The position numbers and the translations under genes were made by a program. Positions 1 through 64,000 of a DNA stretch of 64,000 nucleotides are shown here, piece after piece. The stretch is taken from positions 124,001-188,000 of the forward strand of contig NZ_JAJSEE010000001.1 in NCBI RefSeq assembly GCF_023555375.1, written 5' to 3'. The stretch comes from Guyparkeria hydrothermalis. Its GTDB lineage: Bacteria > Pseudomonadota > Gammaproteobacteria > Halothiobacillales > Halothiobacillaceae. The notes beneath the pieces are model-generated. The model searched no databases. It saw only the letters and a program-made list of their open reading frames with translations, and was not told where the DNA came from. The stretch's first letter is position 1, and each line of letters begins with the position of its first letter.

Positions 1-39
1 CTCCTACGGGGCACGATGGCTTGGCGGTCGTCGCCGTTC

Positions 40-1185
40 TCAGTGGATCGGTTCGTGGGTGAACTCGATCACGGCGCGGGCGTCATCCGCTGCCTGGGCA
101 AAGGCATCGGCGCCGGTACCGCTGTAGGTCGAACCACCGAACACGGCATCCATGATCGATTCGGTCCGCTCCACGAAGACGCCGTCGCCGTCCGGGTCGG
201 TCAGGTAGGTCACGCTGCCGCCGTGAATCGCGGTTCGATCATAGGCGAACCCGGATAGATCGTAATAGCCGTCCTCGGCATTGTTGATACCGAGAATGGT
301 GTTGAGGTAGACCACCGTATCGACCGTGATCGCTTTCGTCTTGGACGCGGCGCCCCCCAGGAACGCGGCGGCCTCCTGCAACGTCCAGCTGCCCTCGGTG
401 AGCGCGGCCCGGTACAGCGACAGGTTCGCCAGCGGCGAGTCGATGGTCAGTTCATTGCCATCGGCATCCACCACCAGGAACCGACCGGCGGCATCGGTCT
501 CGATCTCGCCATCGGCATCCAGCGACAGCGTGCGTAGCGCCTCCTCGAACGCGTGGTCCAGCACGGATGGCGGGGCACGGCCGACGTTTAGCCGCTCGAA
601 CTCCACTTCCTGCAACGCGTTCTCGTCGACCACCTCGGTAAAGCCTTCCGCCTCGGGGTCGTCGGAGGCGTAGGGGATCACGTTGCCGTCGGCATCCACG
701 AACTGCACCCGCCCCAGGTTGTCCAGCTCGGGCGAGCCGTCGGGTTCCCGCAGGATCACGTAGAGATCCCCGTACAGGCTGCCCTTGCCCGCCGAACCGC
801 CTTGAATGCGATCGAGGCTGTCTCGCCCCTGGCCGCGGAACACGCTATCGACCAGGTGCTGACTTCCGGACCCGGCATGGCCGCCGCCCTTGCCCCCGGT
901 GCCACCCTTGCCGCCCGGACCTTTCTTTCCATGGTCGCTGTCGGCGTGATCGTCCGTGTGGTCATCGGTGTGCGTCGTGCCGGTATCGTGGCCGCCGCCG
1001 GACGAATGCCCGCCACCGGCATGCCCCCCGGAATGACCGCCCTCGGCCGCCTGAACGGCCGGGACGGCGGTAAACGGCGCGGCAGGCCCCCTGTCGATGA
1101 ACATCGACCCCGAAACCAGCCCGGCGACGGCCAGGCTGGCAAACAACGGTCGATACGTGGTCTTGACCGAATTCGTGATCGTCAT
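40..1185 (-). CDS. Secreted Gly/His/Asp-rich protein, paralog of the next gene
   Basis: This 381-residue protein has no function I recognise. The start at 1185 is preceded by a GAGGGG ribosome site; longer upstream starts would read through the neighbour's terminator. Residues 1 to about 43 look like a signal peptide ending VQA/AEGG. A low-complexity His/Gly/Asp/Lys segment follows (about 44-105), then a folded-looking domain of about 250 residues ending EFTHEPIH. The domain carries repeated acidic phrases such as LDADGEIETDAAGR and DADGNELTID, possibly cation binding. It is homologous along its length to the gene at 1313-2500 except in the low-complexity part, so this is a tandem duplication. 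Export is well supported; role unknown. Confidence 0.8.
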   Translation of the reverse strand: MTITNSVKTTYRPLFASLAVAGLVSGSMFIDRGPAAPFTAVPAVQAAEGGHSGGHAGGGHSSGGGHDTGTTHTDDHTDDHADSDHGKKGPGGKGGTGGKGGGHAGSGSQHLVDSVFRGQGRDSLDRIQGGSAGKGSLYGDLYVILREPDGSPELDNLGRVQFVDADGNVIPYASDDPEAEGFTEVVDENALQEVEFERLNVGRAPPSVLDHAFEEALRTLSLDADGEIETDAAGRFLVVDADGNELTIDSPLANLSLYRAALTEGSWTLQEAAAFLGGAASKTKAITVDTVVYLNTILGINNAEDGYYDLSGFAYDRTAIHGGSVTYLTDPDGDGVFVERTESIMDAVFGGSTYSGTGADAFAQAADDARAVIEFTHEPIH

Positions 1186-1246
1186 TTGAATCCCCTCGGG
1201 ATTACCCGTTTGTGCTGATTGCTCGTCTTTCTTGAGAGCAATGGCG

Positions 1247-1276
1247 AAAAAAGACCCCCGGTGTACGGGGGTCTTC
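1247..1276 (-). terminator. Rho-independent terminator of the 1313-2500 gene
   Basis: Perfect 10-bp arms AAGACCCCCG / CGGGGGTCTT with a 5-nt loop, followed on the minus strand by a run of T (AAAAAA at 1247-1252 on the plus strand). It lies 37 bp beyond the stop codon of the 1313-2500 gene and ahead of the 40-1185 gene, so the two paralogs are probably separate transcripts or only weakly coupled. Confidence 0.85.
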
Positions 1277-1312
1277 AAGATGGCTACCAGCCATTCCACC
1301 TCACCAGGCGAA

Positions 1313-2500
1313 TCAGTGAATCGGTTCGTGGATGAACTCGATGACCTGCACGGCGTCGTCCGTGGACAAGGCGTAGCCCGTGGCGCCCTCGCCAGTGGCG
1401 GCTTCGCCATCGAACACGGCATCGACCAGCGGCTCGGTGACCGTGATGTAGGTCCCGTCACCTTCCGGATCGGTCAGGTAGCTCACCATGACACCGTCAT
1501 ACGCCTCGAGGCGATCGTAGGTGAAGCTCGCCAGGTCGACCCAATCCATGGTGGTGGCGCCCGTGTCCGGATCCGTGACCTCCTGGTTCAGGCCGAGGAT
1601 GGTGTTCAGGTAGACCACCATGTCGAGCGTCACGTTGCCGAACTTGCTCGCCGCGGCGGCCAGCAGGGAGTCGGTCTGGTCCAGGGTGAACGTCTCGTTG
1701 CCATCGATGTCGTCGTTCAGGCGGATAATCGCGTCCTGGTAGAGCGCCAGGTTCTCGAGCGGGGAGTCGATGGTGTAAACCACACCGTCAGCGTCCTCGA
1801 TCACGATGCGACCGGCCGCGTCGAACTCGAACACACCATCGGCATCCAGCGCGATCGTCTCGAGTGCCGTGTCAAGCGAGTGGCTCAGCACCGCCTGCGG
1901 AGACCGGGCGAGGTTCAGGCGGTCAAACGCGACTTCCTGAAGCAGAGACTCGTCGGCCACCTCCGTGAAGCCCTCGTCTTCCGGATCATCGGAGAGGTAC
2001 GGAATCACGTTGCCCTCGGCATCGAGGAGTTGCACGCGGCCTTCGTCATCCAGAATCGGCGCCCCCGTGAGCGGGTCGCGCAGGACGACGTACAGATCCC
2101 CGTACAAGTCACCCATGCGGTCACCGGCGTTCGGGTTGCCTCCACCCATGTCCGTGCTCGGACCATCGCCTTCCGGCGGCCCCTTGTCGTCCGGGCGACC
2201 ACTTCCACCGACGGCATCACGACCGCCAGCCCCCTGACCACGCAGCACGTCGTTGACATCCATGCTCTGCTGGCCACCGGAGATACCCCCGGCGCCACCG
2301 ATGCCACCCTGACCTTTCATGGCGCCACCGGCACCCTGGCCACCCTGACCGTGGTCGGAAGCCGCATGAACCGACGAGATCGGCATGAGGTTGTGCGTGT
2401 AGGTGTTACCGACCAGCATCGGCACTGCCAACACACCGGCCGCCACCAGGCTCGCGGTCAGGCGTTTGCGGTTGGTATTAAAAAGCGATTTCGTGTTCAT
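1313..2500 (-). CDS. Secreted Gly-rich protein, paralog of the 40-1185 product
   Basis: This 395-residue protein starts at 2500 behind a strong AAAGGAGG site. Residues 1-47 form a signal peptide (MNTKSLFNTNRKRL, hydrophobic core, VHA/ASD). A Gly/Gln-rich stretch (about 48-120, repeated GGQGAGG and GGIGG) precedes a domain matching the downstream paralog: LYGDLYV.LR near 133, then VIPYxSDDPExEGFTEV, DxxLQEVxFxRLN, and the shared tail VIEFIHEPIH. The linker composition differs between paralogs (His/Asp-rich in one, Gly-rich in the other) while the domain is conserved. No family name can be given. It may be surface or periplasmic; the outer-membrane barrel gene upstream is on the same strand but separated by a terminator. 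Confidence 0.82.
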   Translation of the reverse strand: MNTKSLFNTNRKRLTASLVAAGVLAVPMLVGNTYTHNLMPISSVHAASDHGQGGQGAGGAMKGQGGIGGAGGISGGQQSMDVNDVLRGQGAGGRDAVGGSGRPDDKGPPEGDGPSTDMGGGNPNAGDRMGDLYGDLYVVLRDPLTGAPILDDEGRVQLLDAEGNVIPYLSDDPEDEGFTEVADESLLQEVAFDRLNLARSPQAVLSHSLDTALETIALDADGVFEFDAAGRIVIEDADGVVYTIDSPLENLALYQDAIIRLNDDIDGNETFTLDQTDSLLAAAASKFGNVTLDMVVYLNTILGLNQEVTDPDTGATTMDWVDLASFTYDRLEAYDGVMVSYLTDPEGDGTYITVTEPLVDAVFDGEAATGEGATGYALSTDDAVQVIEFIHEPIH

Positions 2501-2736
2501 GAGGGAGCCTCCTTTCTCAGCTTTCCCAATTCACTCATATGCCCATAAACTTCTTGTGACAAGGTGGCAAGCCCATCAAATTTTACAGACCAGACCAACA
2601 CGGATTTATCAAACCAACTACCGAATAAATCCACAGAAAAACAGTCGGTTACCTGATCGCGCGACTGGCGCCATTTGGGCCCTCCACCGCCGTTTTCACC
2701 TGAGGACTCAGCGCCCAACATCCCCCGGAAATACGA

Positions 2737-2767
2737 AACCCCGCTCGACGGCGGGGTTATTTTTGCG
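2737..2767. terminator. Terminator hairpin between barrel gene and secreted-protein gene
   Basis: Perfect 8-bp arms AACCCCGC / GCGGGGTT around a 6-nt loop. T-rich flanks occur on both strands (ATTTTT on plus, TTTCGTATTT on minus), so it can end the minus-strand barrel transcript. The 300 bp between 2501 and 2801 hold only this hairpin and an AT-rich stretch (about 2530-2660), probably the promoter of the 1313-2500 gene; I see no gene there. Confidence 0.7.
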
Positions 2768-2801
2768 CGGTCAAATGGAACCGCCCCAGGGCGGAAACGG
2801 G

Positions 2802-5480
2802 CTAGAAACGGAAGCCTACCCCGAGCCGGAACTGATCGATCTCGTTGTCCACTTTCACCGTGTCGGTATTGTCGTGGGTGGTCGCGAACCGGATGTCACC
2901 GTAGTCCGTGCGGTTGTAGTCCAGCCGCACGAAGGTGTTGGGCGTCAGCGGCAGCTCGGCACCCAGGCCGATGCGCGTGCCGATCTCGCTGACATCGCGA
3001 TTGATGTCGTTGTCCGGGTTCTCGCCCTTGCGATAGCGATAGTTGAACTGGCTACGCGCCTTGCCCAGCCGGGCGTAGAGCAGCGTGCCGTTGTCCAGCT
3101 GGTAACCCAACCGCGCCGATAGCGCTTGGCCGCCCTTCTGCTCCACGGAAAAATCGCGACCGGTGGGTTCGCGTAGGTGCTCCCATTCCGCGCCGCTGTT
3201 CTCGACGTCCAGTTCCAGGCCGAGATAGATCCGATCCCACTGCCAGCCGTAACCGGTAAACACGCCGGTGCTTACGCCGTCGTTGCCAAAGCTGGCCTGC
3301 AGGCGAGAGCGGCCCGGGTTGGAGCCACCGTCGTTATGAATCGCATCGAGATCGGAGCGCAGCAGGGTGTGCCCGACCTGTGCACCGGCGTAGAAGCCAC
3401 CAATATCGCCCTCCGTCGGATCAACCGGTGCGTAGTCCTGGGCGCCGAAGCGCCAACCCAGGCCGAGGCGGAACAGCCCTTCCCGGGTTTCGAACCGCTC
3501 CACGCCGTCGGGCGTGGTGTTGTAGACCACGTCGTAGCCATCGTAATCCGTGATGCTGTAACCCATGCGCCAGAACAGGTGCTTGCCCGCCGGCACGTCG
3601 ACACCCACCCCGTAGCTGGTGCCGGTCTGGTCGTCCGACTCGTCCGCGGCGTTCTGCGGGGCGTCGTTGGCCTGGTAGAAGGTGTCGAACTCGCTACGGA
3701 CCATGCCGAGCTGCCCGTAAAGCAGCGCCCCGTTGGCCAGCACTCGACCGCCGCGGAGACTCGCCCCCCAGCTGTCGTTCATGTCCAACGAAAAGGTGCG
3801 GCTGGTCGACTTGTCCTTGGCATGATCCCAGTCGGCACCGCTGCGGGCGCCCTCGATCTCGATACCGCCATACCAGTGGTTGGCGGTCGTCAGGCCCCAG
3901 CCGGCGAACAAGCCGGTGTTCCAGCCGTTGCCGACCATGGTGGCGGTATCGGTGCCTTGCTCGCCGCGCGGGCCGGTGGTGTCGGTAGCCATGCCACTCA
4001 CCCCGGCCTGCGCACCGGCGTAGAAACCGCCGCCGAGTCCGGAACCGCGCGTGTCGGCCAACCCGGAGAACGTGCCCGCAACGACCGCCGGCTCACGCAC
4101 CGGGTAGAGCAATGCCTTCAAGCGCAGGTAGAACTGGTCACGCTGGTAGTTGCCGTCGAACAGGTCGCCGTTGAACTGATCCTGCTTTTCATTGAACGGG
4201 GCGCGGAAATCGGAGTCGCGCTGGAAGTGGCGGTAGTCGAACTGCAGCAGGAGGTTCCGGGTCAGCCGGTACTCGACACCCACCCCGGCACTGATCAGGT
4301 CGTCGGTGCGATCGACCTCCTGGTAGTCCACCTGACCGTAGGAGGCCAGCGCGGAGAGGGTCGTGCGGGGCGTCAAGCGGTGCTCGACACTGGCCTCGGC
4401 GCGGCTGTAGAGGTAGCCAGACGACACCACCGGCACCCCATCCTCGATCTGCCAGTAGGTGGTCTCCTCGAGAGACCGATCGATCGCACCGCGCAGGCGA
4501 GTGAATGGCGTGACCTGCCAGTTCACCTGCGCTCCGACGTCGGGCGTCGTGATCGAGGAAAAACGCGGGTCGTCATAATCCTGGTAAAGCAGGCCGCCGT
4601 ATACCTCGCCGCTGACCCCCGAACCGGAATCGAAGGTGGCACCCACGGCAAGCCGTTGCCCATCCGAATCACGGCGGTAATCCAGGTCGTCGCGTGAATC
4701 CCGGTAACGGCGGGTCTCCGTCGAGGCCTGGACGAACGGCTGCACCCGGGGGGAGTGGAGGTAGGTCAGTCGCGCGCCGAGGGCGTAGATATCCCGGTCG
4801 CGGTCGTCATGGTTGATCGGTACACCGTCGACAGTGATACCGCTGTCGTAGTCGAGGCGCTGGGCGGTGCCGCCGAGGCGCAGCACGGTCCGGCCGATGC
4901 GCCGGGCGTAACCGCCGTGGGCATCCAGGCTGTCGTAGGTCACCGGCTCGATCCCGGCCGCGCCCTCCGGCGAGGTGCGATCCTCGTGCGTCCGGGTATA
5001 GCCCAGGCCACCGAAGACGTTCGACACCGTGTTGATGTCGTAGCGCCCATCGGCATTGAGCCAGAAGTCGTCGTAGTTCTCGTCGCTGTTGTCGCGGTAG
5101 CGCGCGAGGTCGGCCCCGGCGTTGAAGTTCAGCTCGTGGCTGTCCCAGTCCGAACGCACCGCCAGGCTGGGCGAGAGGATGCCGACAGTATCCGCGGTCT
5201 CGTCCTCGATCGGGCCCCGGGGGTCGTCCTTGTCGACCGGCACCGACCCGTTCACGCCGTAGATGTTGGTGTCGTACAGCGTGGTCACGGTCAGCTGGGG
5301 GAAGAACAGAAAACCGCCCAGGGCGTGGCCACTGGACGGCGTTTCACTCGACGCGTTTTCCGCTGCCGACGCACCGGGCTTGGCCGGTAGTGGAGCCGCG
5401 TCCTAGGCATAAACGGTCAGCGGACCGACGGACACCGCGCCGAGGGCGATGGCAATCGACCGGGAAAGGCGTGTGGACAT
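2802..5480 (-). pseudogene. Triple beta-barrel outer-membrane protein with in-frame amber codon after its signal peptide
   Basis: The natural start is ATG at 5480 behind AAGGAGG. It encodes a 25-residue signal peptide (MSTRLSRSIAIALG...TVYA), then TAG at 5405-5403, then the same frame continues (DAAPLPAKPG...) into an open frame of over 860 codons ending FRLGVGFRF, a classic barrel C-terminus with terminal Phe. The only later start, GTG at 5288, has no ribosome site and would lack export. After the Pro-rich linker there is a BBP2/DUF2320-like porin barrel (about 400 residues), then two OmpA-size barrels, each beginning GGFYAGAQ. CAG-to-TAG at the cleavage site would explain the stop. It may be a fresh pseudogene, a suppressed gene or a base error. 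A small GGTTG/CAACC inverted repeat lies about 105 bp upstream. Confidence 0.72.
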
Positions 5481-5730
5481 GGCAGACCTCCTTCTGCGCA
5501 GGCGGTCGAGATGACGGATCCCTTCATGGATCACTCGCCTGTATGCCCACTTAGATACGCCTGATGAGGTGAAATGTCGATTAGGTTGTTAAGCAACCGT
5601 TGCAACGTCGCGACACGCGGACGATTCGGCCTTACACGATCTCCACGGGGGCGAGTCAATCGGCGCCGCCCCGTCCGGGCCCGGTGGCCAGCTGACGTGA
5701 TGGCTCATCGAACCCGTGCATGACCCCCGA

Positions 5731-6024
5731 TCAGCCGCGCACCAGCACGGCGCCGGGCGGCACGTGGTGTTGAAGATCGCGACAATTGCCCGGCGGCGGC
5801 TGGTCGCCCGGGCTGCGATCCGGGTACCAGATACGGCATTCGCCCGGTGGCGGCAGATGGCCGGCCGGGATGCTCACCGGGGTGAGCGAGGGATCACCGC
5901 CCGGGTGGATGATGACCGTGCGTTGATCGCCTCCCGGACCCGTCATGGCACAGCCGGCAAGGAACACCAACCCCGCAAGGATCGCCCCTCTGACGGCTAG
6001 GCGGCCGGTCACCACTCGATTCAT
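5731..6024 (-). CDS. Small putative lipoprotein with PPPGxCRIWYPxxxPGxQPPPGxC motif
   Basis: The 97-residue product has an N-terminal hydrophobic segment ending in a lipobox LAGC (Cys25), so it should be a lipoprotein. The mature part carries the Pro/Cys motif PPPGECRIWYPDRSPGDQ followed by PPPGNC, which I recall from small uncharacterised proteobacterial envelope proteins. Its ATG overlaps the stop of the AGCS symporter by 4 bp (ATGA), so it is translationally coupled to that gene. Function unknown. Confidence 0.72.
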   Translation of the reverse strand: MNRVVTGRLAVRGAILAGLVFLAGCAMTGPGGDQRTVIIHPGGDPSLTPVSIPAGHLPPPGECRIWYPDRSPGDQPPPGNCRDLQHHVPPGAVLVRG

Positions 6025-7382
6025 GGTTTCGTCTCCCGGTTTTCGGCGCGGGCGAAGTACTCGCGCGTGATGGCGAACACGGTGCCCGACAGGGCGATCA
6101 ACGCGATCAGGTTCGGGATGGCCATCAGGGCATTAAGGATGTCGGCCACCAGCCAGATCAGCTCGAGGTTGGCGATCGCCCCGATAAACAACGCCCCCAC
6201 CCAGACGTAGCGGTATGGCTTGATCACCTTCACGCCGAACAGGTACTCGGCACTTCGCTCACCGTAGTAGCTCCAGGCCACGATGGTGGTGAAGGCGAAC
6301 AGGACCAGCCCGCCGGTGACCACCCAGTTACCCCCGCCCAGGCTCTGGGCGAAGGCCGCCGAGGTGAGCGCCGCGCCGCTCTCGCCAGTCTCCCAGACAC
6401 CGGAAAGCACGATCACCAGCGCGGTCATGGTGCAGATGATGATGGTGTCGATGAAGGTGCCCAGCATCGCGATGGTGCCCTGGCGGACCGGGTCGTTGGT
6501 CTGTGCCGCGGCGTGGGCGATCGGCGCCGAGCCCAGGCCCGCCTCGTTGGAGAAGATGCCGCGGGCGACCCCGAAGCGGATCGCCGCCCAGACGGCCGCC
6601 CCGGCGAACCCGCCGGTCGCCGCCGTGCCGGTAAAGGCGTCACTGACGATCTGCGCGAGGGCCGCCGGCACGTCGGTGATGTTCAGCAGGATGATCACCA
6701 GGGCAAAGCCGACGTAGAGAATCGCCATCGACGGCACCAGGTACTCGGCCAGGTGCGCGATGCGGCGGATGCCGCCGATGATCACCACGAACACCAGCGC
6801 GGCCAGCACCAGACCGGTGGCCCAGTCGGGAATGGCGAGGTTGGACTCGAGCACGTCGGCCACCGAGTTGGCCTGCACGGTGTTGCCGATGCCGAAGGCG
6901 GCGATCATGGCGAACAGGGCAAAGGCCGCGCCCAGCCATTTCCACTTCGCGCCCATGCCGTTCTTGATGTAGTACATCGGCCCGCCCACGTAGCGACCGC
7001 GCTCGTCGACCTCGCGATAGCGCACCGCCAGCACGGCCTCGGAATACTTGGTCGCCATGCCCACCAGCGCGGTCAGCCACATCCAGAAGATCGCGCCGGG
7101 CCCGCCCAGGGCGATCGCGGTGGCCACCCCGGCGATGTTGCCCGTGCCGATGGTCGCCGAGAGCGCCGTGGCCAGGGCCTGGAAGGGGGTGATGTCGCCC
7201 CGGTCGTCCTTGCCCGCGTGACGGCCACGGAACAGCTGGCGAAAGCCGTAGCCGATGCGACGGATCGGCATGCCGCGCAGCCCGGCGGTGAGATACACCC
7301 CCGTGCCGAGCAACAGGGCCAACATCACCGGCCCCCAGACGAATCCACTGATGCTGCCAAGAAACTCGGTCACTGCGTCCAT
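6021..7382 (-). CDS. AGCS-family sodium:alanine/glycine symporter
   Basis: The 453-residue, multi-spanning inner-membrane protein matches the alanine-or-glycine:cation symporter family. It starts MDAVTEFLGSISGFVWGPVML, has the characteristic ATALSATIGTGNIAGVATAI segment near residues 67-86, GPGAIFWMWLTALVGMATK, and the ARGIFSNEAGLGSAPIAHAA signature near 275. Length is normal for the family. The probable site GGGAG lies about 12 nt before ATG 7382. The lipoprotein gene downstream overlaps by 4 bp. Substrate (alanine, glycine or related, driven by sodium) is inferred from the family; sodium coupling would suit a halophile. Confidence 0.93.
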   Translation of the reverse strand: MDAVTEFLGSISGFVWGPVMLALLLGTGVYLTAGLRGMPIRRIGYGFRQLFRGRHAGKDDRGDITPFQALATALSATIGTGNIAGVATAIALGGPGAIFWMWLTALVGMATKYSEAVLAVRYREVDERGRYVGGPMYYIKNGMGAKWKWLGAAFALFAMIAAFGIGNTVQANSVADVLESNLAIPDWATGLVLAALVFVVIIGGIRRIAHLAEYLVPSMAILYVGFALVIILLNITDVPAALAQIVSDAFTGTAATGGFAGAAVWAAIRFGVARGIFSNEAGLGSAPIAHAAAQTNDPVRQGTIAMLGTFIDTIIICTMTALVIVLSGVWETGESGAALTSAAFAQSLGGGNWVVTGGLVLFAFTTIVAWSYYGERSAEYLFGVKVIKPYRYVWVGALFIGAIANLELIWLVADILNALMAIPNLIALIALSGTVFAITREYFARAENRETKP

Positions 7383-7566
7383 CGTGTCTGCTCACTCCCT
7401 TTGGTGATTTCGCGTGGGTGGTTCGCGCGCAATAGCTGCAAACCCTAACCGGTTTTCCCGCCGATATGCCAGTGCGATGGGCACCTGACGCCCGTTTGAC
7501 CGCTACCACGGTGTCGAGCGCATGCTAGTCTCGGTTGCATCGTCCCCACGGACTCGAGAGGCACTC

Positions 7567-9966
7567 ATGGCCGACGCGCCTACCCGGCTGGAAGCCGATC
7601 AACTCTACCGCCCCTGCCCGGCGAGCTCGTTGCCGTTCGAGACGACCGCCGAGCTCGATCCGCCGGCCGCCCCGCCGGGCCAGGAGCGGGCGCTCGAGGC
7701 CCTGACCTTCGGCACCGAGATCGCTGACGGGGGCTTCAACCTCTATGCCCTCGGCGCGACCGGCAGCGGCAAGTACGCCGTGGTGCGCGACTTCCTCGAG
7801 CAGCGCGCGCGCCGGGATGCCCCGCCGCCGAGCTGGGCCTACGTGTACAACTTCGACGACCCGGACAAGCCCCGCCTGCTAAAACTGCCCGCCCGGGCCG
7901 GGCGCGACCTGCAAACGGAGCTGGACAACCTGGTCAACGAGTTCCGCACGGCCATTCCGGCGGTGTTCGAGAGCGACGAGTACCACAACCGCATCCAGGA
8001 ACTGCGCGAAACCTACAAGCGCCGCCAGCACGAGGCCATCGCCGCGATCAGCAAGGAGGCCGAGGCGCGGCATATCGCGATGGTCAGCACCCCCAACGGT
8101 TTCACGCTGGGTCCCTATCGAGACGGAAGGATCCTCGACCCCGAGGCGTTCAGCGAGCTGCCCGAGGAAGAGCAGAAGGCCTGGCAGGCGGCCATCGACG
8201 AGCTCGAGGTCAAACTCAAACAGACGCTGCAGCAGATCCCGAAATGGCAGAAGGAGGCGCGCGAGCGCCTGCAGGCGCTTAACGAGGAGATGCTGCGCGT
8301 GGCGGTTGGTCAGCAACTGCAGGCCCTCGAGGAACGCTGGGCGCGCCTGCCCGACGTGACCCGGTTCATCGGCTCGATCCGGGACGACATCATCTCGCAC
8401 GTCAACGACCTCGAGGACGACAGCAGCGCCGTTCCCGAGGAGATCCTCAACCAGTACCAGATCAACCTGATCGTCGATAACGCCGAGCTGCACGGCGCGC
8501 CGGTGATCTACGAGGACCTACCTACCCACGCACGCCTGATCGGGCGCATCGAGCACTACTTCCGGGAAGGCGCGCTGCTCACCGACTTCCGCCTGATCCG
8601 GGCCGGCGCCCTGCACCGGGCCAACGGTGGGTACCTGATCCTGCACGCCCGCCAGATCCTGATGCAGCCATTCGCCTGGGAAACGCTCAAGCGGGCGATC
8701 TACGGCAAGCAGGTCCGGATCGAGTCGCTGGAGCAGCTCTACGCGGTGTTCACCACGATCACGCTCGAGCCGGACCCGATCCCGCTCAACGTCAAGGTGG
8801 TGCTGATCGGCGACCGCCTGCTCTATTACCTGCTGGCCGAGTACGACCCGGATTTCGCCAAGCTGTTCAAGGTCCAGGCCGACTTCGAGGACACCCTGCC
8901 CCGCGCCGCCGAGAGCGAGATGGACTACGCCCGCACGCTGGCCGCGATCGCCCGACGGGACGGTCTCAAGCCGCTGGACCGGGGCGCTGTCGCCCGCAGC
9001 ATCGAGCACGCCAGCCGCCTGGCCGACGATCGCGACAAGCTCGCCGCCGGGACCCGCCCGATGGCCGACCTGCTCGCGGAGGCCAACCACCTGGCCGGCA
9101 CCAGTCACGCCAACCACATCGCCGGTCACCACGTCGAGATGGCCATCCGCCGCCAGGAGCAGCGCGCCGAGCGGCTGCGCGAGCGGGCGGTCGAGGCGAT
9201 CCTGCGCGGCACGCTGAACGTGCCCACCCAGGGCGAACGGGTCGGCGCGGTCAACGGGCTTGCCGTCAGCGAGCTGGGGGGATTCCGTTTCGGGCTGCCC
9301 ACGCGCATCACCGCCACCGCCCGCCCGGGCCGCGGCCAGGTGGTCGACATCGAACGCGAGGCCAAGCTCGGCGGCAACATCCACGCCAAGGCGGTGATGA
9401 TCCTCTCGCGCTATCTCGCCAGCCGCTACGCCCCGGACGGCGAGTTGTCCCTGTCGGCCAGCCTCGCCTTCGAACAGATGTACGGCTCGATCGACGGCGA
9501 TTCGGCCTCGGTGGCCGAGGTCGCCGCCCTGGTCTCGGCGATCGCTCGGGTATCGATCCGCCAGTCATTCGCGGTGACCGGCTCGATCAACCAGCTCGGC
9601 GAGGTGCAGGCCATCGGTGGGGTCAACGAGAAGATCGAGGGCTTTTTCCGCATCTGCCGCGACCGAGGGCTCGATGGCTCGCACGGGGTGATTATCCCGG
9701 CGAGCAACCGGCCGCACCTGATGCTCGACCCGGAGGTGCGTAGCGCGGTCGGGGCCGGTCGCTTCGCCATCCACGCGATCGAGCACGTCGAGCAGGCCCT
9801 CGACTTACTCACCGGGCTGGAGCCGGGGGAACGCGATACACACGGCAACTTCCCGCCCGAGAGCCTCAATGGCCGCGTGGTCGAACGCCTCGCTCGCTTC
9901 GCCCGCGCCACGCGTCACGATCGCGGGCGGGATCGACACGAGCCTGACGGGACCGGGCCGGGATGA
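7567..9966 (+). CDS. LonB-like ATP-dependent protease
   Basis: The 799-residue cytoplasmic AAA+ protease belongs to the Lon family with an AAA_32-type N-terminal region, not the classic LonA architecture. Walker A is GATGSGK (about 62-68); a coiled, Glu/Arg-rich insertion spans about 120-270; ANGGYLILHA lies near 350. The Lon_C proteolytic domain shows the Ser/Lys dyad: Ser646 in DGDSAS and Lys689 in NEKIEG, 43 residues apart as in other Lon proteases. The start at 7567 is chosen for its GAGAGG site; an in-frame start at 7522 has none. Its stop overlaps the next gene's ATG (ATGA), suggesting a stress-response pair. Confidence 0.9.
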   Translation: MADAPTRLEADQLYRPCPASSLPFETTAELDPPAAPPGQERALEALTFGTEIADGGFNLYALGATGSGKYAVVRDFLEQRARRDAPPPSWAYVYNFDDPDKPRLLKLPARAGRDLQTELDNLVNEFRTAIPAVFESDEYHNRIQELRETYKRRQHEAIAAISKEAEARHIAMVSTPNGFTLGPYRDGRILDPEAFSELPEEEQKAWQAAIDELEVKLKQTLQQIPKWQKEARERLQALNEEMLRVAVGQQLQALEERWARLPDVTRFIGSIRDDIISHVNDLEDDSSAVPEEILNQYQINLIVDNAELHGAPVIYEDLPTHARLIGRIEHYFREGALLTDFRLIRAGALHRANGGYLILHARQILMQPFAWETLKRAIYGKQVRIESLEQLYAVFTTITLEPDPIPLNVKVVLIGDRLLYYLLAEYDPDFAKLFKVQADFEDTLPRAAESEMDYARTLAAIARRDGLKPLDRGAVARSIEHASRLADDRDKLAAGTRPMADLLAEANHLAGTSHANHIAGHHVEMAIRRQEQRAERLRERAVEAILRGTLNVPTQGERVGAVNGLAVSELGGFRFGLPTRITATARPGRGQVVDIEREAKLGGNIHAKAVMILSRYLASRYAPDGELSLSASLAFEQMYGSIDGDSASVAEVAALVSAIARVSIRQSFAVTGSINQLGEVQAIGGVNEKIEGFFRICRDRGLDGSHGVIIPASNRPHLMLDPEVRSAVGAGRFAIHAIEHVEQALDLLTGLEPGERDTHGNFPPESLNGRVVERLARFARATRHDRGRDRHEPDGTGPG

Positions 9967-10907
9967 GCAGCCCGCAAGTCCTGTTACTGATCGACGCCTC
10001 GCCGACCAGTCGGGCGGCGCTGACCAGCGCCGCCCGACTGGCACGGCAGCAGCACGGCGAACTGATCGCCCTGTTCGTCGAGGACCAGGACCTGCACGCC
10101 TCGGCCGGCCACCCGTTCACCCGCGAGATCAGCGCATTGTCGGGTGAGTCGCGTCCCTTCGACCGCGAGACACTGCTTACGCGCCTGGCCCAGCAGCGCC
10201 ACCAGATCGAGACGATGCTGACCGAGCTCGACCGCGATGCCCCGTTGCGCTGGCGCCTGGACGTGGTCACCGGCCCGGTGTTCGAGAGCGTCCGCGCCGC
10301 CGCGCAGACCGCCGACTGGGTGGTGATGGGCAAGACCGGCTGGTCGGCCGGCCACGGGGCACGACTGGGCTCGGTTGCCCGGCGCCTGCTGGAAAGCGGG
10401 TGTCGCCGGCTGCTGCTCTGGCAGGCGACCACCGAGAGCGAGATGAAACCGGTCCGGCGGATCGTCCGACCCGCCGCCCACCCGGTAGGCCGATCGACAA
10501 CCGCCCGCGCCCCGCAACGGACCGAGGAGCGACGTGCGCCGGTTGTCGCCCTGCTGACCTCCCAATCGGCCGCCGAGACCGTAGTCCTCGCCGCGCACGC
10601 CATCGCCGTGGCCACCGACCGCCCCTGCCACCTGTTCATGCACCCGGGCATCGACCCGGCCACCCTGCCGTCGCTGGTTGCCTGGCGCCAGGAGGGCGAA
10701 CCGCCGCTGGTCCTGGAGTTGATCGATGCCCCATCGGCCGATGTCGAATCGGCACCCGACCCAACCTTGCTGCGCACCCTGCAGCAAACCCGGGCGTCGG
10801 TGGTGGTCCTCGCCGCTGACGCCGGTGCGACGATTGGCCGACCGCTGGCCGACCTGATTGCCGACATCCACCATCCGGTGATCCTGGTCCCGTCTGCCCC
10901 GGTATAG
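9963..10907 (+). CDS. Universal-stress-protein-like protein
   Basis: The 314-residue protein begins with a UspA-type fold: VLLLIDASPTSRAALTSAARLA, a central helix-rich segment, and VVMGKTGWS...GSVARRLLESG (about 120-145), the degenerate nucleotide-binding end of Usp domains. The C-terminal half (about 190-314) is a second, diverged Rossmann-like unit (VVALLTSQSAAETVVLAAHA ... VVLAADAG). It overlaps the LonB-like gene by 4 bp, so the two are co-translated. Partner or ligand unknown; a role in protein-damage stress is inferred from the neighbour. Confidence 0.75.
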   Translation: MSSPQVLLLIDASPTSRAALTSAARLARQQHGELIALFVEDQDLHASAGHPFTREISALSGESRPFDRETLLTRLAQQRHQIETMLTELDRDAPLRWRLDVVTGPVFESVRAAAQTADWVVMGKTGWSAGHGARLGSVARRLLESGCRRLLLWQATTESEMKPVRRIVRPAAHPVGRSTTARAPQRTEERRAPVVALLTSQSAAETVVLAAHAIAVATDRPCHLFMHPGIDPATLPSLVAWRQEGEPPLVLELIDAPSADVESAPDPTLLRTLQQTRASVVVLAADAGATIGRPLADLIADIHHPVILVPSAPV

Positions 10908-11052
10908 GGCTCGTCGCGGCGCGCAAACCGGGCACCGACCGACAAGCCGCGTGGTAGCATCCCCTGCTGCCGACACGCGGCCTTGCCGCGTGAGTCAGTG
11001 ACCAACACCCCCGGCTCATCCCCGGCCCATCACCCGGATCGCAGGAGACCCC

Positions 11053-11973
11053 ATGACGTCCAGCCAATCCCTCGCCCGCACCCTGGTTCTGCTCGCGGTC
11101 AGCGCCCTGCTGGCCGTGACGCTCAGCTCGCCGGCCGAGGCCAAGCGCTTCGGTGGCGGCAAGAGCTTCGGCTTCCAGGGCCAGAAGAGCTCGCAGACCA
11201 CCACGCAGCGTCAGGCCACGACCGACCAGAAGGCCACCCGCAGCCCGGGCGCCGGCCTGGGCGGCATGTTCGCGGGGCTGGCCGCCGGCGGCCTGCTGGC
11301 GTGGATGTTCATGGGCGGTGCCTTCGAGGGGCTTCAGCCGATGGACTTCCTGCTGATCCTGTTGCTGGCCGTCGGCGCGTTTCTCCTGATCCGTCACCTG
11401 CGTGGCGGGGCCAACGGAATGGCGCGCGGCCGTCCTGCCTATGCCGGCGGCAACGACCCGGCGCCGACCGACGATTCACTCGCGCAGGCCCGGACCCGCA
11501 ACGAGGCATTCGATCGTTCGAGCACGGGCACGCAAGGCGTGCGTCCGGGATCGCTGATGGACGAGTTCCGTTTCGGTGGATCGGGCGACTACCAGCCGCC
11601 CGCCTGGTTCGACGAGACCCGCTTTCTCGGCGCGGCGCGCACCCACTTCACCAACCTGCAGCTGGCATGGGACGCGAACCGCATGGACGAGATCCGCGAA
11701 TTCGTCACGCCCGAGCTGTTCCGTGAGCTGGTCCGCGAACGCGCCGCCCTGGGGGATGCCGAGAACGTGACCGAGGTGGTCGACCTCGACGTCTCGCTGG
11801 AAGACCTGGGCGAGGAAGGCCGTGAGCTGGTCGCCGCCGTGCGCTTTACCGGGCAGGTGCGCGAGGCGCGTGACGCAAGCGCCGAGGCACTCGACGAGAC
11901 CTGGCTCGTGACCCGCCACCTCGACGAGGAGGATGCCAACTGGTTGATCGCCGGCATCCGCCAGAACACCTGA
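11053..11973 (+). CDS. Tim44-like domain membrane protein
   Basis: The 306-residue protein has a signal or anchor helix (residues 5-34, ending SPAEAKRFGGG), a Gly/Ser/Gln-rich stretch with GGKSFG, two short transmembrane segments (about 72-92 and 97-116), and a C-terminal Tim44-like fold from about 185: WFDETRFLGAARTHFTNLQLAWDANRMDEI...TPELF. This architecture is common in proteobacterial Tim44-domain proteins of unsettled role. ATG 11053 follows CAGGAGACC. The gene is alone, ended by the palindromic terminator at 12021. Confidence 0.85.
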   Translation: MTSSQSLARTLVLLAVSALLAVTLSSPAEAKRFGGGKSFGFQGQKSSQTTTQRQATTDQKATRSPGAGLGGMFAGLAAGGLLAWMFMGGAFEGLQPMDFLLILLLAVGAFLLIRHLRGGANGMARGRPAYAGGNDPAPTDDSLAQARTRNEAFDRSSTGTQGVRPGSLMDEFRFGGSGDYQPPAWFDETRFLGAARTHFTNLQLAWDANRMDEIREFVTPELFRELVRERAALGDAENVTEVVDLDVSLEDLGEEGRELVAAVRFTGQVREARDASAEALDETWLVTRHLDEEDANWLIAGIRQNT

Positions 11974-12020
11974 CCCGGAATCACTGACACACCCCCTGTC
12001 GGTCGGAACGTCATTGACCA

Positions 12021-12058
12021 AAGAAACCCCGTGCATCGAGCGATGCACGGGGTTTCTT
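12021..12058. terminator. Long perfect bidirectional terminator
   Basis: Two 18-bp perfectly complementary arms, starting AAGAAACCCCGTGCATCG, separated by only 2 nt. T-rich tails occur in both directions. It sits between the converging Tim44-like gene (plus) and the DUF2173 operon (minus) and can end both. Confidence 0.9.
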
Positions 12059-12104
12059 GTTATCACGTCGAGCCGGTAGCAAGCTCCTGGGCGTCGCCTG
12101 GGCG

Positions 12105-12443
12105 TCAGAGGAAGAAGGCCTCGCGGGCCAGCCCCTTCATCACCTCGGTGAGATTGGCCTCGGCACTGTCGACCACCGCGACCATGCTGGCCACGCCGCA
12201 GACGGTGCGCTGGCCGCCATGGACGATCCAGCCATTGGCCGGCGTCCAGCCCGGCTGGTTGACGAACAGGGCCAGCTGGTCAGCATGCCCCTGTGTCATG
12301 CGCTTGAAGTCGTGCGCCAGGCGAGTCAGGCGGTTGGCTTCGGCCTCGGACAAGTCGCCGTGCACCTGCCACGGCTCGCCGGATTCCTCGCGGAAATGGG
12401 CCACGGCCTCCACGCCCTTGATATCGAGCAGTTGCTTGAGCAT
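12105..12443 (-). CDS. DUF2173 family protein (third gene of operon)
   Basis: The 112-residue protein starts MLKQLLDIKGVEAVAHFREE, followed by HGDLSEAEANRLTRLAHDF and GWTPANGWIVHGGQRTVCGV, the DUF2173 pattern (small roadblock-like fold). ATG 12443 has a GAGGAGG site 7 nt upstream. It is the last of three DUF2173 paralogs on the same strand; the gap to the middle gene is 10 bp. DUF2173 proteins have no settled function; I recall them mostly in sulfur- and iron-oxidising lithotrophs. The family call is firm; any role is unknown. Confidence 0.85.
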   Translation of the reverse strand: MLKQLLDIKGVEAVAHFREESGEPWQVHGDLSEAEANRLTRLAHDFKRMTQGHADQLALFVNQPGWTPANGWIVHGGQRTVCGVASMVAVVDSAEANLTEVMKGLAREAFFL

Positions 12444-12453
12444 GACATCCTCC

Positions 12454-12792
12454 TCACCCCGCCAGGGCCTTGTAGGCGGCGTCGTAGTCGGCCCGGTCAT
12501 TGGACAACACGACACCTTGCCGGCCTCGCGAAACGGCGGACCAATCCAGCCCGACGAAGGTGAAGCCCTCGACCGGGTAGAAGCCCTTGACGTCACTCAT
12601 GCCTTCCCAGCCACGCGCCTGCATGGCACCGATGGCCATGTTGGCGATGCATAGATGACCCAGCAGGTCGAGGGTGTCTCGATCGATGGCGGCCTCGTCG
12701 GTGATCACGGCGTCCTCGAGACGGCCGTCATCGTCGAACTGAAAGGCGGCAACCGCGCCGGGCATCGAACTGAGTGTCTTGAGATCGGACAT
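12454..12792 (-). CDS. DUF2173 family protein (second gene of operon, divergent paralog)
   Basis: The 112-residue protein is the most divergent of the three: MSDLKTLSSMPGAVAAFQFDDDGRLEDAV, then LDLLGHLCIANMAIGAMQARGWE and GFYPVEGFTFVGLDWSAVSRG. Two ATGs are possible, at 12798 and 12792. The GGAGG at 12804-12800 is 1 nt from the first but 7 nt from the second, so 12792 is preferred. It lies 37 bp after the first gene. The replacement of the usual GDL segment by an acidic stretch suggests a different partner or ligand from its siblings. Confidence 0.8.
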   Translation of the reverse strand: MSDLKTLSSMPGAVAAFQFDDDGRLEDAVITDEAAIDRDTLDLLGHLCIANMAIGAMQARGWEGMSDVKGFYPVEGFTFVGLDWSAVSRGRQGVVLSNDRADYDAAYKALAG

Positions 12793-12829
12793 GGTCATTC
12801 CTCCTTGGTGGGACGGTCGCCCGCCGTCA

Positions 12830-13210
12830 TCAGATCAGCACATCGGGGGCATTCGCCAGACGCTCGCGCATCAGGCCGAGCACCTTGGTCAACGAGGCCC
12901 GTTCGTTGTCGAGCACGCAATAGACGTTCGAGATTACGCAGATGCTGCGCGACTTGCCGTGTACCACCCAGCCCTTGGTCGGCTCGAAACCGCAGCCGCC
13001 GGCACTGGGCTGACAGACGCGGGAGAACAACGCCAGCATGTCGCCTTCCATGCGCACGGCCGCCGTATTCGCCCGGCACAGGGTCGAGACCAGCTTGGTC
13101 TCCACTTCGGACAGATCGCCCTTGTGGTGGTAATACTGGTCACCACGGTAGGCGAAGTTGCCGGCCGCCACGACCCCGGTTTGGCCCATCAGATCGCTTA
13201 CCAAACTCAT
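12830..13210 (-). CDS. DUF2173 family protein (first gene of operon)
   Basis: The 126-residue protein reads MSLVSDLMGQTGVVAAGNFA, then HHKGDLSEVETKLVSTLCRAN and GFEPTKGWVVHGKSRSICVI, matching DUF2173. It has four Cys residues, two of them in CQPSAGGCGF, a loop absent from the other two paralogs; this could bind a cofactor or form a disulfide. It heads the three-gene operon; an AGAGGGG site precedes ATG 13210. The divergent promoter region (13211-13330) is AT-rich and shared with the methyltransferase gene. Confidence 0.83.
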   Translation of the reverse strand: MSLVSDLMGQTGVVAAGNFAYRGDQYYHHKGDLSEVETKLVSTLCRANTAAVRMEGDMLALFSRVCQPSAGGCGFEPTKGWVVHGKSRSICVISNVYCVLDNERASLTKVLGLMRERLANAPDVLI

Positions 13211-13283
13211 AAATGTCGCCCCTCTTCTGGACTCAGTATCATGGTTATAGACCCCACGGCGATGGAAAAGCGGCGTTTCTTAT

Positions 13284-13304
13284 ATTGAATCTTTTGATTT
13301 CAAT
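13284..13304. promoter_or_regulatory. Possible operator between DUF2173 operon and methyltransferase gene
   Basis: An inverted repeat ATTGAA-N9-TTCAAT lies in the AT-rich divergent promoter region. It could be a dimeric repressor site controlling either direction. Nothing else identifies the regulator. Confidence 0.3.
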
Positions 13305-13330
13305 GTGTTCTGGCTTATACGGAGTGCAGA

Positions 13331-14131
13331 ATGACGCGGAACTCCCCCCCTGATTCGCCACCGACATCGTCCACGCGTGGCCACTTCGACCCGATTGCGT
13401 CGACGTACGCGCGTCACCGCCCCGGTTACCCGAAGACGCTGATCCATTGGCTGGTGGATCGCGCACCGGGCCGCAGGCTTGCCTGGGATTGCGGCACCGG
13501 CAACGGACAGGTGGCCCGATTGTTGGCGCCGCACGTCGATCAGGTCGTCGCGACCGACATCAGCCCCGCGCAATTGGCCCAGGCGCCCGCCCTCGACGGG
13601 GTGGCCTTTCGCCGGGCCCCTGCCCATTCCTCCGGGCTGGCCACCGCGAGCGTGGACCTGGTGGTGGTCGCACAGGCGTTGCACTGGTTCGATGTGCAGG
13701 CCTTCAACCGGGAAGCACAGCGCGTGCTTCGCCCCGACGGGCTGATGGCGCAGTGGTGCTACGGAGGGATGGAAACCGGCGTGGCGTCGATCGACGCCGA
13801 AATCTCGACGTTTTACCGGGACGTGGTCGGTCCATACTGGCCACCCGAACGCCGCCACGTGGAAACCGGCTATCGAGACCTGCACTTCCCGTTCGAGCGC
13901 ACGCCCGCACCGGCATTCTCGATGGAAGCGGCATGGACCCTCGAGGATCTGCTGGGTTACCTGCGCAGCTGGTCGGCCACGGCACGCTACCGACAGGCGA
14001 CCGGTCACGACCCCGTCACCGACCTGGCCGAACGGATCGCCCCGCCATGGGGACCTCCCTCGAAGCCGAGACCGGTGCAATGGCCACTCACGCTACGCGT
14101 GGGTCGTCTCCGGCCTCACCCGGGGCGATGA
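13331..14131 (+). CDS. Class I SAM-dependent methyltransferase
   Basis: The 266-residue protein has methyltransferase motif I (AWDCGTGNGQVA, about 50-61), motif post-I (VVATDISPAQLAQA) and DLVVVAQALHWFD (motif II, about 113-125), typical of the Methyltransf_11 group. The segment FDPIASTYARHRPGYP near the N-terminus is common in this family. The homologous part ends near WPLTLRVGRL, with a short RPHPGR extension. Substrate unknown. It is divergent from the DUF2173 operon and converges on the DUF72 gene 8 bp away. Confidence 0.85.
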   Translation: MTRNSPPDSPPTSSTRGHFDPIASTYARHRPGYPKTLIHWLVDRAPGRRLAWDCGTGNGQVARLLAPHVDQVVATDISPAQLAQAPALDGVAFRRAPAHSSGLATASVDLVVVAQALHWFDVQAFNREAQRVLRPDGLMAQWCYGGMETGVASIDAEISTFYRDVVGPYWPPERRHVETGYRDLHFPFERTPAPAFSMEAAWTLEDLLGYLRSWSATARYRQATGHDPVTDLAERIAPPWGPPSKPRPVQWPLTLRVGRLRPHPGR

Positions 14132-14139
14132 GGCGACCA

Positions 14140-14871
14140 TCACGCCCGATCGCAACCGAGGAGCTCGCGTAGCCGGGCGGCATCCCTCGGTGCCTGTGCG
14201 TCGGCATCGTTGTCGAAATAGGCGTAGACATCCCGCCCGTCATCGCGCCAGGCCCGGATCCGGCGGGCCAGCGCCTCGAGTCGGGCCTCGCCGTAACCGT
14301 CGCGATACGCCCCGTCGGCCCCGTGCCAGCGCAGGTAGACGAAATCGGCCGTTTCCAGGAACGGGGTGGTCCGCCCGTCGAGGTCGAAGACGCAGAAGGC
14401 GGCCCCGTGCGCGGCCAGCAGGTCGGTGACGGCCGGGTCCCACCAACTGCGGTCGCGAAACTCGAAGGCGTAGCGATACCCGCTGGGCAACGCCTCCAGA
14501 AACGCGGCGAGACGCTCGACATTGACGTGCCAGTGGGGCGGCAACTGGAACAGGATCGGCCCGAGTCGCTCTCCCAGGCGATCGATGCGCTCGACGAAGT
14601 CGGCCGTGCTCGCCGCCGGGTCGTTGAGTTTCTTGAGGTGGGTGATGTATCGGCTGGCCTTTACCGCGAACCGGAAGTCCGGGCCGACCGCCTCACGCCA
14701 GGCATCCACGGTTGTCGGGCTGGGCAGGCGGTAGAAACTGGCGTTGATCTCGACGCTGGAGAACCGCTGAGCGTAGAAGTCCAGCCAGTCGGTCGAGGGT
14801 AACCCGGCCGGGTAGAACGCCTCACGCCAATGCGGGTAATTCCATCCCGAGGTGCCGATGTAGAGCGCCAT
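14140..14871 (-). CDS. DUF72 family protein
   Basis: The 243-residue protein begins MALYIGTSGWNYPHWREAFYP, the hallmark of DUF72 (YecE-like TIM barrel). Other family marks are EINASFYRLPSPTTVDAWRE, FRFAVKASRYITHLKKL, GPILFQLPPHWH and DVYAYFDNDADAQAPRDA near the end. The start at 14871 fits the family; upstream in-frame codons lack a ribosome site. Biochemical role is unsettled. Confidence 0.92.
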   Translation of the reverse strand: MALYIGTSGWNYPHWREAFYPAGLPSTDWLDFYAQRFSSVEINASFYRLPSPTTVDAWREAVGPDFRFAVKASRYITHLKKLNDPAASTADFVERIDRLGERLGPILFQLPPHWHVNVERLAAFLEALPSGYRYAFEFRDRSWWDPAVTDLLAAHGAAFCVFDLDGRTTPFLETADFVYLRWHGADGAYRDGYGEARLEALARRIRAWRDDGRDVYAYFDNDADAQAPRDAARLRELLGCDRA

Positions 14872-15005
14872 GCCTTGCCCTCGTCGATTGCGTGTCGTTC
14901 GAGGGTAGACGACCTTGAATCGACAACGACACGCCCCCACTGTTCGCGGTGAGATAGGCGTGGAATCGCCAGGCTCTCCTCATCGATCCGCCAGGGGGTA
15001 ATCAC

Positions 15006-15569
15006 ATGGCGCATATTCACCTTCGTCGAACCCGACACACCTCGGACCTGCGGCGCTACTGGAAGGTCATGACCTTGTCCGAGCGATTCGAACAGGTCAT
15101 CGCCGCCGTACTGGGCGTGATCGTTGCGGTGGTGATCCTGCTGGCGCTTTGGGAGTTATTGCGACTCGTGGTGAACACGCTCGTGCTTCAGCACCAGAAC
15201 GTGCTGGATCACAGCGTGTTCCAGAAGCTGTTCGGCGCGATCCTGACCCTGTTGATCGCGATGGAATTCCAACACTCGATCATCAAGGTCATTGAAAGGC
15301 GCGAGCACATCATCCAGACCAAGATCGTCATCCTGATCGCCCTGCTCGCCCTGGCCCGCAAGTTCATCATTCTCGACATGTCGAGTACGACGCCGATGAT
15401 GCTGCTGGCCTTGTCGGTGGGGGTGGTGGCACTGGGGGCGGTCTACTGGCTGATCGAGCAACGCGACGCCATTCGCATCGACCAGGAGGCCACGCCAACC
15501 GTCACCGGGTCGAACGGGACTCGGGCACGAACGCAAGCGCCCCACCCCCGTGACGGGAATGGGGCGTGA
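15006..15569 (+). CDS. PsiE-like phosphate-starvation-inducible membrane protein
   Basis: The 187-residue protein has four transmembrane segments (about 35-55, 72-90, 105-123, 130-147) and the PsiE-family core: a gapped match LFGAILTLLIAMEF followed by H and HIIQTKIVILIALLALARKFIILD. A basic N-terminus and hydrophilic tail flank the core. ATG 15006 follows CAGGGGG. Family function is unknown; phosphate control is inferred from the E. coli homologue and I did not find a clear pho box. Confidence 0.85.
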   Translation: MAHIHLRRTRHTSDLRRYWKVMTLSERFEQVIAAVLGVIVAVVILLALWELLRLVVNTLVLQHQNVLDHSVFQKLFGAILTLLIAMEFQHSIIKVIERREHIIQTKIVILIALLALARKFIILDMSSTTPMMLLALSVGVVALGAVYWLIEQRDAIRIDQEATPTVTGSNGTRARTQAPHPRDGNGA

Positions 15570-15601
15570 TTAGGGCCGTCGTGTCCGAACCTAAGAAACC
15601 C

Positions 15602-15955
15602 AAGGAAGCGCTGCACGATTCGATGGCGTCTCGGCGGGACCTCCAAGGGCTCCAGATGCAAGGCGCAGCCCGCCGTGAAGGGCCGTCGCCCTTTGCAAGG
15701 ACTGAACCGGATCGGCAGGACGCCGATCCGGCCGGCGCGAGCCGACCCGAAGGGCGGGGTTCACGGGCGAAACCCGCGACGCCGAAAATGGCCCTTGGTG
15801 GCCCGCCCGAACGGGGCTCGCGGGGTTGCTCGCACTCGGCGTTTCCGCCCCGCGACGGGCCCGAGTGATTACCCTGGGCCCGTCTTCGGTCCGGCGCCTT
15901 GATTGCGAACAAATCCGCCAGCCAGGGATGCCATCGCATCGCGCAGAGCTTCCCT
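15602..15955. repeat. Dispersed repeat element, copy 1 (MITE-like, imperfect inverted ends)
   Basis: About 354 bp. The left end (GGAAGCGCTGCACGATTCGA...) and reverse complement of the right end (GGAAGCTCTGCGCGATGCGA...) form imperfect terminal inverted repeats of about 27 bp. The interior matches copy 2 at 59642-59909 over nearly its whole length. Copy 1 also contains a perfect hairpin CCGGATCGGC/GCCGATCCGG at 15707-15731 that copy 2 lacks. No transposase is encoded. The right end overlaps the stop codon of the diguanylate cyclase gene. Open frames inside are by-products of GC-rich sequence. Confidence 0.8.
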
Positions 15956-17333
15956 AACTGGCAAGCGCCTCGCCGGCCCCCTCGGCAATGACCCGGTCGC
16001 GACCGCCGGACTTGGCGGCATACAGACGCGAGTCGGCCAGTTTCATCAGCGGCTCGGCACTGCTGAGACGGTCATCGGCCGTGCAGGCGATGCCGATGCT
16101 GGCGGTCACCGACAGGGTATGGCCGGCGACCTCGACCCGACTCTGCGCCAGGGCAAAGCGAATGCGCTCGGCGATGTCCGCGCCGTCCTCGATATCCGAG
16201 CCCGGCAGGATGGCGATGAACTCCTCGCCGCCGTAGCGCATGACCACGTCGCCCTTGCGCAGCATGTCGCGGATGACGCTTGCCGCGCGGACCAGCACCT
16301 TGTCGCCCGCCAGGTGACCATAGGTGTCGTTGAGACGCTTGAAGTGATCCAGGTCGACGATGATCAGGGAAAGCGGCGTCTGGTTGCGCTGGATGCGGGC
16401 CAGCTCTTCCTCGAGTCGCTTCATGCCGAAACGGCGGTTGTAGAGACCGGTCAGCGGGTCGAGCGCCGCGACGCGTTGCAGGTCGTCGTGCAGCAGGGCG
16501 TTGTTCAGCGCCAGGCCCAGGCCCTGGATCATCAGGGGCAGCAGGCGAGTGGTCTTGTCGCTGAACGGCGAGGCTGCGGCCAGCACCACCCAGCCCAGCA
16601 GCAGGCCATGGTGCTTGATCGGCAAGAGGAGGACATCGCTGGGCGTGAAGTGCGAAAGCACCGCATCGACCCGGACCTCCTCGGGCAGGTCGAAACGGCG
16701 CACTTCGGCCTGCTCGTGGGCGGCCTGCAAGGCGGGGCTCTTGAGGATCGCCTCGGGCTCGATCAGGCCGGTGGACGCGGGAATGGTCCACTCGCCCTGC
16801 TTTTCCAGGATGATCGCGCCGCCGTCGGCCTCGGAATGCTCGATCAACAGCGACAGGGCCTGCTCGCTGAGATCATGCAGGTCGAGCTGGCTGGAGAGGG
16901 TGTTGTTGAAGTTCTGGATGCGCTCCTCGACGCGGTGGGCCGCGTGAAGCGCCTGCAACAGGGCGTTGTAGCTGTCGGCCACGTCACCGAGTTCATCCTC
17001 GGCCTGCTCCTTCAACTGGCAGACGGCCGGGTCGCATTCGGACCAGTCGCCCGTGTAGGTGGCCTGATCCATCGCCGACCGGACCTGGCGCATCTTGCCG
17101 GTCAACCGACGCAGGCGGGGACGGACGATCCGACTGGCGAGCGCGAAGTTCAGCCCGCCGACGATCAGACCGGCCGCCAACGTGGTGCCGACGAAGGTGG
17201 GCGACAGTGCCAGCTCGGCCGACACGCCCAGTTCAACGGCCACCAGCGGAAAGATCGCGCCGGTGAGAACCCCCAAGGACACCATGCCCCAGGCCAACGC
17301 GCGAAAGACATGCTTTGATCGGTAGAAACTCAT
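15954..17333 (-). CDS. Membrane-anchored GGDEF diguanylate cyclase
   Basis: The 459-residue protein has two N-terminal transmembrane helices (about 10-30 and 42-65), a short HAMP-like/coiled linker, a GAF-like sensor region (about 140-290) and a C-terminal GGDEF domain starting at DPLTGLYNRR. The active-site motif is YGGEEF, preceded by RKGD exactly five residues upstream, an intact RxxD inhibitory site. It should make cyclic di-GMP with product feedback. The start at 17333 leaves a typical N-terminus. Its stop codon (15956-15954) overlaps the right end of the repeat element, so the native 3' end may have been replaced; the catalytic domain is complete. Confidence 0.88.
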   Translation of the reverse strand: MSFYRSKHVFRALAWGMVSLGVLTGAIFPLVAVELGVSAELALSPTFVGTTLAAGLIVGGLNFALASRIVRPRLRRLTGKMRQVRSAMDQATYTGDWSECDPAVCQLKEQAEDELGDVADSYNALLQALHAAHRVEERIQNFNNTLSSQLDLHDLSEQALSLLIEHSEADGGAIILEKQGEWTIPASTGLIEPEAILKSPALQAAHEQAEVRRFDLPEEVRVDAVLSHFTPSDVLLLPIKHHGLLLGWVVLAAASPFSDKTTRLLPLMIQGLGLALNNALLHDDLQRVAALDPLTGLYNRRFGMKRLEEELARIQRNQTPLSLIIVDLDHFKRLNDTYGHLAGDKVLVRAASVIRDMLRKGDVVMRYGGEEFIAILPGSDIEDGADIAERIRFALAQSRVEVAGHTLSVTASIGIACTADDRLSSAEPLMKLADSRLYAAKSGGRDRVIAEGAGEALAS

Positions 17334-17558
17334 CCCTGTTCCCGTCCTTATATGCGTTTTGACGCGGAACATTAGCATGCCGTGATGGATTAATAACCCC
17401 TTGATCTGCGCGGAAATAAGCGCCCGGGCCAATCCCTGCACCCAACCCCATCACCCAGGGCGCGTCCTCGTGGTCTACCCTTGCGGACATTCGGTTCAAG
17501 CCGTCGCCGGGCTGTCGATGAACCGTCCTCCACGTCAACCACCAACCGAGGTGAATGC

Positions 17559-18158
17559 ATGAGCAAGGTTCTCGTTCTCTACTACTCCATGTACGGCCAC
17601 ATCGAGACCATGGCGCAGGCGGTTGCCAGCGGCGCCGCCGACGTCGACGGCACCGACGTCACCATCAAGCGCGTGCCGGAGCTGATGGACGAGGAGACGG
17701 CGAAGAAGGCCGGGGCCAAGCTCGACCAGTTCGCCCCGATCGCCGACCCCAAGGAGCTGGATGACTATGACGCCGTGATCATCGGCACGCCCACGCGCTT
17801 CGGCAACATGGCCGCACAGATGCGCAATTTTCTCGATCAGACCGGCAGCCTGTGGGCCGAGGGCAAGCTGATCGGCAAGGTGGGCAGCGTGTTCACCTCC
17901 ACCGGCACCGGCGCGGGCAACGAGACCACCATCACCTCCACCTGGAACACGCTGGCCCATCTCGGCATGGTGATCGTCGGCACGCCCTACGGCATCCCCG
18001 AAATGTTCGATATCTCCGAGGCTCGCGGCGGCGGCCCGTACGGCGCCGGCACACTGGCCGGCGGCGACGGCAGCCGTCAGCCGAGCGAACGCGAACTCAC
18101 CATTGCTCGCTACCAGGGCCGGCACGTGGCCGAGATCACCAGCAAACTCTGCCGCTAG
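17559..18158 (+). CDS. wrbA: NAD(P)H:quinone oxidoreductase, WrbA type
   Basis: The 199-residue flavodoxin-fold enzyme starts [19 protein letters not shown] with the FMN phosphate loop, and has [40 protein letters not shown] and [25 protein letters not shown], all typical of WrbA. It performs two-electron reduction of quinones with FMN, protecting against semiquinone stress. ATG 17559 follows GAGGTG. Monocistronic by appearance. Confidence 0.95.
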
Positions 18159-18284
18159 GAGCGGCCGGCGGCGTTGGCCGCCTGAGAGAGTATCCACGAG
18201 TCGACCTCGAGCCGGCCAAGGGTGTTACTTGCCTGACCGGCCGAACCGTTTCCTGCCGCTCGAGGAGGTCGGTCACGTGTCACG

Positions 18285-19412
18285 ATGAGCCATCCATCCT
18301 CCACGAATGCGCCTGCCGATTTGCCGCTGCTGCTGGGCGGGGACGTCATGCTCGGGCGCGGCATCGACCAGATCCTGGCCACGCCCTCCGATCCCATCCT
18401 GTTCGAGGGCTACGTGCGAGACGCGCGCGAGTACGTCCGGCTGGCCGAGCGGAAAAACGGCCCCGTGCCCCGTGGCGTCGACGCCCGCTACGTCTGGGGC
18501 GCGGCGCGGGAGATGCTCGCCGACAGGGCGCGACGACGCATCCTCAACCTTGAGAACGCGATCACCACCAACGACACGCCGTGGCCGGGGAAAGGCATCC
18601 ACTATCGTCTGAATCCGGCAAACATCGGCTGCCTGACCGAGATCACCCCCGACTGCCTCGTGCTGGCGAACAACCACGTGCTCGACTGGGGGCGCGCTGG
18701 ACTGGTCGAGACGCTCGACACCCTGGATGCCGCCGGCATTGCCTCGGTCGGCGCCGGCCGCGACCGTGCGGAGGTCGAGCGTCCCGCCATCCTCTCCGAC
18801 GGACACGGTGCACGCCTGCTCGTGTTCGCCGCCGGTCACGGCGACAGCGGCGTCCCGGCCGACTGGGCGGCCGGCGAATCGAACCCCGGCGTGCAATACC
18901 TGCCCGCGCTTGACGAGGCGGCGATCGAGCGACTGGCGCGCCTCATCCACGCCCATCGCCAACCGGGTGACACGGTGGTGTTCTCGATCCACTGGGGCAG
19001 CAACTGGGGCTACTCGATCCCCGAGGCGCATCGGCGGTTTGCCCACGCATTGGTCGACGAGGCGCACGTCGACCTGGTCCACGGCCACTCCTCGCACCAC
19101 CCGCGAGCGTTCGAAGTGCACCACGATCGCCTGATCCTTTACGGCTGCGGCGATCTGATCAACGACTACGAGGGCATCGGCGAGACCACCCCGTATCGAT
19201 CCGACCTGGCCCTGCTCTATCGGCCCACCCTGCGCCGCGGACGCCTGGAGCGCCTCGAACTCGATCCGTTCGCGATCCGCCGCCTGCAGTTGCAGGCCTG
19301 TATACCACCGGACCGGGACTGGCTGCTGGGCGTGATCGACCGACAGGCGCAACGCTTTGGTGGACGGGTCATCGATTCCGGCGCCCACCTGACCTGCCGT
19401 TGGGAGGAGTAA
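18285..19412 (+). CDS. CapA-family (PgsA-like) metallophosphatase-fold protein
   Basis: The 375-residue protein matches the CapA family: LLGGDVMLGRGIDQ at the N-terminus, NLENAITTND (about 87-96), LVLANNHVLDWG (about 125-136), VVFSIHWGSNWGY and VHGHSSHHPRAFE (about 267-279), giving the Asp/Asn/His set of calcineurin-like enzymes. No signal peptide is visible, so it looks cytoplasmic despite the poly-gamma-glutamate naming of the family. A GAGGAGG lies 16 nt upstream of ATG 18285, longer than usual, but no in-frame alternative exists closer. It converges on nrdJ. Confidence 0.87.
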   Translation: MSHPSSTNAPADLPLLLGGDVMLGRGIDQILATPSDPILFEGYVRDAREYVRLAERKNGPVPRGVDARYVWGAAREMLADRARRRILNLENAITTNDTPWPGKGIHYRLNPANIGCLTEITPDCLVLANNHVLDWGRAGLVETLDTLDAAGIASVGAGRDRAEVERPAILSDGHGARLLVFAAGHGDSGVPADWAAGESNPGVQYLPALDEAAIERLARLIHAHRQPGDTVVFSIHWGSNWGYSIPEAHRRFAHALVDEAHVDLVHGHSSHHPRAFEVHHDRLILYGCGDLINDYEGIGETTPYRSDLALLYRPTLRRGRLERLELDPFAIRRLQLQACIPPDRDWLLGVIDRQAQRFGGRVIDSGAHLTCRWEE

Positions 19413-19420
19413 GCGCCCGC

Positions 19421-21247
19421 TCAATCCGATTCGCGCTCGATCCCGCAGCAAGGCGTCGCCGTGTCCACCCCTTCAAGCACCGCCCCCGTGACCGGGTTCG
19501 GCCGGTAGGTGGTGCAGCCCTTCAGGCCCAGCTCGAAGGCGCGCTGGTAGATGGCCGCGAAGTCGTTGAACGGCATCGATTCGGGCACGTTGATGGTCTT
19601 GGAGATCGCGCTGTCGACAAAGGGCTGCAAGGCGGCCTGCATGGCCAGGTGGGCCTCGGGCAACAGGGCCTCGGCCTCGACGAAGGTGTCGGGCGGCGTC
19701 CCGTGCGGGTGCCGACCCCGCCACCGGCGCCAGGCGTGATCCTCGAGGCGAAACGACTCGCGCTCACCGCCCCCCGTCAGCACGGAGCGACACAGCTCGC
19801 GACGAAAGATCGGCTCGATCCCGGAGGAGACATTGCCGGCCAGCAGGCTGATGGTGCCCGTGGGGGCGATCGCGGTCAGGTGGCTGTTGCGGATGCCATC
19901 GCGGGCAATCCCGGCGCGGATGTCGCCCGGCAGGGCGCGGACAAACGGTCGGTCGAGAAAACGGGCGGCCTCGAAGAACGGAAACGGTCGTTTTTCCCGT
20001 GCCAGATCGATCGACGCGCGGTAGGCGGCATGCGTGATCGTCTGCATCACCGCTCCAGCCTGTTCGCGTGCCTCGGGGCTGTCGTAGTGCAGTCCCAGCA
20101 TCACCAGCACGTCGGCCAATCCGGTCACGCCCAGTCCGATCCGCCGACTGCCACGCGCCTGCTCGGCCTGGGCCGGCAACGGGTAGGACGAGGCATCGAT
20201 GACGTTGTCGAGAAAACGCACCGCCAGCCGCGTCGTGGCGGCCAGCCCGTCCCGGTCGAGGCTCGCGCGCGGCGTGAACGGGTCGGCCACGAATCGCGTC
20301 AGGTTGATCGAGCCCAGATCGCAGGCCCCGTAAGGCGGCAACGGGATCTCGCCACAGGGATTGGTGGCGGTGATGCGCTCGCGATCGCCGAGGTTGTTCC
20401 ACTGGTTGATCCGGTCGACGAACAGCACGCCCGGCTCGGCGTGATCGTAGGTGGCCCGCATCAGGTGCTCCCAGAGCTCGCGGGCGCGCACACGCCGAAC
20501 CACTCGGCAGACCACGGGCGCCTCGTGGCCGGGCCAGTCGCGCCGGAGCGTCTCGCCCTCTCCGCTCGCCCCGTCGACTGCCCCGTCCATCGCCGAGGCG
20601 GGAAAGACCAGCGGCCAGTCGGCATCGGCGTGCACCGCGGCCATGAAGGCATCGGTGACCAGCACCGAGCAGTTGAAATGCGTCAGCTCGCCGGAGCGAT
20701 GTTTGGCGTCGATGAACGCCTCGATGTCGGGGTGATCGATGCGCAGGGTGGCCATCATCGCGCCACGGCGGGCACCGGTCGACAGGATGGTCGCGCACAT
20801 GCTGTCCCAGATACGCATGAACGAGACCGGCCCCGAGGCGATCGTGCCGGCATGATGCGCCACCGCGCCGGCCGGTCGCAGGGTGGAGAAGTCGTAGCCG
20901 ACGCCACCCCCTTGCTGCATGGTGATCGCGCCTTCCTTGAGCGCCTCGAAGATCCCGTCCATCGAATCCTCGATCGCGCCCATGACGAAACAGTTGAACA
21001 GCGTCACCTGGCGCGGAGTGCCCGCGCCGGCGAGGATGCGGCCACCGGGCAGAAAGCGCAGATCGGTCAGCAGCTCGGCGAAGCGTCGCTCCCAGACGGC
21101 CGGCTCGGCCTCGACCGTCGCAAGCGCGTGGGCCACCCGTTGCCAGGTGGCGTCGATACCCGGCTCGTCACCATAGCGATAGCGACTGGCCCAAACATGC
21201 TGAGCAATGGGCGTATCAAGGGGTTCGACAAGCGGCTCGACTGACAT
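19421..21247 (-). CDS. nrdJ: Adenosylcobalamin-dependent ribonucleotide reductase (class II)
   Basis: The 608-residue enzyme reduces ribonucleotides using B12. Visible family marks: FLPGGRILAGAGT, LFNCFVMG, MQQGGGVGYDFSTLRP, ATNPCGEIPLPPYGACDLGSI (thiyl-radical Cys in NPCGE), IAPTGTISLLAGNVSSGIEP, and SKTINVPE. The C-terminus has a CC pair (TPCCGIE) likely used in reduction by thioredoxin. It lacks a long ATP-cone extension. A GTG directly after the upstream stop (21265) is an alternative start. It is last of three genes (phosphoribosyltransferase, hydrolase, nrdJ) that abut or overlap. B12 dependence lets it work with or without oxygen. Confidence 0.93.
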   Translation of the reverse strand: MSVEPLVEPLDTPIAQHVWASRYRYGDEPGIDATWQRVAHALATVEAEPAVWERRFAELLTDLRFLPGGRILAGAGTPRQVTLFNCFVMGAIEDSMDGIFEALKEGAITMQQGGGVGYDFSTLRPAGAVAHHAGTIASGPVSFMRIWDSMCATILSTGARRGAMMATLRIDHPDIEAFIDAKHRSGELTHFNCSVLVTDAFMAAVHADADWPLVFPASAMDGAVDGASGEGETLRRDWPGHEAPVVCRVVRRVRARELWEHLMRATYDHAEPGVLFVDRINQWNNLGDRERITATNPCGEIPLPPYGACDLGSINLTRFVADPFTPRASLDRDGLAATTRLAVRFLDNVIDASSYPLPAQAEQARGSRRIGLGVTGLADVLVMLGLHYDSPEAREQAGAVMQTITHAAYRASIDLAREKRPFPFFEAARFLDRPFVRALPGDIRAGIARDGIRNSHLTAIAPTGTISLLAGNVSSGIEPIFRRELCRSVLTGGGERESFRLEDHAWRRWRGRHPHGTPPDTFVEAEALLPEAHLAMQAALQPFVDSAISKTINVPESMPFNDFAAIYQRAFELGLKGCTTYRPNPVTGAVLEGVDTATPCCGIERESD

Positions 21248-21265
21248 GCAACGCCTCGACCACAC

Positions 21266-21913
21266 TCACGGCCGGCCAAGCCAGCGGCTAAACCATTCCG
21301 CGGCCAGCCGAGCGGCCTGGAACAGGGTGCCCGGCTCCTCGAACAGGTGGGTTGCGCCGGGCACCACGGCAAGCTCGGTGGGCGCCTGCATGCGCTCGCG
21401 GGCCCAACGATTGAGCCCGAGCACCTGGGTATCCGCCCCGCCGACGATCAACAGGGTGGGTGCCGCCACGCGGGGCAACGCCTCGCCGGCAAGATCCGGC
21501 CGACCGCCCCGCGAGACCACTGCACGGATCGTGTCGGGCAACTGGGCGGCCGCATTCAACGCCGCCGCGGCCCCGGTGCTGGCGCCGAAATAGCCCTGCG
21601 GCAGGTCGGCAAGCTCCGGTTCACCGGCCACCCAGTCGGAGGCCTGCACCAGGCGCTCGGCCAACCGGTCGATGTCGAAGCGGTTTTCGTAGACCTGGTC
21701 CTCGGCCTCGCTCAGCAGATCGAACAAGAGCGTGGCCAGTCCCACCTCGCGCAATTGCCGCGCCACGAACTGGTTGCGCGAGCTGTGACGGCTGCTGCCG
21801 CTGCCATGGGCGAACACCACCAGGCCGCGTGGCTCGGCCGGCATCCCGAGGATGCCCTCGTGGATCGTCCCGCCCAGCCACATCTCGACGTTGCACTCGG
21901 TATCAGTACCCAT
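21266..21913 (-). CDS. Alpha/beta hydrolase (dienelactone-hydrolase-like)
   Basis: The 215-residue protein has an alpha/beta-hydrolase fold: LVVFAHGSGSSRHSSRN (oxyanion region), nucleophile elbow GASTGAA (Ser about 115), Asp in LIVGGADTQV and His in PGATHLFEEPG. The start at 21913 has GGGGGAA upstream; 21928 also possible. It overlaps the phosphoribosyltransferase gene by 11 bp. Hydrolase plus phosphoribosyltransferase is a recurrent pair in proteobacteria, sometimes fused; substrate unknown. Confidence 0.87.
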   Translation of the reverse strand: MGTDTECNVEMWLGGTIHEGILGMPAEPRGLVVFAHGSGSSRHSSRNQFVARQLREVGLATLLFDLLSEAEDQVYENRFDIDRLAERLVQASDWVAGEPELADLPQGYFGASTGAAAALNAAAQLPDTIRAVVSRGGRPDLAGEALPRVAAPTLLIVGGADTQVLGLNRWARERMQAPTELAVVPGATHLFEEPGTLFQAARLAAEWFSRWLGRP

Positions 21914-22583
21914 GGTCCGTTCCCCCATGACCCATCGCCCCGCGGCCCGCCTCCCGGCCGACCGCCTGTTGCAGCATGCCGATCACCTCGTCGTCGGTGA
22001 CCTGCGGGAAATGGTCGTAGTAGGCCCCCACGGCGCCGAGGTACTGGTCGGTGATCTCGAGGGCGACCAGCTCGTCGGCCTCCCGTTCCAGCGTCGCTGC
22101 CGTCGAAGCCGGCACCACCGGGATGGCGACCACGACCCGCGCCGGATCGCGTGCATCGGCATCGCGAATCGCCGCGCGCATTGTCAGGCCGGTGGCGATG
22201 CCGTCGTCGACGATGATGGCAAGCTTGCCGTCCACCGACGGGGCGTCGGCGCGCCCGTACAGCGCCCGTCGCCGGGAGGCCTCGACCCGCTCGCGCGACT
22301 CGGCATCCGCCAGCCAGCCGGGATCGACGGCGGCCTCCTCGCGCGGGTTGCAGACGCGCTCGCCCTGCTCCGGCACCGCGCAGATCGCGTATTCCGGCTG
22401 CATCGGGTGACCGATCTTGCGCGGGATCAGCACGTCCAGCGGCATGTCGAGGTACCGCGCCACTTCCACCCCCAGCGCCACCCCGCCGCGGGGAAGCGCG
22501 TAGACCACACCCGGCTGCCCCCGAAAGCGCTCCAGGGCCTCGGCCAACTGGCGGCCGGCTTCACGTCGATCGCTGAACCGCAT
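21903..22583 (-). CDS. Phosphoribosyltransferase-like protein
   Basis: The 226-residue protein has a type I PRTase core: VVYALPRGGVALGVEVA near 26-42, and the PRPP loop LAIIVDDGIATGLTMRAA near 120-137. ATG 22583 follows GGGAGGT. It heads a three-gene set with the hydrolase and nrdJ. These stand-alone PRTases have no firmly assigned substrate; nucleotide salvage is suggested only by the fold and by nrdJ downstream. Confidence 0.88.
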   Translation of the reverse strand: MRFSDRREAGRQLAEALERFRGQPGVVYALPRGGVALGVEVARYLDMPLDVLIPRKIGHPMQPEYAICAVPEQGERVCNPREEAAVDPGWLADAESRERVEASRRRALYGRADAPSVDGKLAIIVDDGIATGLTMRAAIRDADARDPARVVVAIPVVPASTAATLEREADELVALEITDQYLGAVGAYYDHFPQVTDDEVIGMLQQAVGREAGRGAMGHGGTDHGY

Positions 22584-22727
22584 GGCTACCTCCCATCACA
22601 CCCCGTGTCGGCAATCCACTCGTCGCACCTGACATGACTATAGCCATTCAGTGCCCGAACGCTTGCCCCAGGAGCGGATTTTTCACGCCCAAACAGTAGG
22701 TTGCGAACGATAAGGAGGTGGTTCGCT

Positions 22728-23033
22728 GTGCTATGTTTTCACTGGAACGTGGATCACTCGGCTCCGGGGCCGGCTCAAGCAGCAAGCCCCAGTGATGAGG
22801 TTACCGATCGCTGTGGGCATCGCCTTCGCCCGAGTCGACCGCGTTCCGGGACATCCGCAGCAGCGGATGAATCGCAACACGGGGAATTCGCCGAGCGGGT
22901 CGACACCAGCCCCGCCCGACGCACCTCGAAACGGACCACGGGGAATGCCGCGCGGCATCGGCTTGTTTCCGACGCGCGGATCGAACCCGTGGTCCGAGGC
23001 CTTCATTCCAACCAGGGAGGAGAAGCGCCATGA
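22728..23033 (+). CDS. Doubtful small ORF upstream of the Met-rich protein
   Basis: A GTG at 22728 lies 9 nt after a near-perfect ribosome site (AAGGAGGT at 22712-22719) and opens a 101-codon frame that ends in an ATGA-type overlap with ATG 23030. The product (VLCFHWNVDHSAPGP...) is low in hydrophobics and unlike anything I know. Either it is a leader ORF that couples translation of the next gene or the ribosome site is chance. The 446-bp gap 22584-23029 contains nothing else I can name. Confidence 0.25.
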   Translation: MLCFHWNVDHSAPGPAQAASPSDEVTDRCGHRLRPSRPRSGTSAAADESQHGEFAERVDTSPARRTSKRTTGNAARHRLVSDARIEPVVRGLHSNQGGEAP

Positions 23034-23704
23034 TCAGGAAACGACTCTTGCGAGAACTGACCGCCTGCGGTCTTGCCGCCACCATGGTGACGACCGCGCC
23101 CGCGGCCCTCGCCGCCGACGACGACCAGCCGCGCCGCGGCATGGTTGGCCCGGGCATGATGGATGGGTCCGGCCCGTATGGCCCTGGCTACGGTTATGGC
23201 CAGGGATACGGCCACGGCTACGGCATGGCCAACGGCGCGCCCTGTACGCCAGGTGCGGGTTATGGTCCCGGCATGATGGGACCCGGAATGATGGGGCCCG
23301 GCTATGGCGGATACGGAGGCGGTTACGGCCCGGGCATGATGGGACCCGGTTACGGCCCCGGAATGATGGGTCCCGGAATGATGGGCCCTGGAATGATGGG
23401 CCCCGGCGCTGGCTACGGACCGATGATGAACGGTTCCGGCCCGGGATGGGGCGGCCAGCCGCTCTCGGAAAAGCAGCGCGAACGGGTGCGTGAGCTTCAG
23501 CAGGAAGAGCAGAAGGAGCACTGGGAGCGCATGCAGCAAATGCAGGAACGCCAGCGCGAACTCCAGCGCCTGCAACTGGCCGACGAGCCGGACTACGACG
23601 CCATCAAGAAGAAATCGCGCGAAATCGGCGAGCTCCAGCAGGAGATGGCCGAGGAGCGCATCGAGATGCACCGGCGCATGCGCGAGGCCCTGGAACAGGA
23701 GTAA
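23030..23704 (+). CDS. Periplasmic Met/Gly/Pro/Tyr-rich protein with Spy/CpxP-like helical tail
   Basis: The 224-residue protein has a signal peptide (residues 1-29, ALA/ADD). Residues about 36-145 are repeats of PGMMGPGMMGPG and GYGPGYG type with paired Met, a composition seen in copper/silver-binding exported proteins. The tail (about 150-224) is a Glu/Gln/Arg-rich helix (EKQRERVRELQQEEQKEH..., EIGELQQEMAEERIEMHRRM) like the LTxxQ/Spy heavy-metal sensor group. Strong GGAGGAG site before ATG 23030. Metal binding or envelope chaperoning is inferred. Confidence 0.82.
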   Translation: MIRKRLLRELTACGLAATMVTTAPAALAADDDQPRRGMVGPGMMDGSGPYGPGYGYGQGYGHGYGMANGAPCTPGAGYGPGMMGPGMMGPGYGGYGGGYGPGMMGPGYGPGMMGPGMMGPGMMGPGAGYGPMMNGSGPGWGGQPLSEKQRERVRELQQEEQKEHWERMQQMQERQRELQRLQLADEPDYDAIKKKSREIGELQQEMAEERIEMHRRMREALEQE

Positions 23705-23736
23705 GCCCGAGGCCAACCACGCCGACCGAAAACCAG

Positions 23737-23766
23737 AAGGCCGCCCATGCAACGGGCGGCCTTTCT
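23737..23766. terminator. Terminator after Met-rich gene
   Basis: 10-bp arms AAGGCCGCCC / GGGCGGCCTT with T-rich flanks on both strands; it separates the plus-strand Met-rich gene from the minus-strand SHOCT gene and may serve both. Confidence 0.88.
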
Positions 23767-23799
23767 TACTTTGTCTCGATCAATACGGTGTGACCGGGC

Positions 23800-24057
23800 T
23801 CAATCATCCAGTCGTCGTCGACGCTCCTCGAATTCCTCGTGGTCGATCTCGCCACGCGCATAGCGTTCCTTGAGTATGTCCAGTGCCGTGCGCCGACCCT
23901 CACGCGGCTCGGATGACCGCGGCTGGCCCGAGGAAATGAGCCACTTGATCAACACGACAATGCCGACGATCAGCAGGACCCAGAAGAGCACCATCAGCAC
24001 CCATCCCAGACCGTACATGCCGCCATGCGGCATCCAGCCGTAACCCCAGTCGTACAT
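23800..24057 (-). CDS. SHOCT-domain small membrane protein
   Basis: The 85-residue protein begins MYDWGYGWMPHGGMYGLG, has one transmembrane helix (about 19-42) and ends in a SHOCT domain (TALDILKERYARGEIDHEEFEERRRRL). The GGAGG lies 5 nt before the ATG at 24057 and overlaps the in-frame ATG at 24069, so 24057 is the start. The Met/Trp/Gly-rich N-terminus echoes the Met-rich neighbour. SHOCT domains are thought to be oligomerisation or targeting modules. Confidence 0.87.
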   Translation of the reverse strand: MYDWGYGWMPHGGMYGLGWVLMVLFWVLLIVGIVVLIKWLISSGQPRSSEPREGRRTALDILKERYARGEIDHEEFEERRRRLDD

Positions 24058-24084
24058 ACCTGCCTCCATGAAATCGGCAAAGGG

Positions 24085-24228
24085 TTAAAAACCGTGTCCC
24101 AAGAGACCCAGCACGCCCAGCGCAATCAGGTAGATCGCCACGATGTAGTTGAGCAGCTTGGGCACGATCAGGATCGCGATGCCCGCGACCAGGGAGAGAA
24201 GCGGAACGATTTCGATATGGAAGGTCAT
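24085..24228 (-). CDS. DUF3096 family membrane peptide
   Basis: The 47-residue protein MTFHIEIVPLLSLVAGI... contains two short hydrophobic helices (about 6-22 and 27-44) and matches DUF3096. AAGGAGC precedes ATG 24228. It is 27 bp upstream of the SHOCT gene on the same strand, so the two probably share a transcript. Function unknown. Confidence 0.85.
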   Translation of the reverse strand: MTFHIEIVPLLSLVAGIAILIVPKLLNYIVAIYLIALGVLGLLGHGF

Positions 24229-24317
24229 GTCTTGCTCCTTGTTTCGACGACCGGTTACCTGCCATTGATCGTGCCGCGCGGACCCGGCAATGTCCACCGT
24301 TCAGCCGCCCGGAGCCG

Positions 24318-24947
24318 TTACAGGGCCCCCTCGTCGCGCAACACCTCGGCAAGCCGCTCGGCCATGGCGCGGTAGCCCTCGGCGTTCAGGTGCACGGCAT
24401 CCGACTTGTAGCTCGGCCGGCGCAGCAGCCCGGCGACCAGGTCGTCGACCAGCAGCACGTCGTGCTCGTCGGCCAATTCACGGTAGAGGGGCGCCGACTG
24501 CGAGAACAGGGATTTTTCCGGCACGCCCACCAGCAACACGGCCACGTCCCGTTGGCGCGCCAGTTCGATCATCCGGGCGAGATTGCGCTTGGCCTCCGCC
24601 AGATCCTGATTGCGCAGCACGTCGTTGCCGCCCATCAGCAGAATCATCAGCGTCGGGGCGTGACGCTCCAGCGCCTCGGGCAGGCGCTCGACGCCATCGG
24701 CGGTCGTCTCGCCAGCCACACCGGCATTGACCACCTCCCGCCCCGTCAGCCGGGCCAGCTGCTCGGGATAGGCCGCCTCCTCCGATGCCCCCACCCCCTC
24801 GGTCAGGCTGTCACCGAAGGCGAGAATGATCGCGCCCCGGGGCAAGGGCTCCAGTGCCGGCTCGCCACAACCCGCCAGACCGAGCACGACCGGGCCCAGC
24901 AGAACCCCGGCCAGCAGCCATCGAATCACTCGCCCTGCCCCCTGCAT
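24318..24947 (-). CDS. SGNH-family arylesterase/lysophospholipase, lipoprotein
   Basis: The 209-residue protein has the four SGNH blocks: AFGDSLTEGVGA (Ser), NAGVAGETT (Gly), LMGGNDVLRN (Asn) and YKSDAVHLNAEGY (Asp/His), as in TesA-type esterases. The N-terminal hydrophobic stretch ends in GLAGC, a lipobox, so it is probably lipid-anchored in the envelope. ATG 24947 overlaps the stop of the GGDEF gene by one base (TGATG). Confidence 0.9.
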   Translation of the reverse strand: MQGAGRVIRWLLAGVLLGPVVLGLAGCGEPALEPLPRGAIILAFGDSLTEGVGASEEAAYPEQLARLTGREVVNAGVAGETTADGVERLPEALERHAPTLMILLMGGNDVLRNQDLAEAKRNLARMIELARQRDVAVLLVGVPEKSLFSQSAPLYRELADEHDVLLVDDLVAGLLRRPSYKSDAVHLNAEGYRAMAERLAEVLRDEGAL

Positions 24948-25918
24948 CACTCGTCGGCTTCCTGCTTTCGTCCGGCCCGTTTCTCGTCGAGCATCTCTCG
25001 GTCCGCCTCGACCACGGCCGATTCGATGTCCTGGCGCGGGTTGCGGGCCGCCCAGCCCACGGACGCCTCGACGCCCGCCTCGGCCAGCGCCCGGCGTACC
25101 TTGGCCTCGATCGATCGGCCACCGTCCGTCCCGCTCTCCATGCACAGCACGGCAAACTCGTCGCCGCCAATGCGCGCCACCGCGTCGGTCTCCCGCATGG
25201 CCGTCCGCAGGGCCTGGCCCGCGCGGATGAGCAAGTCGTCGCCGGCATCGTGGCCGAGGCTGTCGTTGATTTCCTTGAGCCGGTCCAGGTCGATGATGAA
25301 CACGGTTGCCGGGCTGCCATAGCGCCGCGCGCGACGCTCCTCGATCTCGACGCGCTCCTCCCAGCCTCGGCGGTTGAGCAACCCGGTCAGCGGGTCGAGG
25401 CTCGCCTCCGCGCGGACGGTCTCGAGGGTGCGCGCCAGCTCCACGCCACGCAGCTCGGTCTCCAGGATGCTGCCCAGCAGGCGGGCGAACAGGCGCACCA
25501 GGGGCAGTTCGGCGTTGAGCGCCTCCGGCTGCGGGTCGGGATCGATCGCACACAAGGTGCCGAACAACTCGCCATCCGCGCGCATGACGGGCACGCCGAC
25601 ATAGGCCCCGATCGGCACCTGACGACCGATGGGGGCGTCACGGTAGGCGGCCACCTCGGCGGCCCGGGGTGCCGCCTGCGGCCCCCTGCCCCCCACCATC
25701 AGCGAACAGAACGAATCGGCCCAGCGCAGCACGTCCCCGCCGGCAACCGAGTACCGTTCGTCATCGCCCTCGGCCTGCAGCACGATCCAGTCCTCGCCCT
25801 CGGTGCGCGTCATCATCCACAAGCCGAGGCCCGTGCGTTCGCTCAAGTGCGCCAGCACGGCCCGGCAGGCGGCATCGAAATCCCCGAACGGCAGGACGTC
25901 GGCGGCATCATTGGTCAT
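24947..25918 (-). CDS. GAF-GGDEF diguanylate cyclase
   Basis: The 323-residue soluble protein has an N-terminal GAF domain (about 10-155, with GAYVGVPVMRADGELFGTLCAID) and a C-terminal GGDEF domain from SLDPLTGLLNRRGW. The active-site motif is IGGDEF with RETD five residues upstream, an intact product-inhibition site. The C-terminal part is short. It should synthesise cyclic di-GMP in response to a small ligand or redox cue. Translation is coupled to the downstream esterase. Confidence 0.9.
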   Translation of the reverse strand: MTNDAADVLPFGDFDAACRAVLAHLSERTGLGLWMMTRTEGEDWIVLQAEGDDERYSVAGGDVLRWADSFCSLMVGGRGPQAAPRAAEVAAYRDAPIGRQVPIGAYVGVPVMRADGELFGTLCAIDPDPQPEALNAELPLVRLFARLLGSILETELRGVELARTLETVRAEASLDPLTGLLNRRGWEERVEIEERRARRYGSPATVFIIDLDRLKEINDSLGHDAGDDLLIRAGQALRTAMRETDAVARIGGDEFAVLCMESGTDGGRSIEAKVRRALAEAGVEASVGWAARNPRQDIESAVVEADREMLDEKRAGRKQEADE

Positions 25919-26169
25919 GGATCAAGGCCCTCAGCCTTTGACACGGGTCGATGGTTGACCATTCGACCGGAATCCCGAGTGTAGCGGTCAAGCTTACGCC
26001 CTGCGCATCTCATTCGCATGCATCCAGCCGGGCTCATCAAGCCGCGCTACGCTCGACCGTATGGCAACCATAAGGGATCGCAATTCCTCCCGGTTCTTCC
26101 TGATGGTAGACTCGCCGCCACTCGACCTTTCCTGATACTTGAAATGGCCCGCGCCAAGGTCCCCGCTCG

Positions 26170-26784
26170 ATGATCGAACTCCGGACGTACGTCTTTATCG
26201 ACTCGCTCCAGCCCCAGGTGGCGGAGTACATGGCGACGGCGTCCCAGGGCTTTCTGCCGGTCCCGGGCGACGCCTGCCTGTGGGTCGAGGTCTCGCCGGG
26301 CATGGCCGTCCACCGGCTGACCGACATCGCGCTCAAGGCCTCCAGCGTGCGCCTGGCCCAGCAGGTGGTCGAGCGGGCCTTCGGCTCGATGGTCATCCAC
26401 CACCGCGTGCAGAGCGACGTGGTCCAGGCCGGCAACACCATCCTGGAATACCTCGGCCGCGAGCAGACCGAGCGCCAGCCCTGCGAGATCGCCTGGCAGG
26501 AGATCATCCGCGGCATGACGCCGGATCACACCGTCCTGATCAACCGTCAGAACCGCCGCGGCAACATGATCCTGCCCGACCAGAGCATGTTCATCCTCGA
26601 GGTCGAGCCGGCCGGTTACGTGGTCTACGCGGCCAATCAGGCGGAGAAGGCAGCCAACATCTCGCTGATCGACGTCCGCGCGGTGGGCAAGTACGGCCGC
26701 CTGACGATCGCCGGCACCGAGGGCAACGTCGACGAGGCCGCCCGCGCGGCCATCGCTGCCGTGAAGAACCCCGCGTTCACCTAA
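26170..26784 (+). CDS. Tandem bacterial-microcompartment (BMC-T-like) shell protein
   Basis: The 204-residue protein consists of two BMC-like domains. The first (about 1-100) carries [21 protein letters not shown]; the second (about 115-200) is clearer: [26 protein letters not shown], then [20 protein letters not shown], the typical end of BMC domains. Tandem-domain BMC proteins form trimeric shell tiles. No pentamer, Rubisco or other shell gene is in the window, so it is an orphan or satellite shell gene. The Nudix gene starts 4 bp downstream; an iota-class carbonic anhydrase-like gene follows 1.3 kb away. The domain call is confident; compartment type is not known. Confidence 0.85.
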
Positions 26785-26788
26785 GCAC

Positions 26789-27340
26789 ATGCATCGCAAC
26801 GACCTGCTCGAACAACTTGCCCGCTACGAGACGCGCTACCTCGACGAGGCCGCCTTCGTCCAGCGCGCACGGCAGTTCGTCGCCACTCACCCCGACACCT
26901 TCTACCGCGACCACCTGCCGGCCCACGTCTCGGCGTCCACCTGGGTGGTCAACCCCTCGCGCACGGCGGTGCTGTTGATGCACCACCGGAAGCTCGACTG
27001 CTGGCTGCAACCCGGCGGTCACGCCGACGGCGACACCGACATGCGCGCGGTGGCCTTCAAGGAGTGCGTCGAGGAGACCGGCGTTTCGCCCGAGCATATT
27101 CGCCTGGTCTGCGACGAGATCTTCGACGTCGATATCCACGCCACCCAGGAGCCGCACCCGGACGCCCAGCCGCACCACCACATCGACGTGCGCTACCTGG
27201 TCGAGATCGACGACAACGTGCCCGTGCCGGGCAACGAGGAGTCCTTCGAGCTGCGCTGGGTCCCCGTTTCCATGGTCACGCGGCTCAACAACAGCCGCTC
27301 GACCCTGCGCATGGTCGACAAGACGCGCAAGATGCGCTGA
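26789..27340 (+). CDS. Nudix hydrolase
   Basis: The 183-residue protein has a Nudix box (WLQPGGHADGDTDMRAVAF, then KECVEETGV) around residues 71-98, slightly degenerate: KE replaces RE and the first Glu is Thr/Asp. It should hydrolyse a nucleoside-diphosphate-linked compound with Mg2+. His-rich HATQEPHPDAQPHHHIDVRY lies downstream of the box. It starts 4 bp after the BMC-protein stop without its own strong ribosome site, so it is coupled to that gene. Confidence 0.9.
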   Translation: MHRNDLLEQLARYETRYLDEAAFVQRARQFVATHPDTFYRDHLPAHVSASTWVVNPSRTAVLLMHHRKLDCWLQPGGHADGDTDMRAVAFKECVEETGVSPEHIRLVCDEIFDVDIHATQEPHPDAQPHHHIDVRYLVEIDDNVPVPGNEESFELRWVPVSMVTRLNNSRSTLRMVDKTRKMR

Positions 27341-27380
27341 TTCCCGTGGCGACTCACCGTCCCACGTCTCGGAGCCCACG

Positions 27381-27410
27381 AAAAAGCCCGGATCGATCGA
27401 TCCGGGCTTC
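27381..27410. terminator. Terminator between Nudix gene and small minus-strand gene
   Basis: 10-bp arms AAGCCCGGAT / ATCCGGGCTT around CGATCG. The minus-strand side has a TTTTT run, so it mainly ends the 27447-27689 gene; the plus side (CTTCGTCGTCC) is weaker but could end the BMC-Nudix transcript. Confidence 0.85.
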
Positions 27411-27446
27411 GTCGTCCTAGGGCCGCGAAGGCGACCCGAAGGGGCG

Positions 27447-27689
27447 TCAGCTTGCCCTGGCTAGGTCCCGGGCCAGGTCGCGGGCGCGATCGACCGCGTC
27501 ATCGAACACCGTGGTCTCGTAGAGGGTCTCCATGTCACCCGGCACCGTCATGCGACCGTTGGTCGATCCCTTGCGGGGGCGACGGGCAGGTCGTTGCACG
27601 AGGTACATGCCGTCGGTGGCCTGTTCAACCAGGATGTTGCCGTTGCGGTAGAAACCGCGTTCCGCGTCCATCTTCTCTGCCATGAGCAT
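27447..27689 (-). CDS. Small hypothetical protein
   Basis: The 80-residue soluble protein (MLMAEKMDAERGFYRNG...) is basic in the middle (QRPARRPRKGSTNGRM) and ends with DDAVDRARDLARDLARAS, a repeated amphipathic helix. AAAGGTG precedes the ATG at 27689; 27683 is an alternative. I do not recognise a family. It is flanked by the BMC/Nudix pair and the iota-CA-like gene and has its own terminator. Confidence 0.6.
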   Translation of the reverse strand: MLMAEKMDAERGFYRNGNILVEQATDGMYLVQRPARRPRKGSTNGRMTVPGDMETLYETTVFDDAVDRARDLARDLARAS

Positions 27690-28055
27690 CACACCTTTGT
27701 CGTGATCGGGCCGGGCCGCGGGACGGCGGCCGGCCGTGGTGAGTGACAGCCCCGGAGAACCCCGGGGCGCCCACTCGTCCACTGTAGGCCAGTCGTCATC
27801 GATATGTCATGGAAAAATATCGAAGCGGCCGAGCTTGCGATTGCGGCGTGGATCCGCCGTCGCGAGCCCCGCCCACATGCGGGCAAGCGGGCCGGGCGGA
27901 GATTTCGAAATGATCGAAGCGCAACGGATCACGAGATAGCGACGCCATGCCCTCCCGGCATGACAGGACCGATGCAAATCCCTACAATGACGCCCTTTCC
28001 GGGCCGTGCCCCCGAGCGCTCCACCGGCCCAACGATTCGTGACGGAGACCGACCA
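27690..28055. other. 366-bp divergent intergenic region
   Basis: The region separates the small minus-strand gene from the carbonic anhydrase-like gene and must hold both promoters. The plus-strand frame of the latter stays open back to about 27804, so a longer N-terminus cannot be excluded, but the ribosome site (GGAGA at 28043-28047) favours GTG 28056. I see no repeat, RNA gene or clear promoter consensus here. Confidence 0.4.
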
Positions 28056-28616
28056 GTGACCAACAGCAATCGCCCGCGCATCAGCGGCACCCGCTTTCTC
28101 AGCGCCGACGATGCGCCGAACTCGCGCCTGAGCCTGGGCTCGTCCCACCGCGATGCCTACCGCTCGGTCACCGGCACCGGCAGCCATTACGACGCGATCG
28201 ACGTGCCCGCCAACGAGAGCTGCGTGATCTGCGCCCCGGCGACCCGACGCCTGGCCGAAGACCTGTTCAACCAGTGGAACGCGGCCCTGCAGACCGGTGA
28301 CGCCGCCAAGGTCACCGAGTTGTACGCCGAAGACGGCGTGCTGCTGCCCACCGTCTCCAACGTGCCGCGCACCAGCCACGCGGAAATCCAGGACTACTTC
28401 GAGCACTTCCTGGAAAAGCACCCGGTCGGCACCATCAACACGCGCAACGTCAAGCTCGGCTGCAACAAGCTGACCGACGCCGGCACCTACACCTTCCGCG
28501 TCACCGACGGCGACGAGACCCGCGACGTCCCGGCCCGCTACACCTTCGTCTACGAGAACCGCGACGGCCGCTGGCTGATCGTGCATCACCATTCCTCGAT
28601 GATGCCGACCGACTGA
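28056..28616 (+). CDS. Iota-class carbonic anhydrase-like protein (COG4337, SnoaL/NTF2 fold) with tag-like N-terminus
   Basis: The 186-residue protein ends with an NTF2/SnoaL-type domain (about 68-186): LAEDLFNQWNAALQTGD, YAEDGVLLPTVSN, HAEIQDYFEHFLEKHPVG, YTFVYENRDGRW and the C-terminal HHHSSMMP. That His/Ser tail is the signature I know from iota-class carbonic anhydrases (CO2/bicarbonate interconversion). The first 67 residues are extra, polar and partly repetitive: RISGTRFL, SRLSLGSSHRDAYR, SVTGTGSHYDAID. These resemble VTGT-type repeats of the carboxysome scaffold CsoS2, suggesting a targeting tag. No signal peptide, so cytoplasmic. GTG 28056 is chosen for its GGAGA site. Enzyme class is from motif recall only. 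Confidence 0.78.
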   Translation: MTNSNRPRISGTRFLSADDAPNSRLSLGSSHRDAYRSVTGTGSHYDAIDVPANESCVICAPATRRLAEDLFNQWNAALQTGDAAKVTELYAEDGVLLPTVSNVPRTSHAEIQDYFEHFLEKHPVGTINTRNVKLGCNKLTDAGTYTFRVTDGDETRDVPARYTFVYENRDGRWLIVHHHSSMMPTD

Positions 28617-28646
28617 CGCCGACCGCGTTCACCGCGATCGAACGAC

Positions 28647-28675
28647 AACGCCCGCCATCACGGCGGGCGTTTTGC
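28647..28675. terminator. Terminator after the carbonic anhydrase-like gene
   Basis: 9-bp arms ACGCCCGCC / GGCGGGCGT, loop ATCAC, followed by TTTTGCG on the plus strand; it also faces the end of the minus-strand DUF808 gene. Confidence 0.88.
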
Positions 28676-28696
28676 GTCAGGGCCTAGGGTCCAGCC

Positions 28697-29623
28697 TTAC
28701 AACGCTTGGCGAACCCTTTGGAAACCGGTCACGCCCGCCAGCACGATCGCCCCCGCGATCAGCCCCACGATCCCGTTGAACAGCATCGGGACCAGCCACC
28801 CGACGCCCCCCTCGACGCCGGGGTCGATCCATTCGAGCAGGTGGTGCAGGAACGGCAGGCCGTGGACCAGGATGCCGCCACCAACCAGGAACATCGCCAC
28901 CATGCCGACAACCGACAACCCGCGCATGAATTTCGGTGCCGCCACCAGGATGCCGCGCCCGACCGCCTCCTTGAACCGTCCCCAGGCATCGCCTCCGGCA
29001 CCCTTCACCATCGCCAGCCCCCAGTCATCGAAGCGCACGATCCCCGCGACCAGCCCGTAAACGCCCACGGTCGCCACCAGCGCCACCAGGGAGACCACCA
29101 CGGTCTGCGTCCAGATGCCCGCCGCGCTCGCCGCGCCCAGCGCGATCACGATGATCTCGGCCGAAAGGATGAAATCGGTGCGGATCGCGCCCTTGATCTG
29201 CGCCTTCTCCGCCTGCTTCATGTCCTTCTTCCCGTCGACGGCGGCCTCGAGGACTTCCTTGCGGTGCGCCTCGTCCTCCTCGGGACTGTGCAGCCACTTG
29301 TGAGCGATCTTCTCCGCGCCCTCGAAACACAAAAACAGCCCGCCGAGCATCAGCAGCGGAGTGATCAGCCACGGCAGGAAGGCGCTGATCAGCAAGGCCG
29401 CCGGCACCAGGATCAACTTGTTGAGGAACGAGCCCTTGGCCACCGCCCAGACCACCGGCAACTCGCGGCTCGTGCCGGCGCCGCTGACCTGCTGGGCATT
29501 GAGGGCGAGGTCGTCGCCCAGCACGCCGGCGGTGTTCTTGGCGGCGACCTTGGAATAGACGGCCACGTCATCGAGCAGCGTGGCGATGTCGTCGAGTAGC
29601 GCGAGCAGTCCGGCTGTGGCCAT
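28697..29623 (-). CDS. DUF808 (YedI-like) inner-membrane protein
   Basis: The 308-residue polytopic protein starts MATAGLLALLDDIATLLDDVA and contains KNTAGVLGDDLALNAQQVSG and GGLFLCFEGAEKIAHK, the DUF808 signature, with about six to eight hydrophobic segments. Length matches the family. Function unknown. It has its own transcript, ending toward the 28647 terminator. Confidence 0.92.
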   Translation of the reverse strand: MATAGLLALLDDIATLLDDVAVYSKVAAKNTAGVLGDDLALNAQQVSGAGTSRELPVVWAVAKGSFLNKLILVPAALLISAFLPWLITPLLMLGGLFLCFEGAEKIAHKWLHSPEEDEAHRKEVLEAAVDGKKDMKQAEKAQIKGAIRTDFILSAEIIVIALGAASAAGIWTQTVVVSLVALVATVGVYGLVAGIVRFDDWGLAMVKGAGGDAWGRFKEAVGRGILVAAPKFMRGLSVVGMVAMFLVGGGILVHGLPFLHHLLEWIDPGVEGGVGWLVPMLFNGIVGLIAGAIVLAGVTGFQRVRQAL

Positions 29624-29779
29624 GATCTAGAGGTCCTCGTGAACGAATCCGGTTCGATCCGAGGCGCAGTGTGGCACAGGCATACCGGCCGATGCCGGCC
29701 GACCACGCATCCACGGCACGACCAAGACATGCGAAGATAGCCCCCTGCCCCAGACGGGTCTTTTCGCAACGGAAGCGGC

Positions 29780-30631
29780 ATGAATTCCTACCGACGCAAG
29801 GCAGCCATCCTGATCGCCGTGGTGAGCGTCACGCTTGCCCTCGTCGCGGGTATCGTCGCGTGGTGGACCGTGCCGGGCGATGGTGCGCTGAGCGCCGGTC
29901 TGATCGCCGCACTGGCCGCGATCGCCTCTGGCGCATTGATCTACCCGTTCGTGGTACGCCTGAACGACGCGCAAGATCACCACTCCCGCGACCTGCTCAG
30001 CTCCCACGTCGCCCTGCTCGAGGCCATGGGCAAGGCGGTGGCCAAGCGCGACTCCGACACCGGCGATCACAACTACCGCGTCACCGACATCGCCATGGCG
30101 ATCGCCGGGCGCATGGGCCTGGGCAAGACGGCCATGCGCGGCCTGCTCTCCGGCGCCCTGCTCCACGACGTGGGCAAGATCGGCGTGCCGGATCGCATCC
30201 TGCTAAAGCCCGGTCGGCTCGACGACCACGAGATGGCGCTGATGCGCTCGCACGTCCCGCAGGGCGAGGACATCGTCGCCGGCATCCCCTCGCTCGACCA
30301 GGCCCGCGACGTGATCGCCTGCCACCACGAGAAATGGGACGGCAGCGGCTACCCGCGCGGGCTGGCCGGCGAGGCCATCCCGTTGACGGCGCGCATCTTC
30401 GCCGTGGCCGATGTCTTCGACACCCTGTGCTCGCCGCGCCCCTACAAGGAGGCCATGTCCTTCGAGACGGCCTGGGGCATCATCCGCGACGATGCCGGCA
30501 GCCACTTCGATCCCGCGGTGGTCGAGGCCTTTCGCCCCATCGCCCGCCGTCTGCACGAGCAGCACTTCGGCGGTGACGCCCGCCGCTCACGCGAGCTGCT
30601 CGAGCGCCAGATCCGCAAGTACTTTTTCTAG
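29780..30631 (+). CDS. HD-GYP domain phosphodiesterase, membrane-anchored
   Basis: The 283-residue protein has two N-terminal transmembrane helices (about 8-30 and 37-57) and a cytoplasmic HD-GYP domain: SDTGDHNYRVTDIA, LLHDVGKIGVPDRIL (metal-binding HD, about 132-146), HVPQGEDIV, ACHHEKWDGSGYPRGL (GYP, about 175-190) and VFDTLCSPRPYKEAM. The full metal set is present, so it should hydrolyse cyclic di-GMP, opposing the two diguanylate cyclases in the window. Confidence 0.92.
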   Translation: MNSYRRKAAILIAVVSVTLALVAGIVAWWTVPGDGALSAGLIAALAAIASGALIYPFVVRLNDAQDHHSRDLLSSHVALLEAMGKAVAKRDSDTGDHNYRVTDIAMAIAGRMGLGKTAMRGLLSGALLHDVGKIGVPDRILLKPGRLDDHEMALMRSHVPQGEDIVAGIPSLDQARDVIACHHEKWDGSGYPRGLAGEAIPLTARIFAVADVFDTLCSPRPYKEAMSFETAWGIIRDDAGSHFDPAVVEAFRPIARRLHEQHFGGDARRSRELLERQIRKYFF

Positions 30632-30646
30632 GGAAGGTGATCTGCC

Positions 30647-31564
30647 CTACTCCGGCATTGCCGCCTCGTCTTCCGGCACCACCGGCCGGCTGCGGTAGGG
30701 ATAGTTCTTCAGCCTGGTGTCGCCGCGCGGGTGCGGCTCGGCAATGGTCTTCCCCGGGTCGACCCACTCCTCCCACCGGAAGTCCTCGATCACCTTGGCC
30801 TGGTAGCTCTGCTCGAGCGGGTGCTCGAGGATGTCGTTGATGTGCTGCCATTGGTAGTGGCGCATCAGGTCGACCTGGTAGGGCGTCGGGTTGCCACCGG
30901 CCTGCTTGACCACCGCCTTGAGGGCATTGACCTTCTCCATCGACACCGTGGGCTCCCAGTCGATCGTGCCCGGCAGCATGACCGGCTCGCCCGGGATGTT
31001 GTTGATGCCCTGCTTCCAGGTTGCCAGCACGGCCGTGTCCGTGTCCTCGCGGTACAGCAGGATGGCGTGGCTGTAGCGCGTGTCCTTGAAAAAGCCCAGC
31101 GTGCCGTACTGCAGGCGCGCCCCGGTCAGGTAGGCCACCGCGTCCGACCAGCACGGCGAGGTACCGCTGATGCCCCGCAGCACGCTGCGATCGATGATCC
31201 CGTCGGGGAATAACGTCTGGAAGGCCACCCAGGCCGCGTTGGCCGCGTGCGTGGTGCCTTCGCAGTCGTGGCCATGAAAGCGCACCAGGTCCTTGAGCGT
31301 GACCGGGTAGGTGTAGGGGTAGTAGCGCCCCTGCGTGCCCCGAGTGGCCAGCATCTCGAACACCGGCGCGTGCGGTTTGGCCACCATCGAGGCGTACCAG
31401 GTCGGCTCGCGATCCGGGGCCTCAACCCCCGTCTCGATGAATATCGTCCGGCCCTGCTCGAAGGTCGGCTCACCGGCGATTGCCGCCGACCACGGCCCCC
31501 ACAGGCCAATCGCACCCAATGACGCCACCAGGCCGGTGGCAAACGCTGCCCAACTCGATTTCAT
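30647..31564 (-). CDS. Exported FmdE-domain protein
   Basis: The 305-residue protein has a signal peptide (residues 1-30, AIA/GEP) and an FmdE-like domain with LVRFHGHDCEGTTHAANAAW (about 94-113), the Cys/His motif of the formylmethanofuran dehydrogenase subunit E family, plus SGTSPCWSDAV. GGAGG lies 9 nt before ATG 31564. Outside methanogens FmdE domains are stand-alone and metal-binding; exported ones have no assigned role. It converges on the HD-GYP gene. Confidence 0.8.
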   Translation of the reverse strand: MKSSWAAFATGLVASLGAIGLWGPWSAAIAGEPTFEQGRTIFIETGVEAPDREPTWYASMVAKPHAPVFEMLATRGTQGRYYPYTYPVTLKDLVRFHGHDCEGTTHAANAAWVAFQTLFPDGIIDRSVLRGISGTSPCWSDAVAYLTGARLQYGTLGFFKDTRYSHAILLYREDTDTAVLATWKQGINNIPGEPVMLPGTIDWEPTVSMEKVNALKAVVKQAGGNPTPYQVDLMRHYQWQHINDILEHPLEQSYQAKVIEDFRWEEWVDPGKTIAEPHPRGDTRLKNYPYRSRPVVPEDEAAMPE

Positions 31565-31804
31565 GGCACTGACCCTCCACGACGGTCCATGCGTCCGGCA
31601 TCGTGGTGCGGTCTTGCGGCTGATCACCCCTGTCTCGCGCCACCCTGCCCATCACCGAGCATAGGCCGCGCGGCCCCGGAAACAACCGGGACCCGCCTTT
31701 TCCGCCTGCGTTCGTGATCAGCGCGGCGGCCGACCCACCGAACCCGACGGGCGCGTTGCATCAGTCGATGCGACACCCCGTCTACCGCCGCCTCTGCGGC
31801 GGAC

Positions 31805-32365
31805 CTACTCCACCCAAAGATCGCCGTGGTCGAGCGCCGCGGCACAACGCACGCGCCCCGTTACCTGCCCCAGCAGGCCGGAACGCAACACCTTCACCAT
31901 CCAGGCCGCGGCGTGTTCGTCGGGAATCGGGTACGGGGCGGACAAGCCATGCCGGCCGGCGGGCTCGAAACCCGAACGCGGGTAGTAGCCGGGGTGGCCG
32001 AGAACGAACACCAGCCCGACGTCCATGGCCTCGAGTGCCTCGAGGCCCGCGGCGATCAAGCGCCCTCCGATGCCCTGGCCCTGCACCTCGGGATGCACCG
32101 CCATCGGCGCGAGCAGGCTGGCCGCGAGCGGCTCGCCCCCCGTGTCGACCTCGGCGCGGGTGAACAGGATGTGGCCCAGCACCCGTGTCCCGTCCACGGC
32201 CACCAGCGACAACAGCGGCCGGGCACTCGGATCTTCGAGCGCCTCGTCCACCAGCTGGACGATCCGGGGCGCCTCCTCGGCGCCGAACGCGGCCGTCAGG
32301 AGCGCGTGAATGGCCGGCCGATCATCGGGGCGAGCCGCACGAATCTCGATCGATTCCGGGTTCAC
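31805..32365 (-). CDS. GNAT-family N-acetyltransferase
   Basis: The 186-residue protein has a GNAT fold: IRAARPDDRPAIHALLTAAFG at the N-terminus and the acetyl-CoA loop LLAPMAVHPEVQGQGIGGRL (about 84-103), followed by VFVLGHPGYYPRSGFEPA, typical of the YhbS-like subgroup. Start is GTG 32365, supported by GGAGG about 8 nt upstream. It is 32 bp downstream of the cupin gene and probably co-transcribed. Substrate unknown. Confidence 0.9.
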   Translation of the reverse strand: MNPESIEIRAARPDDRPAIHALLTAAFGAEEAPRIVQLVDEALEDPSARPLLSLVAVDGTRVLGHILFTRAEVDTGGEPLAASLLAPMAVHPEVQGQGIGGRLIAAGLEALEAMDVGLVFVLGHPGYYPRSGFEPAGRHGLSAPYPIPDEHAAAWMVKVLRSGLLGQVTGRVRCAAALDHGDLWVE

Positions 32366-32397
32366 GGGGCAGCCTCCTCGGCGGGCCCATTCCGGGC

Positions 32398-32715
32398 TCA
32401 GTCGTAATGCACCGCCAGCCAGACCGTGTCCTCATCCGGATCGGTCCAGGCCACGCGGTGCCGGGTGTGGGCGGGGATGGTCAGATGGTCGCCCGGACCC
32501 AGGGGGACGTCCTCGCCGTGCTCGAATGCCACCATGCCCTTGCCCTTGAGCACCACCACCCACTCGTGGCGGGGCTGGTCGTACCAGCCGGTGGCCGGCG
32601 AGACATGACCATGCGAGACGATCCGTTCGATCGTCACGTGCTCGGCCTCGAGCAGCGTGTCGAAGCATTCTTCCGCCAGATGCGCGGGCAGGTTTTCAAA
32701 CAGATTGGCGGTCAT
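32398..32715 (-). CDS. Small cupin-domain protein
   Basis: The 105-residue single cupin domain has HEWVVVLKGKGMVAFEHGED (motif 1 variant) and GPGDHLTIPAHTRHRVAWTD (motif 2), with His residues suited to metal binding. It resembles the phosphoribosylaminoimidazole-neighbour or cupin_2 group of short proteins; no precise substrate can be given. GGGAG precedes ATG 32715. Confidence 0.88.
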   Translation of the reverse strand: MTANLFENLPAHLAEECFDTLLEAEHVTIERIVSHGHVSPATGWYDQPRHEWVVVLKGKGMVAFEHGEDVPLGPGDHLTIPAHTRHRVAWTDPDEDTVWLAVHYD

Positions 32716-32912
32716 GGCTCAGTCTCTCCCGAGTTGAAACATGCAACGGCAACGACGTGTATGGGTGGCACAAAGGAGACGGATGCGCAGCTCGTCGATA
32801 GCGCGTTCTTGCCGCGTGTGATCGCCACGCGAAATCCATACTACGTTCATGTGGCGCTCCGCGACGCGAGCGCGCTTGGCAGGCCTTTTCATATTCACCG
32901 GGAGGAATTCTC

Positions 32913-33110
32913 ATGGATTCGGACCGCATCAAAGGCAAATGGAAACAGATCAAGGGCCGTATCAAGGAGGAATGGGGAGATCTGAGGGATGACGACCTAG
33001 ACGAGGCCGAAGGTCACCGTGACTACCTGATCGGCAAGGTGCAGGAGCGATACGGCATCGGCAAGGACGAGGCACGCAAGCAGGTCGAGGCGTTCGAGCA
33101 CACGCTCTGA
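32913..33110 (+). CDS. CsbD-family stress protein
   Basis: The 65-residue hydrophilic protein MDSDRIKGKWKQIKGRIKEE is a classic CsbD-like (YjbJ) protein: DRIKGKWKQ, then GDLRDDDLDEAEGHRDYLIGKVQERYG. The family is abundant under general or envelope stress. GGGAGGAATTCTC gives a strong ribosome site. Confidence 0.95.
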   Translation: MDSDRIKGKWKQIKGRIKEEWGDLRDDDLDEAEGHRDYLIGKVQERYGIGKDEARKQVEAFEHTL

Positions 33111-34003
33111 GTGCGCTACCGCCTTCCGCTCCTGCTCTCGTCCGCGGCTCGATTGACTCACGTCCCTGCTCAAGAGCGCCGCCCCTCCCTCACGAGCCGG
33201 GGCATACTCCGGCCACCCACCAGCCAATCTGGCCCTGTCTATTCCCGCAGCATAGTCCGCCGACAGGGCGTCCCAGGACCCGGGCACATGAACCCGTATT
33301 CTCTCGTAAGGGACAGACGCCAAACCGGCAATTGACGCCCCCTCGCCCTCCGGGCACAAAGGCGCTCGACGCTCCACAGCAATCGGGGAAACCGATTCGG
33401 CCAGCGGGAACATAACCCGCCTCAGATATTATCCGAATAAATCGACACGTCGTTTCGCCATGCCAGGTGAAACCAGGCGTACTCTCCCAAAGACCAATCG
33501 TCATACCCATGCGGCACTCGGGCAAATACCCCCAATGACAGCGTGGAATTTCCCGGGGCAAAAGACCTCATAAACCACGCGGTTTCTCGCGAAATACCAA
33601 CCATCCACTCCCGACCTTTAGTCACAACCCATCACCGCCACGCGCTCCAACAGGGAAAATTCACGCCGGATTCACCGCCATTGTTGGCCAGACGGATGGC
33701 TCCAGCACGGTACTGCGCCGATCCGAACCGGACCGACGCCCCACCCCGCAAGCGCACTCTCACCGGGCTGCCGTGATCATCGCGTCACGCCAATCCGGGC
33801 TTCTGAAACCACGAAAAACGGTCGGGGATTTTGTGGCCGTGGAACGTCTGTTGTACTAATAACCAATAACTGTGCTATTTCTGTAACGAACGCTTTTCGA
33901 GAAAACCAAACATTTAAGTATTTCATGGACTTCTAAATTACCAGAAACAGTTTCTGATTCCGCCAATCCCATACCGAAGGCTTTCAAGCCAAGGAGGGCC
34001 GTG
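33111..34003. other. 890-bp gene-poor region upstream of the cytochrome oxidase operon
   Basis: No convincing gene. The minus frame 33422-33625 (67 codons, Trp-rich) lacks a ribosome site and I recognise no family. From about 33800 the sequence turns AT-rich, the likely promoter zone of coxB; a possible sigma70-like pair is TTGTAC (33851) and CTATTT (33875) 18 nt apart. Stop-rich frames and uneven composition suggest decayed or regulatory DNA. Confidence 0.4.
33942..33956. promoter_or_regulatory. Perfect palindrome in the coxB upstream region
   Basis: CAGAAAC-A-GTTTCTG, 7-bp arms about one base, 47 bp before the coxB ATG in an AT-rich promoter zone. A plausible dimeric regulator site; the regulator is unknown. 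Confidence 0.35.
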
Positions 34004-35143
34004 ATGATCTGGAAAAAACTGCTATTGGCTCTGACCACCCTGTCCACGGCGGTCATTGCCGCTGCGCAGGAAGAACCAAGCGCCTTCAACATGACCCGCG
34101 GTGTCACCGAGATCAGCCGCGACGCCTACGACATGCACATGCTGCTCTTCTGGATCTGCGTGGCAATCGGCGTTGGCGTGTTCGGCGTCATGACCTGGTC
34201 GCTTATCCGTCACCGACGATCTCGCGGCGCAAAGGCCGCCAAGTTCTCGGAAAACACGGTGGTCGAAGTGGTCTGGACCGTCATCCCGGTACTGATCCTC
34301 GTCGGGGTGGCCGTTCCGGCAACGGCACTCCTCCTGAAGACCAATGCGGAGTCGCCCAATCCTGACGTCGTGGTCGATGTCCATGGCTCACAGTGGAAGT
34401 GGGAATACGTCTATCCCGATGAGGGGATCTCCTTTTTCAGCAACCTGTCGTCGGCCAGCCGCGATGCGAGTCAGCTGGGCGCCAAGGAATCCCCCGCCGA
34501 TGCCCCCAACTACCTGCTGGATGTCGACAACCCGCTGGTTGTACCGGCAGGCAAGGACGTTCGTCTACGCATCACCAGTGACGACGTAATCCACGCCTGG
34601 TGGGTGCCGCAGCTGGGCTTCAAGAAAGACGCGGTCCCCGGCCAGTTCAACAACATCGACGTCCACATCGGGGAACCCGGTACCTACCGCGGCCAGTGCG
34701 CCGAGCTATGCGGCTCGGGGCATGCCTACATGCCCGTCGTCGTGGAAGCGGTATCGCCCGAGGCCTACACCGAGTGGGTGGCTCAGCAGAAACAGGCCGC
34801 GGCGCAGGAGGCGGAGAAGGCTTCCGCCCCGTATAGCCGCGAGGTGGCCATGTCGCAGGGCAAGAAGGTCTACGAATCGGCCTGCGCCTCCTGCCACCAG
34901 AGCAATGGCCAGGGCATCGAGGGCACCTTCCCCGCGCTGGAAGGCGGCGAGATCACCACCGGTCCTGTCGAGGGACACCTGAACATCGTGATCCACGGCA
35001 GCGAGAAGAACCCGGTCATGCAGGCCTACGGCGACCAGCTGAGCGATCGCGAGATCGCGGCCGTGGTCACCTACGAGCGCAATGCCTGGAGCAATGACAC
35101 CGGTGACCTGGTCACCCCGGAAGCAGTGGAGGCGGCACGATGA
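34004..35143 (+). CDS. coxB: Cytochrome c oxidase subunit II with fused cytochrome c domain
   Basis: The 379-residue protein has a signal peptide, two transmembrane helices (about 40-65 and 85-105), a CuA cupredoxin domain with the ligand set in GQCAELCGSGHAYM (about 228-241), and a C-terminal cytochrome c domain with CASCH (about 295-299). This marks a caa3-like oxidase taking electrons from a cytochrome c. GGAGG lies 6 nt before ATG 34004; GTG 34001 is an alternative. It overlaps coxA by 4 bp. Confidence 0.95.
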   Translation: MIWKKLLLALTTLSTAVIAAAQEEPSAFNMTRGVTEISRDAYDMHMLLFWICVAIGVGVFGVMTWSLIRHRRSRGAKAAKFSENTVVEVVWTVIPVLILVGVAVPATALLLKTNAESPNPDVVVDVHGSQWKWEYVYPDEGISFFSNLSSASRDASQLGAKESPADAPNYLLDVDNPLVVPAGKDVRLRITSDDVIHAWWVPQLGFKKDAVPGQFNNIDVHIGEPGTYRGQCAELCGSGHAYMPVVVEAVSPEAYTEWVAQQKQAAAQEAEKASAPYSREVAMSQGKKVYESACASCHQSNGQGIEGTFPALEGGEITTGPVEGHLNIVIHGSEKNPVMQAYGDQLSDREIAAVVTYERNAWSNDTGDLVTPEAVEAAR

Positions 35144-36771
35144 ATCAAACAGCGGATTCTGTAGTCGATCAGATCGAACACGAGCACAGCCATCACGGGC
35201 CGAGAAAAGGCCCGCTGCGCTGGCTGCTGACCGTCAATCACAAGGACGTCGGCACCATGTACCTGGTGCTCGCCCTGGTGGCGCTGCTCGTCGGCGGCGT
35301 CATGGCGCTGGTCATCCGGGCCGAGTTGTTCCAGCCGGGGCTGCAACTGACCCAGCCGCAGTTCTTCAACTCCCTGACCACCATGCACGGCCTGACCATG
35401 ATCTTCCTGGCGATCATGCCGGGGCTGACGGGGCTGGCCAACTGGATGGTGCCGTTGCAGGTCGGCGCGGACGACATGTACTGGCCGCGGGTCAATAACT
35501 GGGCCTTCTGGATGCTGCCGCCGGCGGCGATCATGCTGTGGATCGGCTTTTTCATGCCCCAGGGCGCGCCCGGCGGCGGCTGGACCCTGTACGCGCCGCT
35601 CTCGTCGACCTACGCCCCGCCGTCGATCGACTGGGTGATCATGGCGATCCACATCATGGGCATCTCCTCGATCCTCGGGGCACTCAACATCATCCTCACG
35701 ATCCTGAAGATGCGCGCCAAGGGGATGAGACTCTGGGACATGCCGCTGTTCACGTGGACCTGGCTGATCACCGGCTTTCTGCTGCTGCTGGCGATGCCGA
35801 CACTGGCCATCGCGGTCACCATGCTCCTGACCGATCGGCACCTGGGCACCGCCTTCTTCGATGCCACGAACGGCGGCGACCCGGTGCTATTCCAGCACAT
35901 CTTCTGGTTCTTCGGTCACCCCGAGGTGTACATCATGATCCTGCCGGCCTTCGGCGTGGTCTCGGAGATCGTGCCGGCGTTTAGCCGAAAGCCGCTCTTC
36001 GGGCGCACGTCGATGATCTGGGCCGTGATCGCCATCACCTTCCTGTCGGCGATCGTCTGGGCGCATCACATGTTCACCGTGGGCCTGCCGGTCGAGGCAC
36101 AAGTGCTGTTCATGTACACCACGATGCTGATCGCGATCCCCACCGGCATCAAGATATTCAACTGGGTCGCCACCATGTGGCGCGGGTCGATGACATTCGA
36201 GGCGCCGATGCTCTGGGCGCTCGCCTTCATCTTCCTGTTCACGATCGGCGGCTTTTCCGGACTGATGCTGGCCGACGTGCCGGCCGACTACCAGTACCAC
36301 GACACCTACTTTGTCGTGGCGCACCTGCACTACGTGGTGGTGACCGGCTCGCTGTTCGCCATCATCGCCGGGGTCTATTACTGGCTGCCCAAGTGGACCG
36401 GCCACATGTACAACGAGAAGCTCAGCCAGTGGCACTTCTGGTTGTCGGCCATCTCGGTCAACGTCACGTTCTTCCCCATGCACTTCGCCGGGCTGGCCGG
36501 CATGCCTCGCCGGATTCCCGACTACCCCTTGCAGTTCATGGACTTCAACATGATCTCGACCGTGGGGGCGTTCGTCTTCGGCTTCTCCCAGCTGCTGTTC
36601 ATCTGGCTGGTAATCCAGACGATCCGTGGCGGCAAGAAGGCGGGCGACCGCCCCTGGGATGGTGCAAAAGGCCTGGAATGGACCCTGTCCTCTCCGCCGC
36701 CGTACCACACGTTCACCGAGCCACCGTCGCGCCAGACGATTCATGAGGAAGGCCCGCACGGCTACCACTGA
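35140..36771 (+). CDS. coxA: Cytochrome c oxidase subunit I
   Basis: The 543-residue, twelve-helix heme-copper oxidase core contains TTMHGLTMIFLAIMPG (heme a ligand His), FWFFGHPEVYIMILPAFGV (CuB His and cross-linked Tyr region), WAHHMFTVGLP, and DTYFVVAHLHYVV. Length is that of subunit I alone, so no subunit III is fused. It catalyses oxygen reduction coupled to proton pumping. The next gene is SURF1-like, not subunit III. Confidence 0.97.
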   Translation: MNQTADSVVDQIEHEHSHHGPRKGPLRWLLTVNHKDVGTMYLVLALVALLVGGVMALVIRAELFQPGLQLTQPQFFNSLTTMHGLTMIFLAIMPGLTGLANWMVPLQVGADDMYWPRVNNWAFWMLPPAAIMLWIGFFMPQGAPGGGWTLYAPLSSTYAPPSIDWVIMAIHIMGISSILGALNIILTILKMRAKGMRLWDMPLFTWTWLITGFLLLLAMPTLAIAVTMLLTDRHLGTAFFDATNGGDPVLFQHIFWFFGHPEVYIMILPAFGVVSEIVPAFSRKPLFGRTSMIWAVIAITFLSAIVWAHHMFTVGLPVEAQVLFMYTTMLIAIPTGIKIFNWVATMWRGSMTFEAPMLWALAFIFLFTIGGFSGLMLADVPADYQYHDTYFVVAHLHYVVVTGSLFAIIAGVYYWLPKWTGHMYNEKLSQWHFWLSAISVNVTFFPMHFAGLAGMPRRIPDYPLQFMDFNMISTVGAFVFGFSQLLFIWLVIQTIRGGKKAGDRPWDGAKGLEWTLSSPPPYHTFTEPPSRQTIHEEGPHGYH

Positions 36772-36867
36772 GGCGAACGTGAGACGACTCGGCCGCAGCG
36801 CGCCATGAACGGAATCTCGTCACCAGTGACAGACGCGCGCGGCAGCACGACAAGGCGAGGCGCGACA

Positions 36868-37662
36868 ATGGCAACGGCCAGGGACAACCGAACGGCTGAC
36901 CTCAGCGAAGTGGCTGCATCGGCGAAAGGCGCCGCTCCCGGCGGGCCTCGATTCCGACCTGCCCTGGTGCAAAGCCTCGCGACCCTGGTCCTGCTGCCGG
37001 TCTTTCTCGGCCTGGGCACCTGGCAGGTACAGCGGGCAGCGGAAAAGCAGCAACTGCTCGAAGCCGAGTCGGCGGCGACGCAAGCCTCGCCGGTGCCAGT
37101 CGGCTCACTCGGCCCCACCAGCGTGCCATTGCACGCCCGGGCCAGCGGCCGGTACGACGAGCACCTGTTCCTGCTGGACAACCGGGTCCGGAATCGCCGC
37201 GCCGGCTACGAGGTGCTGGCACCGTTGCGCATCACGGACGACGAGGCGGTACTGGTCAACCTGGGCTGGGTAGCGCAAGGCGAAAGCCGCGGGCAACTGC
37301 CCACGGTCGGGACGCCAACCGGAACGGTGCAGGTTACCGGTCTGGCCATGACGCCCCAGCCACCACCGTTCGAACTGTCCGATCGCGAGACCTTCGCCGC
37401 CGGCTGGCCCAAGGTGGTGCAGACCGCGCTACCCGGGACGCTGGAAAAGGAACTGGGCTACCGGTTGCGGCCGGTCGTGCTTTATCCCGACGGCTCGGAG
37501 GTCGCGGCGCACCGGGTCGAGGCGATGCATGAGTTCGGCCCGTCGCGGCATCACGCCTACGCGGCACAGTGGTTCGGATTCGCGGTGATACTGATGATTG
37601 TTTACCTGTGGCACGGCCTGCACCGGGGCAAACAAGGGAGAAACGCAAATTGGACGCAGTAA
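36868..37662 (+). CDS. SURF1-family oxidase assembly protein
   Basis: The 264-residue protein has two transmembrane helices at the ends (about 35-52 and 236-253) enclosing a periplasmic domain, the SURF1 layout. Motifs: LGTWQVQRAAEKQQL, LDNRVRNRRAGYEVLAPL, VLVNLGWVAQG, HHAYAAQWFGFAVILMIVY. It helps insert heme a into subunit I. ATG 36868 is preceded by GGCGAGG; a longer start at 36805 is possible. It overlaps the next gene by one base (TAATG). Confidence 0.9.
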   Translation: MATARDNRTADLSEVAASAKGAAPGGPRFRPALVQSLATLVLLPVFLGLGTWQVQRAAEKQQLLEAESAATQASPVPVGSLGPTSVPLHARASGRYDEHLFLLDNRVRNRRAGYEVLAPLRITDDEAVLVNLGWVAQGESRGQLPTVGTPTGTVQVTGLAMTPQPPPFELSDRETFAAGWPKVVQTALPGTLEKELGYRLRPVVLYPDGSEVAAHRVEAMHEFGPSRHHAYAAQWFGFAVILMIVYLWHGLHRGKQGRNANWTQ

Positions 37663-38222
37663 TGACGAATGCCAATCGACGGCAATGGATCATTCTTCTG
37701 AACCTGGCGGCGATCTTCATCCTGCCGCTGGCCGCTTCGTGGACCATGTACACCCTGCAGCCGTTCGAGAAACGGGGCGGACTCGAACACGGGGAGTTGA
37801 TCACCCCCGTCGAGAAGGTGCCGGTGGCCGGGTTGAGCACGCTCGACGGTGAGCCCGTCGACGCCAGCCTTTTCCAGGGAAAATGGACCTTGCTCTATCA
37901 CGTGCCCGCCGGCGAGAACCAGGCCGGCTGCGACGCGGATTGCCGCGCGCTCATGGACACCCTCCGCCGGGTTCGCCTGGCGCAGGACGAGGGAATGCGG
38001 GCCGTGCAACGGGTCCTGCTGGAACCGGCAGGCACAGGCCGACCCGCGGATTTCGACCAGGGCCTGCAGGTGCTGGAAAGCAACCAATGGCCGTTGGCAC
38101 GCGGGTCCGTCTATATCGTCGATCGACAGGGTTACCTGGTGCTGCGCTACGACGCCGGATTCGATCCGCAGGGGCTGCTGAAAGACCTGGAACGCCTGTT
38201 GCGACTGGCCGGGGAGGGTTAA
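37662..38222 (+). CDS. Membrane-anchored SCO-like thioredoxin-fold protein with CX3C
   Basis: The 186-residue protein has one transmembrane helix (about 10-28) and a periplasmic domain resembling a short SCO/thioredoxin fold: GKWTLLYHVPAGE followed by GCDADC (CX3C, the SCO copper motif spacing), MDTLRRVRLAQ, and YIVDRQGYLVLRYDAGF near the end. Its place between SURF1 and ctaA suggests copper delivery or thiol reduction during oxidase assembly. Sequence similarity to true SCO is low, so this is inferred. Confidence 0.75.
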   Translation: MTNANRRQWIILLNLAAIFILPLAASWTMYTLQPFEKRGGLEHGELITPVEKVPVAGLSTLDGEPVDASLFQGKWTLLYHVPAGENQAGCDADCRALMDTLRRVRLAQDEGMRAVQRVLLEPAGTGRPADFDQGLQVLESNQWPLARGSVYIVDRQGYLVLRYDAGFDPQGLLKDLERLLRLAGEG

Positions 38223-38226
38223 CGGG

Positions 38227-39279
38227 ATGAACCTCAAACCGGTAAAGCAACGTGTGAACAGCACGGGTTCCGGCCACGTCTACCGTCGCCTGACCTACCT
38301 GGCCACGGTGCTGGCCCTGGTGGTGGTCGTGCTCGGCGCCTACGTGCGCCTGACCGATGCCGGCCTGGGCTGCCCGGACTGGCCAGGCTGCTACGGCCAT
38401 CTGACGGTCAGCTCGGCCCAGGCCAATGAAAGCCAGGTCAACGCCCTCTACCCCGACCAGCCCCTGGAGGCCGGCAAGGCCCTCAACGAAATGGTGCACC
38501 GCTATGCCGCCGGGACCCTCGGCCTGCTGATCGTGATGCTGGTGGCGATCGGCTGGTGGTACAAGCGCCATCGGGCCCTCTTGTCCACCCTCGCCGCGCT
38601 GGTCGTGTTCCAGGCCCTGCTGGGCATGTGGACCGTGACCATGCTGCTCAAGCCCGTGGTGGTAACCGCCCACCTGTTGGGCGGCATGGCCGTGTTGTCC
38701 ATGCTCTGGTGGATATGGCTCGACAACCGCCACCGATGTCTGCGTGAGGCCGGGGCAACGCCGTTGCCGTCAACGACGATAAGCCCCGGCATGCGCTGGT
38801 TCGCCGCGATCGGCCTGGTGCTGCTGATTGGCCAGATCTTCCTGGGCGGCTGGACCTCGACCAATTACGCCGGGCTGGCCTGCAGCGGCTTCCCCACCTG
38901 CAACGGCCAGTGGTGGCCGGATGCGGACTACGGCTCGGTCTTCGGGCTGCACGAAGTGAACGACCTGCACGGCCCCGGCCTGATCGCCACCCAGTGGCTG
39001 CATCGACTCGGGGCGTTGGTGGTGTTCATCACCCTGCTGACATTGACGATCAAGGCAAGCCCAGTGGCGCCGCGAGTGGCCGTGGCCATCGGCACCCTGC
39101 TGGGGCTGCAGATATCCATCGGCGTGGCCAATGTGCTGTTCGGCCTGCCCCTGGTGATGGCCGACGCCCACAACGCGGTCGCCGCGCTACTGCTGCTGGC
39201 GGTTCTCGCGCTCAATCACCACCTCAATCATCCGCTGACCCCCGCGATGGGTCAGGCACCGAAGGGAGTGTGCACATGA
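38227..39279 (+). CDS. ctaA: Heme A synthase (COX15/CtaA)
   Basis: The 350-residue polytopic protein converts heme O to heme A. Marks: VVVLGAYVRLTDAGLGCPDW, PGCYGH, LNEMVHRYAAGTLGLLIV, then in the second half LGGWTSTNYAGLACSGFPTC and THWLHR-like QWLHRLGALVVF. Eight hydrophobic segments in two pseudo-repeats. It ends in an ATGA overlap with ctaB. Confidence 0.95.
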   Translation: MNLKPVKQRVNSTGSGHVYRRLTYLATVLALVVVVLGAYVRLTDAGLGCPDWPGCYGHLTVSSAQANESQVNALYPDQPLEAGKALNEMVHRYAAGTLGLLIVMLVAIGWWYKRHRALLSTLAALVVFQALLGMWTVTMLLKPVVVTAHLLGGMAVLSMLWWIWLDNRHRCLREAGATPLPSTTISPGMRWFAAIGLVLLIGQIFLGGWTSTNYAGLACSGFPTCNGQWWPDADYGSVFGLHEVNDLHGPGLIATQWLHRLGALVVFITLLTLTIKASPVAPRVAVAIGTLLGLQISIGVANVLFGLPLVMADAHNAVAALLLLAVLALNHHLNHPLTPAMGQAPKGVCT

Positions 39280-40202
39280 ACGTTCGAGCCCAGACGGTTG
39301 CCGCGATCGGCGCCTTCCCGTGGCACAGCTATGTCAAGCTGTGCAAGCCCAAGGTCGTCTCGCTGGTGGTGTTCACGGCACTGGTTGCCATGCTCCTGGC
39401 CGCGCCGCCGGGAGATCTGCCCTGGACGCTGCTCCTGGCCGGCACCGCCGGCATCACCCTCGCCGGTTTCTCGGCGGCGGCGTTCAACCATATCGCCGAC
39501 CGAGAGATCGACGCGGAAATGGGCCGAACCAAGGCCCGGCCGCTACCCACCGGCGACATCTCGAGAAGCGCGGCGACCATCTTCGCCAGCCTGCTCGGCA
39601 CGGCGTCGCTGACCCTGCTGTGGTTCGTGGTCAACCCGCTCACCGCCGTGCTGACCCTGTTCACCCTGATCGGCTACGCCGTGATCTACACGCGCTATCT
39701 AAAGTGGATCGGGCCACAGAACATCGTGCTGGGCGGTGCCTCGGGCGCGGCGCCGGCCCTGCTGGGCTGGACCGCCGTCACCGGCCAGGTCGGCTGGGAG
39801 GCCATCACCCTGTTCCTGATCATCTTCGTCTGGACGCCGCCGCATTTCTGGCCGCTGGCGATCGCCCGACGCGAGGAGTATGCCGCCGCCAAGGTGCCGA
39901 TGATGCCGGTCACCAACGGCGTGGCGTACACCAAGCGTCAAACCCTGTACTACGCGATCGCCCTGCTGCCCGTCAGCCTGCTGCCGGTGCTGGTGGGCAT
40001 GAGCGGCCCGGTCTACCTGGTCGGTGCCACGCTGCTGGGTGGCAGTTTCATCCTGCGCGCCTGGCGGCTGCTGCACGTCGACAGCGACCGGCAGGCCATG
40101 AAGCTGTTCGGTTTCTCGATCACCTACCTGACCGCGCTGTTCGCCCTGATGCTGGCCGATCACTACCTGCCGCTCGGTTCCTTGCCGGCAGTGCTTGGTT
40201 AA
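39276..40202 (+). CDS. ctaB: Protoheme IX farnesyltransferase (heme O synthase)
   Basis: The 308-residue UbiA-family prenyltransferase has YVKLCKPKVVSLVVFTALV at the N-terminus and the Asp-rich motif NHIADREIDAEMGRTKARPL (about 69-88), plus FVWTPPHFWPLAI and MMPVTNG, diagnostic of CtaB. It farnesylates heme B to heme O for CtaA. GAAGGGAG precedes ATG 39276. Confidence 0.96.
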   Translation: MNVRAQTVAAIGAFPWHSYVKLCKPKVVSLVVFTALVAMLLAAPPGDLPWTLLLAGTAGITLAGFSAAAFNHIADREIDAEMGRTKARPLPTGDISRSAATIFASLLGTASLTLLWFVVNPLTAVLTLFTLIGYAVIYTRYLKWIGPQNIVLGGASGAAPALLGWTAVTGQVGWEAITLFLIIFVWTPPHFWPLAIARREEYAAAKVPMMPVTNGVAYTKRQTLYYAIALLPVSLLPVLVGMSGPVYLVGATLLGGSFILRAWRLLHVDSDRQAMKLFGFSITYLTALFALMLADHYLPLGSLPAVLG

Positions 40203-40228
40203 CCTGACCGACCGCGGGGGAGGAAATC

Positions 40229-41092
40229 ATGACGCTGCCAACCATCCTCGAGCAGAGCGTCGCCTTCCTCCTGCCGTACGACTTCTCGCCAACGGTGCTG
40301 CTGGTCTGTATCGGGGCCGGCCTGCTCTACCAACGGGGTTGGCGCAAGGCAGGCGGCGGGCTGGGCCAGGCCGTGATGTTCTGGATCGGGCTGGTGGCGA
40401 TCTATGTCGTGCTGCAGACCCAGTTCGACTACTACGGCCAGCACAGCTTCTTCATGCATCGCCTGCAGCACCTGGTGCTGCACCACGTCGCCCCGTTCCT
40501 GATTGCCGTCTCGGCGCCGGCCGCGATTCTGGCAGCCGGCCTGCCCGAGCCCATCCATCGTTACGTGGTCACGCCGCTGCGACGCAACTGGCTACTGCGC
40601 CACGTCTACGCCGCGATCCAGGAGCCGCTGGTGGCCGGCGCGATCTTCGTCGGCCTGATCTACTTCTGGCTGATCCCCTCGGTGCACTTCTACGCCATGC
40701 TCAACGTGCCGCTCTACAACACGATGAACTGGGGCATGGCGATCGACGGGCTGCTGTTCTGGTGGATGATCTTCAACCTGCGCGCGCCGGGCGCGAGCGA
40801 CATGCGCCATTACGGCTACCGCCTGCTGGTGCTGTTCCTGGTGATGTTTCCGCAGATCGCCCTCGGTGCGTACATCGCCCTGAGCGATCACGACCTGTTC
40901 GGCATCTACGCCGCCTGCGGCCGCATCCTGCCGATCACCCCCCTGACGGACCAGGCGATCGGCGGCCTGCTTACCTGGGTACCCGCGGCGATGATGAGCT
41001 TTGTCGGTGGGCTGGTGCTAGTGCATCGATGGAACCGCCGGAGCCGTCACGTCGAGAAACCCGTTTCCCCCACCCTTCGTTGTGCGAGGTGA
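40229..41092 (+). CDS. ctaG: CtaG-type cytochrome c oxidase assembly factor (Bacillus CtaG/PF09678 type)
   Basis: The 287-residue polytopic protein shows the PF09678 features: HSFFMHRLQHLVLHHVAPFLIAVSAP (His-rich helix, about 71-96), WLIPSVHFYAMLN, GMAIDGLLFWWMIFNL, and YGYRLLVLFLVMFPQIALGAYI. It is the copper-related assembly factor of caa3 oxidases and is unrelated to Cox11, which is missing from this operon. GGGGGAGG precedes ATG 40229. Confidence 0.9.
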   Translation: MTLPTILEQSVAFLLPYDFSPTVLLVCIGAGLLYQRGWRKAGGGLGQAVMFWIGLVAIYVVLQTQFDYYGQHSFFMHRLQHLVLHHVAPFLIAVSAPAAILAAGLPEPIHRYVVTPLRRNWLLRHVYAAIQEPLVAGAIFVGLIYFWLIPSVHFYAMLNVPLYNTMNWGMAIDGLLFWWMIFNLRAPGASDMRHYGYRLLVLFLVMFPQIALGAYIALSDHDLFGIYAACGRILPITPLTDQAIGGLLTWVPAAMMSFVGGLVLVHRWNRRSRHVEKPVSPTLRCAR

Positions 41093-41096
41093 GATC

Positions 41097-41690
41097 GTGT
41101 CGCAATCCAAACACCTGATCCTTTGGCTACTTCCCCTGTTCCTGCTCGGTTGCAGCGGGGAGGCATCCAACCAGTGGCACGGTCATGACATCACCGGCGT
41201 CATGCCGGACCTCGAGTTCGAGCTGACCGACCACACCGGCCAACCGGTCACCGCCGAAGACTATCGCGGCAAGATCACCCTGATGTTCTTCGGCTACACC
41301 AGCTGCCAGCATGTCTGCCCGGTCGCCCTCAGCAAGCTGGCCGCCGCAACCCGGGAGCTGGGCGACCAGGCCGACAAGGTCGAGATCCTCTTCGTGGCGG
41401 TCGACCCCAAGCGCGACAAGAAGGTGCTCGACGACTACGTCACCGAATTCACCCCCGACCTCGTCGGCCTGACCGGCACCCAGAAGCAACTCAAAGCCGT
41501 CGCCAAGCGTTACCGCGTTGCCTTCAGCTACGAAAAGCCGCGTGAGGACGGGTTTTACATCGTCAACCACAGCGGCGCGGTGTTCGTGTTCGATCCGCAG
41601 GGCAAGGTCCGCCTGCTGATCGACGAGCAGGCCAAGACCGCCAATATCACCGAGGATCTCCGGAATCTGATCGAGCAATCGTCCGGTTGA
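41097..41690 (+). CDS. SCO1/SenC copper chaperone, lipoprotein
   Basis: The 197-residue protein has an N-terminal lipobox (LFLLGCSGE) and a SCO thioredoxin fold: ITLMFFGYTSCQHVCPVALS with CX3C copper ligands, FVAVDPKRDKK, and the distal ligand His in YIVNHSGAVFVFDPQG. It metallates CuA of subunit II. GTG 41097 is chosen because AGGTGAG sits just upstream; GTG 41082 is an alternative that overlaps ctaG. Last gene of the oxidase operon. Confidence 0.92.
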   Translation: MSQSKHLILWLLPLFLLGCSGEASNQWHGHDITGVMPDLEFELTDHTGQPVTAEDYRGKITLMFFGYTSCQHVCPVALSKLAAATRELGDQADKVEILFVAVDPKRDKKVLDDYVTEFTPDLVGLTGTQKQLKAVAKRYRVAFSYEKPREDGFYIVNHSGAVFVFDPQGKVRLLIDEQAKTANITEDLRNLIEQSSG

Positions 41691-41995
41691 TCCGGCCTCG
41701 GCACGGCGGCCGTTGTCGTTGAGTCAGCGTCTGGGTCAGCTCAGGCGAGTGAAGAACGGCCGCGCGGCCCGGCCACTTCGCACGCCACAGGCCCGGGGAA
41801 AACCGGTTTTCCGTGTTGGCGGGCACGTCATCTCCAGCCATCGCGATTCCGGGGCTTGCCCCGAAGACGACTACATTTAGGCACCCGTCGCGGCCGTGTC
41901 AGCCGCAGGCGCAAGGGCGATCGAGACCGATGGCCTGCCCCGGGGCGCTGGTGTATGTTCGATGGCATTGCAGGCGTCGACAGGGAGCCACGGCG
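41691..41995. other. 305-bp intergenic region after the oxidase operon
   Basis: I see no gene and no clear terminator; there are only short GC-rich palindromes. The frame of the HerA-like gene stays open upstream to 41813 without a better start. Confidence 0.4.
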
Positions 41996-43456
41996 ATGAG
42001 CGAACACGTACTGGTAGGCGGGGCCGACGGTCACGCCGTGAACCAACTGGGCCGGATGAGCAATCGTCACGGCCTGATCGCCGGGGCGACGGGCACCGGC
42101 AAGACCGTCAGCCTGCAGATCCTCGCCGAGAGCTTCTCCCGGCTGGGCGTGCCGGTCTTCGCCGCCGACATCAAGGGCGATCTTTCCGGACTGGCGGCCG
42201 CCGCCACGCCCCACCCCAAGGTGGACGAACGGGTCGAACGCATCCCGGTGCCGGACTACCGGGCCGAGGCCTCGCCGGTGCTGTTCTGGGACCTGTTCGG
42301 TGAGTCCGGCCATCCCATACGCACCACCGTCTCGGAAATGGGGCCGTTGCTGCTCGGCTCGCTGCTCGAACTCAACGACACCCAGGAGGGCGTTCTCTAC
42401 GCGGCCTTCCGCATCGCCGACGACGAGGGTCTTCTGCTGCTCGACCTCAAGGACCTGCGCTCGATGCTCAACTGGATGGGCGAGCATCGCAGCGAGCTCT
42501 CGCAGGAATACGGCAACCTGGCGCCGGCCAGCCTCGGGGCCATCCAGCGCCGCCTGCTGGTGCTCGAGGAACAAGGTGGCGACCATTTCTTCGGCGAGCC
42601 AGCCGTCGAACTCAAGGACCTGATGCGCACGGACTTTTCCGGGCGCGGCGTGATCAGCCTGCTGGACGCCACCCGCCTCTACCGCGAGTCGCCGCGGCTC
42701 TACAGCGCGTTTCTACTCTGGTTGCTGGCCGAGCTGTTCGAGGAATTGCCCGAGGCCGGTGACGCCGCACTACCCAAGCTGGTGTTCTTCTTCGACGAGG
42801 CCCACCTGCTGTTCGACCAGGCCACGCCGGCGCTGCTGGAGAAGATCGAGCAGGTGGTACGCCTGATCCGCTCCAAGGGCGTGGGCGTTTACTTTGTCAC
42901 GCAAAGCCCCACCGACGTGCCCGAGGCGGTACTGGGGCAACTCGGGCTCAAGCTCCAGCACGCCCTGCGCGCCTTCACGCCCAAGGACCGCAAGGCGATC
43001 CGGGCGGCGGCGCAGAACTTCCCGGCCAACCCGGGCCTCGACGTGGAGGCGACCCTGACCGACCTGGGCATCGGCGAGGCGCTGGTCTCGGTCCTGGATA
43101 CCAAGGGCCGACCGCAGGCGGTGCAACGCACCTTGATCGTGCCGCCCCGCTCGCGCATGGGGCCCCTGTCGGCCGCGGAACGCGCCGAGCTGCTGTCGCG
43201 CTCGCCACTGGCCGGGCAGTACGACACGGTCAATGACCGGGATTCGGCCTACGAGGAGCTGGCACGGCGCACCGAGGCACGCCAGAAGGCCCTGGACGAG
43301 CAGGCCGACGCCCAGCCGACGACCAAGGGGAAATCCACCTCCCGAGGCGACTCGGCCGGCGTAGCCTTCCTCAAGAGCGCCGCACGCAGCTTCGGCACCC
43401 AGCTCGGTCGGCACCTGGTGCGCGGCCTGCTCGGGGCGTTATCGGGCAAGCGCTGA
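41996..43456 (+). CDS. HerA-like ATPase, DUF853 family
   Basis: The 486-residue cytoplasmic protein has Walker A GATGTGKTV near residue 29, PVFAADIKGDLSGLA, DDEGLLLLDLKDLRSML, Walker B FFFDEAHLLFD (about 260-270), GVYFVTQSPTDVPE and arginine-finger-like ALRAFTPKDRKAI, all DUF853 (helicase HerA-like) features. The C-terminal 60 residues are low-complexity and basic. Role uncertain; the family is widespread in proteobacteria. GGGAG lies 10 nt before ATG 41996. Confidence 0.92.
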   Translation: MSEHVLVGGADGHAVNQLGRMSNRHGLIAGATGTGKTVSLQILAESFSRLGVPVFAADIKGDLSGLAAAATPHPKVDERVERIPVPDYRAEASPVLFWDLFGESGHPIRTTVSEMGPLLLGSLLELNDTQEGVLYAAFRIADDEGLLLLDLKDLRSMLNWMGEHRSELSQEYGNLAPASLGAIQRRLLVLEEQGGDHFFGEPAVELKDLMRTDFSGRGVISLLDATRLYRESPRLYSAFLLWLLAELFEELPEAGDAALPKLVFFFDEAHLLFDQATPALLEKIEQVVRLIRSKGVGVYFVTQSPTDVPEAVLGQLGLKLQHALRAFTPKDRKAIRAAAQNFPANPGLDVEATLTDLGIGEALVSVLDTKGRPQAVQRTLIVPPRSRMGPLSAAERAELLSRSPLAGQYDTVNDRDSAYEELARRTEARQKALDEQADAQPTTKGKSTSRGDSAGVAFLKSAARSFGTQLGRHLVRGLLGALSGKR

Positions 43457-43608
43457 CCCACCACCCACGCCCCGGCATCACGGCACCGAGCAAGGGTCGT
43501 GTTCTCCCATCGCTTCGCGCTCGCCTGCCGGCACCGCGATGATCTCCTCTAGCGGGCCGTGGGGCGTCGGTCGATCAACGGCCCGCCCCGAAAGGGTTCT
43601 GACCCCGT

Positions 43609-44736
43609 TTACGGATGACGCGCGATAGCCGCAATGGTGTCGGCATGGAAACGCGCCGCCCGGGCGACGGCGGCGCAACCCAGGTCCTCGGGCAGGACGT
43701 TGACGGTATCGACGGCATGCCCGGCCAGGGCATCGATCACCGCGTAGACGCTCGACGAGAGTCCCTCGGGGCTGTAACCGCCCTCGAGCATCATCACCAG
43801 ACGCCCGTCACAGCACTCTTCCGCCAGCGCGCTGACCCGCGCGGCGAGCGCGGCATAGCCGGTCTCGTCCATCGCGCAGGTCTGGTCGAGATAATGGCAA
43901 TCGAACCCCGCCGAGATCAGGATCAGCTCTGGCCGGTACGCTCGTGCCGCCGGCCGTACAACGTGCTCGAACACGTCCAGCAGGGCTGCATTGCCGCAAC
44001 CCCGCGGCAGCGGCACGTTCAGGTGGTAGCCGTGGCCGGCCCCCGCGCCGATCTCCTCGATGTGGCCCGTCCCGGGATAGAACGGCGCCTCGACATGACT
44101 GTCGATCACCAGGACCGCGGGGTCGTCGTAGAACAATGCCTGGGTGCCGTTGCCGTGGTGCATGTCCCAGTCCCAGATCATCACCCGCTGGTAGCCCAGC
44201 GAGGCCCGGGCGTGGGCGGCGGCCACGGCGATGTTGTTGTACAGGCAGAAGCCCATCGGGCGGTCCACCAGGGCGTGATGCCCCGGCGGGCGGACGATGC
44301 AGAAGGCGTACCGGCCTTCCCCCGCGGCAACCGCCTCGCAGGCCCCCACGCCGGCGCCCGCCGCAAGGCGTGCGGCAGCCACGCTATCGGGCGAGACGGC
44401 CGTGGTGTCCTGGGCCAGCCAACCCGATTGGCCCACGAGCGAATCGATGTAGGAGAGATACGGGCCGGCGTGCACGCGCTGCAACTGCGTCGTGGAGGCG
44501 GCCGTGACCGGCCGCCAGTCGAGCCCGCCCAGTGGCTGGTCCTCGAGGGCATCGATGATCGCGGTCAACCGCCTGGGGCCCTCGGGATAACGGTAGGTAT
44601 CCAAGCTGGCATCGGGGTACTGGTGCGCGATCATCGCCTTGACCGCCTCGCTCCACTCGGGGTGCTCGACGTCCCAGCCGGCCGGGTCGTGACCCAGCAT
44701 CCGCGCGTCGTAGTAGATCAGCACCCGTCTTCCCAT
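43609..44736 (-). CDS. Histone deacetylase superfamily protein
   Basis: The 375-residue enzyme has the zinc deacetylase core: RPPGHHALVDRPMGFCLYNNIAVAAAHA (about 150-178), IWDWDMHHGNGTQALFYDD with Asp/His zinc ligands, and LILISAGFDCHYLD with the third ligand Asp. It likely acts on acetylated small amines such as polyamines, as other class II bacterial members do; the substrate is inferred. ATG 44736 has GAGGTG 6 nt upstream. Confidence 0.92.
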   Translation of the reverse strand: MGRRVLIYYDARMLGHDPAGWDVEHPEWSEAVKAMIAHQYPDASLDTYRYPEGPRRLTAIIDALEDQPLGGLDWRPVTAASTTQLQRVHAGPYLSYIDSLVGQSGWLAQDTTAVSPDSVAAARLAAGAGVGACEAVAAGEGRYAFCIVRPPGHHALVDRPMGFCLYNNIAVAAAHARASLGYQRVMIWDWDMHHGNGTQALFYDDPAVLVIDSHVEAPFYPGTGHIEEIGAGAGHGYHLNVPLPRGCGNAALLDVFEHVVRPAARAYRPELILISAGFDCHYLDQTCAMDETGYAALAARVSALAEECCDGRLVMMLEGGYSPEGLSSSVYAVIDALAGHAVDTVNVLPEDLGCAAVARAARFHADTIAAIARHP

Positions 44737-44928
44737 TGCCACACCTCGACGCTCCGAGCAGGGAACGGCCGGCGGCGTCCCGATCACAGAGCGTAGCGGG
44801 TTTTCACCGGCCGGGACGGGCGATGGTGTCGGACTGACTAAAGACCGACCGAGAGCCAACGAGGCCGTAGCACGAAAGCGGCCCCGTCGCGCCTCACCGA
44901 CCCCGCCGACGATACCGTTGCGACCCGC

Positions 44929-45564
44929 TCAGTCGCCGAGGACTCGCCCTCGCCCATCCTCGGACCTGATCACCCGCCACTGTGCCCAGAACGCCGTACC
45001 CTCGATGGTGCATCCCAGCCGACGCAACCAATCGGCCACCTTGTGGTTGGAGTTGTGCCAGAACGCGTAGGGCTCCGGGTACTCGACGAAGGCGAGATCG
45101 TAGGTGGGGTTCTCCTTCACGCTTGCGAGGTTCTCTTGGTGATGGGTTTCGAGCGAATCCCGCAACGCGGTCACCCGATCGGCATCCACCTCGACCTCGT
45201 GGATCGCCTGGATACCGACCCGCGACCCCTCACGCAGTCCCTCTCGGGTCGCTGGCCGGTCGGTCTGGCGTCGCCCCAGACCGGCACGTGACGGAAACAG
45301 CACTGCATCAATGGCCTGCATCCATCCGGTATCCACCTCGGCATACCAGGCCCAGTCACCGTAGGCATAGCGAACGAAACCCTGCGGGTGCGGCAGCACC
45401 AGGCTCGAATGACGACCGTGGTCCAGCACGAACACCGATTGCGGACGCTCCACCGACGCAGGCGCCACGATGGTTGTCGTGCATCCGCCCATCAACAACG
45501 CCACCCCACCCAACAGGGCGAGGCAAGCCGACCGCCAGGAACCACGCCGGGGATGTCGTGCCAT
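44929..45564 (-). CDS. DUF2459-like lipoprotein
   Basis: The 211-residue protein has a lipobox MGGC at the end of its hydrophobic N-terminus. The mature part begins VFVLDHGRHSSLVLPHPQGFVRYAYGDWAWYA, which resembles the DUF2459 family (conserved VxxHGWHTG and YGDW). NSNHKVADWLRRLGC lies near the C-terminus. Role unknown. GTG 45570 is an alternative start. Confidence 0.72.
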   Translation of the reverse strand: MARHPRRGSWRSACLALLGGVALLMGGCTTTIVAPASVERPQSVFVLDHGRHSSLVLPHPQGFVRYAYGDWAWYAEVDTGWMQAIDAVLFPSRAGLGRRQTDRPATREGLREGSRVGIQAIHEVEVDADRVTALRDSLETHHQENLASVKENPTYDLAFVEYPEPYAFWHNSNHKVADWLRRLGCTIEGTAFWAQWRVIRSEDGRGRVLGD

Positions 45565-45674
45565 GTCCACTCGTTACCGATGTGTGCGGATAGACGACAG
45601 CGTAGGCCACCCGGTTGATCGTGATAGGAAATCGCGCATCAAAAAATAGTTCTGACCCCATCTCCCCGCCAAAC

Positions 45675-46907
45675 TCACGCGGGCACGACCAGCTCCGCAT
45701 GGACCAGGTCGGCCAGCAGCGCCTGCACGTCCACCCGGATCTGGCTCGACGGGACGGTGGTGTGCAGCTCGCCCAATAGCCCGGCGATCTCCCGGCCACT
45801 GATGGCCTCTTCCTTGAGCAGGCCCCACACCAGCTGACCGGTGGCGTTCAGGCGGTAGATCGCCCCGCTGGGCACATGGATCAGGAAGCGATCGGCCTCC
45901 AGCTCGTACTCGCGCACGGCGGTGGCGGCCTGCCAGCGATCGTCGGCGTCCACGGCGGCGGTTTGCCGCCGGGGACCGGAAACCCCGGCCGCCGCCGGAG
46001 AGGCCTCTTCCACGCCGTCGATCACGCCGGGCATCGCGGCAAGCAGACGTCGCGTCGCGGCCAGCGGCTCGGGGTAGCGCAGCAACCGGCACGGCAGCGA
46101 CTGCATCAACGGCAGGAAGCGCGCCATCAGGGCCTCGCTGGGCAGGTCGTGGGCAAAGTGCTGGCGCAACAGCCGCGTCAATCCGTCGCCCGGCGCGAGC
46201 GGCACCAGCTCGGCCTCGGTCAGTCGCTCGTCACGTTCGAGCAGCACCACCGCCCCGAGCGGCAGGGCCTCGCCGTGCTCGGCGAGCTGTCCCTCGGGCA
46301 GGTCGAGGTAGCGATACCGGTCGTCCTCCGGCCCCGCGTGCGTCTCGGCGTACTGCAGCAGGCTCACGTCCACCGCCGGCGGCATGGGCAGCGGCAGGCG
46401 CAACCGCGGGGCCACGCCCATCGCCATCCCCCGCGTACGGCCCGGCCCCTCGTCGTCGAGCACCAGCACGTCGTCGCCGAATACCCGCAATCCCCCGCCG
46501 GCCAACGCGGCCACCAGGGTGCTCTTGCCCGCCCGGTGGGTCTCCGGGAACAGGACCAGCCGCCCGTTCAACTCCACCGAGGCGCAATGCAGCCCGACCC
46601 ATTGCGGGTTGAGCTCGAGGAAACGCTCGATGACGTCGGCGACGACGGCGCAGGCCGCCGACACCGGCGACTGGTGGGTCAGCCCCCGGGGGTAGGACGG
46701 CGAGACGTGACGACATCCCCCGTCCACGGCCTCCAGTCGAATCGACGGGGCCAGCCCGGTCGCCGGCACCGCGTCGATCGACCAGCCCGGCAGGGCCGCC
46801 GTGAACGCGGCGACGACATCCGGGCAGCCCGACACGCGCACCGCCGGGCCAATCCCCGGCAGGACGAGATCGTGCGCCTCGATGGCGGTGCCGACGCGCG
46901 TCACCAC
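45675..46907 (-). CDS. HPr-kinase-like/PqqD fusion protein
   Basis: The 410-residue protein joins two modules. Residues about 95-300 resemble HPr kinase: LHCASVELNGRLVLFPETHRAGKSTLVAAL (P-loop HRAGKST) and GLRVFGDDVLVLDDE (DD acid pair). Residues about 330-410 form a PqqD/RRE domain: FLIHVPSGAIYRLNATGQLVWGLL, then EIAGLLGEL and VDVQALLADLVHAELV. PqqD domains bind leader peptides in peptide-modifying systems. Start is GTG 46907, overlapping the stop of the His-rich small gene by 7 bp. A peptide phosphorylation or modification role is inferred. Confidence 0.85.
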   Translation of the reverse strand: MVTRVGTAIEAHDLVLPGIGPAVRVSGCPDVVAAFTAALPGWSIDAVPATGLAPSIRLEAVDGGCRHVSPSYPRGLTHQSPVSAACAVVADVIERFLELNPQWVGLHCASVELNGRLVLFPETHRAGKSTLVAALAGGGLRVFGDDVLVLDDEGPGRTRGMAMGVAPRLRLPLPMPPAVDVSLLQYAETHAGPEDDRYRYLDLPEGQLAEHGEALPLGAVVLLERDERLTEAELVPLAPGDGLTRLLRQHFAHDLPSEALMARFLPLMQSLPCRLLRYPEPLAATRRLLAAMPGVIDGVEEASPAAAGVSGPRRQTAAVDADDRWQAATAVREYELEADRFLIHVPSGAIYRLNATGQLVWGLLKEEAISGREIAGLLGELHTTVPSSQIRVDVQALLADLVHAELVVPA

Positions 46908-47212
46908 CGGCTGGGATGCAGGAGGATGTTCAGCCGCAGCTCGGAATCACGATGGTGGTGATGCCGCCGGTCATCCCGATAGTAGCGACGCTCGCGGTAC
47001 TCGTGGTGGCCGTGGTGATGATGGTGCTTGCCGCTGGGCCGGCTGTAGCTGGGTCGCGAGAAGCTCCCACTGCCGTGTCGATGCGGCCCCGGATGCGCCC
47101 CGGCCACGTTGACCAGCGTCGGTGCCACGTAGGCCCCGGCCAGGCCGGCGCCGAGGGTAATGAGCAGGCGACGACGGCGGCGATAGGTTGCATCAGACTG
47201 GTGATCACTCAT
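46901..47212 (-). CDS. Small Tat-type exported His/Tyr/Arg-rich protein, candidate modified peptide
   Basis: The 103-residue protein starts MSDHQSDATYRRRRRLLITL: a run of Arg and a hydrophobic helix ending VAGAH, a twin-arginine-like signal. The remaining 60 residues are His/Ser/Arg/Tyr/Gly-rich (GKHHHHHGHHEYRERRYY, RRHHHHRDSE) and end NILLHPSRW. Composition suggests metal binding or a peptide substrate. Its stop overlaps the start of the kinase/PqqD gene, so the two are made together. GGGGGATGG precedes ATG 47212. No family recognised. Confidence 0.75.
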   Translation of the reverse strand: MSDHQSDATYRRRRRLLITLGAGLAGAYVAPTLVNVAGAHPGPHRHGSGSFSRPSYSRPSGKHHHHHGHHEYRERRYYRDDRRHHHHRDSELRLNILLHPSRW

Positions 47213-47421
47213 GGACCATCCCCCGTTTCAGTCAGTGGAAGAAACCTCGCGACCCGGACGCCTGGCCATCGGCTTTGCCAGATACATAGCCAGACACATA
47301 ACGTGGGTCACGATCTTCCGTTTCTGACAGGGAGGACCGGCAAAAGTGCCAGACGAGGGGCGACGCAACGCCACGGCCACCGCAGGCCCTGCCCGCGGCT
47401 CACGCCCATGGCGACCCGCCC

Positions 47422-48738
47422 TCAGTCATCGGATGCCGGCGGGGGTTCCGGTGCGGGCACGTGATGGACGCGTGCCGAGCCCAGGATGCGCATCAGCAGC
47501 TCCACCATCGTGGCCCACGCCATGCCCAGCGCCAGCCCCAACACGATGCCCGAGGGGGCGGACCAGCCCGCCACGAGGGTGGCCAGCGAGAGCGTAAAGA
47601 GCACGAAGGTGCCGATGCCGGCGTAGACCACCGCCGGCTGCCAATTCGACACTCGGAAGGTGAATGCCGTCGTCTGCACCAGGAGCGCGGCGGCCGCCGC
47701 GACCGGCACCGACGGGAATTCCGCGTTGGGGACCACGCCTTCGAGCACGAAGTGATCGAGGACATGGGCGCCACCGGCCGCACCGAGGACACCCACCCCG
47801 ATACGCAGCGCCGCCGCCCACCCGGCGCGCCAGCACACGAACGCCATCAACGGCATGACCACGACGAGGATGCCCGGCCACTGGAAGGCCCACAGCGCGC
47901 CGCGCGCAACCGCGACGGCCTCCTCGGTTTTCACCGCCCCCATCCATTCGAGGACCGGAAAATCGATCAGCGCCAGGCCCGCGACCGCCCGCGTCTGGCT
48001 GACCACGAGGCCGATCGCACCGGCGGCCATCAGCAGCACGAGGAAACCGAGGGTCAGGCTCAACCCCTGGGCCAGGCTCGGGTTGAAGCGGCGGCTGAGC
48101 CAGTAGAACCCCGGCGCCAGCCGGAGGACGACGCCCCGCGTGCCGGTGATCCGCAATGCCCACAGAAACGCCTGCTCCACGCGATAGCGGTTGGCCGCGA
48201 TGCGGGCGGCCGCCCAGCGGATGAGCAGGGCCGTGATGAACAGGATCAGCACCAGCAGCGCGGCGGTCCCGGTGACGTCCTGCAGCACCTTCCAGGACGC
48301 CCCCAGCACGACACCAAGCGTGAGGTAGGTGGCGGCCCAGATCAGGCTCGCCGGCACGTCGAACAGCAGGAAACGCCGGTAGGAGAGCTGCGACGCGCCG
48401 GCGAGAAACGGCACGATGATGCGGGTGGGCGTCGAGACCCGCCCCAGCACGATGGCCCACTCGCCCCGTCGCTGCATGAATTCCTGCACCCGCTGGATCG
48501 ACCGGCCGAAGTAACGCTCCAGCGGCGCCCAGTGCAGCATCCTCACACCCCAGCGACGGCCGACATAAAACCCGGTCGCATTCCCCAGCAGCGTCGCCGA
48601 CAGCACGACCCCGAGCAGCGGCCCCATCTCGACCTGCCCCCGAGAGGCGAGGATGCCGCCGATCACCACGGCCACCTCGCCGGGCGTGAAGAAACCGAGA
48701 AAGAACGCGGCCTCGGCCCAGCAGAGCACCCCAAGCAC
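47422..48738 (-). CDS. DedA-family membrane protein with extended C-terminal membrane domain
   Basis: The N-terminal 180 residues are DedA/SNARE-associated: EAAFFLGFFTPGEVAVVIGG, LLGNATGFYVGRRWG, GRVSTPTRIIVPFLAGASQLSYRRFLLFD. The C-terminal 240 residues form about six more helices, partly PAP2-like in layout (HVLDHFVLEGVVPN) but without a full phosphatase motif. The frame is open at least 25 codons upstream of GTG 48738, encoding DedA-like IDKLLQSALELSPLTIYVV, yet no ATG, GTG or TTG begins it; a CTG or ATC start is possible. DedA proteins act in envelope lipid transport. Confidence 0.82.
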   Translation of the reverse strand: MLGVLCWAEAAFFLGFFTPGEVAVVIGGILASRGQVEMGPLLGVVLSATLLGNATGFYVGRRWGVRMLHWAPLERYFGRSIQRVQEFMQRRGEWAIVLGRVSTPTRIIVPFLAGASQLSYRRFLLFDVPASLIWAATYLTLGVVLGASWKVLQDVTGTAALLVLILFITALLIRWAAARIAANRYRVEQAFLWALRITGTRGVVLRLAPGFYWLSRRFNPSLAQGLSLTLGFLVLLMAAGAIGLVVSQTRAVAGLALIDFPVLEWMGAVKTEEAVAVARGALWAFQWPGILVVVMPLMAFVCWRAGWAAALRIGVGVLGAAGGAHVLDHFVLEGVVPNAEFPSVPVAAAAALLVQTTAFTFRVSNWQPAVVYAGIGTFVLFTLSLATLVAGWSAPSGIVLGLALGMAWATMVELLMRILGSARVHHVPAPEPPPASDD

Positions 48739-48935
48739 GACATAGATCGTCAGGGGAGAGAGCTCCAGGGCCGACTGAAGAAGCTTGTCGATGACTTCAC
48801 CCGTGTGCGGTTGAGCGGGAACGAAAAAGTATAGCCAGGGAAACCCGGCGCGATTCAGCCGCGCCTTGAGCTAGGTTGAAGACTCGGCCGGCCCTTATTG
48901 GTTTCCTCAAAGCCGGTGGCTCTTCATACGGAGGC

Positions 48936-48965
48936 GGGTATCGCAGGAACGGGTATCGCAGGAAA
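48936..48965. repeat. 15-bp tandem duplication
   Basis: GGGTATCGCAGGAAC at 48936-48950 is followed directly by GGGTATCGCAGGAAA. It lies in the short gap between the DedA and GNAT genes; no function visible. Confidence 0.6.
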
Positions 48966-49003
48966 TGATTCAGTGCGCCCGGCGTCAGGCAACACCCTTA
49001 CGG

Positions 49004-49528
49004 TCACCGATCGACGGGCCCAGTCGCCCGAAACGCCTCATGAAAGCGGACGGTGCCGTGCGGGACAGGGCCGTCGAACGGCAGGACGAAGAAGACGTCG
49101 GGCGGGACGCCCTCGACCGCGAGATCGGATGGGTTCTTGAAGCCGAAGCGCGGGTAGTAGTCCGGATGGCCGACCAGGCAGCAACCCTGAGCATCGAGGG
49201 ATTGCAAGTGCGTCAGACCCTCGCGGATCAAGGCCGCCCCGATGCCCTGACGCTGATACGCCGGCAGGACCGAGACCGGTCCGAGGCCGTACCAGCCGGA
49301 CGTGCCGTCGGAGATCGTCACCGGGGAGAAGGCAATGTGACCGACGACCCGCCCGCCCCGTTCGGCGACCAGCGAGACGGTCAGCGCATCGACGGCGCGC
49401 AGGGCCTCGACGATGTACTGCTCGGTGTGCTCGCTGATCTCCACCGCGGCGAAGGCGGCCTGGGTGACCGCGGCGATCGCCTCGATATCAGCCGCGGTCT
49501 CGGGACGGATGGTGACCGGTGTGTTCAT
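49004..49528 (-). CDS. GNAT-family N-acetyltransferase
   Basis: The 174-residue protein has GNAT motifs: IRPETAADIEAIAAVTQAAFA, LGPVSVLPAYQRQGIGAALIREGL (acetyl-CoA loop, about 82-105) and CCLVGHPDYYPRFGFKNPS. It is a YhbS-like relative of the GNAT at 31805-32365. ATG 49528 begins 3 bp after the stop of a DUF815 gene fossil (49532) and has no good ribosome site of its own, so it was once coupled to that gene. Confidence 0.9.
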   Translation of the reverse strand: MNTPVTIRPETAADIEAIAAVTQAAFAAVEISEHTEQYIVEALRAVDALTVSLVAERGGRVVGHIAFSPVTISDGTSGWYGLGPVSVLPAYQRQGIGAALIREGLTHLQSLDAQGCCLVGHPDYYPRFGFKNPSDLAVEGVPPDVFFVLPFDGPVPHGTVRFHEAFRATGPVDR

Positions 49529-49531
49529 GGC

Positions 49532-49633
49532 TCAACCATAGGCGTTGAAGAGCTCGGATACGACGCGGTCGCTGCGCACGCCACGGGTCTGGGCGAACGT
49601 GAGCGCCTCGGCATGCAACTCGCCCCGACGATC
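49532..49633 (-). pseudogene. Fossil 3' end of a DUF815 ATPase gene
   Basis: Read on the minus strand this gives GELHAEALTFAQTRGVRSDR, then VVSELFNAYG and a stop, matching the C-terminus of the intact DUF815 protein (DELHAEAIKFAQTRGVRSGR then VARQFFNHWG). Upstream of about 49633 the similarity ends. It is a truncated paralog, not a fragment of the SGNH gene beside it. Confidence 0.82.
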
Positions 49634-49666
49634 CGACGATGGGGGGTCGGACCGAGCCAAGATGCC

Positions 49667-50254
49667 CTAACGGAACCACCAGCCCGGGTTGGCGCCGACC
49701 ACCGCCGCCAGGCGCTCATACCCACGGCTGTCCGGGTGGGCTCCGTCCCCCGCTCGCACCGCGATCCGGTAGACGGCATCATCGACCAGCGGGCCGAAGA
49801 GATCGATGAAGGTCACGCCGCGTTCCCCGCACCGCTCGGCAAAGGCATCCGACAGGTGGCCGATCCGCCCATTATGGCCGTCATCGTCGACCGGTGGCGG
49901 CCCCACGAACAGGCAGGGATAGCGGCTCGCGAACGCGAGCATCGCATCAAGATTCGTGACCGACTCCTCGAACGGCACGCGCGTCTCTCCGCCTTCCCAC
50001 GTAGTGTCATTGACCCCGCAGGACAGGACGATGCGCCCATCACACTGGGGAGGCAGCCTGGGCGCGCACTCGGCCTCCAGCCGCCGCCACAAATCACGAC
50101 TGGTATCCCGGCGCACGCCGAGGTTGTAACTGGTCACGGGAACGCCCTGGCCGTGGGCATCACGACATAGCCGCCCGACCCAGCCCAGCACCGACTCGTC
50201 GCCGGTGCCGTTGACCAAGGAATCGCCCACGTAGCAAATACGGATATCGCTCAC
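49667..50254 (-). CDS. SGNH/GDSL hydrolase
   Basis: The 195-residue protein has ICYVGDSLVNGTGD (Ser block), SYNLGVRRDTSRD (Gly), VLSCGVNDTTWEGG (Asn) and AVRAGDGAHPDSRGY (Asp/His), a complete SGNH set. No signal peptide. The start is GTG 50254, 8 bp after the DUF815 stop, so it is coupled to the ATPase gene. Substrate unknown. Confidence 0.88.
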   Translation of the reverse strand: MSDIRICYVGDSLVNGTGDESVLGWVGRLCRDAHGQGVPVTSYNLGVRRDTSRDLWRRLEAECAPRLPPQCDGRIVLSCGVNDTTWEGGETRVPFEESVTNLDAMLAFASRYPCLFVGPPPVDDDGHNGRIGHLSDAFAERCGERGVTFIDLFGPLVDDAVYRIAVRAGDGAHPDSRGYERLAAVVGANPGWWFR

Positions 50255-50261
50255 TCGCCGT

Positions 50262-51020
50262 TCAACCCCAGTGATTGAAGAACTGCCGCGCGACCCGGCC
50301 GCTGCGCACGCCGCGGGTCTGGGCGAACTTGATGGCTTCCGCGTGCAGCTCGTCGCGGTCGCCTGTCCAGTCGCGGAAGTAGAAGTCGACGATCTCCAGG
50401 TACTCCGGCTGGCTGATCGGGTAGAACGACAGCCACAGGCCGAACCGGTCGGAGAGCGAGATCTTCTCCTCGACGGCATCGGTGTGGTGCAGCTCGGTGT
50501 CGACCACCCGCGCCCCGTCGTTGTCGCTCGCCTGCTCGGGCAACAGGTGCCGGCGGTTGGAGCTGGCATAGACCACCACGTTCTCCGGCGGCAGCTCCAG
50601 CGAACCCTCCAGCACGCGCTTGAGACCCTTATAGCGGGAATCACCCTGCTCGAAGGAGAGGTCGTCGCAGAAGATGACGAAGCGCTGCGGCAGGTCCAGC
50701 AGCGGGTCGATGATCTCCGGCAGATCACCCAGGTCATCGGCGTCCACCTCGATCATCCGCAGGCCCTGCTCGCCGTAAGCATTGAGCATCGCCTTGATCA
50801 GCGACGACTTGCCCGTCCCGCGCGACCCCCACAGCAGCGCATTGTTCGCGCCGCGACCGTGAAGAAAGCGCCGGGTGTTCTCTAACAGCGCGCCCTTCTG
50901 GCGCTCGACACCCAGCAACTGCTCGGGGACGACCGGATCGACCCGGTGCACCGGGCGCAGTCGTTGCGAACCGGCGCGCCAGATGGCCGCGTGGGTGTTA
51001 TGCCAATCAATATCCGACAT
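50262..51020 (-). CDS. DUF815 AAA-type ATPase (intact copy)
   Basis: The 252-residue protein is a complete DUF815 ATPase: LLGVERQKGALLENTRRFLHG, Walker A LLWGSRGTGKSSLIKAML (about 63-80), RMIEVDADDLGDLPEI, Walker B RFVIFCDDLSFEQGD, VVVYASSNRRHLLP and the C-terminal FAQTRGVRSGRVARQFFNHW. The role of DUF815 is unknown; structure recalls replication-clamp-loader ATPases. Two damaged copies flank it (49532-49633 and 52090-52159). Confidence 0.93.
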   Translation of the reverse strand: MSDIDWHNTHAAIWRAGSQRLRPVHRVDPVVPEQLLGVERQKGALLENTRRFLHGRGANNALLWGSRGTGKSSLIKAMLNAYGEQGLRMIEVDADDLGDLPEIIDPLLDLPQRFVIFCDDLSFEQGDSRYKGLKRVLEGSLELPPENVVVYASSNRRHLLPEQASDNDGARVVDTELHHTDAVEEKISLSDRFGLWLSFYPISQPEYLEIVDFYFRDWTGDRDELHAEAIKFAQTRGVRSGRVARQFFNHWG

Positions 51021-51110
51021 CAGCTACCAGGATCGGTGGGAGTGAGACCTGAAATATACATGGCATGGAACCCTCGAGCCGAGAGCCCCCTTCGCCTTGC
51101 CGAGCGGCCG
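51007..51110. repeat. Direct repeat, copy 1, spanning the DUF815 start and upstream region
   Basis: About 100 bp (ATATCCGACATCAGCTACCA...GCCTTGCCGAGCGGCCGG) is repeated with about 20-25% mismatches at 52148-52250. It includes the first codons and promoter region of DUF815. Each copy precedes a DUF815 coding sequence, intact here and remnant in copy 2. Confidence 0.8.
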
Positions 51111-51132
51111 GCTAAAGCCCCTCGTCGTGCAC

Positions 51133-52032
51133 TTATTCCCCTCGGCGGATCACGCTGTTGATCGCGACCGACCGGCCACCGAATCGAAGCCCGATCTCCC
51201 TGCCGTTCTCGCTCGCACTGATGTGGAGGTGCGGTTCGAGGCTGTTTCCCGAGTTGCCGACTTCGGCCAACGGTTGCCCCGCCGTAACGACCTCCCCTGG
51301 CGCCACTCTGATGCTGCCTTGCTTCAAGTGGGCCATGAAGATATCCGCCTCATCACACCGCACTACGACATAGTTGCCCTCCGACTGCTCCGTGTCCGGG
51401 TGTCCCGGCGGGTTGTCCGGCAGACCGGCACGAACCCGGTCGATGGGCCCTTGGCATGGGCTATGGAGTCTCTCGCCGAAGATTTCGTAGGCGCTCAACG
51501 CACGCGGAGCAATACCGTCCGCGCGATTGCCAAACCGGTTGAGCTTGACGATGTCGACAGCCTTCCTGTCGCCACTCAGGGCGTGGAAGGGGTTGGTGAC
51601 GGCACTGCCCCCGCCCTGGAGCACGTAATAAGTGCCGGAGCCGAGCGGGAAATCGACATCAAGGGTCTCGCCCGAGGGATAATACGACGCGATCGCCAGA
51701 GCGTTGAGCACCGAGAACAGGAGAAATACCGACGCACGCAGGACCGTGATCCCGCCGACGCGAGCCCGGCCATGAGGGCTGCCGTGCCATATCCGGAAGA
51801 ACAGGAACACCGCGACAACGGCGAACAACCCAGGAAAAACGTACCGCAGGTAATAGCTTGTGAAGGCCCAGCTGCCCGCGAGGAAGGCGAAGGCCATGAT
51901 GCTGCCACTGGTCAACACCAGCACTGCCCAATCGAGCCGATCCCGGCGCCCACGGCTAATCAGCCAAACAAGAGCGGCCCCCGAAAGGAGCAATGGGTAA
52001 GCCGCGAACGCAATAGGAAGACTTTCACTCAC
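51133..52032 (-). CDS. M23-family peptidase with N-terminal membrane helices
   Basis: The protein (299 residues from GTG 52032; ATG 52119 would overlap the DUF815 fossil) has about four transmembrane helices in its first 130 residues, then a periplasmic LytM-like domain: HALSGDRKAVDIVKL, LHSPCQGPI, GNYVVVRCDEADIFMAHLKQ, VTAGQPLAEVGNSGNSLEPHLHIS. HLH and the upstream His/Asp fit zinc binding, though the first motif is degenerate. A murein-hydrolase or regulator role is inferred. Start uncertain. Confidence 0.78.
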   Translation of the reverse strand: MSESLPIAFAAYPLLLSGAALVWLISRGRRDRLDWAVLVLTSGSIMAFAFLAGSWAFTSYYLRYVFPGLFAVVAVFLFFRIWHGSPHGRARVGGITVLRASVFLLFSVLNALAIASYYPSGETLDVDFPLGSGTYYVLQGGGSAVTNPFHALSGDRKAVDIVKLNRFGNRADGIAPRALSAYEIFGERLHSPCQGPIDRVRAGLPDNPPGHPDTEQSEGNYVVVRCDEADIFMAHLKQGSIRVAPGEVVTAGQPLAEVGNSGNSLEPHLHISASENGREIGLRFGGRSVAINSVIRRGE

Positions 52033-52089
52033 AGCGCTGATCCAGAAGTGCACAACGGTGTGGTGAAAGGCAACTGGAGCAACGAGTAG

Positions 52090-52159
52090 GTGTCCCGCGC
52101 GAGCCCCACAGCAGTGCATCGTTCGCTGCGCGGATGTTCTTCCAAACAATATCTGACAT
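52090..52159 (-). pseudogene. Fossil 5' end of a DUF815 ATPase gene with internal deletion
   Basis: On the minus strand this reads MSDIVWKNIRAAN directly joined to DALLWGSRGT. The intact gene has MSDIDWHNTHAA at its start and NNALLWGSRGTGKSS near residue 60, so about 45 codons are deleted and everything past Walker A is replaced by the M23 gene. It sits downstream of the second copy of the promoter repeat. Confidence 0.82.
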
Positions 52160-52250
52160 CAGCTACCAAGAACGGTGGAACTCACAGCTTAAATATACAT
52201 GGCAGGGAGTCATCGGGCGGGGAAGTCCCCTTCGCCTTGCCGAGCGGCCG
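52148..52250. repeat. Direct repeat, copy 2, upstream of the DUF815 fossil
   Basis: Matches 51007-51110: shared blocks are GACATCAGCTACCA, AAATATACATGGCA and CCCCTTCGCCTTGCCGAGCG. It gives the fossil, and now the M23 gene, the promoter region of DUF815. Confidence 0.8.
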
Positions 52251-52430
52251 GGGTGCCGCAGGGTCGGGGCGGCATGGACGCCGCCCCGAGGTTCGCCGCG
52301 ACAGGACGTCGCGTCGAACCGACCCGTCCGCGGTACCCCGGACGGGAGGGAAGCCCGCAGGGCCAAGGCGAGGGGTGCCCTTCTCTTTGGGCACTTTCTC
52401 TTGGGCAAGCAAGAGAAAGTGCCTCGCGCG
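52251..52430. repeat. GC-rich multi-hairpin element
   Basis: A series of stem-loops: CGGGGCGGC-N6-GCCGCCCCG near 52266, a GTTCGCCGCGAC/GTCGCG..GAAC stem near 52300, CCGTCCG-N-CGGACGG near 52328, and a perfect 13-bp stem GCACTTTCTCTTG / CAAGAGAAAGTGC at 52391-52422. The last stem with its GGCAAG loop resembles a family of dispersed repeats I know from gammaproteobacteria. The remaining sequence to 52565 holds no gene. Confidence 0.55.
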
Positions 52431-52565
52431 CTGAGCACTGCACAGCAGAGAAATCGCTTCACGTAAGAGCGTGCGAAGAAGAGCCCATCACGCTAAAGGG
52501 TTCTCACCCCTTTTTCGCGGTTAAGGGCGTGCGCCCCCAAGTAACCCCTTCCACCTGAAGACAGG

Positions 52566-54398
52566 CTATCCGTTTCCACCCGACGGCACCCCATGATTTT
52601 TCAAGAGTTTATGAACAAACCATAGAAAAGCGCCAATCATATTCAAAAGAATACCCGCTACAAAAATCTTCGTTTCTCCCCCCATGCGTTCCCACCACGT
52701 CTCATTGAGCCTTACTCCTTCCATATAGACGATATCGACGGTGCCATTATATTTGATCTCGTCGGCGCTCAAGGGTCGAAAAGAGGAGCGCGCGCCACGA
52801 AGCTCCATAGCCGCACCTGATTCCAACTCATGAGTTTCGCCTTCAATTCGGACTTCTTGACTATCAAGGGCTCCAATTTGCGCAAACTCTATATGCGCCA
52901 CATTGCGCGGCACGCTAACAGAATCGTAATCCGGAATAACAAGCCAACCGCCTCCTCCATACACATTCAAGGTATTATCTTCACTGATTTTTAAAAACGA
53001 GAACTCATCTTTTCTAACGAGCTGAAAAAGAACACCCGACATGGCAACCTCGGTGTCCACTTCAAAATTGCCTTCACCCAGATCATCAAGACCCGCCATC
53101 CGACAATCGAGCTTGGAGTCTGCTCTTGAAAAAGGCACAGGGTTAAAGCTTATTCGGCGCTCCTCCCCATCCACTTCGATCACAAGGTCACGAACCGCGG
53201 GCACCATACCAGAGGAATCATAATCAACCATTATCGACGACATAAATGCTGACATATCACTCGATGCTGTCCAATAACGCAACGCGCCGCCAGTAATAAA
53301 AAGCGAAGCTTTTGTGCGACCATCTTCACTTTCGTCAAACCGTAACATCCGAATATTTTCTTTTGTATCAAGGCCAAATTTATCATCATCTTCCGACACC
53401 ACCCCTAGAGTTAAATCCGAACCCCCAGAGAGATATTGAGCGGAAAAATTCTGCACGTCAGGAAATACCCAATAAGGCCTGTCTCCTTCGGAGATTTCAA
53501 GCTGATCTAAGTCCTGATGGCACTCGACTGGAAAGTAAACCTGAAGGTCCCAGGTTGACTCAGGGACATCTTTGCGCCATTCCAAAGAATGAACACTTTT
53601 GGGACTGAGCCACCTGACCCTGTCTGACTCGAATTCTTTTTTAGAAAAAATTAGTGAATTCGACGTGGGACCAAATGAAGAGTCATCCGCTTTTTCGTCG
53701 AAACCATCTTGAAGAACATACGTAATATAAAACTCTCCCTTAAGGCTTCCCTCGATATACACAGGCTGAACGTAAAAAAGGAGCCAAACAGCAATGTAGA
53801 CAAACACATTAAAGACAAACCCAGAAACAACTGGGGCCATCACCTCTATACTCCGCCTAACGCGAAATGATAAGTGGCGCTGACCCACCGCCATTTCACC
53901 AAGATGCTTCAAGATAACAACAAAACCGGCCACAAAAACCGATCCAAATAGTGACAAAACAAGAAGGATCCACAAAATGTCTAGTGATAAGCCGTCAGAT
54001 ATCGCCTGATATACCGCCCCAACCGCAACCTGAATAACAAAGTTTAGAGAAAAAGAGACGGCAAAAACGAATCTATAAGAAACAGCGTTAAAAGCCGCAA
54101 ATATCAACACAAAAGCCAACGCCAACGAATACCAGACAAATGACGCGCTCAGCCAATCACCTAATCCGGATACTGGCGTCACTAACATTCGACTGACGGA
54201 CTCAGGAGACGGGAGGAAGAACTGGGAAATATATATATAAACAACGGGTCCGGTGCCAATCACTAATGAAAGGCCAACAACATTAGCCAAAAAGACAGAG
54301 GCAGGACCGGAGGTTTCTCGCATCGTCACTCTTTGTTTTCTCATTTTATATAAAATTGAAATAACAATCAGACTCAATAAAGCAATAATAATTAACAT
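52566..54398 (-). CDS. AT-rich orphan membrane protein
   Basis: The 610-residue protein is not recognised. Base composition is far lower in GC than all neighbours and codons such as TTT, AAA and ATA are frequent, pointing to transfer. It has an N-terminal helix, about five to six further helices up to residue 215 (LSLVIGTGPVVYIYISQFFL, LALAFVLIFAAFNAVS, LDILWILLVLSLFGSVFVAG, FNVFVYIAVWLLFYV), a large hydrophilic and beta-rich domain (about 220-575), and one last helix near the C-terminus. GAGGGA lies 5 nt before ATG 54398. It sits between the lysS terminator and the hairpin element. Confidence 0.75.
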   Translation of the reverse strand: MLIIIALLSLIVISILYKMRKQRVTMRETSGPASVFLANVVGLSLVIGTGPVVYIYISQFFLPSPESVSRMLVTPVSGLGDWLSASFVWYSLALAFVLIFAAFNAVSYRFVFAVSFSLNFVIQVAVGAVYQAISDGLSLDILWILLVLSLFGSVFVAGFVVILKHLGEMAVGQRHLSFRVRRSIEVMAPVVSGFVFNVFVYIAVWLLFYVQPVYIEGSLKGEFYITYVLQDGFDEKADDSSFGPTSNSLIFSKKEFESDRVRWLSPKSVHSLEWRKDVPESTWDLQVYFPVECHQDLDQLEISEGDRPYWVFPDVQNFSAQYLSGGSDLTLGVVSEDDDKFGLDTKENIRMLRFDESEDGRTKASLFITGGALRYWTASSDMSAFMSSIMVDYDSSGMVPAVRDLVIEVDGEERRISFNPVPFSRADSKLDCRMAGLDDLGEGNFEVDTEVAMSGVLFQLVRKDEFSFLKISEDNTLNVYGGGGWLVIPDYDSVSVPRNVAHIEFAQIGALDSQEVRIEGETHELESGAAMELRGARSSFRPLSADEIKYNGTVDIVYMEGVRLNETWWERMGGETKIFVAGILLNMIGAFLWFVHKLLKNHGVPSGGNG

Positions 54399-54435
54399 TC
54401 AGATCCCTCTGATGAGCAGCAATGCGTCGATATAA

Positions 54436-54464
54436 CAAAATAAAAGCCCGCTCAAAGCGGGCTT
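54436..54464 (-). terminator. lysS terminator
   Basis: 9-bp arms AAGCCCGCT / AGCGGGCTT with loop CAA, followed on the minus strand by TTTTATTTTG. It is 31 bp past the lysS stop and just before the orphan AT-rich gene, which therefore needs its own promoter or readthrough. Confidence 0.88.
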
Positions 54465-54494
54465 GGCATACTTATTTCAAATACGGTGGAGGAA

Positions 54495-55991
54495 TCACTC
54501 CGGCCGCATATGCGGGAAGAGCAGCACATCCCGAATCGACGCCGAATCGGTCAACAACATGATCAACCGATCGATGCCGATCCCCTCCCCCGCCGTCGGC
54601 GGCATGCCGTGCTCCAGCGCGCGGATGTAGTCGGCGTCGAAGTGCATGGCCTCCTCGTCACCGGCTTCCTTCTCGTTGACCTGCTGGGCGAAGCGCTCGG
54701 CCTGATCCTCGGCATCGTTCAGCTCCGAGAAGCCGTTGGCAATCTCGCGGCCGCCGACGAAGAATTCGAAGCGCTCGGTGACGAACGGGTCGTCGTCCTT
54801 GCGGCGGGCCAGCGGTGAGACCTCGGCCGGGTACTCGGTGATGAAGGTCGGGTCGTGCAGCTTGTGCTCGGCGGTCTTCTCGAAGATCTCGATCTGCACC
54901 TTGCCGAGGCCATACGAGTCCTTGAGCGGGATGCCGAGCTTCTTCGCGACGGCACGCGCGTTATCGAGGTCGTCGATGTCGGCGGCGGTGAGATCCGGGT
55001 TATGGCGCAGGATCGCCTCGCGGACGGTCAGGCGCTCGAAGGGCTTGCCGAACTCGAAGGTGTCGCCCTGGTACTCGATCGAGGTGCCACCGTGGACTTC
55101 TTCGGCGCAGCGGCGCAGCAGGTCCTCGGTGAGGTTCATCAGGTCGTTGTAGTCGGCGTAGGCCTGGTAGAACTCGACCATGGTGAATTCGGGGTTGTGC
55201 CGCGTGGACAGGCCCTCGTTACGGAAGTTGCGGTTGATCTCGTAGACCCGCTCGAAGCCGCCGACCACCAGGCGCTTGAGGAACAGCTCCGGCGCGATGC
55301 GCAGGTACAGCGGCATGTCGAGCGCGTTGTGGTGGGTGACGAACGGCTTGGCCGACGCCCCGCCCGGGATGGCCTGCATCATCGGCGTCTCGACTTCCAG
55401 GAAGCCGTGGCCGTCGAGGTAGTCGCGGATGAAGCGGATCACGCGGCTGCGCAGGCGGAAGGTCTCGCGCGCCGACTCGTTCATGACGAGATCGAGGTAG
55501 CGCTGGCGATAGCGGGCCTCGGTGTCGGACAGGCCGTGGTACTTGTCCGGCAGCGGGCGCAGGCTCTTGGTGAGCATGCGGATGGAATCCACGCGCACGG
55601 AGAGCTCGCCCTTGTTGGTCTTGAAGAGCACGCCCTCGCCGCCGACGATGTCGCCGATGTCCCAGGTCTTGAAGTCCTGGTAGACGTCCGCGCCGACGTC
55701 GTCGCGGGCGACGTAGAACTGGATGCGGCCGGACTGGTCGAGGATGGAGAGGAAGCTTGCCTTGCCCATCACCCGCTTGGCCATGACGCGGCCGGCAACC
55801 GCGACGCGCACGGTGTTCTCCTCGAACCACGGCTTGTCGTGCTCGCCGTACTCGGCCTGCAGTTCGCCTGCCATGTGTTCCCGGTCGAAGTCGTTGGGGA
55901 ACGGGTTGCCGGTCTCGCGCAGCTTCTTGAGCTTCTCGCGGCGCTCGGCAATCAGTTGGTTCTCGTCGAGTTCGGGCTTTTGCTCGGCCAT
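54495..55991 (-). CDS. lysS: Lysyl-tRNA synthetase (class II)
   Basis: The 498-residue enzyme charges tRNA-Lys. It has an N-terminal OB-fold domain ([21 protein letters not shown]) and class II catalytic core: motif 2 [49 protein letters not shown], and motif 3 [20 protein letters not shown]. Start at 55991 matches the family. It is normally next to prfB, as here, though a REP-type pair separates them. Confidence 0.97.
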
Positions 55992-56063
55992 GGTGTCGGC
56001 TCTTTGTGATGTGTTGGGGCCGGGCGTGCCCGGCGGAATCGTGTTCGGCAATTGGCAACGTCG

Positions 56064-56199
56064 CTGTGGGAGCTTGCCTTGCAAGCGAATCGCGCCCTGG
56101 TTCGTTGAGCGGGGCGCGAGTTCCCGTTTCGGCCTTGTGCCCGGCCTGAACGGGGACGGCCGCTACCGCGGCCTTCGCGAGCGGGGCTCGCTCCCACAG
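56064..56199. repeat. Inverted pair of REP-like sequences between prfB and lysS
   Basis: Left element CTGTGGGAGCTTGCCTTGCA at 56064-56083 and, in opposite orientation, GAGCGGGGCTCGCTCCCACA near 56179-56198; both share the CTGTGGGAGC head. This is the layout of bacterial interspersed mosaic elements. The core between is GC-rich with hairpin potential and could act as a transcript-stabilising or terminating structure. Confidence 0.75.
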
Positions 56200-56216
56200 T
56201 GGGGCTTCGTCGTGTC

Positions 56217-57315
56217 TTACAGGCCGCTCTTGAGGCTGGCCTCGATGAACGGGTCGAGATCGCCGTCGAGCACCGCCTGCGTGTTGCCGGTCTCGTGGCT
56301 GGTGCGCAGGTCCTTGATGCGGCTCTGGTCGAGCACGTAGGAGCGGATCTGGCTGCCCCAGCCGACGTCGGCCTTGGTGTCCTCGACGGCCTGGGCCTCG
56401 GCGCGGCGCTTCTGCATCTCCAGCTCGTAGAGCTTGGCCTTGAGCTGCTTCATCGCCCGATCCCGGTTCTGGATCTGCGAGCGCTCGGACTGGCACGCCA
56501 CCACCACGCCGGTGGGGATGTGCGTGAAGCGCACCGCCGACTCGGTCCGGTTGACGTGCTGACCGCCGGCCCCGGAGGCACGGTAGACGTCGGTACGGAT
56601 GTCCGCCGGGTTGATCTCGATCTCGATGTTGTCGTCCACCTCGGGGGAGACGAACACCGAGGCAAACGAGGTGTGCCGGCGGTTGTCCGAGTCGAACGGC
56701 GACTTGCGTACCAGGCGATGCACGCCGGTCTCGGTGCGCAGCCAGCCGAAGGCGAACTCGCCCTCGAAGCGGATGGTGGCCGACTTGATGCCGGCGACCT
56801 CGCCGTCGGAGATCTCGATGATCTCGGTCTTGAAGCCGTGCTTCTCGCCCCAGCGCAGGTACATGCGCAGCAGGATGGAGGCCCAGTCCTGCGCCTCGGT
56901 GCCGCCGGCGCCGGCCTGGATGTCCATGAAGGCGTTGGACTCGTCCATCTCGCCGGAGAACATGCGGCGGAACTCGAGGTCCTCGATCCGCTTCTCGAAC
57001 TCCTGGACGTCGGACTCGACCGAGGCGATGGTGTCCTCGTCGTCTTCCTCGCCGGCCATCTCCACGAGCTCACGCGCGTCGGTCAGGCCGTCGCGCATCT
57101 CGGAGAGGGTGTCGACGATGCGCACCAGCGAGGCGCGCTCCTTGTTCAGTGCCTGGGCGCGATCCGGGTCGTTCCAGACGTCGGGCACTTCCAGCTCGCG
57201 ATCGACCTCTTCCAGGCGTTCTTTCTTCTCATCGTAGTTAAAGATACCCCCGGAGCGACTCGGAGCGCTCGATGAGGTTGTCGATACGATTCAGGATCGG
57301 GTTGATTTCGGCCAT
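56217..57315 (-). CDS. prfB: Peptide chain release factor 2, programmed +1 frameshift with UAA
   Basis: The gene starts at ATG 57315 ([20 protein letters not shown]...LRGYL) and hits a stop at codon 26 (57240-57238). The +1 shift at CTT-T then reads [20 protein letters not shown], continuing to residue 365, the usual RF2 length. The stop-recognition tripeptide SPF ([11 protein letters not shown]) and catalytic GGQ ([15 protein letters not shown]) are present. The site is CGGGGG-TAT-CTT-TAA-C: the internal ribosome-like sequence and slippery codon are standard, but the stop is UAA where UGA is usual. Annotation as one frame would start wrongly at 57188. Confidence 0.95.
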
Positions 57316-57614
57316 GGAATGCGGTGTCGCTGGTAGTCGATAAGAGTTGAAGCAAGCGTCATCCGATCCAATCCGGGTGACGCCCGGATTCGACAGGAAG
57401 TGCGGTAGTTTACTGAATGCCCACGGTTACCTCAAAGCGCATGGCGACGGGAAAACGAGGGAGCGCCATCGCCATATTCCCAAGCGTTTTCCCTGTGGCA
57501 TGATGAGGCTCGGCCACGCGCCCAAGGCATGCCGTTTCAGCTATATACCCGCCGGCGAATCGCCCAGTTCGACCCCACGCGAATTGCCCGGCCAACGGAC
57601 GACGACTACCGACT

Positions 57615-59090
57615 ATGGAACACCAGCAACAGCCCCTTTGCCCCGCCGCCCGGCGTTCAATCGGTCGGCTGGCCGCCGCGGCCCTCACCGGCCTGCTGCT
57701 CCTGCCACTCGCCGCGACGGCGGCGAACGACGCCCTGCCCGCCAAGGTGAACGCCGAGCTCGCCGCGCAGAAGCTGGATGCCAACCACCTGGGACTGTGG
57801 GTGCAGGCGGTCGACAGCGACACCCCGCTGATCAACCACCAGGGCGACCGGCTGTTCAACCCGGCCTCGGTGATGAAATTGGTGACCACGGTCGCCTCGC
57901 TGGACGTGCTCGGCCCGACCTTCCAGTGGAAGACCGAGTTCCTGGCCGATACCAAGCCGGTCAACGGCGTGATCAACGGCGATCTCTACATCAAGGGCTA
58001 CGGCGACCCGTGGTTTCGCAGCGAGGACCTCTGGGACGCCGTGCGACGCCTGCGCGAACTGGGCGTGCAGGAGATCCGCGGCGACGTGATCCTCGACGAT
58101 TCGTACTTCGCGCCGATCGCCGCCGACCCGGGCGACTTCGACAACCGCCCGGACCGCGTCTACAACGCCCTGCCCAACGCCCTGTTGCTGGACAACCGCG
58201 CCGTGCGCATCAGCATCACGCCGCACGGCCAGGGCGAATCGGCGGTGAGCACCTGGCCGCCGAACCCGCGCATGGCGCTGGACAACAGCCTCAACCTGGT
58301 CAACCAGCCCTGCCGCTCGGACACCAATCGCCCCGTGATCGACATCCGCAACCCGACCGATCCGGGCGCGGAGATCCAGGTGCGTGGCACCGTCTCGCGC
58401 CAGTGCGCGCCGCATCTCTACTACCGCGTCGCGGGCGACCCGCACGATGCCTTCTTCCACGCCTTCAAGGAACTGTTCGAGTCCGCCGGCGGCAGCATCA
58501 CCGGCACCTGGCGCCAGGGGCTGGTGCAGGCCGGCGCGACCCGGCTGCTCACCCACGACTCCCGGCCGCTGTCGAACTACCTGTGGCTGATGAACAAGTG
58601 GTCGAACAACGTCATGGCGCGGCAGATCATGCTGACCATGGGCGCGGAGATCGAGGGCACCCCGGCCACCGAGCTCAAGGCCGCGCGCGTGATCGAGCGC
58701 TGGGCCGAGGACCGCGGCCTGAACTGGGACGGGGCGGTGGTCGAGAACGGCTCGGGCCTGTCGCGCATCTCGCGGCTCTCCCCGCGCCAGATCGGCCAGA
58801 TGCTGCTCTCGGTCTGGACGAGCCCGTACATGGCCGAGGTGATGTCCACCCTGCCCATCGCCGGCATCGACGGCACGATGAGAAAGCGGCTGACCGACGG
58901 CTCGATCCGCGGCCACGCCCACATCAAGACCGGCACCCTGCGCGACGTGCGCGCCGGCGCGGGCTACCTGCTGGCCAAGTCCGGCCGGCGCTACGTGGTT
59001 GTCATGCTGCACAACGAACAGGGCGTGCAGTACGGCGGCGGCACGCGCGTGCAGGACGCCCTGCTGACCTGGTTGTACGAGAACGGCTGA
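57615..59090 (+). CDS. dacB: D-alanyl-D-alanine carboxypeptidase/endopeptidase (PBP4 type, S13)
   Basis: The 491-residue periplasmic enzyme has a signal peptide (residues about 14-37, ATA/AND). Catalytic motifs: SVMK in FNPASVMKLVTT (SxxK, about 89-92), NGSGLS (SxN region variant) and HIKTGTLRDV (KTG, about 437-439). The S13 insertion domain (about 105-280) is present. It trims and cleaves peptidoglycan peptides. Divergent from prfB; the 299-bp gap contains both promoters but no other feature I can define. Confidence 0.93.
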   Translation: MEHQQQPLCPAARRSIGRLAAAALTGLLLLPLAATAANDALPAKVNAELAAQKLDANHLGLWVQAVDSDTPLINHQGDRLFNPASVMKLVTTVASLDVLGPTFQWKTEFLADTKPVNGVINGDLYIKGYGDPWFRSEDLWDAVRRLRELGVQEIRGDVILDDSYFAPIAADPGDFDNRPDRVYNALPNALLLDNRAVRISITPHGQGESAVSTWPPNPRMALDNSLNLVNQPCRSDTNRPVIDIRNPTDPGAEIQVRGTVSRQCAPHLYYRVAGDPHDAFFHAFKELFESAGGSITGTWRQGLVQAGATRLLTHDSRPLSNYLWLMNKWSNNVMARQIMLTMGAEIEGTPATELKAARVIERWAEDRGLNWDGAVVENGSGLSRISRLSPRQIGQMLLSVWTSPYMAEVMSTLPIAGIDGTMRKRLTDGSIRGHAHIKTGTLRDVRAGAGYLLAKSGRRYVVVMLHNEQGVQYGGGTRVQDALLTWLYENG

Positions 59091-59114
59091 ACGCCGCCGG
59101 CACCTGACCCGACC

Positions 59115-59181
59115 GTAGGAGCGCCTTCAGGCGCGATGGGGCGACCGGTGGTTGCGTTTCGCGGCTAAAGCCGCTCCTACG
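59115..59181. repeat. Inverted pair of REP-like sequences after dacB
   Basis: GTAGGAGCGCCTTCAGGCGC at 59115-59134 and the opposite-strand GTAGGAGCGGCTTTAGCCGC at 59181-59162 share the GTAGGAGCG head and a short stem each. This resembles the GTAGGAGCGGCTTTAGCCGC REP family common in gammaproteobacteria. It may also terminate dacB transcription. Confidence 0.8.
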
Positions 59182-59360
59182 CAGCCTTGCCGATCAATTG
59201 CTCGGCCTCGCAAGCTCCCGGTTCGGACTGCCGTTCCACTCGTTCGGGACGCACGCCGGCGCGATCGAGCACGGCTTCAACATCCCACCCCAACCACTTG
59301 AATCCCGGCGATTCGCATCCAATCATTCCGGTAGGAAACTGGTTTGATTGGAGGTGAGAC

Positions 59361-60128
59361 ATGGCTGCTATCGATCGTATTCGTGACCGCTTCGAACAGA
59401 TCGGCACGTCAATTACCGAGGGCTGGCGCCGCCTGACCGACGCGGCCGGCCAGGCGGTCACCCGCTTTACCCCGAGCCATCGCGAGTCCGCCGAGGGCAG
59501 TCATGACCTGGATCGACGCAACATCGGCTGGGGCCTGTTGCCGGTGGAGGTGTTCGACCAGGGCGGCCGGATCGAGGTGCGCCTGGAGGCGCCCGGGCTC
59601 GAGCGCGAGGACATCGAGGTGGAGGTGGTCGACGATCACGCGGGAACCTCTGCATGAATCGATAGTGCCTCTGCGGGACCGCCAAGGGTCCAGATGCAAG
59701 GCGCGGTGCGCCGTGAATGGCGGTCGCCATTCGCAAGCGCCGCAACGCCGCAGATGGGCCCTTGGCGGCCCGCCCGAGAGGGGCTCGCGGGTTTGCCCGC
59801 ACTCGTCGTTGCCGGCCCTCGACGGGCAATGAGCCCGCCTTCGGCCCGGCGCCTCGATTGCGAACAAACCCGCGAGCCAGAGGCACCATCGATTCATGCA
59901 GAGGTTCCCTTGCGCATCGCCGGCGAGAAGCGCGTCGAGCGCGAACACCGGCAGGGGGAATACCACGTGGCCGAGTGTGCCTACGGCTGTTTTGCCCGAC
60001 TGGTGCCGCTGCCGGCGGCGGTCAAGGCCGACTCAGCGCAGGCCCGCTACCGGAACGGCGTACTCAGCGTGACCCTGGACAAGGCCGAGGACAGCCGCCG
60101 CCGGCGCATCGAGGTCCAGAACGGTTAG
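59361..60128 (+). pseudogene. Hsp20/alpha-crystallin small heat-shock gene split by repeat element copy 2
   Basis: The 5' part (59361-59639, GGAGG ribosome site) encodes MAAIDRIRDRFEQIG...NIGWGLLPVEVFDQGGRIEV and the start of the crystallin domain APGLEREDIEVEVVDDH. The 3' part (59910-60128), in the same frame, continues LRIAGEKRVEREHRQGEYHV, AECAYGCFARLVPLP and RYRNGVLSVTL, the end of the domain. Between lie 270 bp (90 codons) of inserted repeat with an in-frame TGA at 59655. Uninterrupted, the protein would be about 165 residues. A heat-shock-like promoter (CTTGAA-N16-CCAATCAT near 59297) is weak. Transcription of the intact chaperone domain is broken. Confidence 0.88.
59642..59909. repeat. 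Dispersed repeat element, copy 2 (32-bp near-perfect inverted ends), inserted in hsp20
   Basis: 268 bp bounded by terminal inverted repeats of 32 bp (59642-59673 and 59878-59909, beginning GGGAACCTCTGCATGAATCG) that differ at only about two positions. The interior matches copy 1 (15602-15955): for example TCCAGATGCAAGGCGC, GGCCCGCCCGA and GATTGCGAACAAA. No transposase. The only unmatched bases at the hsp20 junction are GC at 59640-59641, so a target duplication could be at most a few bases. Minus-strand open frames within are not genes. Confidence 0.88.
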
Positions 60129-61540
60129 ACCTGACCCGGCTGGCCTCCCTCGACCAAAAGCCAGGCGGGCTCCCCCGCTTGCGGCCGGAACGCCACGTCC
60201 ACCAGCCAGTGCCCGCCGGCCCGCACCGCGGCGAGCTGCCCGCCGATCTCCACCCCGATCGCCGCGGGACGCTCCCAGGGCGGGATGCCCTGATCCTGGA
60301 ACCATTGCTTGACCGGCAGGCTCGGTCGACCGACGGCCGGCCGCAGCCGTTCACTGCCGCCCACCGGCCGCAGGCGCCACGCCTCCGTGGTCTTTCTCAG
60401 CCGCCCCCCGTCGTCGTCGGACTCGGCGCTGACCGGCCGTCGACACAGTGCCCCGCCTTCGTCCAGCGACAGGCAGGACTGGTCGTCGGGCCAGTCCCGC
60501 GGCCGCGTCGGCTCGGGTAGCGATTGCAGCCAGTGAATACGCTCCCGGTAGCGACGCAACTGGCCGCCGGGCCACTCGAGCAGCGGCTGGCGGTCGGCCG
60601 CGGCGGTACGCAGCTGGGCAAGCCATTCGCCCAGCCGTTCCGGGGGCGGCGGCAGGCAACCCAGGCGGGCCAGCCACTGGCGCAGCAGGTTGCACTGGCG
60701 ATGCGGCGGCAGGGCCGAGGCCCGGCGCCAGTCCAGCGTGGTCCGGTCGAGCGGCTGGCCGGCGTCCAGCTCGGCCAGCTCGCCGAGCAGGCCCTGCTCC
60801 ATCGTCAGGCGCTGGGCGCTGGTGCGCACCCGTGAGACGGCATCCGGCCAGAAGGCGCGCAGCGCCGGCAGGACGTGGTGGCGCAGGTGGTTGCGGGCAA
60901 ACCCCGGGTCGTCGTTGGCCGGGTCGTCGACCCACGAGAGCCCGCTCGAGCGGGCGGCGGCCTCGAGCTCGGCCCGGGGCGTGTCCAGGAAGGGACGCCA
61001 GTGCGCGAAGGCCGCCCGCGGCCGCCAGGCCGACATGCCCGACAGTCCTCGCCCACCGGAGCCGCGCATCAGGGCCAGCAGGATGGTCTCGGCCTGGTCC
61101 TCGGCGTGGTGCGCGGTCACCAGCACCGGGGGATGGGCGGGGTCGTCGGTCGCCGCCTCGGCGAGCGCGGCATCGAAGGCTCGGTAACGCGCGTCGCGGG
61201 CGGCCGCCTCGGTCGACCCCCGTCCGGCCGCCGCGGCACTCCGCTTGACGCGGACCTGGCGGGCGTCGAACGCGCAGTCGAACGCCTCGGCCTGTTCGCG
61301 GGCGACCTCGGCCCACGCGGGGGCATCGGGGTGCAGGCCGTGATCGACATGGATCACCGACAGGCGGGCAAATCGTCCTTGCTCGCGCCATTGCGACAGG
61401 CGCGTCAGGGCGCCGAGGGAATCGCGCCCGCCGGAGCTGGCGAGCAGGACGTGGGCGGCCGGATCGGGGGCCACCGGGCGCGGCATGCCGTCCGGGCCGA
61501 CCACCGTGCCCGGCGCGAAATCAGCGTTCGGTGAACTCAC
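60125..61540 (-). CDS. tilS: tRNA(Ile)-lysidine synthase
   Basis: The 471-residue enzyme has the PP-loop [11 protein letters not shown] (about 35-45), [16 protein letters not shown], and [25 protein letters not shown], all TilS signatures, then [23 protein letters not shown] and C-terminal TilS domains. It makes lysidine at the wobble position of tRNA-Ile2, an essential step. It overlaps accA by 20 bp and converges on the broken hsp20 gene. Confidence 0.95.
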
Positions 61541-62480
61541 CGTAGCTCATCAGGCGCTCGTAGCGCCGCTCGAGCAGCGCCTGGGTGGGTCGGTCGATCT
61601 GGGCGAGCACCGCCTTCTTGAGGCTGCTCTTGAGCGAGCGGGCCATGGCCGGCACGTCGCGGTGCGCGCCGCCACAGGGCTCGGGGATGATCTCGTCGAT
61701 CAGGCCCAGGCTCTTGAGCCGGTCGGCGGTGACGCCCAGCGCCTCGGCGGCTTCCGGGGCCTTCTCGGCGCTCTTGTAGAGGATCGAGGCGCAGCCCTCC
61801 GGGGAGATCACCGAGTAGGTGCTGTACTGGAGCATCATCACGTGGTCGCCCACGCCGATGGCCAGCGCGCCACCGGAGCCGCCCTCGCCGATCACCGTGA
61901 CGATGATCGGGGTCTCGAGCTCGGCCATCACGTAGAGGTTGCGGGCGATCGCCTCGCTCTGGCCGCGCGCCTCGGCGTCGATGCCCGGGTAGGCGCCCGG
62001 GGTGTCGATGAAGGTCAGGACCGGCAGGCCGAACTTCTCGGCCAGCTCCATCAGGCGCTTGGCCTTGCGGTAGCCCTCCGGACGCGGCATGCCGAAGTTG
62101 CGGCGGATCTTCTCCTTGGTGTCCCGACCCTTCTGCTGGCCGATCACCATCACCGGCAGGCCGTCGAGGCGCGCCATGCCGCCGATGATCGCCGGGTCGT
62201 CGCCGAAGGCACGATCGCCGTGCAGTTCGCGGAAGTCGGTGAACACCCGCTGGAGATAGTCGGTGAGGTAGGGACGCTGCGGGTGGCGCGCGAGCTGGTT
62301 GACCTGCCAGGCGCCGAGATTGGCGAAGATCGAGCGCGTCAGGTCCGTCGACTTGGTGCGCAGCCGCTCGATTTCCTCGTCGATGTCCAGGCCCTGGTCG
62401 TCGTCCATGAGCTGGAGCTCGCGGATCTTGGCCTCGAGTTCGGCGATCGGCTGTTCAAAGTCGAGATAGTTCGGATTCAT
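61521..62480 (-). CDS. accA: Acetyl-CoA carboxylase carboxyltransferase subunit alpha
   Basis: The 319-residue subunit begins [19 protein letters not shown] and includes [59 protein letters not shown] and [13 protein letters not shown], the carboxyltransferase core. It forms malonyl-CoA with AccD, first step of fatty-acid synthesis. Length matches E. coli AccA. No separate ribosome site is needed by tilS, which overlaps its end. Confidence 0.97.
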
Positions 62481-62637
62481 AGACGGCTGCGCGGTGTGGG
62501 CGGGTAGTCGGTATACCGTCTCGCGGTCGGTACCGGGGCCGAAACAAACGCCCTGACGGTTCGGACCGGGCGGCGAGACAGACGCGTATTGTGCCGAAAT
62601 TGCGCCCGCAGCGTAAATCCGGGGCGTTTCGGGTCGG

Positions 62638-63513
62638 TCAGCGGTCGCTTTCGTCGCTGGCCGGGTGCGGGGTGTGAACCGCGAGGTTGTCGATCAGGCG
62701 CACCTTGCCCAGCCTCGCGGCGACCAGCAGGCGCCCGTGCGGGACCAGCCGGGCCTGTTCCTCGAGACGCTCGTCGTCACAGTAGACCAGGTAGTCGACC
62801 ACGAAGCCCTGCTGGGTCAGCCAGTGCCGGGCACCGGCGAGCGTCGCGGGCACCGTGTGGCCGCCGGCCAGCGACTCGGCCGCGCGCTTGAGGGCTCGGT
62901 GCACCGCCGGGGCCTGGCGACGCTGCTCGGGGTCGAGAAAGCGGTTGCGCGAGCTGATCGCCAGCCCATCGGGCTCGCGATGGGTGGGCTCGATGGCCAG
63001 CTCCACGTTCATGTCGAGGTCGGCGACCAGCCGCCGGATCACGGCGACCTGCTGGGCATCCTTCTCGCCGAACACGGCCACGTCCGGGCGCACCAGATTG
63101 AACAGCTTGGTGACCACGGTGGCCACGCCGGTGAAGTGTCCCGGCCGGGCCGCCCCCTCGAGGCGCTCGCCCAGCGGGCCGGCATCGACGCGCACGATGT
63201 CCTTTTGACCGCGCGGATAGAGCACCGCCTCGGTGGGCAGGAAGACCGCCGCGACGCCGGCCTGCTCGAGAAGTTCGAGGTCGCGCTCCTCGGTACGCGG
63301 GTAGCGGGCGAGGTCGTCCGGGTCCTCGAACTGCAGCGGATTGACGAACACGCTCACGATCACGGCTTCGGCGCGCTGCTTGGCGTGATCGATCAGCGCC
63401 AGGTGGCCGGCGTGGAGGTTGCCCATCGTGGGCACGAAGCCCACGCGACGGGCATCGAACCCCTCCGATTCGCGCCAGTCGCGCAACGTCTCGATGTCGC
63501 GGATCACCTGCAT
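62638..63513 (-). CDS. panC: Pantothenate synthetase
   Basis: The 291-residue enzyme joins pantoate and beta-alanine with ATP. Motifs: [16 protein letters not shown] (HIGH-like), [42 protein letters not shown] and the KMSKS-like [11 protein letters not shown] 63513 overlaps the panB stop by one base (TGATG), a standard panB-panC operon. Confidence 0.97.
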
Positions 63514-64000
63514 CAGAAGCTTTCCTCGGCGGTGGGGAAGCGACGCGCACGCACGGCCTCGACGTAGGCGGCAAACGCCCCGTGGATCGAGCCACCCTCG
63601 GCGAGGAAATCGCGGACGAAGCGCGGTGGCTTGTCGGTCAGCCCCAGCATGTCGTGCATCACCAGCACCTGGCCGTCGGTGTCGGCCCCGGCGCCGATGC
63701 CGATCACCGGCACGTCGACCGCCTCGGCCAGCGCCCGGCCGAGTTCGCTGGGCACGCATTCGACCACCAGGAGATCGATGCCGGCGGCGACCAGGGCCTG
63801 GGCATCCTCGAGGATGCGGCGCGCGTCGGCGGCCTCGCGGCCCTGCACCCGGTAGCCGCCCAGCTTGCGCACGCGCTGGGGCAGCAAGCCGACGTGGCCG
63901 CAGACCGGCACGCCGCTGTCGGTCAGGGCACGCACGATCTCGGCCTTCTCGGCGCCGCCCTCGAGCTTGACCATGTCCGCGCCGCCCTCGCCCATCAGCA
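63513..64000 (-). CDS. panB: 3-methyl-2-oxobutanoate hydroxymethyltransferase, 5' part outside window
   Basis: The C-terminal 162 codons are in the window. Visible: GADMVKLEGGAEKAEIV, VCGHVGLLPQRVRKLGGYRVQGR, GIDLLVVECVPSELG, IGIGAGADTDGQVLVMHDMLGL and the terminal helix region, all PanB. It makes ketopantoate with methylene-tetrahydrofolate. The gene runs off the right edge; the start is not seen. Confidence 0.95.
   Translation of the reverse strand, partial: LMGEGGADMVKLEGGAEKAEIVRALTDSGVPVCGHVGLLPQRVRKLGGYRVQGREAADARRILEDAQALVAAGIDLLVVECVPSELGRALAEAVDVPVIGIGAGADTDGQVLVMHDMLGLTDKPPRFVRDFLAEGGSIHGAFAAYVEAVRARRFPTAEESF

Follow-up and report, generated by a model that had tools for sequence, protein, structure and literature searches.

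Displaced ends of a DUF815 ATPase gene between lysS and the oxidase genes of Guyparkeria

Hotspots without mobile elements have been described in which DNA is exchanged by recombination at the flanking core genes (Oliveira et al., 2017, PMC5635113). The joining of incoming DNA by homology at one end and illegitimately at the other is likewise a described process (PMC3240628), and REP elements with RAYT (Y1/IS200-like) transposases occur in more than 100 copies per genome (Nunvar et al., 2010, PMC2817692). We analyzed a window of 64,000 nucleotides of Guyparkeria hydrothermalis (the whole stretch of DNA considered here, positions 124,001 to 188,000 of contig NZ_JAJSEE010000001.1), and all coordinates below are those of the window. 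Guyparkeria is a salt-loving sulfur bacterium. Between lysS and the oxidase/haem genes, gene content and order differ among Guyparkeria genomes, and the interval from lysS to the cytochrome oxidase/haem genes is a gene-turnover hotspot, which clearly exemplifies a type of region already known.

By analogy, the locus resembles the hotspots of Oliveira et al. (PMC5635113) in being bounded by core genes, turning over fast, lacking an integrase (no PF00589 match was found within about 70 kb of the locus in genomes G000 or G005, though a RAYT-like gene or fragments of one are present in G007 and G009) and having a mosaic ancestry as far as single-gene trees suggest; unlike in those hotspots, remnants of one resident gene, DUF815, mark the successive junctions. 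It also carries what homology-facilitated illegitimate recombination predicts, namely a displaced gene tail beyond the insert (PMC3240628); this link too is by analogy and, unlike in that system, the process is read here from footprints only. As with REP/RAYT elements (PMC2817692), the Guyparkeria palindromes have Y1 transposase genes nearby in their own genomes and fragments occur at tail junctions, but the copies per genome are few, against more than 100 there. Displaced gene ends provide a readable record of neighbour replacement where no mobile element is left and, with one gene tail at several different junctions in 11 genomes, the locus could be used to measure hotspot turnover and could show whether REP/RAYT remnants or plain homology fix the breakpoints.

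The intact gene, its relics and its neighbours

The DUF815 AAA+ ATPase gene of the window (50262..51020, minus strand, as are all features located below) is intact, and its protein of 252 aa is a full-length member of PF05673 (E 1.2e-98; 329.7 bits against a gathering score of 23.8; profile positions 2-245 of 249). A whole-genome search found it to be the single DUF815 gene of the genome; a close relative is that of Guyparkeria sp. WRN-7 (96%). Differences at the three codon positions (14/5/45 with G004, 13/6/49 with G005 and 8/8/46 with G010) fall mostly at the third, so the intact gene is under purifying selection. In the literature we found only two passing mentions of DUF815, and we took the PADLOC matches of the protein (19 and 16 bits) to reflect generic AAA+ similarity. 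The region upstream of the gene (51021..51111) is 90% identical to that of G004 and is repeated, at 78-96%, at 52160-52251. As no match to the sigma-70 consensus occurs in it, we call it a presumed promoter from its position alone. The "promoter repeat" of the preliminary description is real as a repeat, but its outermost ~25 bp are the end of a separate dispersed element of ~260 bp that has 26 matches in the window genome.

The minus strand reads lysS, a 610-aa gene with no Pfam match, the ~260-bp element, a 5' relic of DUF815, an M23 gene, the upstream region 51111-51021 and the intact DUF815 gene, and continues with an SGNH gene, a 3' relic of DUF815, a GNAT gene and a VTT gene. The M23 peptidase-domain membrane protein (51133..52032; PF01551, E 5.3e-10) has 299 aa from the GTG at 52032, probably its start judging from the ATG in two relatives; its orthologues, of 303 aa and about 80% identity, were found in the same order in G004 and G005 only. 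The SGNH/GDSL hydrolase gene (49667..50254; PF13472, E 9.2e-21) begins with the GTG at 50254, 8 bp past the DUF815 stop, and was not found in G004 and G005. The GNAT acetyltransferase gene (49004..49528; PF13508 and relatives, E 4e-10), closest to that of G007 (82%), begins 3 nt past the stop of the 3' relic, and the next gene encodes a VTT-domain membrane protein (47422..48738; PF09335, E 2.6e-15). Both spacings had been given correctly before, and Pfam bore out the identities proposed for DUF815, SGNH, GNAT and M23 (E 1e-98, 9e-21, 4e-10 and 5e-10).

A repeat search recovered the repeats and fossils where they had been placed. The upstream region with the start of DUF815 (50986-51084) matches 52125-52223 at 78%, a 28-nt upstream piece (51084-51111) matches 52224-52251 at 96%, an internal piece of the gene (50815-50855) matches 52092-52132 at 88%, and the 3' end of the gene (50262-50357) matches 49532-49627 at 75%. 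The 5' relic (52092..52251) accordingly comprises an upstream region and about codons 1-12 and 56-69, with an internal deletion between them; it extends up to the M23 gene and has the same position in G004 and G005. The 3' relic (49532..49627) holds the last 30 codons with the stop kept, directly before GNAT, and the same tail-GNAT junction is present in G007. Of the three DUF815 copies proposed earlier, then, the three sites are real, but there is one gene, and the other two are short relics. A genome-wide DNA search with the DUF815 3' end gave only the intact copy and the 49532-49627 tail; a more sensitive local search, in line with the earlier suggestion to look for additional fossils, added one 51-bp tail (41747..41797) that is 82% identical over its length, ends at the DUF815 stop, scores a z of about 12-15 against shuffles and is convergent with an SCO-type gene. 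At the matching place, G001 has a 28-bp match (2610-2637 of L121). A fragment of 21 bp between the 3' relic and the SGNH gene, GCATCTTGGCTCGGTCCGACC (49645..49665), recurs unchanged in G007, where it lies between a DUF815 tail and the Y1 (RAYT-like) transposase gene, and its 14-mer core was absent from the other loci that we compared.

Gene order on the two sides of DUF815 in 11 genomes

We compared the window genome with ten other Guyparkeria genomes. Four of them (G003, G006, G007 and G008) are incomplete, at 64-87%, so absences in these are soft. Intact DUF815 genes were found in the window genome, G004, G005 and, at a contig edge, G010; no match above the family cut-off was found in G007 (87% complete), and none of the 11 genomes has two intact copies. 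Directly after the intact gene lies SGNH in the window and G010, VTT in G004 and a convergent peptidase-like gene in G005. After DUF815 tails we found GNAT in the window and G007, VTT in G007, G002 and G001, SGNH in G009 and a NERD-domain gene in G008, where the tail measures 151 bp; other tails face convergent genes, beside the SCO-type gene in the window and G001 and, in G001, also elsewhere. G007 thus has two tails with different left ends, and G001 has three. In G002 a decayed tail probably precedes a GNAT gene about 18 kb away from the tail at VTT (z 6.1 for the best query and 3.0-5.0 for others, 3.0 being that of the window intact end), and no tail was detectable at the GNAT genes of G004, G005 (both) and G002 (the second). 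A 39-bit tail match on C251 of G010 lies inside another coding region, and we judged it to be due to chance. By genomes, the gene following a DUF815 stop or tail is SGNH in three, VTT in four, GNAT in two clearly and in one probably, and NERD in one.

The change of downstream gene put forward in the preliminary description is borne out by these differences in SGNH, VTT, GNAT, NERD and others between species, and the fixed gene order in relatives, named there as the finding that would speak against it, was not seen on the 3' side. The statement that each cargo follows a DUF815 end is right for SGNH and GNAT, but M23 follows a 5' relic instead. M23 does not appear to be an exchanged cargo either: the order 5' relic, M23, DUF815 is common to the window, G004 and G005 (in G005 with a NERD gene between M23 and DUF815), that is, to 3/3 genomes of the only well supported lysS clade, and since the order is fixed in this clade M23 gives no evidence for exchange within the sampled genus. 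The DUF815 stop codon is often where homology ends; in G005 homology resumes exactly at the DUF815 start codon. In single-gene trees the window lysS groups with G004/G005 (97/96), VTT goes with G010 and by path is nearest G001, and GNAT is nearest G007; the GNAT and SGNH trees do not resolve, and together the trees suggest a mosaic ancestry for the window.

In sister genera the neighbours of DUF815 are stable within a genus, with a flippase-like gene in L012-L014 and an RNA-binding protein in L015-L022 (named by eye). We rejected a constant operon partner of DUF815 as the cause, as in these genera the upstream gene is uup-like, coaBC-like or lysA-like and the downstream genes are unrelated (also by eye).

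REP palindromes, RAYT remnants and the origin of the relics

Allowing up to one mismatch, we counted 0-9 copies of the REP palindrome AGGGGTCAGAACCCTTT in each genome and 0 of the reversed control. The two copies of the whole G007 genome (at up to one mismatch) both abut its two DUF815 tails, and a Y1 (RAYT-like) gene (E 1.2e-8), flanked on both sides by GGTCCGACC motifs, lies just before the first tail and a fragment of it before the second. In G000 (C7) and G001 (C2), too, REPs are found beside Y1 transposase genes, and G009 has four RAYT fragments, one of them about 75 bp from its DUF815 tail. Neither REPs nor Y1 transposase were found in G004, G005 and G008, and G008 still has a tail. REP/RAYT remnants are therefore linked with several, not all, tail junctions, and no causal direction is implied.

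There is modest evidence that the 5' and 3' relics may be the two ends of one older DUF815 gene. One such gene suffices for the window, because its relics cover different, non-overlapping parts. The G002 remnant directly follows the same dispersed repeat and comprises the upstream region, 2-3 codons and a REP-like palindrome, after which come a 3' tail and VTT. With G002, the relics of the window, G004 and G005 have a stretch of the upstream region in common (CCCGATGACTCCCTGCCA in the case of the window), at which the intact genes have a different upstream sequence. Similarly, one state is common to 5/5 comparable tails and a second to 4/5, both being absent from 4/4 intact genes; though the sites are few, the shared upstream stretch and the tail states favour one older DUF815. 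The VTT-side tails of G001, G002 and G007 begin at one point, beside a REP, and we read this point as the junction of a single old insertion or deletion. At a length of 28-151 bp the tails resolve their own ancestry weakly, and the different left ends of the two G007 tails together with the three tails of G001 call for some tail duplication beyond one split gene.

Duplication of the DUF815 unit is possible, not needed. The process that had been proposed, repeated tandem duplication of the unit with a new downstream gene for each copy and subsequent loss of the redundant ATPase parts, would account for the presence in the window of both a second upstream region and a second 3' end and for the multiple tails of G007 and G001, and the end of the dispersed repeat is found on the second upstream copy too, as it would be in a copied block. 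We nevertheless regard it as unlikely, as no genome with two intact genes was seen, the non-overlapping relics can be the ends of one older gene, M23 is placed upstream of the intact gene and not after it, fixed in its clade, and the window tail differs from its own intact gene at 22/90 positions, more than the 6-8/90 by which intact genes differ between species over the same stretch. A rather improbable alternative is mobilization, by the Y1 (HUH) transposase or by its REPs, of units made up of a REP, a DUF815 tail and the following gene, the tails being cassette edges. A REP does stand at the left edge of the tails in G007 (both), G002 and G001, G002 has its probable REP-tail-GNAT unit, RAYT fragments lie beside tails in G007 and G009, and the 21-bp RAYT-flank fragment adjoins the window tail. 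Yet REPs are scarce, the G008 tail exists in a genome devoid of them and of Y1 transposase, no boundary was found on the far side of the cargo, and one old insertion into DUF815 explains the G001/G002/G007 junction. That a DUF815 3' end plus REP forms the leading edge of single-gene cassettes shuffled here by RAYT transposases or REP recombination seems to us slightly more doubtful still.

The immediate position of many tails before a start codon, as for GNAT in the window and G007, could mean that the tail is retained for a function, such as translational coupling or as a leader for the downstream gene; this is very unlikely, since the tail before GNAT in G007 ends with a frameshift, the tails near SCO in the window and G001 are convergent to their neighbour, and the differences of the window 3' relic are spread over the codon positions (6/6/10). 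Least probable of all, almost to the point of dismissal, is site-specific integration at the DUF815 3' end with the tail as a displaced attachment site: it would leave the layout DUF815, new gene, 3' tail, but the linked recombinase and constant att core of such systems were not found at the locus: no integrase match lay within about 70 kb in G000 or G005, tail length varies between 28 and 151 bp without a fixed core, and the inserts are single genes without mobility genes.

A proposed history of the locus

Most likely, the relics are scars of repeated gene replacement, not parts of a new machine. In the whole scenario that we prefer, with a probability of about 0.6, a REP/RAYT element was the site at which an old DUF815 was broken, recombination then restored a functional copy along with neighbours, and downstream genes have been replaced since. 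The older gene would have stood at the locus with VTT as its likeliest next gene (as seen at G004, G001, G002 and G007), and what survived its break and decay would be, on one side, the upstream region with the first codons and, on the other, the last ~30 codons. The lineage comprising the window, G004 and G005 may then have regained (or duplicated) a functional DUF815 at this spot, with M23 alongside; later, in the window lineage, SGNH would have come to follow DUF815 directly, and GNAT would have taken its place after the old tail, ahead of VTT. The engine could be ordinary recombination of incoming DNA from relatives, anchored at one end by homology to DUF815, lysS or the oxidase genes, with the other end joined illegitimately or by way of REP/RAYT remnants. 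A crossover that fell inside DUF815 would import DUF815 and a new neighbour, keeping the gene intact and leaving the old 3' tail beyond the newcomer, and would give the observed order DUF815, SGNH, tail, GNAT. The relics, the changing neighbours and the REP/RAYT sequence at several tail junctions are observed, whereas the sequence of events, the route of recombination and a supply of DNA by natural transformation are inferred; as to competence, a pangenome paper reports type IV pilus genes and nothing more (PMC9032823).

DUF815 does not appear to be special as a carrier of cargo, since the whole lysS-oxidase interval is scrambled and other genes leave fragments in it too, namely lysS, NERD, VTT, RAYT and a 452-aa gene; that DUF815 yields most of the fragments is partly because it was lost most often. 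A parallel is found in G005, in which lysS is followed by a 129-aa gene and then by a displaced lysS 3' tail.

The variable slot after lysS

The slot directly after lysS (52566-54398 in the window; matching slots in the Guyparkeria loci L061, L062, L117, L118, L119, L121 and L123) holds a different gene in each of these eight genomes, without a homologue in the loci of the others, and after the variable gene there is usually a copy of one shared ~260-bp repeat. Among these variable genes are candidate defence genes: the G009 gene encodes an FRG domain and matches PADLOC PDC-S15 (E 2e-101), that of G004 matches PADLOC PDC-S11 (E 2e-21), and that of G007 is a PIN_8 gene.

The dispersed ~260-bp element

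The element at 52196-52460 has 26 matches in the genome, and its copies often lie near one another as inverted pairs. For several of them Rfam gives a match to TwoAYGGAY (RF01731): the window segment 52259-52328 scores 54.7 bits, and RF01731 matches were also found in G004, G005 and other copies of the element.

Displaced tails, remnants and the right half

In G005, the final ~130 bp of lysS occur once more (L061:11781-11911) ~0.5 kb past the gene, with a 129-aa gene in between; this layout of gene, newcomer and displaced tail is that of DUF815 in the window. The DUF815 remnant of G002 (L119:8739-8939), upstream of the membrane-protein gene VTT, comprises the upstream region, the start-codon region, a REP-like palindrome and the 3' tail.

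The 547-aa gene adjoining the SCO-type gene (41813-43456) is 95% identical to its G001 counterpart, whereas the window lysS groups with those of G004 and G005, which suggests an exchange of the interval's right half with a G001-like relative.
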